DNA of 10,059 nucleotides from an uncultured Mucispirillum sp. Its GTDB lineage: Bacteria; Chrysiogenota; Deferribacteres; Deferribacterales; Mucispirillaceae. A program made the translations under genes and the position numbers. Below the pieces are notes generated by a model. That model was not told the DNA's origin. It worked only from the letters and a program-made list of their open reading frames with translations, and made no database searches. The stretch is from the NCBI GenBank assembly GCA_945947845.1, contig CAMEZN010000034.1, positions 1-10,059 of the forward strand, read 5' to 3'. Below are positions 1-10,059 of the stretch, in pieces. Every line of letters starts with the position of its first letter. The stretch's first letter is position 1.

Positions 1-11
1 AGGAGGATAAT

Positions 12-836
12 ATGTCCGTAGAAATTGCTATGCTGCATGATGTGGAGAAATGCTCTGCATGCAGAGGCTGCTCAGTAGCCTGCAAACAGTGGAAAAATCT
101 GCCGGCTGATAAAACCCCTTTTGATGGTGATTATCAGTCGCATAAGGATTTAAGCAGTAAAACATATACTCTTATCCGTATGAAAGAGACTATGGTAAAT
201 GACAAAGTAAGATGGGATTTTCTTAAATTTCAATGTATGCACTGTGGTATTGCAGGTTGTGTGCTTGGCTGCCCAACAAATGCACTTCAAAAAGAAGAAA
301 CAGGTATTGTTTCTTATGATATAGATAAATGTATTGGCTGCGGATATTGTGAGATTAACTGCACATTTGGTGTGCCACATGTAGATAAAGAAACTAAAAA
401 ATCTACTAAATGCAACTTATGTATAGATAGAGTTGAAAAATATATAGAAAGTGGCTACAACAGAAAATATATGCCATCTTGTGCAAAAACATGCACAGCA
501 GATGCTATACTTTTTGGCACTCGTGAAGAGATGGTAAAAATAGCTAATGAAAGGCTTGCAGTTTTAAAAGAAAAATATCCAGATGCCTGCACATATAATG
601 TAGAAACAAATAATTCTATTAAAGGGGGAGCTATGATGTATGTTCTTCCTTATAAACCATCTGTTTATGGTCTGCCTGATGAGCCACAGCTTGCTCCAAG
701 TTTAGATGTATGGAAAGAAAAAATTCAGCCTGCTGGTAAAGTTTTAATGGGTGCAGCTGTTGTTGCAGTGGCTGGTGCTGCTATTGTTAACACTGTAACA
801 GGCGGTTCAAAACATGGAGGTGATGACCATGAGTAA
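12..836 (+). CDS. fdhB: Formate dehydrogenase iron-sulfur (beta) subunit
   Basis: Electron-transfer subunit of a membrane-bound, periplasm-facing formate dehydrogenase (FdnH/FdhB family). It passes electrons from the catalytic molybdo/tungsto-subunit to the cytochrome b subunit. The 274 residues carry sixteen cysteines grouped for four [4Fe-4S] clusters: C14/C17/C20/C24, C75/C78/C83/C87, C107/C110/C113/C117 and C134/C137/C157/C161. The MYVLPY...YGLP segment (about 209-222) is typical of the family, and residues about 240-263 form a single C-terminal membrane anchor. There is no N-terminal signal, as expected for a subunit co-exported with its Tat-dependent partner. A perfect AGGAGG at 1-6 fixes the start and suggests a position inside an operon, with the catalytic gene just upstream and outside the window. 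The last 8 bases overlap the cytochrome b gene. Closely related four-cluster subunits of other molybdoenzymes are possible, but the gamma-subunit partner and the C-terminal anchor favour formate dehydrogenase. Confidence 0.92.
   Translation: MSVEIAMLHDVEKCSACRGCSVACKQWKNLPADKTPFDGDYQSHKDLSSKTYTLIRMKETMVNDKVRWDFLKFQCMHCGIAGCVLGCPTNALQKEETGIVSYDIDKCIGCGYCEINCTFGVPHVDKETKKSTKCNLCIDRVEKYIESGYNRKYMPSCAKTCTADAILFGTREEMVKIANERLAVLKEKYPDACTYNVETNNSIKGGAMMYVLPYKPSVYGLPDEPQLAPSLDVWKEKIQPAGKVLMGAAVVAVAGAAIVNTVTGGSKHGGDDHE
816..821 (+). promoter_or_regulatory. Ribosome binding site setting the fdhC start
   Basis: GGAGGT lies inside the 3' end of the upstream gene, 7 bases before the ATG at 829. It makes 829 the likely start rather than the in-frame ATGs at 814 (overlapping the site itself) or 823 (too close to it). 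Confidence 0.75.
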
Positions 837-1461
837 TGAAAAATATGTAAAACGATTTAGCAAATTTATAGTTATAGCTCACTGGACTAATGCAATCAGT
901 TTTATTATGCTTGTATTAACTGGGCTTCCATTATTTTTAGGCATAAAAGTTCCTGAATTTTTACAGATTGTTCACAGAGTATTTGCTGTAACTTTTTTAC
1001 TTCCAACTCCATTTATGATATTAATGGATAGAAAAGGATTTATGCAGTGGACTAAAAATATATTAAGCTGGAAAAGCTATGATTTTAAATTTTTAGCAGT
1101 TTTTCCACTGGAATTAATAGGCAAGGCAAAAAATGTTCCTAAACAGGACTTTTTTAATGGCGGTCAAAAATTAAATTCAGTTCTTACTATTTTAGGTGCA
1201 ATTACAATGGTTATCACTGGTTTTATCATGTGGTTTAAAGAGTTATTTCCAGTGGCAGTTGTAAGGTGGGCATATCCAGTTCATGATGCTGGTATGGCAA
1301 TAATGGTTGCTGTAATTATCGGCCATATTTATTTAAGTGTAGGCCACCCTGCAAGCCGTCCATCTTTTATGGGTATGACAAAAGGTGTCGTTCCAGAAAG
1401 CTATGCAAAAGCACACCATGGCAGATGGTATGATGAATTGAAAGAGAAAAACGAAATATAA
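829..1461 (+). CDS. fdhC: Formate dehydrogenase cytochrome b556 (gamma) subunit
   Basis: Integral-membrane dihaem cytochrome b of the FdnI family. It takes electrons from the iron-sulfur subunit and reduces quinone. The protein has 210 residues from the ATG at 829, close to the usual 210-220, with about four hydrophobic segments (roughly 15-38, 50-66, 117-137 and 150-171). Candidate haem ligands are H18 (AHWTNA), H49 (IVHRVF), H152 (PVHDAG) and H166 (IGHIYL), matching the spacing of the four ligands known in E. coli FdnI. The NGGQKLN segment near 110-116 and the HHGRWYDE end are also family-like. The gene overlaps fdhB by 8 bases (ATGAGTAA), implying translational coupling. It is the last gene of the operon, followed directly by a strong hairpin terminator. 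Confidence 0.92.
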   Translation: MSNEKYVKRFSKFIVIAHWTNAISFIMLVLTGLPLFLGIKVPEFLQIVHRVFAVTFLLPTPFMILMDRKGFMQWTKNILSWKSYDFKFLAVFPLELIGKAKNVPKQDFFNGGQKLNSVLTILGAITMVITGFIMWFKELFPVAVVRWAYPVHDAGMAIMVAVIIGHIYLSVGHPASRPSFMGMTKGVVPESYAKAHHGRWYDELKEKNEI

Positions 1462-1465
1462 AATT

Positions 1466-1496
1466 ATAAAGGGCAGGTTAATACCTGCCCTTTATT
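1466..1496 (+). terminator. Rho-independent terminator of the fdh operon
   Basis: The perfect 8-bp GC-rich stem GGGCAGGT/ACCTGCCC (1471-1478 with 1483-1490) encloses the loop TAAT. Flanking A/T pairs (1466-1470 with 1491-1495) extend it to about 13 bp. A short T-rich run follows. It lies about 5 bases after the fdhC stop. The A-rich 5' flank means it could also work on the other strand, towards the pseudogene remnant. Confidence 0.88.
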
Positions 1497-1499
1497 CAT

Positions 1500-1672
1500 A
1501 TATGATTTTGGTATTTTATTTTAAAGTAAATTTATTTGTTGTTTTAATGCTTTTTACCTTGCTGTTTCTAAAACAGCCTACTGTTTTTCTACTGACTATT
1601 TATTTTGTATATCTTTTTTAAATATATAGCGGCTTTTTGTATAGAGTTTATATTAATTAAATTATTTTATTT
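1500..1672. other. AT-rich spacer without a recognisable gene
   Basis: I see no convincing coding frame on either strand. The only structure is a small perfect hairpin, GCTGTTT-CTA-AAACAGC, at 1561-1577. It has no T-tract directly after it on either strand, so I do not call it a terminator. The stretch may be further decayed sequence continuing from the - strand remnant next to it. Confidence 0.5.
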
Positions 1673-2040
1673 TTAGTTATTAAGCATCTGTTTAAATATT
1701 TCAATACTGCCAGTTTCTTTTGCTATCATTAAGCTGTGTAAAGATTCTGGGCTTTAATCCGTTAATTTTGCATTTTCATATTTATCTAAATTATCATAGA
1801 ATTTTCCAAATTTATCAGGAGCTGTTGCCATAAAATAAAGCTGTGCAGTATATTTTTACAAGCTCTGTTTCATTATTATATACAGTATCAAATAAATTAT
1901 GATTATTTTTATATACGGCACTGTTTTTGTTTATTCCTTGGCTGAGCATTTTTTCTGTATAGTCTAATGCTGATGATACTTTATTCTTATTATTTGTGCA
2001 GGCATACAACAGTGAATAAAATGTATGCAGGATTATTCTT
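1673..2040 (-). pseudogene. Decayed ankyrin-repeat-like protein gene
   Basis: On the - strand, a coding-like reading runs from about 2040 down to the TAA at 1673-1675, but it is broken twice. The first frame (about 2040 to 1818) reads as ...LLYACTNNKNKV...TELVK and then shifts. Removing one A from the five-A run (plus-strand T run 1853-1857) restores a continuous reading, YTAQLYFMATAPDKFGKFYD and onward. That frame has an in-frame TAA at 1754-1756, after which SPESLHSLMIAKETG...IEIFKQMLNN continues in frame to a natural stop. Segments such as SLHSLMIAKETGSIEIFKQM resemble the ankyrin pattern (T/S-L-H-x-A-x-x-x-G-x-x-E-I-x-K-x-L-L). No good start codon is visible at the 5' end: the frame is stopped just upstream of 2040 and the only early candidate is a TTG near 2009. 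It is therefore probably truncated as well. The ankyrin assignment is tentative; the broken coding character is clearer. Confidence 0.6.
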
Positions 2041-2143
2041 TACAAATATAAAATATAATTTTACAATTAAATAATATTTTTAACAGTTTTTTTATTAAGT
2101 GCAAAGATATAAATATAGTTAATCTTTGTATTTGTATGGACTA

Positions 2144-2149
2144 TATAAT
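2144..2149 (+). promoter_or_regulatory. Possible -10 element for the lpxR-like gene
   Basis: A perfect TATAAT ends 15 bases before the ATG at 2165. No convincing -35 box is seen at 17 bp. If it is used, the leader would be only about 9 nucleotides with no Shine-Dalgarno. Such matches are common by chance in DNA this AT-rich. Confidence 0.3.
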
Positions 2150-2164
2150 TAATGAGTTTAGTTT

Positions 2165-3172
2165 ATGTATAGATATTTATTATGTTGCATTATCAGTATA
2201 TTTTTCATTTTCATTTTTTCTGCAAATGTGAAAGCATCTGAAATTGTTCCTTATAAAAAACATACTGTATATGGAATATGGGAAAATGATAAAATCAGCT
2301 TTATTCATACAGACAGGAACTATACAAATGGTGTCCGTTATGGATATACTTCAAAAGAGTATGATTATTTTTCAGAAGACAATAAAATGAGCTGGGCAAA
2401 AAATGTTTCAATTATTAATTATAATAAGCCCCATTTAACCAGATTCCATTTAAGTATAAATCAAGAAATGTATACTCCTGATTATACTGGAGATTATGTG
2501 CCGTTAAATGAACATTCATATGGTGGTTTTCTCTATTTTAATGCAGGCATATATAACAGAACCGCAAATACTCTGGAACATATAGGATTAAAGATTGGTA
2601 TAACTGGACCTTATGCACTAGGCAAGGAAGCTCAGTCATTTATACATACAATATTTGATAAAGGTCTATTTTACGGCTGGGATAATCAGATAGGAACAGA
2701 ATTTATTTTCAACCCTTATTATCAGTGGACTGGTAGAGCTTATATATTTAAAACAAATGTAATTTCTATGGATATTCTTGGCACATTTGATGTTGCAGCA
2801 GGTAATGCAGATACTCATTTTGGAGCTTACGGCACTTTGCGGATAGGTTATAATTTAGATAATGATTTTGGAGTTCAAAAGATAAATACATTAACTGATG
2901 CAGCTCCAGTTCACAGTGATAAATTGTCAGTATACCTTTTTGCAGGCGGTGGCCCGCGGGTAGTGCTTTATAATCTTTTTGTATCAGGCAATAACAGCAC
3001 AAGTGATTATGGATATAATACAAATCTGTTAAAATATGATGCTTTTTGTGGTATTGTTATATCATATTATGGTGTAAGGGCTGGCTATACATGGACACTT
3101 TACACAAAAGAATATACCACTCAGCCATATGGACATACATTCGGACAGTTATTTATTGAAATAGCTTTTTAA
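2165..3172 (+). CDS. lpxR: Lipid A 3'-O-deacylase, LpxR family (DUF2219)
   Basis: Outer-membrane enzyme predicted to remove the 3'-acyloxyacyl chain from lipid A, changing surface charge and TLR4 recognition in organisms where it has been studied. The 335 residues start with a signal peptide (hydrophobic 4-20, likely cut after VKA at 24). The mature chain is a beta-barrel ending in phenylalanine, as outer-membrane proteins usually do. Family signatures are visible in order: WENDK (39-43, with the N-D pair found in the active site), TDRNYTNG (49-56), INQEMYTP (98-105), the GGFLY region (120-124), then GPYALG (148-153) followed by Q157 and H161. H161 lines up with the catalytic histidine (His122) of the Salmonella enzyme as I recall it. 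The gene stands alone between long AT-rich spacers and has no evident Shine-Dalgarno. Nothing nearby belongs to lipid A synthesis. Family confidence is high; activity is inferred. Confidence 0.87.
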   Translation: MYRYLLCCIISIFFIFIFSANVKASEIVPYKKHTVYGIWENDKISFIHTDRNYTNGVRYGYTSKEYDYFSEDNKMSWAKNVSIINYNKPHLTRFHLSINQEMYTPDYTGDYVPLNEHSYGGFLYFNAGIYNRTANTLEHIGLKIGITGPYALGKEAQSFIHTIFDKGLFYGWDNQIGTEFIFNPYYQWTGRAYIFKTNVISMDILGTFDVAAGNADTHFGAYGTLRIGYNLDNDFGVQKINTLTDAAPVHSDKLSVYLFAGGGPRVVLYNLFVSGNNSTSDYGYNTNLLKYDAFCGIVISYYGVRAGYTWTLYTKEYTTQPYGHTFGQLFIEIAF

Positions 3173-3606
3173 AGCAGTTTGATAAATTATAATAGATTCT
3201 AATTTTTATTATATATACTTAATCTTTTATTATTCTAATATATAAAATCAGGTTATAAATAATATGTAATATTCTATAAATTACATATATTGTTTTCAGT
3301 AAAGAAGAAATATATAGTTAAATTTTTTATTTTATATAAATTATTAAAAATTTAACATTTAATTGATAAAATCATATTTTATAAAATAAAACAAAGTTAT
3401 ATAAAATATAATACAATAACATTAAATGATATAGAAATAGTAGGATATATTAAGTTGTAAGTCATAGTTAAAGGGTATAAAATACCTGAAATATCGTAAA
3501 AATATCAATATATTAGCTAAAAATCCATATTAAGAAATTTATAATAATGTATTATTTTTTGTCTTGATTTTTATTTAAAAAAGGGATAAGTTAAATAAAA
3601 AGATAG
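3173..3606. other. Long AT-rich intergenic region
   Basis: This is 430 bases of very AT-rich DNA with no credible open frame. It should hold the end of the lpxR-like transcript and the promoter of the rhodanese operon, but no T-tailed GC hairpin is seen. Promoter candidates are weak: TATAAA at 3476-3481 with TTGTAA at 3455-3460 (15-bp spacing), and TTGATT at 3564-3569 without a good -10. The only clear structure is the dyad listed separately at 3262-3288. Confidence 0.5.
3262..3288. repeat. Perfect 9-bp inverted repeat in the intergenic region
   Basis: ATATGTAAT (3262-3270) and ATTACATAT (3280-3288) are exact reverse complements separated by 9 bases. It could be a regulator-binding dyad or a weak hairpin at the end of the lpxR-like transcript, 90 bases downstream of that stop. 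The arms are nearly all A/T, so chance is a real alternative. Confidence 0.35.
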
Positions 3607-3642
3607 GTGGTCTACAACATTTATCCACTTTTTACAAATTAT

Positions 3643-3649
3643 GGAGGGG
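3643..3649 (+). promoter_or_regulatory. Ribosome binding site setting the rhodanese start
   Basis: GGAGGGG sits just upstream of the ATG at 3652, which begins a normal lipoprotein signal peptide (MKKF...). This favours 3652 over the in-frame GTG at 3607, which would put 15 non-signal-like residues in front. Confidence 0.75.
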
Positions 3650-3651
3650 TT

Positions 3652-5181
3652 ATGAAAAAATTCATATCTAAACCTGCGGCATTAATTAAAATTATGCTGC
3701 TGGCAGTGCTTGCTGTTTCATTTGCTGCTGCATGCGGTTATGACGATGTAAATGAAGAAAAAGCACAAGCAATTGCTGCATATTATGCTGGTGATGCAGA
3801 ACCGCGTTCAGCATTAATAGATGCAGAAACATTAAAAAGTTATATTGATGCTGGTTATGTAACACCAGACGGAAAAAAAGTTTTAATACTGCATATTGCA
3901 GCTCAAAATGGAACACTTCCAGCTACAACTATTAAAGGTGCTTATGGTGTTGCATCAGATAGTTATGTAATGGAAGCAAGAAGTGATGGTCCTATAACTG
4001 ATAGTGCCATGGTTGCAAGTGGTGCTAAAATGGATTCTTTTTTAAGAGCATACGGCATAGATATGAACACATTAGTTGTTCTAACTGCTAAATCTCTTAA
4101 AAATACTGTAAACACCGAATCTCATTCACAAATGCTTGCAAGAGCTTTCTGGACATTTAAATACTGGGGTTTTTCTAACAATAATGTAAAAATATTAGAT
4201 GGTGCAGACAGCTATTTTGCTACACTTTATCCTACAATGATGGAATCATTCAGATATGGTATGCCACAGCCATCAACATTTTCTGTAAAAGACTTACCTG
4301 GTCAGCAGATGGATAAATATCGTGCTCCAATAGGCGAAGTATTAGGCTATGCTGCAACTGGTGCATTAAAAGCAGACGGCACTGGAAGTGCTATTATGGT
4401 ATCTACTATGAATGCAAAAACAAAACTTCAAGTTAATGGAGTTACTGAAACATTTGTAATTGGTAATACAAGATTTATTGAAGGCAGAATTAATGGTGAA
4501 ACTCAGCTTGCATTATCTGGTAATGAAACTGACGGATACGATAATTCTTGGAACCTGTATGTTGATGATGTAACTGGTAAATTTAAAACAAATGAAGAGT
4601 TAACAGCACTTATAAAAGGTCTTACTACTGATGGAACAGCTGCTGCATCATTTTTACCAGCAGATAAAAATAAAAGAATTATGTTCCACTGTATAACAGG
4701 TAGAACAACTGCTCCACACTGGTTTGTATTTAAAGAGCTTTTAGGTTATACTAATGCTGCTATTTATGATGGTTCTTGGCAGGAATGGACAAATTTATCA
4801 GCTTATGTTCCTGCAAATACACAAGATACATTTGTTAACCAGCTTTATGATAACGGAACATTAATCAGTGGCAAAGCAGCAACAGATTATCTTTCTTATA
4901 ATGGCACTGGCTTTGTAAAAAAATCTACTAATGAAAATGCTAATATAGATTACAGCCCTGTTATGAGAAATCTTAACTGGGATACAGCAAGATATACAAA
5001 ATTCTTAACTATGGGTGCTCCTAAAAATAATACAAATACTTATGATAACGAATATGCTGGTGATGGAAGAGAAATCAACACAGCAGATAAAAATTATCAA
5101 GCAGGTAAAGGCGATGCTTCTTCTGGCGGTAACGGCGGCGGTGCATCAACTGGCGGCGGTTCAGCTCCAGCAGGCTGCTAA
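3652..5181 (+). CDS. Tandem-rhodanese lipoprotein with a C-terminal cysteine tail
   Basis: Predicted secreted, lipid-anchored sulfurtransferase of 509 residues. A signal peptide (1-27) ends in FAAAC, a slightly atypical lipobox with C28 as lipidation site. Rhodanese-like domain 1 (about 53-200) has the DAETLKSYID start and a KILDGA segment (180-185), but its active-site loop reads AKSLKNT without cysteine, so it is probably non-catalytic. Domain 2 (about 228-385) contains FIEGRING (275-282) and the loop HCITGRTT with C347 as the likely persulfide-carrying cysteine, followed by YDGSWQEW. An extension of about 100 residues leads to a Gly/Ser tail (about 489-505) ending PAGC. The only three cysteines are C28, C347 and C509. 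The porin gene follows 26 bases later and a small secreted protein completes the unit. The substrate is unknown: thiosulfate, polysulfide or a selenium compound are possible. From memory, a rhodanese-like lipoprotein also sits beside a porin in the Geobacter ext cluster. Confidence 0.85.
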   Translation: MKKFISKPAALIKIMLLAVLAVSFAAACGYDDVNEEKAQAIAAYYAGDAEPRSALIDAETLKSYIDAGYVTPDGKKVLILHIAAQNGTLPATTIKGAYGVASDSYVMEARSDGPITDSAMVASGAKMDSFLRAYGIDMNTLVVLTAKSLKNTVNTESHSQMLARAFWTFKYWGFSNNNVKILDGADSYFATLYPTMMESFRYGMPQPSTFSVKDLPGQQMDKYRAPIGEVLGYAATGALKADGTGSAIMVSTMNAKTKLQVNGVTETFVIGNTRFIEGRINGETQLALSGNETDGYDNSWNLYVDDVTGKFKTNEELTALIKGLTTDGTAAASFLPADKNKRIMFHCITGRTTAPHWFVFKELLGYTNAAIYDGSWQEWTNLSAYVPANTQDTFVNQLYDNGTLISGKAATDYLSYNGTGFVKKSTNENANIDYSPVMRNLNWDTARYTKFLTMGAPKNNTNTYDNEYAGDGREINTADKNYQAGKGDASSGGNGGGASTGGGSAPAGC

Positions 5182-5207
5182 TTAAAGTATAGACAAGGAG
5201 AATAGTT

Positions 5208-6404
5208 ATGAAAAAATTACTGTTAATTATATCTATGGTTAGTATTTTTGCATCTTCTGTTTATGCTTTTGAGCCTATTCAGCTTGGTGAAAATGCTTAT
5301 TTAAGAATATTTTATGATACTCAGTTTGGTTTAACTTACCGTGATACTGGCACTGGTGTAATGAACAATGAAGCTGCCTTAAACTTAAATTTTAGAAGAA
5401 ACAGACTTGGGTTTGTTGGAACATATAACGATGTATTAAGCTTTTATTTCAATACAGAATATATTGAAAATAAAATCATTAACCCATTAAGTATATCTGA
5501 CCAGCCAAACCAAAACTTCTATGTTTTAGATGCACAAATCAGATATGACCCATTTGACTTTTTAAGATTTCAATTAGGTAAATTTAAACACAACCTTACT
5601 CGTGAAAACTTAGAGTCATGCTTTGAGCCATTAAACTTAGACCGTTCATTATTCATAAGCACAACATTCAAAACAAGTCGTGATATGGGTATTGCTGTCT
5701 GGGGTAATATTTTAGATGGCTGGATACAATATCGTTTAGATGTTATGGAAGGTAAAACAGGCAGAAGCGGCGACCTTTTTGCAACAGATATGAGCCAGTT
5801 CCGCTATACAGGTCGTTTACAATTTTCTTTACTTGAAGATAAAGAAACAGATTATGGTGTAAAAGGCACATACAGAGGTAATAAACAAGTATTAACTATC
5901 GGTGGTGCTGTTCAATATGAACCAAATGTTGTTTACACTGATGCTGTAAACTTAACTGGGGTAAAAGATTACCTTGCTTATTCTGTTGATATTTTCTATG
6001 AACAAGGCTTTGAAAATGTTGGTGTGTTCACAGCTTCTGCTGCATATGTAGATATCAATATGGGAGATGCATATAAAGGCGAATTTGCATCAGCTGAATC
6101 TTATGGCTTAAATGGTCAAAAAAGAGGATTTTATGTAAAAGTTGGCTATATGCTTCCAAATATTCCTTTACAATTTTTTGTTCGCTATGATAATTATTAC
6201 TTTGCAAGACTTGACAGCAAAAACCAAGCATTCTATAATCAAAACATAAACTGGATTGGTGCAGGTCTTAACTACTACATAGATGGACAAAACATAAAAA
6301 TTACAGCACAGTATTCTAGAACAATGTTCTCACAAGAAGACCCTAACGACCCAAATTACAGGGACTTCCCTCCTGTTGAATTATATCCCCCGTTTAGATT
6401 TTAG
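5208..6404 (+). CDS. Outer-membrane porin, OprO/OprP-like beta-barrel
   Basis: Predicted 398-residue outer-membrane channel. A signal peptide (1-20) is cut after SVYA. The mature chain alternates short amphipathic strands with loops throughout, including LNFRRNRLGFVGTYND (84 onward in the precursor region), an RFQLGKFKHNLT segment and repeated aromatic girdle residues, and ends FRF. The R/G-rich early strands followed by the LGKFK...L..E motif resemble the phosphate-selective porin O/P superfamily. That name should not be taken as evidence for phosphate, as the superfamily also carries other anions. A strong AAGGAG (5195-5200) lies 7 bases before the ATG. The gene sits between the rhodanese lipoprotein and the small secreted protein with short spacers, so it probably admits or exports a substrate handled by the rhodanese. 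Frequent C-ending codons (AAC, GAC) suggest high expression. Confidence 0.85.
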   Translation: MKKLLLIISMVSIFASSVYAFEPIQLGENAYLRIFYDTQFGLTYRDTGTGVMNNEAALNLNFRRNRLGFVGTYNDVLSFYFNTEYIENKIINPLSISDQPNQNFYVLDAQIRYDPFDFLRFQLGKFKHNLTRENLESCFEPLNLDRSLFISTTFKTSRDMGIAVWGNILDGWIQYRLDVMEGKTGRSGDLFATDMSQFRYTGRLQFSLLEDKETDYGVKGTYRGNKQVLTIGGAVQYEPNVVYTDAVNLTGVKDYLAYSVDIFYEQGFENVGVFTASAAYVDINMGDAYKGEFASAESYGLNGQKRGFYVKVGYMLPNIPLQFFVRYDNYYFARLDSKNQAFYNQNINWIGAGLNYYIDGQNIKITAQYSRTMFSQEDPNDPNYRDFPPVELYPPFRF

Positions 6405-6455
6405 TAAGGTGTAAATAATGGGGTATATTAGCTCCATAATATAAGAGGTGAAAAT

Positions 6456-6662
6456 ATGAAAAAAATCGCACTTGTAGTATTAGCAACTTTCGTTGCAGCT
6501 AGCTTTGCTTTCGCTGCTCCACAATCAGGAAAAGTAGTTTCTGTTGATGGCGACAAAGTAACTATTGAAGTTAAAGGCAACAAATTTAAAGCTGGTGATG
6601 CAGTTTCTGTTGATGCAGAAAAAGCTAAAAAAGCTAAAAAACCTAGAATGTCTGGCTGCTAG
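6456..6662 (+). CDS. Small secreted protein with a single, C-terminal cysteine
   Basis: No named family is recognised. The 68-residue precursor has a clear signal peptide (1-20, AFA before the cut), leaving a mature protein of about 48 residues. Residues 25-54 read as a compact set of beta strands (GKVVSVDGDKVTIEVKG, then KFKAGDAVSVD), resembling a small SH3/OB-like barrel of the kind found in short periplasmic proteins. A lysine/alanine-rich stretch (56-62) leads to the end, PRMSGC. The last residue is its only cysteine, which recalls the PAGC end of the rhodanese two genes upstream. It has a good ribosome binding site (AGAGGTG, 6444-6450), lies 51 bases after the porin and is followed by a strong terminator. 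Being last in a unit with a rhodanese, it could be a carrier of sulfur or another chalcogen on the terminal cysteine; that is inference. A metal-binding or structural role is equally open. Confidence 0.8.
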   Translation: MKKIALVVLATFVAASFAFAAPQSGKVVSVDGDKVTIEVKGNKFKAGDAVSVDAEKAKKAKKPRMSGC

Positions 6663-6690
6663 TTTCTAGTAATACCTAGATATGAATAAT

Positions 6691-6717
6691 AAGGGGAAGC
6701 AATGCTTCCCCTTTTTT
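6691..6717 (+). terminator. Rho-independent terminator of the rhodanese-porin operon
   Basis: The perfect 10-bp stem AAGGGGAAGC/GCTTCCCCTT (6691-6700 with 6704-6713) has a 3-base loop and runs into six T residues. It lies 28 bases after the small-protein stop and ends the three-gene unit, separating it from the cytochrome pair. Confidence 0.93.
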
Positions 6718-6920
6718 AATAAATATACTTTGAAGAACACTGTATAAGCCTGATAATAAATATTATAAATTAAAATATATATACTCATATAAAGATTTTG
6801 ACTATATAAAAATATGTCATAATACTTTTCGTTTTATAATAATAAATAAAAATAGATTTTAAGCACTATATAAAGCAGAAGATAAAATGATTATAAAGTG
6901 ATAATTTATAGTGAAAAAGA

Positions 6921-6939
6921 TATAATTTTATTGTATAAT
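6921..6939 (+). promoter_or_regulatory. Possible promoter -10 elements for the cytochrome pair
   Basis: Two perfect TATAAT hexamers lie at 6921-6926 and 6934-6939, just before the ATG at 6945. No good -35 box is visible. Use of the first would give a leader of about 11 nucleotides; the second would start at or inside the ATG. No Shine-Dalgarno is seen. Chance matches are likely in such AT-rich DNA. Confidence 0.35.
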
Positions 6940-6944
6940 AAACC

Positions 6945-8801
6945 ATGAAAAAAATATTGTTTTTAACTTTAATATTATTATTTATTACTTTATGTTTGCT
7001 TTATTATTTTTCTAATAAAGATAAAGAAATATCTTCATGTATATCATGCCATGAAGGTATAGAAACAGTTTCTCATACTCATAATGATTTATCATGCACA
7101 GATTGCCATGGTGGAAATTCGTTAACAATGGATAAAGAATTGGCACATGCAAATATGTTTGGTAAAAATAACCCGTCAGACCCATCTGTATGGAATTATA
7201 CTTGTGGAAAATGCCATGAATATGAAGTGAAAAGAGTGTCATCATCTATTATGCACACCAATACAGGCATTATAAAAAATACTCTTGCTGCATGGGGAGA
7301 AGAAAACGGCAGGCTTTATTCTCAGAATAATAACGAAAAAATATACGGTAAAGACGGCAGTCTTATCACAATAGATAATATTTCAAACTATGATACTATT
7401 TCTGCTGATATGTATAGGAAATTCTGCTCTGCCTGCCATGTAGGTCAGGCAGCAGATATGGGGTATCAGGGAGTTCACTCATCAGGCTGTGCTACCTGCC
7501 ATTTTCCTTATGGAGATTTTGGCGAATATAATGGTGGCGATAAATCTATGAAAGGCAGAAGTATGCACTCTGTTACCCATGAAATGCAGGCTCTGCCAGA
7601 TGATAATGTATGCCTTGCCTGCCATAACAGAAGCGGTCGTATTGCATTATCATATAAAGGGGAATATGACGGCAATAATGCACTTGTGCCATTAAAAGAA
7701 GGTATCCCCGGGCCTAAACTTACAAGCGGTTTAAGAAACACCCGCCATTTTCAAGATGATATACACCATGCTCGTGGTATGGAATGTATTGACTGCCATA
7801 CATCTATGGAAATCATGGGTGATGGTTATTATTATGAAAATATGTATGAACAGGTGGAAATAAGCTGTGAAAGCTGCCATGGCTCATATACTGAAAGGCC
7901 AAAAACAGTACCTGCTGTTAAAGAAAATATGGTGCCTTATTTAAAAGGTTCTTCATACAGCGATAAAATAGCTTATGGAAGTAAAATGGTGCTTACAGAT
8001 AAGGGCAGACCTTATTCTAATGTATATGAAAAAGACAATAAAATAATATTAATGAGTAAAAGAACAGGCAAGGAAAGGGAAGTAAAGGTAATTACAGGCA
8101 CAAATGAGCATAATATAGCAGGTCATAATAAAATGGAGTGTTATACATGCCATTCTGCAAATGTTATACAGTGTTACGGCTGCCATGTGGAATATGATGA
8201 AACAAAAACTATGTATGATTTTGTTAAGCATGAAGAAACACCGGGGCTTTTTGTGGAAACAGAAGATGTGAGAACATTTTATCCATTTCCGCTTGCATTT
8301 AATCAGAAAGGAAAGATTGCACCTGTTACACCGGGCTGCCAGACATTTTTAACCCATATTGATAAAAATGGTAAAGTGGTATCAGATGATAAAATGGTAG
8401 ATTTTAGGGGAAAACCGCAGATGAAGTTTGCTCCATTTTATGGTCATAATACAGGTAAAAAAGCAGTCAGCTGTGAAAGCTGTCATTCTACCTTATTTTT
8501 CTATGGCTTTGGGGACGGGCTTTTTTCATCAGATAATAAAACATTAACTTCTGCAATACGATGTGATAACTGCCCAGTTCCATTAACTTCTATTTTTGCT
8601 GTGGAAAACGGAGAGTTTAAATCAAAGTCAGATATTGTCCGCGAAGGTTCCAGCCCTTTAAGTAGAGATGAAATAGTAAATGCAATAGATGTAATGAAGT
8701 GCATTGTTTGCCACAGTGAAAAAGACAGTAAATATTACCAGCAGGATATAGATTATGAAAAAATACTTAATGATGATATTCATAAGCCTCTTATTCGTTA
8801 G
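6945..8801 (+). CDS. Dodecahaem c-type cytochrome, membrane-anchored
   Basis: Predicted periplasmic electron carrier or reductase subunit of 618 residues. One hydrophobic segment (4-22) has no signal-peptidase site and no proper lipobox, so it probably stays as a membrane anchor. Twelve CxxCH haem motifs start at C32, C51, C87, C161, C182, C223, C281, C308, C399, C410, C510 and C586. A thirteenth, CDNCP (540-544), has proline in place of the haem-ligating histidine, and C465 is unpaired. CLACHNRSGRIALSY (223-237), the CQTFLTHIDKNGKVV region (465-479) and PLSRDEI...CIVCH near the end resemble large multihaem cytochromes of Geobacter-type bacteria, but I cannot assign a named enzyme. The physiological acceptor is unknown. 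No Shine-Dalgarno precedes the ATG. Its end overlaps the next cytochrome gene by 47 bases. Confidence 0.88.
   Translation: MKKILFLTLILLFITLCLLYYFSNKDKEISSCISCHEGIETVSHTHNDLSCTDCHGGNSLTMDKELAHANMFGKNNPSDPSVWNYTCGKCHEYEVKRVSSSIMHTNTGIIKNTLAAWGEENGRLYSQNNNEKIYGKDGSLITIDNISNYDTISADMYRKFCSACHVGQAADMGYQGVHSSGCATCHFPYGDFGEYNGGDKSMKGRSMHSVTHEMQALPDDNVCLACHNRSGRIALSYKGEYDGNNALVPLKEGIPGPKLTSGLRNTRHFQDDIHHARGMECIDCHTSMEIMGDGYYYENMYEQVEISCESCHGSYTERPKTVPAVKENMVPYLKGSSYSDKIAYGSKMVLTDKGRPYSNVYEKDNKIILMSKRTGKEREVKVITGTNEHNIAGHNKMECYTCHSANVIQCYGCHVEYDETKTMYDFVKHEETPGLFVETEDVRTFYPFPLAFNQKGKIAPVTPGCQTFLTHIDKNGKVVSDDKMVDFRGKPQMKFAPFYGHNTGKKAVSCESCHSTLFFYGFGDGLFSSDNKTLTSAIRCDNCPVPLTSIFAVENGEFKSKSDIVREGSSPLSRDEIVNAIDVMKCIVCHSEKDSKYYQQDIDYEKILNDDIHKPLIR
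8562..8576 (+). other. Degenerate haem motif CDNCP
   Basis: TGT GAT AAC TGC CCA encodes C-D-N-C-P at the place of a further haem-binding motif in the dodecahaem cytochrome. Both thioether cysteines are kept but the axial histidine is proline. Changing the proline codon CCA to a histidine codon needs two base changes. Confidence 0.8.
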
Positions 8802-9906
8802 TGCAGTTTATGCAGCCCACCCAGAATATAACGAAAAACAGGTATGTGCAGACTGCCATAAAGATTGCAGTATAGATAAGTTAGTAATGACAAATAAAAC
8901 AAAAGAAAAAAAGTTTGTAGATGATGCTTTCCGCCAGTTTGATGGTGAGTTTGGGCAAAAGCATTGCTATAACTCCTGCCATATATCTAAATGTGAAGAC
9001 TGCCATAAAGGAAAAGGAAAAAATATTTCAAAGCCAAAAAATGATGACTGCTTTGTATGTCATAAAGATACATATACTGGTATAGAATATGCAGGGCTTG
9101 GAATAAGGGAAGACCATGAAAGATATAAAAGGGGTATAGAAAAAGACGGCGAATATTACTTGAAAATGCTGAGTGATGTTCACTATGAACATGGTATGCA
9201 GTGCACAGACTGCCATACAAAAAATAATATACAGGGTAAAGAAAAAGCAAAAGACTGCCTTTCCTGCCATACTTATGATACAAATATTATAGACCACAGC
9301 ATAAAAGGGCATGATAAGGTGGCATGTATTTCCTGCCATGCAGCTTATGCACCTATGGAGCTTGGCACATTTTATCTACGGTTTAGAGAAAGTTCTTATG
9401 CAGAGTTTGTTAAAGAGCTGCCCCAGATTAGTGAAGAATACTTTAAAAGCAGTTTTATGCGGGTAAATGAAAGACCGCCCCTTGTTATAGATAATGAAAC
9501 AGGAAAATATGTGCCTGCAAAGCCATCTAAAATTATATTTACTACAAATACATATAAAGATTTAGTTGTGGGGCAGGAAAATAAAATGATTGCAAACAGA
9601 TGGAAAGTAACTTATCCCCATACGGTCAGGCGGGAAACAGTATTATGCTCTTCATGCCATGATAATGAGAGAGCATTTTTGCTAGAAAGCGATGAAAATA
9701 GAATATTATACCCAGATAAAGACGGGCTTGCTGTAAAGTCATTTTATAATAGTGAAGGGTTTTCCATAGAAAATGCCCGCTTTGTAACAAGAAAGGAATA
9801 TGATGAAAAAATAAATATAAAATCAAAAGAATATCTGCAAAAATATTTTGAAAAATTAGACCAGTTAAAAAAACTTATTAATGCAACAGTGCCTGAAAAG
9901 AAATAA
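8755..9906 (+). CDS. Seven- or eight-haem periplasmic cytochrome c
   Basis: Predicted soluble periplasmic multihaem cytochrome of 383 residues. A signal peptide (1-20) is likely cut after AVYA. Seven CxxCH motifs start at C31, C80, C99, C150, C168, C191 and C298. An eighth candidate, CYNSCH (71-76), has three residues between the cysteines, and C38 is an extra unpaired cysteine. The haems are mostly in the first 200 residues; a haem-free segment of about 100 residues, including RFRESSYAEF and NERPPLVI, precedes the last haem, and the C-terminus is a charged, probably helical tail. I recognise no named family. The start is supported by AGGA at 8743-8746, 8 bases upstream, and by the signal peptide beginning exactly there. 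The first 47 bases lie inside the preceding cytochrome gene, so the two are surely co-transcribed and probably translationally coupled; they likely exchange electrons. Confidence 0.87.
   Translation: MKKYLMMIFISLLFVSAVYAAHPEYNEKQVCADCHKDCSIDKLVMTNKTKEKKFVDDAFRQFDGEFGQKHCYNSCHISKCEDCHKGKGKNISKPKNDDCFVCHKDTYTGIEYAGLGIREDHERYKRGIEKDGEYYLKMLSDVHYEHGMQCTDCHTKNNIQGKEKAKDCLSCHTYDTNIIDHSIKGHDKVACISCHAAYAPMELGTFYLRFRESSYAEFVKELPQISEEYFKSSFMRVNERPPLVIDNETGKYVPAKPSKIIFTTNTYKDLVVGQENKMIANRWKVTYPHTVRRETVLCSSCHDNERAFLLESDENRILYPDKDGLAVKSFYNSEGFSIENARFVTRKEYDEKINIKSKEYLQKYFEKLDQLKKLINATVPEKK
8965..8982 (+). other. Non-canonical haem-like motif CX3CH
   Basis: TGC TAT AAC TCC TGC CAT encodes C-Y-N-S-C-H (residues 71-76). 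It has the cysteines and histidine needed for a covalently bound haem but one extra residue in the loop. It is followed four residues later by a normal CEDCH. Confidence 0.75.
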
Positions 9907-10059
9907 GAGTAAAATATTTAAAAAGTCTAATAAGATAAAATTATTTTTATATACAGGTTAAACATTATAATCTGTTCTGAACTAAAACTGTTTATAACCT
10001 ACATTATAAATAATACATAATTACTTTAATTATTTTATATGTTTACAGCAGTTATATTA
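9907..10059. other. AT-rich tail of the window without a gene
   Basis: No coding frame or clear terminator is seen after the cytochrome stop. An imperfect dyad (AGGTTAAAC at 9955-9963 with GTTTATAACCT at 9990-10000) and a 9-base direct repeat (ACATTATAA at 9962 and 10001) are present but weak. Confidence 0.5.

Follow-up and report, generated by a model that had tools for sequence, protein, structure and literature searches.

What might a rhodanese, a porin and a small secreted protein do together when two of the three end in Gly-Cys? This question is raised by a locus within a 10,059-nucleotide stretch of DNA (the window) from a Mucispirillum-like Deferribacterota genome. The extH-like rhodanese gene (509 residues, positions 3652–5181) is followed after 26 bases by the porin gene extI (398 residues, 5208–6404) and after a further 51 bases by extJ (68 residues, 6456–6662), all on the forward strand; extH stops with TAA and extJ with TAG. 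Closing the trio is a terminator-like hairpin on the same strand (6691–6713, a 10-pair stem then a T run), and both the gene positions and this closing terminator agree with the sequence-only reading. Terminator-like sites in the region number five, against 1.6 expected from shuffled sequence. Downstream and also on the forward strand are two multihaem cytochrome genes, extM (618 residues, 6945–8801) and an extN/extO-type gene (383 residues, 8755–9906).

Four of the five products score above the cut-offs of NCBIfam models: ExtI (NF040900, 459 bits, cut-off 150; also Pfam Porin_O_P, 28.9 bits, cut-off 20.9), ExtJ (NF040942, 63.2 bits, cut-off 52.5), ExtM (NF040943, 962 bits, cut-off 800) and the ExtN/ExtO-type cytochrome (NF040968, 366.3 bits, and NF040967, 363.8 bits, cut-off 200 each). 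ExtH reaches 152.1 bits with NF040901, under a cut-off of 200 that is passed by only one of 50 Deferribacterota genomes; its rhodanese domain is recognised by Pfam (PF00581, 31.1 bits, cut-off 22.2), with C347 (codon 4690–4692) placed in the active-site loop by alignment to PDB 1uar. Judged by these matches, the unit is the extHIJ-MN part of the known ext operon for selenite and tellurite reduction. Its composition is therefore not new, and the claim that no described system has it was wrong.

The ext operon of Geobacter sulfurreducens (extHIJKLMNOPQS) contains the same families in the order H-I-J then M, N. The window differs from it in having no ExtKL between J and M and an ExtH under the model cut-off, and in Mucispirillum relatives ExtP and ExtS are encoded apart, at a second locus where their neighbours are a tail-less ExtH and a molybdenum enzyme. 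ExtKL has no match in the window's own genome, which is incomplete. Of 78 loci that carry ExtI relatives, 48 lack it (contig ends truncate some of these), and ExtKL is therefore not treated here as defining the operon; the selenocysteine ExtKL occurs in the other 30, all of which have ExtJ. Phs/Psr-like enzymes are found near extJ in eight of 16 ExtJ loci that lack ExtKL. Dependence of selenite and tellurite reduction on these genes has been demonstrated solely for extI of G. sulfurreducens, in which the mutant forms Se0 at 30% and Te0 at 25% of wild type (PMC5877670). The literature found on the ext operon gives no mechanism for ExtH or ExtJ.

The sole cysteine of ExtJ is its last residue, C68 (codon 6657–6659), in the ending MSGC, as had been noticed at the outset. 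Among the fetched loci, 76 rows matched an ExtJ profile built without tails; four (L024–L027) were left out after reading as other proteins and 72 open reading frames (ORFs) were kept. A Gly-Cys end is present in 61 of 62 distinct ExtJ sequences from these loci and, again with a tail-free profile, in all 120 ExtJ homologues among the database matches listed. The terminal cysteine thereby withstands the refuting check proposed at the outset, a search for homologues without it. Across an alignment of 23 diverse ExtJ proteins, the terminal Gly and Cys are the only invariant positions. With a single cysteine in 107 of the 120 homologues listed, the residue would be limited to intermolecular action or to the role of carrier or ligand. 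An ExtJ variant ending in selenocysteine was considered and rejected, since the tail-free profile would reveal ORFs one residue shorter, and none of the 72 kept ORFs stops one residue short.

ExtH has three cysteines: one in the signal region, the rhodanese C347, and its last residue C509 (codon 5176–5178), which ends a Gly-rich tail in PAGC. The signal-region cysteine resembles a lipobox by eye, and ExtH is probably not free in the periplasm but a lipoprotein; of the description of two periplasmic members both ending in Gly-Cys, the endings stand and the free periplasmic location of ExtH probably does not. Beside ExtI, 69 of 70 ExtH proteins end in Cys and 65 in Gly-Cys, and small or flexible residues make up most of the final 20 positions (median fraction 0.8 over the ExtH relatives counted). 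All eight ExtH paralogues encoded away from ExtI stop before the tail, yet keep the active-site and lipobox-like cysteines.

Such endings are rare in the background. Terminal Gly-Cys occurs in two of the 962 background genes called in the same loci and in none of 375 ORFs sampled from one Mucispirillum genome, and any terminal Cys in 13 and four of these, respectively. Set against 61 of 62 ExtJ and 65 of 70 ExtH, these frequencies lead us to reject chance as the source of the endings.

A third lone cysteine, absent from the earlier description, is found in the porin: C138 of ExtI (codon 5619–5621), within RENLESCFEPL. It is present in 107 of 117 distinct ExtI porins examined, part of which were collected with patterns close to this cysteine. 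Profile searches of ExtI against solved structures returned nothing useful. From alignment with family porins and from the known arrangement of loop 3 in OprP-type porins, C138 is predicted to lie in a pore-narrowing loop. The ExtI cysteine and a Cys-tailed partner are always together or both missing in every readable case, an association that, mapped on the tree, comes down to just two independent changes (sign test, p = 0.5).

Linkage of the small protein to a rhodanese holds at the level of the genome, ExtH being found in all 23 Deferribacterota genomes that have ExtJ, and is not constant at the level of the locus. Four Mucispirillum species have a Gly-Cys ExtJ without linked extH or extI, their ExtH relative lying elsewhere in the genome; ten divergent extI-extJ loci have no adjacent ExtH that could be recognised; and no extJ was found in 26 distinct loci where extI accompanies a Cys-tailed ExtH. 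The unlinked ExtJ of the four Mucispirillum species and these 26 loci indicate that no single ExtH-ExtI-ExtJ chain is obligatory. Of the relay from ExtH to ExtJ first proposed, the conserved cysteines and a chalcogen role consistent with the extI mutant (PMC5877670) remain, and direct transfer between the two is not required at the locus.

The near-universal terminal cysteine in both ExtJ and ExtH among the relatives examined points to a putative thiol-carrier step. From these sequence patterns, we consider it about evenly balanced whether the Gly-Cys termini in ExtJ and in ExtH linked to ExtI serve as functional thiols on flexible arms that hand on chalcogen in the ext operon. Each arm would carry either a thiol-exchange intermediate or a reduced chalcogen in persulfide- or perselenide-like form, and would pass this between the rhodanese cysteine of ExtH, the lone cysteine of ExtI and the periplasmic reductase side. 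The latter may be ExtM/N here and, in relatives, also the selenocysteine cytochrome ExtKL or a Phs/Psr-type molybdenum enzyme. We infer that the thiols carry selenium, tellurium or sulfur, and likewise their partners and the direction of transfer. Counted in favour of the arms are the conserved ends, the lack of a tail in the paralogues away from ExtI, the co-occurrence of the ExtI cysteine with Cys-tailed partners, the chalcogen-handling neighbours (ExtKL and the Phs/Psr-like enzymes) and the extI mutant phenotype. Counted against them are two homologues that break the terminal rule (P0008, without the cysteine, and P0012, ending in Val-Cys), the two changes behind the ExtI association together with the near-cysteine patterns used in collecting porins, the loci in which the ExtH-ExtI-ExtJ set is incomplete, and the behaviour of ExtM. 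This cytochrome, with 12 CxxCH motifs in near relatives, has two near-invariant non-haem cysteines (74 of 75 and 73 of 75), neither of which tracks the presence of ExtJ.

The tails would most likely be swinging thiol arms for chalcogen, similar in logic to those of SoxY and DsrC and matching neither family. Passages of PMC3397948 (DsrC) and PMC5336275 (SoxY) provide precedents in which a cysteine on a C-terminal arm is loaded by a sulfurtransferase or serves several enzymes. SoxY of SoxYZ is a periplasmic carrier whose cysteine, on a flexible arm, bears sulfur intermediates, and from a mutagenesis primer printed in PMC5336275 we read the Thermus SoxY tail as Gly-Gly-Cys-Gly-stop; its cysteine is thus next to last whereas that of ExtJ is last, and SoxYZ belongs to an oxidation pathway. 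No SoxY match was found for ExtJ in a Pfam scan (E 0.01), the sole match being KOW2_Spt5, below the cut-off. In DsrC/TusE, the arm cysteine loaded by a sulfurtransferase is penultimate and the protein cytoplasmic, whereas ExtJ has its cysteine last, a signal sequence seen by eye, and no DsrC match in Pfam or NCBIfam. Against solved structures, a profile search with ExtJ gave only weak riboflavin-synthase and lumazine-protein matches (best E 0.013). A further likeness is YeeE/TsuA with TsuB (YeeD), for which passages of PMC11582611 describe conserved transporter cysteines contacting a chalcogen oxyanion and a small thiol carrier as partner; YeeE/TsuA is, however, a helical thiosulfate transporter of the cytoplasmic membrane, whereas ExtI matches a porin family.

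If the thiols do carry chalcogen, selenium and tellurium would be handled in the periplasm by a carrier matching neither the SoxY nor the DsrC families, alongside a porin with a working cysteine. To the known operon composition are added the conserved terminal thiols of ExtJ and ExtH and the lone ExtI cysteine, which make the mechanism of ExtH and ExtJ experimentally tractable. Rather doubtful, on the same sequence patterns, is a thiol conduit across the outer membrane, in which chalcogen or thiol redox equivalents would cross on cysteines and not haems. The lipoprotein rhodanese ExtH would reach the single ExtI cysteine with its Cys-tipped tail, and the periplasmic carrier ExtJ would meet it with its own, the end point being ExtM/N, the selenocysteine cytochrome or a Phs/Psr-type enzyme.

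The terminal cysteines could instead form stable intermolecular disulfides and carry no chalcogen, a structural tether that we consider a minority prospect. The ExtH tail would pair with C138 of ExtI, and ExtJ with ExtI or a non-haem cysteine of ExtM, and the porin would thereby keep the lipoprotein ExtH and the cytochromes in place. The supply of one cysteine each in ExtI and ExtJ and one in the ExtH tail would suit this, as would the co-occurrence of the ExtI cysteine with tailed partners, the near-invariant cysteines of ExtM, and the anchoring of cytochromes by ExtI proposed in passages of PMC5877670. The ExtJ cysteine is nevertheless kept in the four Mucispirillum species where ExtI is absent, and a tether alone leaves its position as the very last residue unexplained.

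Thiols react chemically with selenite, and the terminal thiols might bind selenite or tellurite directly, forming selenotrisulfide-like adducts from which the cytochromes would be supplied; the rhodanese would then not be the donor. ExtJ without linked ExtH and tailed ExtH without ExtJ count for such a trap, and the presence of ExtH in all 23 Deferribacterota genomes that have ExtJ counts against it; we consider it improbable. Very improbable is a C-terminal Gly-Cys recognised by a modifying or anchoring enzyme: the ending is common to the unrelated sequences of ExtJ, ExtH and a small protein beside ExtM, but is not general in secreted proteins (none of 101 signal-like ORFs sampled from one Mucispirillum genome and two of 451 in the loci). 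That small secreted protein, with its own Gly-Cys end, adjoins ExtM in two genomes without ExtH, ExtI or ExtJ (L180 and L182).

The three genes of the unit are assigned by NCBIfam to the selenite/tellurite-reduction (ext) operon: an extH-like rhodanese gene (3652–5181, + strand; ExtH model, 152 bits, under the cut-off of 200), the porin gene extI (5208–6404, + strand; 459 bits, cut-off 150) and extJ (6456–6662, + strand; 63.2 bits, cut-off 52.5), which encodes a small secreted protein. The tight spacing and closing terminator of the sequence-only reading hold, with gaps of 26 bases (extH–extI) and 51 bases (extI–extJ) and a terminator-like hairpin 3′ of extJ (6691–6713). Following extHIJ are genes for ExtM (962 bits, cut-off 800) and for a cytochrome of the ExtN/ExtO type (366.3 and 363.8 bits, cut-off 200). 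The ext operon itself is already known, and the sequence-only reading was mistaken in finding no described system of this composition, because the same cluster has been published as extHIJKLMNOPQS of Geobacter sulfurreducens (PMC5877670, PMC6148476; main text covered in part). There, the covered text describes ExtJ as a small protein of unknown function (PMC5877670, PMC6148476), and an extI mutant with Se0 at 30% and Te0 at 25% of wild type (PMC5877670). Within the literature covered, including parts of these two papers, no mention was found of a terminal cysteine in either ExtH or ExtJ.

The source genome of the window is incomplete (75% complete), and the nearest relatives of its ExtI are Mucispirillum records. 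Upstream of extH (12–1461 and 2165–3172) are genes for beta and gamma subunits of the formate dehydrogenase type and for an outer membrane protein of the LpxR family, in the same order in two compared loci (L028 and L127). Inside extI, towards its 3′ end and ahead of extJ, is a perfect 12/12 match to a sigma-70-like promoter (TTGACA, 17 bases, TATAAT; 6211–6239), which could allow extJ to be expressed separately from extH and extI.

To keep the comparison from being circular, the last six residues were left out of the ExtJ profile and the last thirty out of the ExtH profile. Across the window and 105 loci the ExtJ profile matched 76 ORFs, of which 72 (62 distinct sequences) were retained after removal of four other proteins (L024–L027). 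The sequence-only reading had seen a possible carrier thiol in the terminal cysteine of ExtJ (MSGC), and nearly all homologues checked for its loss keep it: 61 of the 62 distinct sequences end in Gly-Cys, the one exception being the second copy in L094, with an apparently frameshifted end. So do 120/120 of those listed among the 232 homologues found with an alignment from which the final residues had been trimmed (exactly one cysteine in 107/120). An earlier search using the window ExtJ (13 matches) included one protein without the final cysteine, on a 986-base contig (P0008), and one with a Val-Cys end (P0012). When 23 diverse ExtJ sequences are aligned, the final Gly and Cys are the only invariant columns, and all 23 ExtJ of a second set (30 loci, genomes partly shared with the first) end in Gly-Cys.

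Ending likewise is the Gly-rich tail of ExtH (PAGC in the window). Among 70 ExtH ORFs adjacent to ExtI, a terminal Cys is found in 69 and is preceded by Gly in 65, L037 being the sole one without a terminal Cys; the other eight of the 78 loci comprise six with no adjacent ExtH found and two without a complete ExtI. In the second set these ends occur in 29/29 and 28/29 ExtH, respectively. As background, 13 of the 962 gene calls made in these loci end in Cys and 2 in Gly-Cys; for 375 ORFs from 400 kb of one Mucispirillum genome the counts are 4 and 0. Fisher tests of the enrichment take no account of how closely the sequences are related. Present in Mucispirillum genomes is a second ExtH copy, away from ExtI; all eight such paralogues examined (L173–L178, L186, L187) have two cysteines each and end in EINKEDKxYxG then K or M, just short of where the tail of the ExtI-linked copy starts. 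As these paralogues stop before the tail, the tail is, by this comparison of sequences, an accompaniment of ExtI linkage. One locus (L031) has an additional tail-less ExtH relative upstream of the tailed ExtH.

The window ExtI has one cysteine, C138, within RENLESC; PMC5877670 states that ExtI has only one cysteine and, in the text covered, gives it no role. Among the 120 ExtI homologues listed, the cysteine was recovered by pattern in 116 and in a varied motif in two more, the other two being a 219-residue fragment and P0064, which has Ser and is the same sequence region as L037. It is present in 107 and absent from 10 of 117 distinct ExtI-family porins, the first porin set, retrieved by peptide patterns close to the cysteine, being biased toward Cys-bearing members. 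Accompanying the 107 are both tailed ExtH and Gly-Cys ExtJ in 63 cases, tailed ExtH with no ExtJ found in 26, and ExtJ with no ExtH found in 11 (L232–L241 and L040); in the remaining seven a flank is truncated or cannot be read, two of these showing one tailed partner and one (L033) having a readable upstream flank with no ExtH there. Seven of the ten Cys-less porins have neither partner, two have no ExtH and an unreadable ExtJ flank, and the tenth (L037) has a tail-less ExtH and no ExtJ. The pairing of ExtI cysteine and tailed partner thus has no exception among the readable cases; it is suggestive, not proven, because nine of the ten Cys-less porins are distant members of the wider family and the tree of 117 porins shows just two changes of the cysteine, each matched by a change in the partners (sign test p 0.5). 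The same tree has 11 changes in the presence of ExtJ. The cysteine is flanked by two conserved stretches and aligns with what looks like a loop in other porins of the family, which would be the loop narrowing the pore. In L033 (2053–5577), the Cys-bearing ExtI, with no adjacent ExtH, lies after putative class V aminotransferase and YeeE/YedE-type transporter genes (by eye).

The favoured reading, at roughly even odds, is that the Gly-Cys ends of ExtH and ExtJ act as swinging thiol arms, for which the ExtI cysteine would be a docking or transfer station. Alike in logic are the arm of SoxY (PMC5336275) and the sulfurtransferase-loaded arm of DsrC (PMC3397948), as far as the covered text of these papers describes them; ExtJ has no match to either family in NCBIfam or Pfam. 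That the terminal cysteines form a stable disulfide tether is unlikely, and that their thiols trap selenite directly is less likely still. We give little credence to the Gly-Cys end as a processing signal.

The linkage of ExtJ to a rhodanese, part of the sequence-only reading, stands at the level of genomes in Deferribacterota and is not strict at that of loci. Across 50 Deferribacterota genomes (chosen thresholds, E ≤1e-10 for ExtJ and ≤1e-25 for ExtH), ExtH is present in 23/23 genomes having ExtJ, and a single genome, G033, from which the L037-type locus comes, has ExtH and no ExtJ. In Mucispirillum, four species (G040, G041, G043, G044) carry extJ–extM–extN without extH or extI alongside, keeping the Gly-Cys end of ExtJ, with a tail-less ExtH elsewhere in the genome. 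Ten divergent extI–extJ loci (L232–L241) combine the porin cysteine and a Gly-Cys ExtJ with no adjacent ExtH in the retrieved flanks; L234 has a short tail-less rhodanese. A neighbouring ExtH is therefore dispensable for the occurrence of ExtJ, and tailed ExtH can exist without ExtJ. A second locus of Mucispirillum relatives (L174 7418–15495, from G040; also L175–L178) encodes ExtP-like (below cut-off) and ExtS (above cut-off) proteins and adjoins a molybdenum enzyme of the Phs/DMSO family and the tail-less paralogue of ExtH; the ext system of these relatives is thus divided between two loci.

ExtKL is found in 30 of the 78 loci, all 30 of which also have ExtJ; wherever the motif is readable (28/28), GHxxPDG-U-PTP contains an in-frame TGA, and Cys in none. 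Of the 16 ExtJ loci lacking ExtKL, eight have a molybdenum enzyme that starts ≤6 kb downstream of extI; for each of the six scanned, thiosulfate reductase PhsA was the best model (439.8–553.5 bits, under the cut-off of 694). Two genomes (G019, G020) that match none of ExtH, ExtI and ExtJ encode beside ExtM a small secreted protein with an FEGC end after an acidic, Gly/Ser-rich stretch (L180 7820–8185 and L182 10941–11330) and weak TPR matches only, under Pfam cut-offs. Its relatives in ExtJ-bearing loci, among them the L135 and L134 copies (38% and 28% identity), have no Cys end. Terminal Gly-Cys therefore recurs on unrelated secreted proteins of this cluster type; this case was probably one event, because both genomes share one genus.

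Directly ahead of a different rhodanese and a Phs/Psr-type cluster in L080 (42–371 and 400–1803) is a small secreted protein with an Ala-Gly-Cys end and no confident family match, the only secreted-looking background protein whose Gly-Cys end was judged real. In loci of the Desulfuromonadia type (L045, L097, L232–L236 and others), a small secreted protein with YRSGKTQT or YRSGxVQT recurs between extI and extJ; the L232 copy, the only one scanned, has no confident Pfam match. Two non-haem cysteines of ExtM (C465 and C540 in the window) are near-invariant (74/75 and 73/75), with or without ExtJ.
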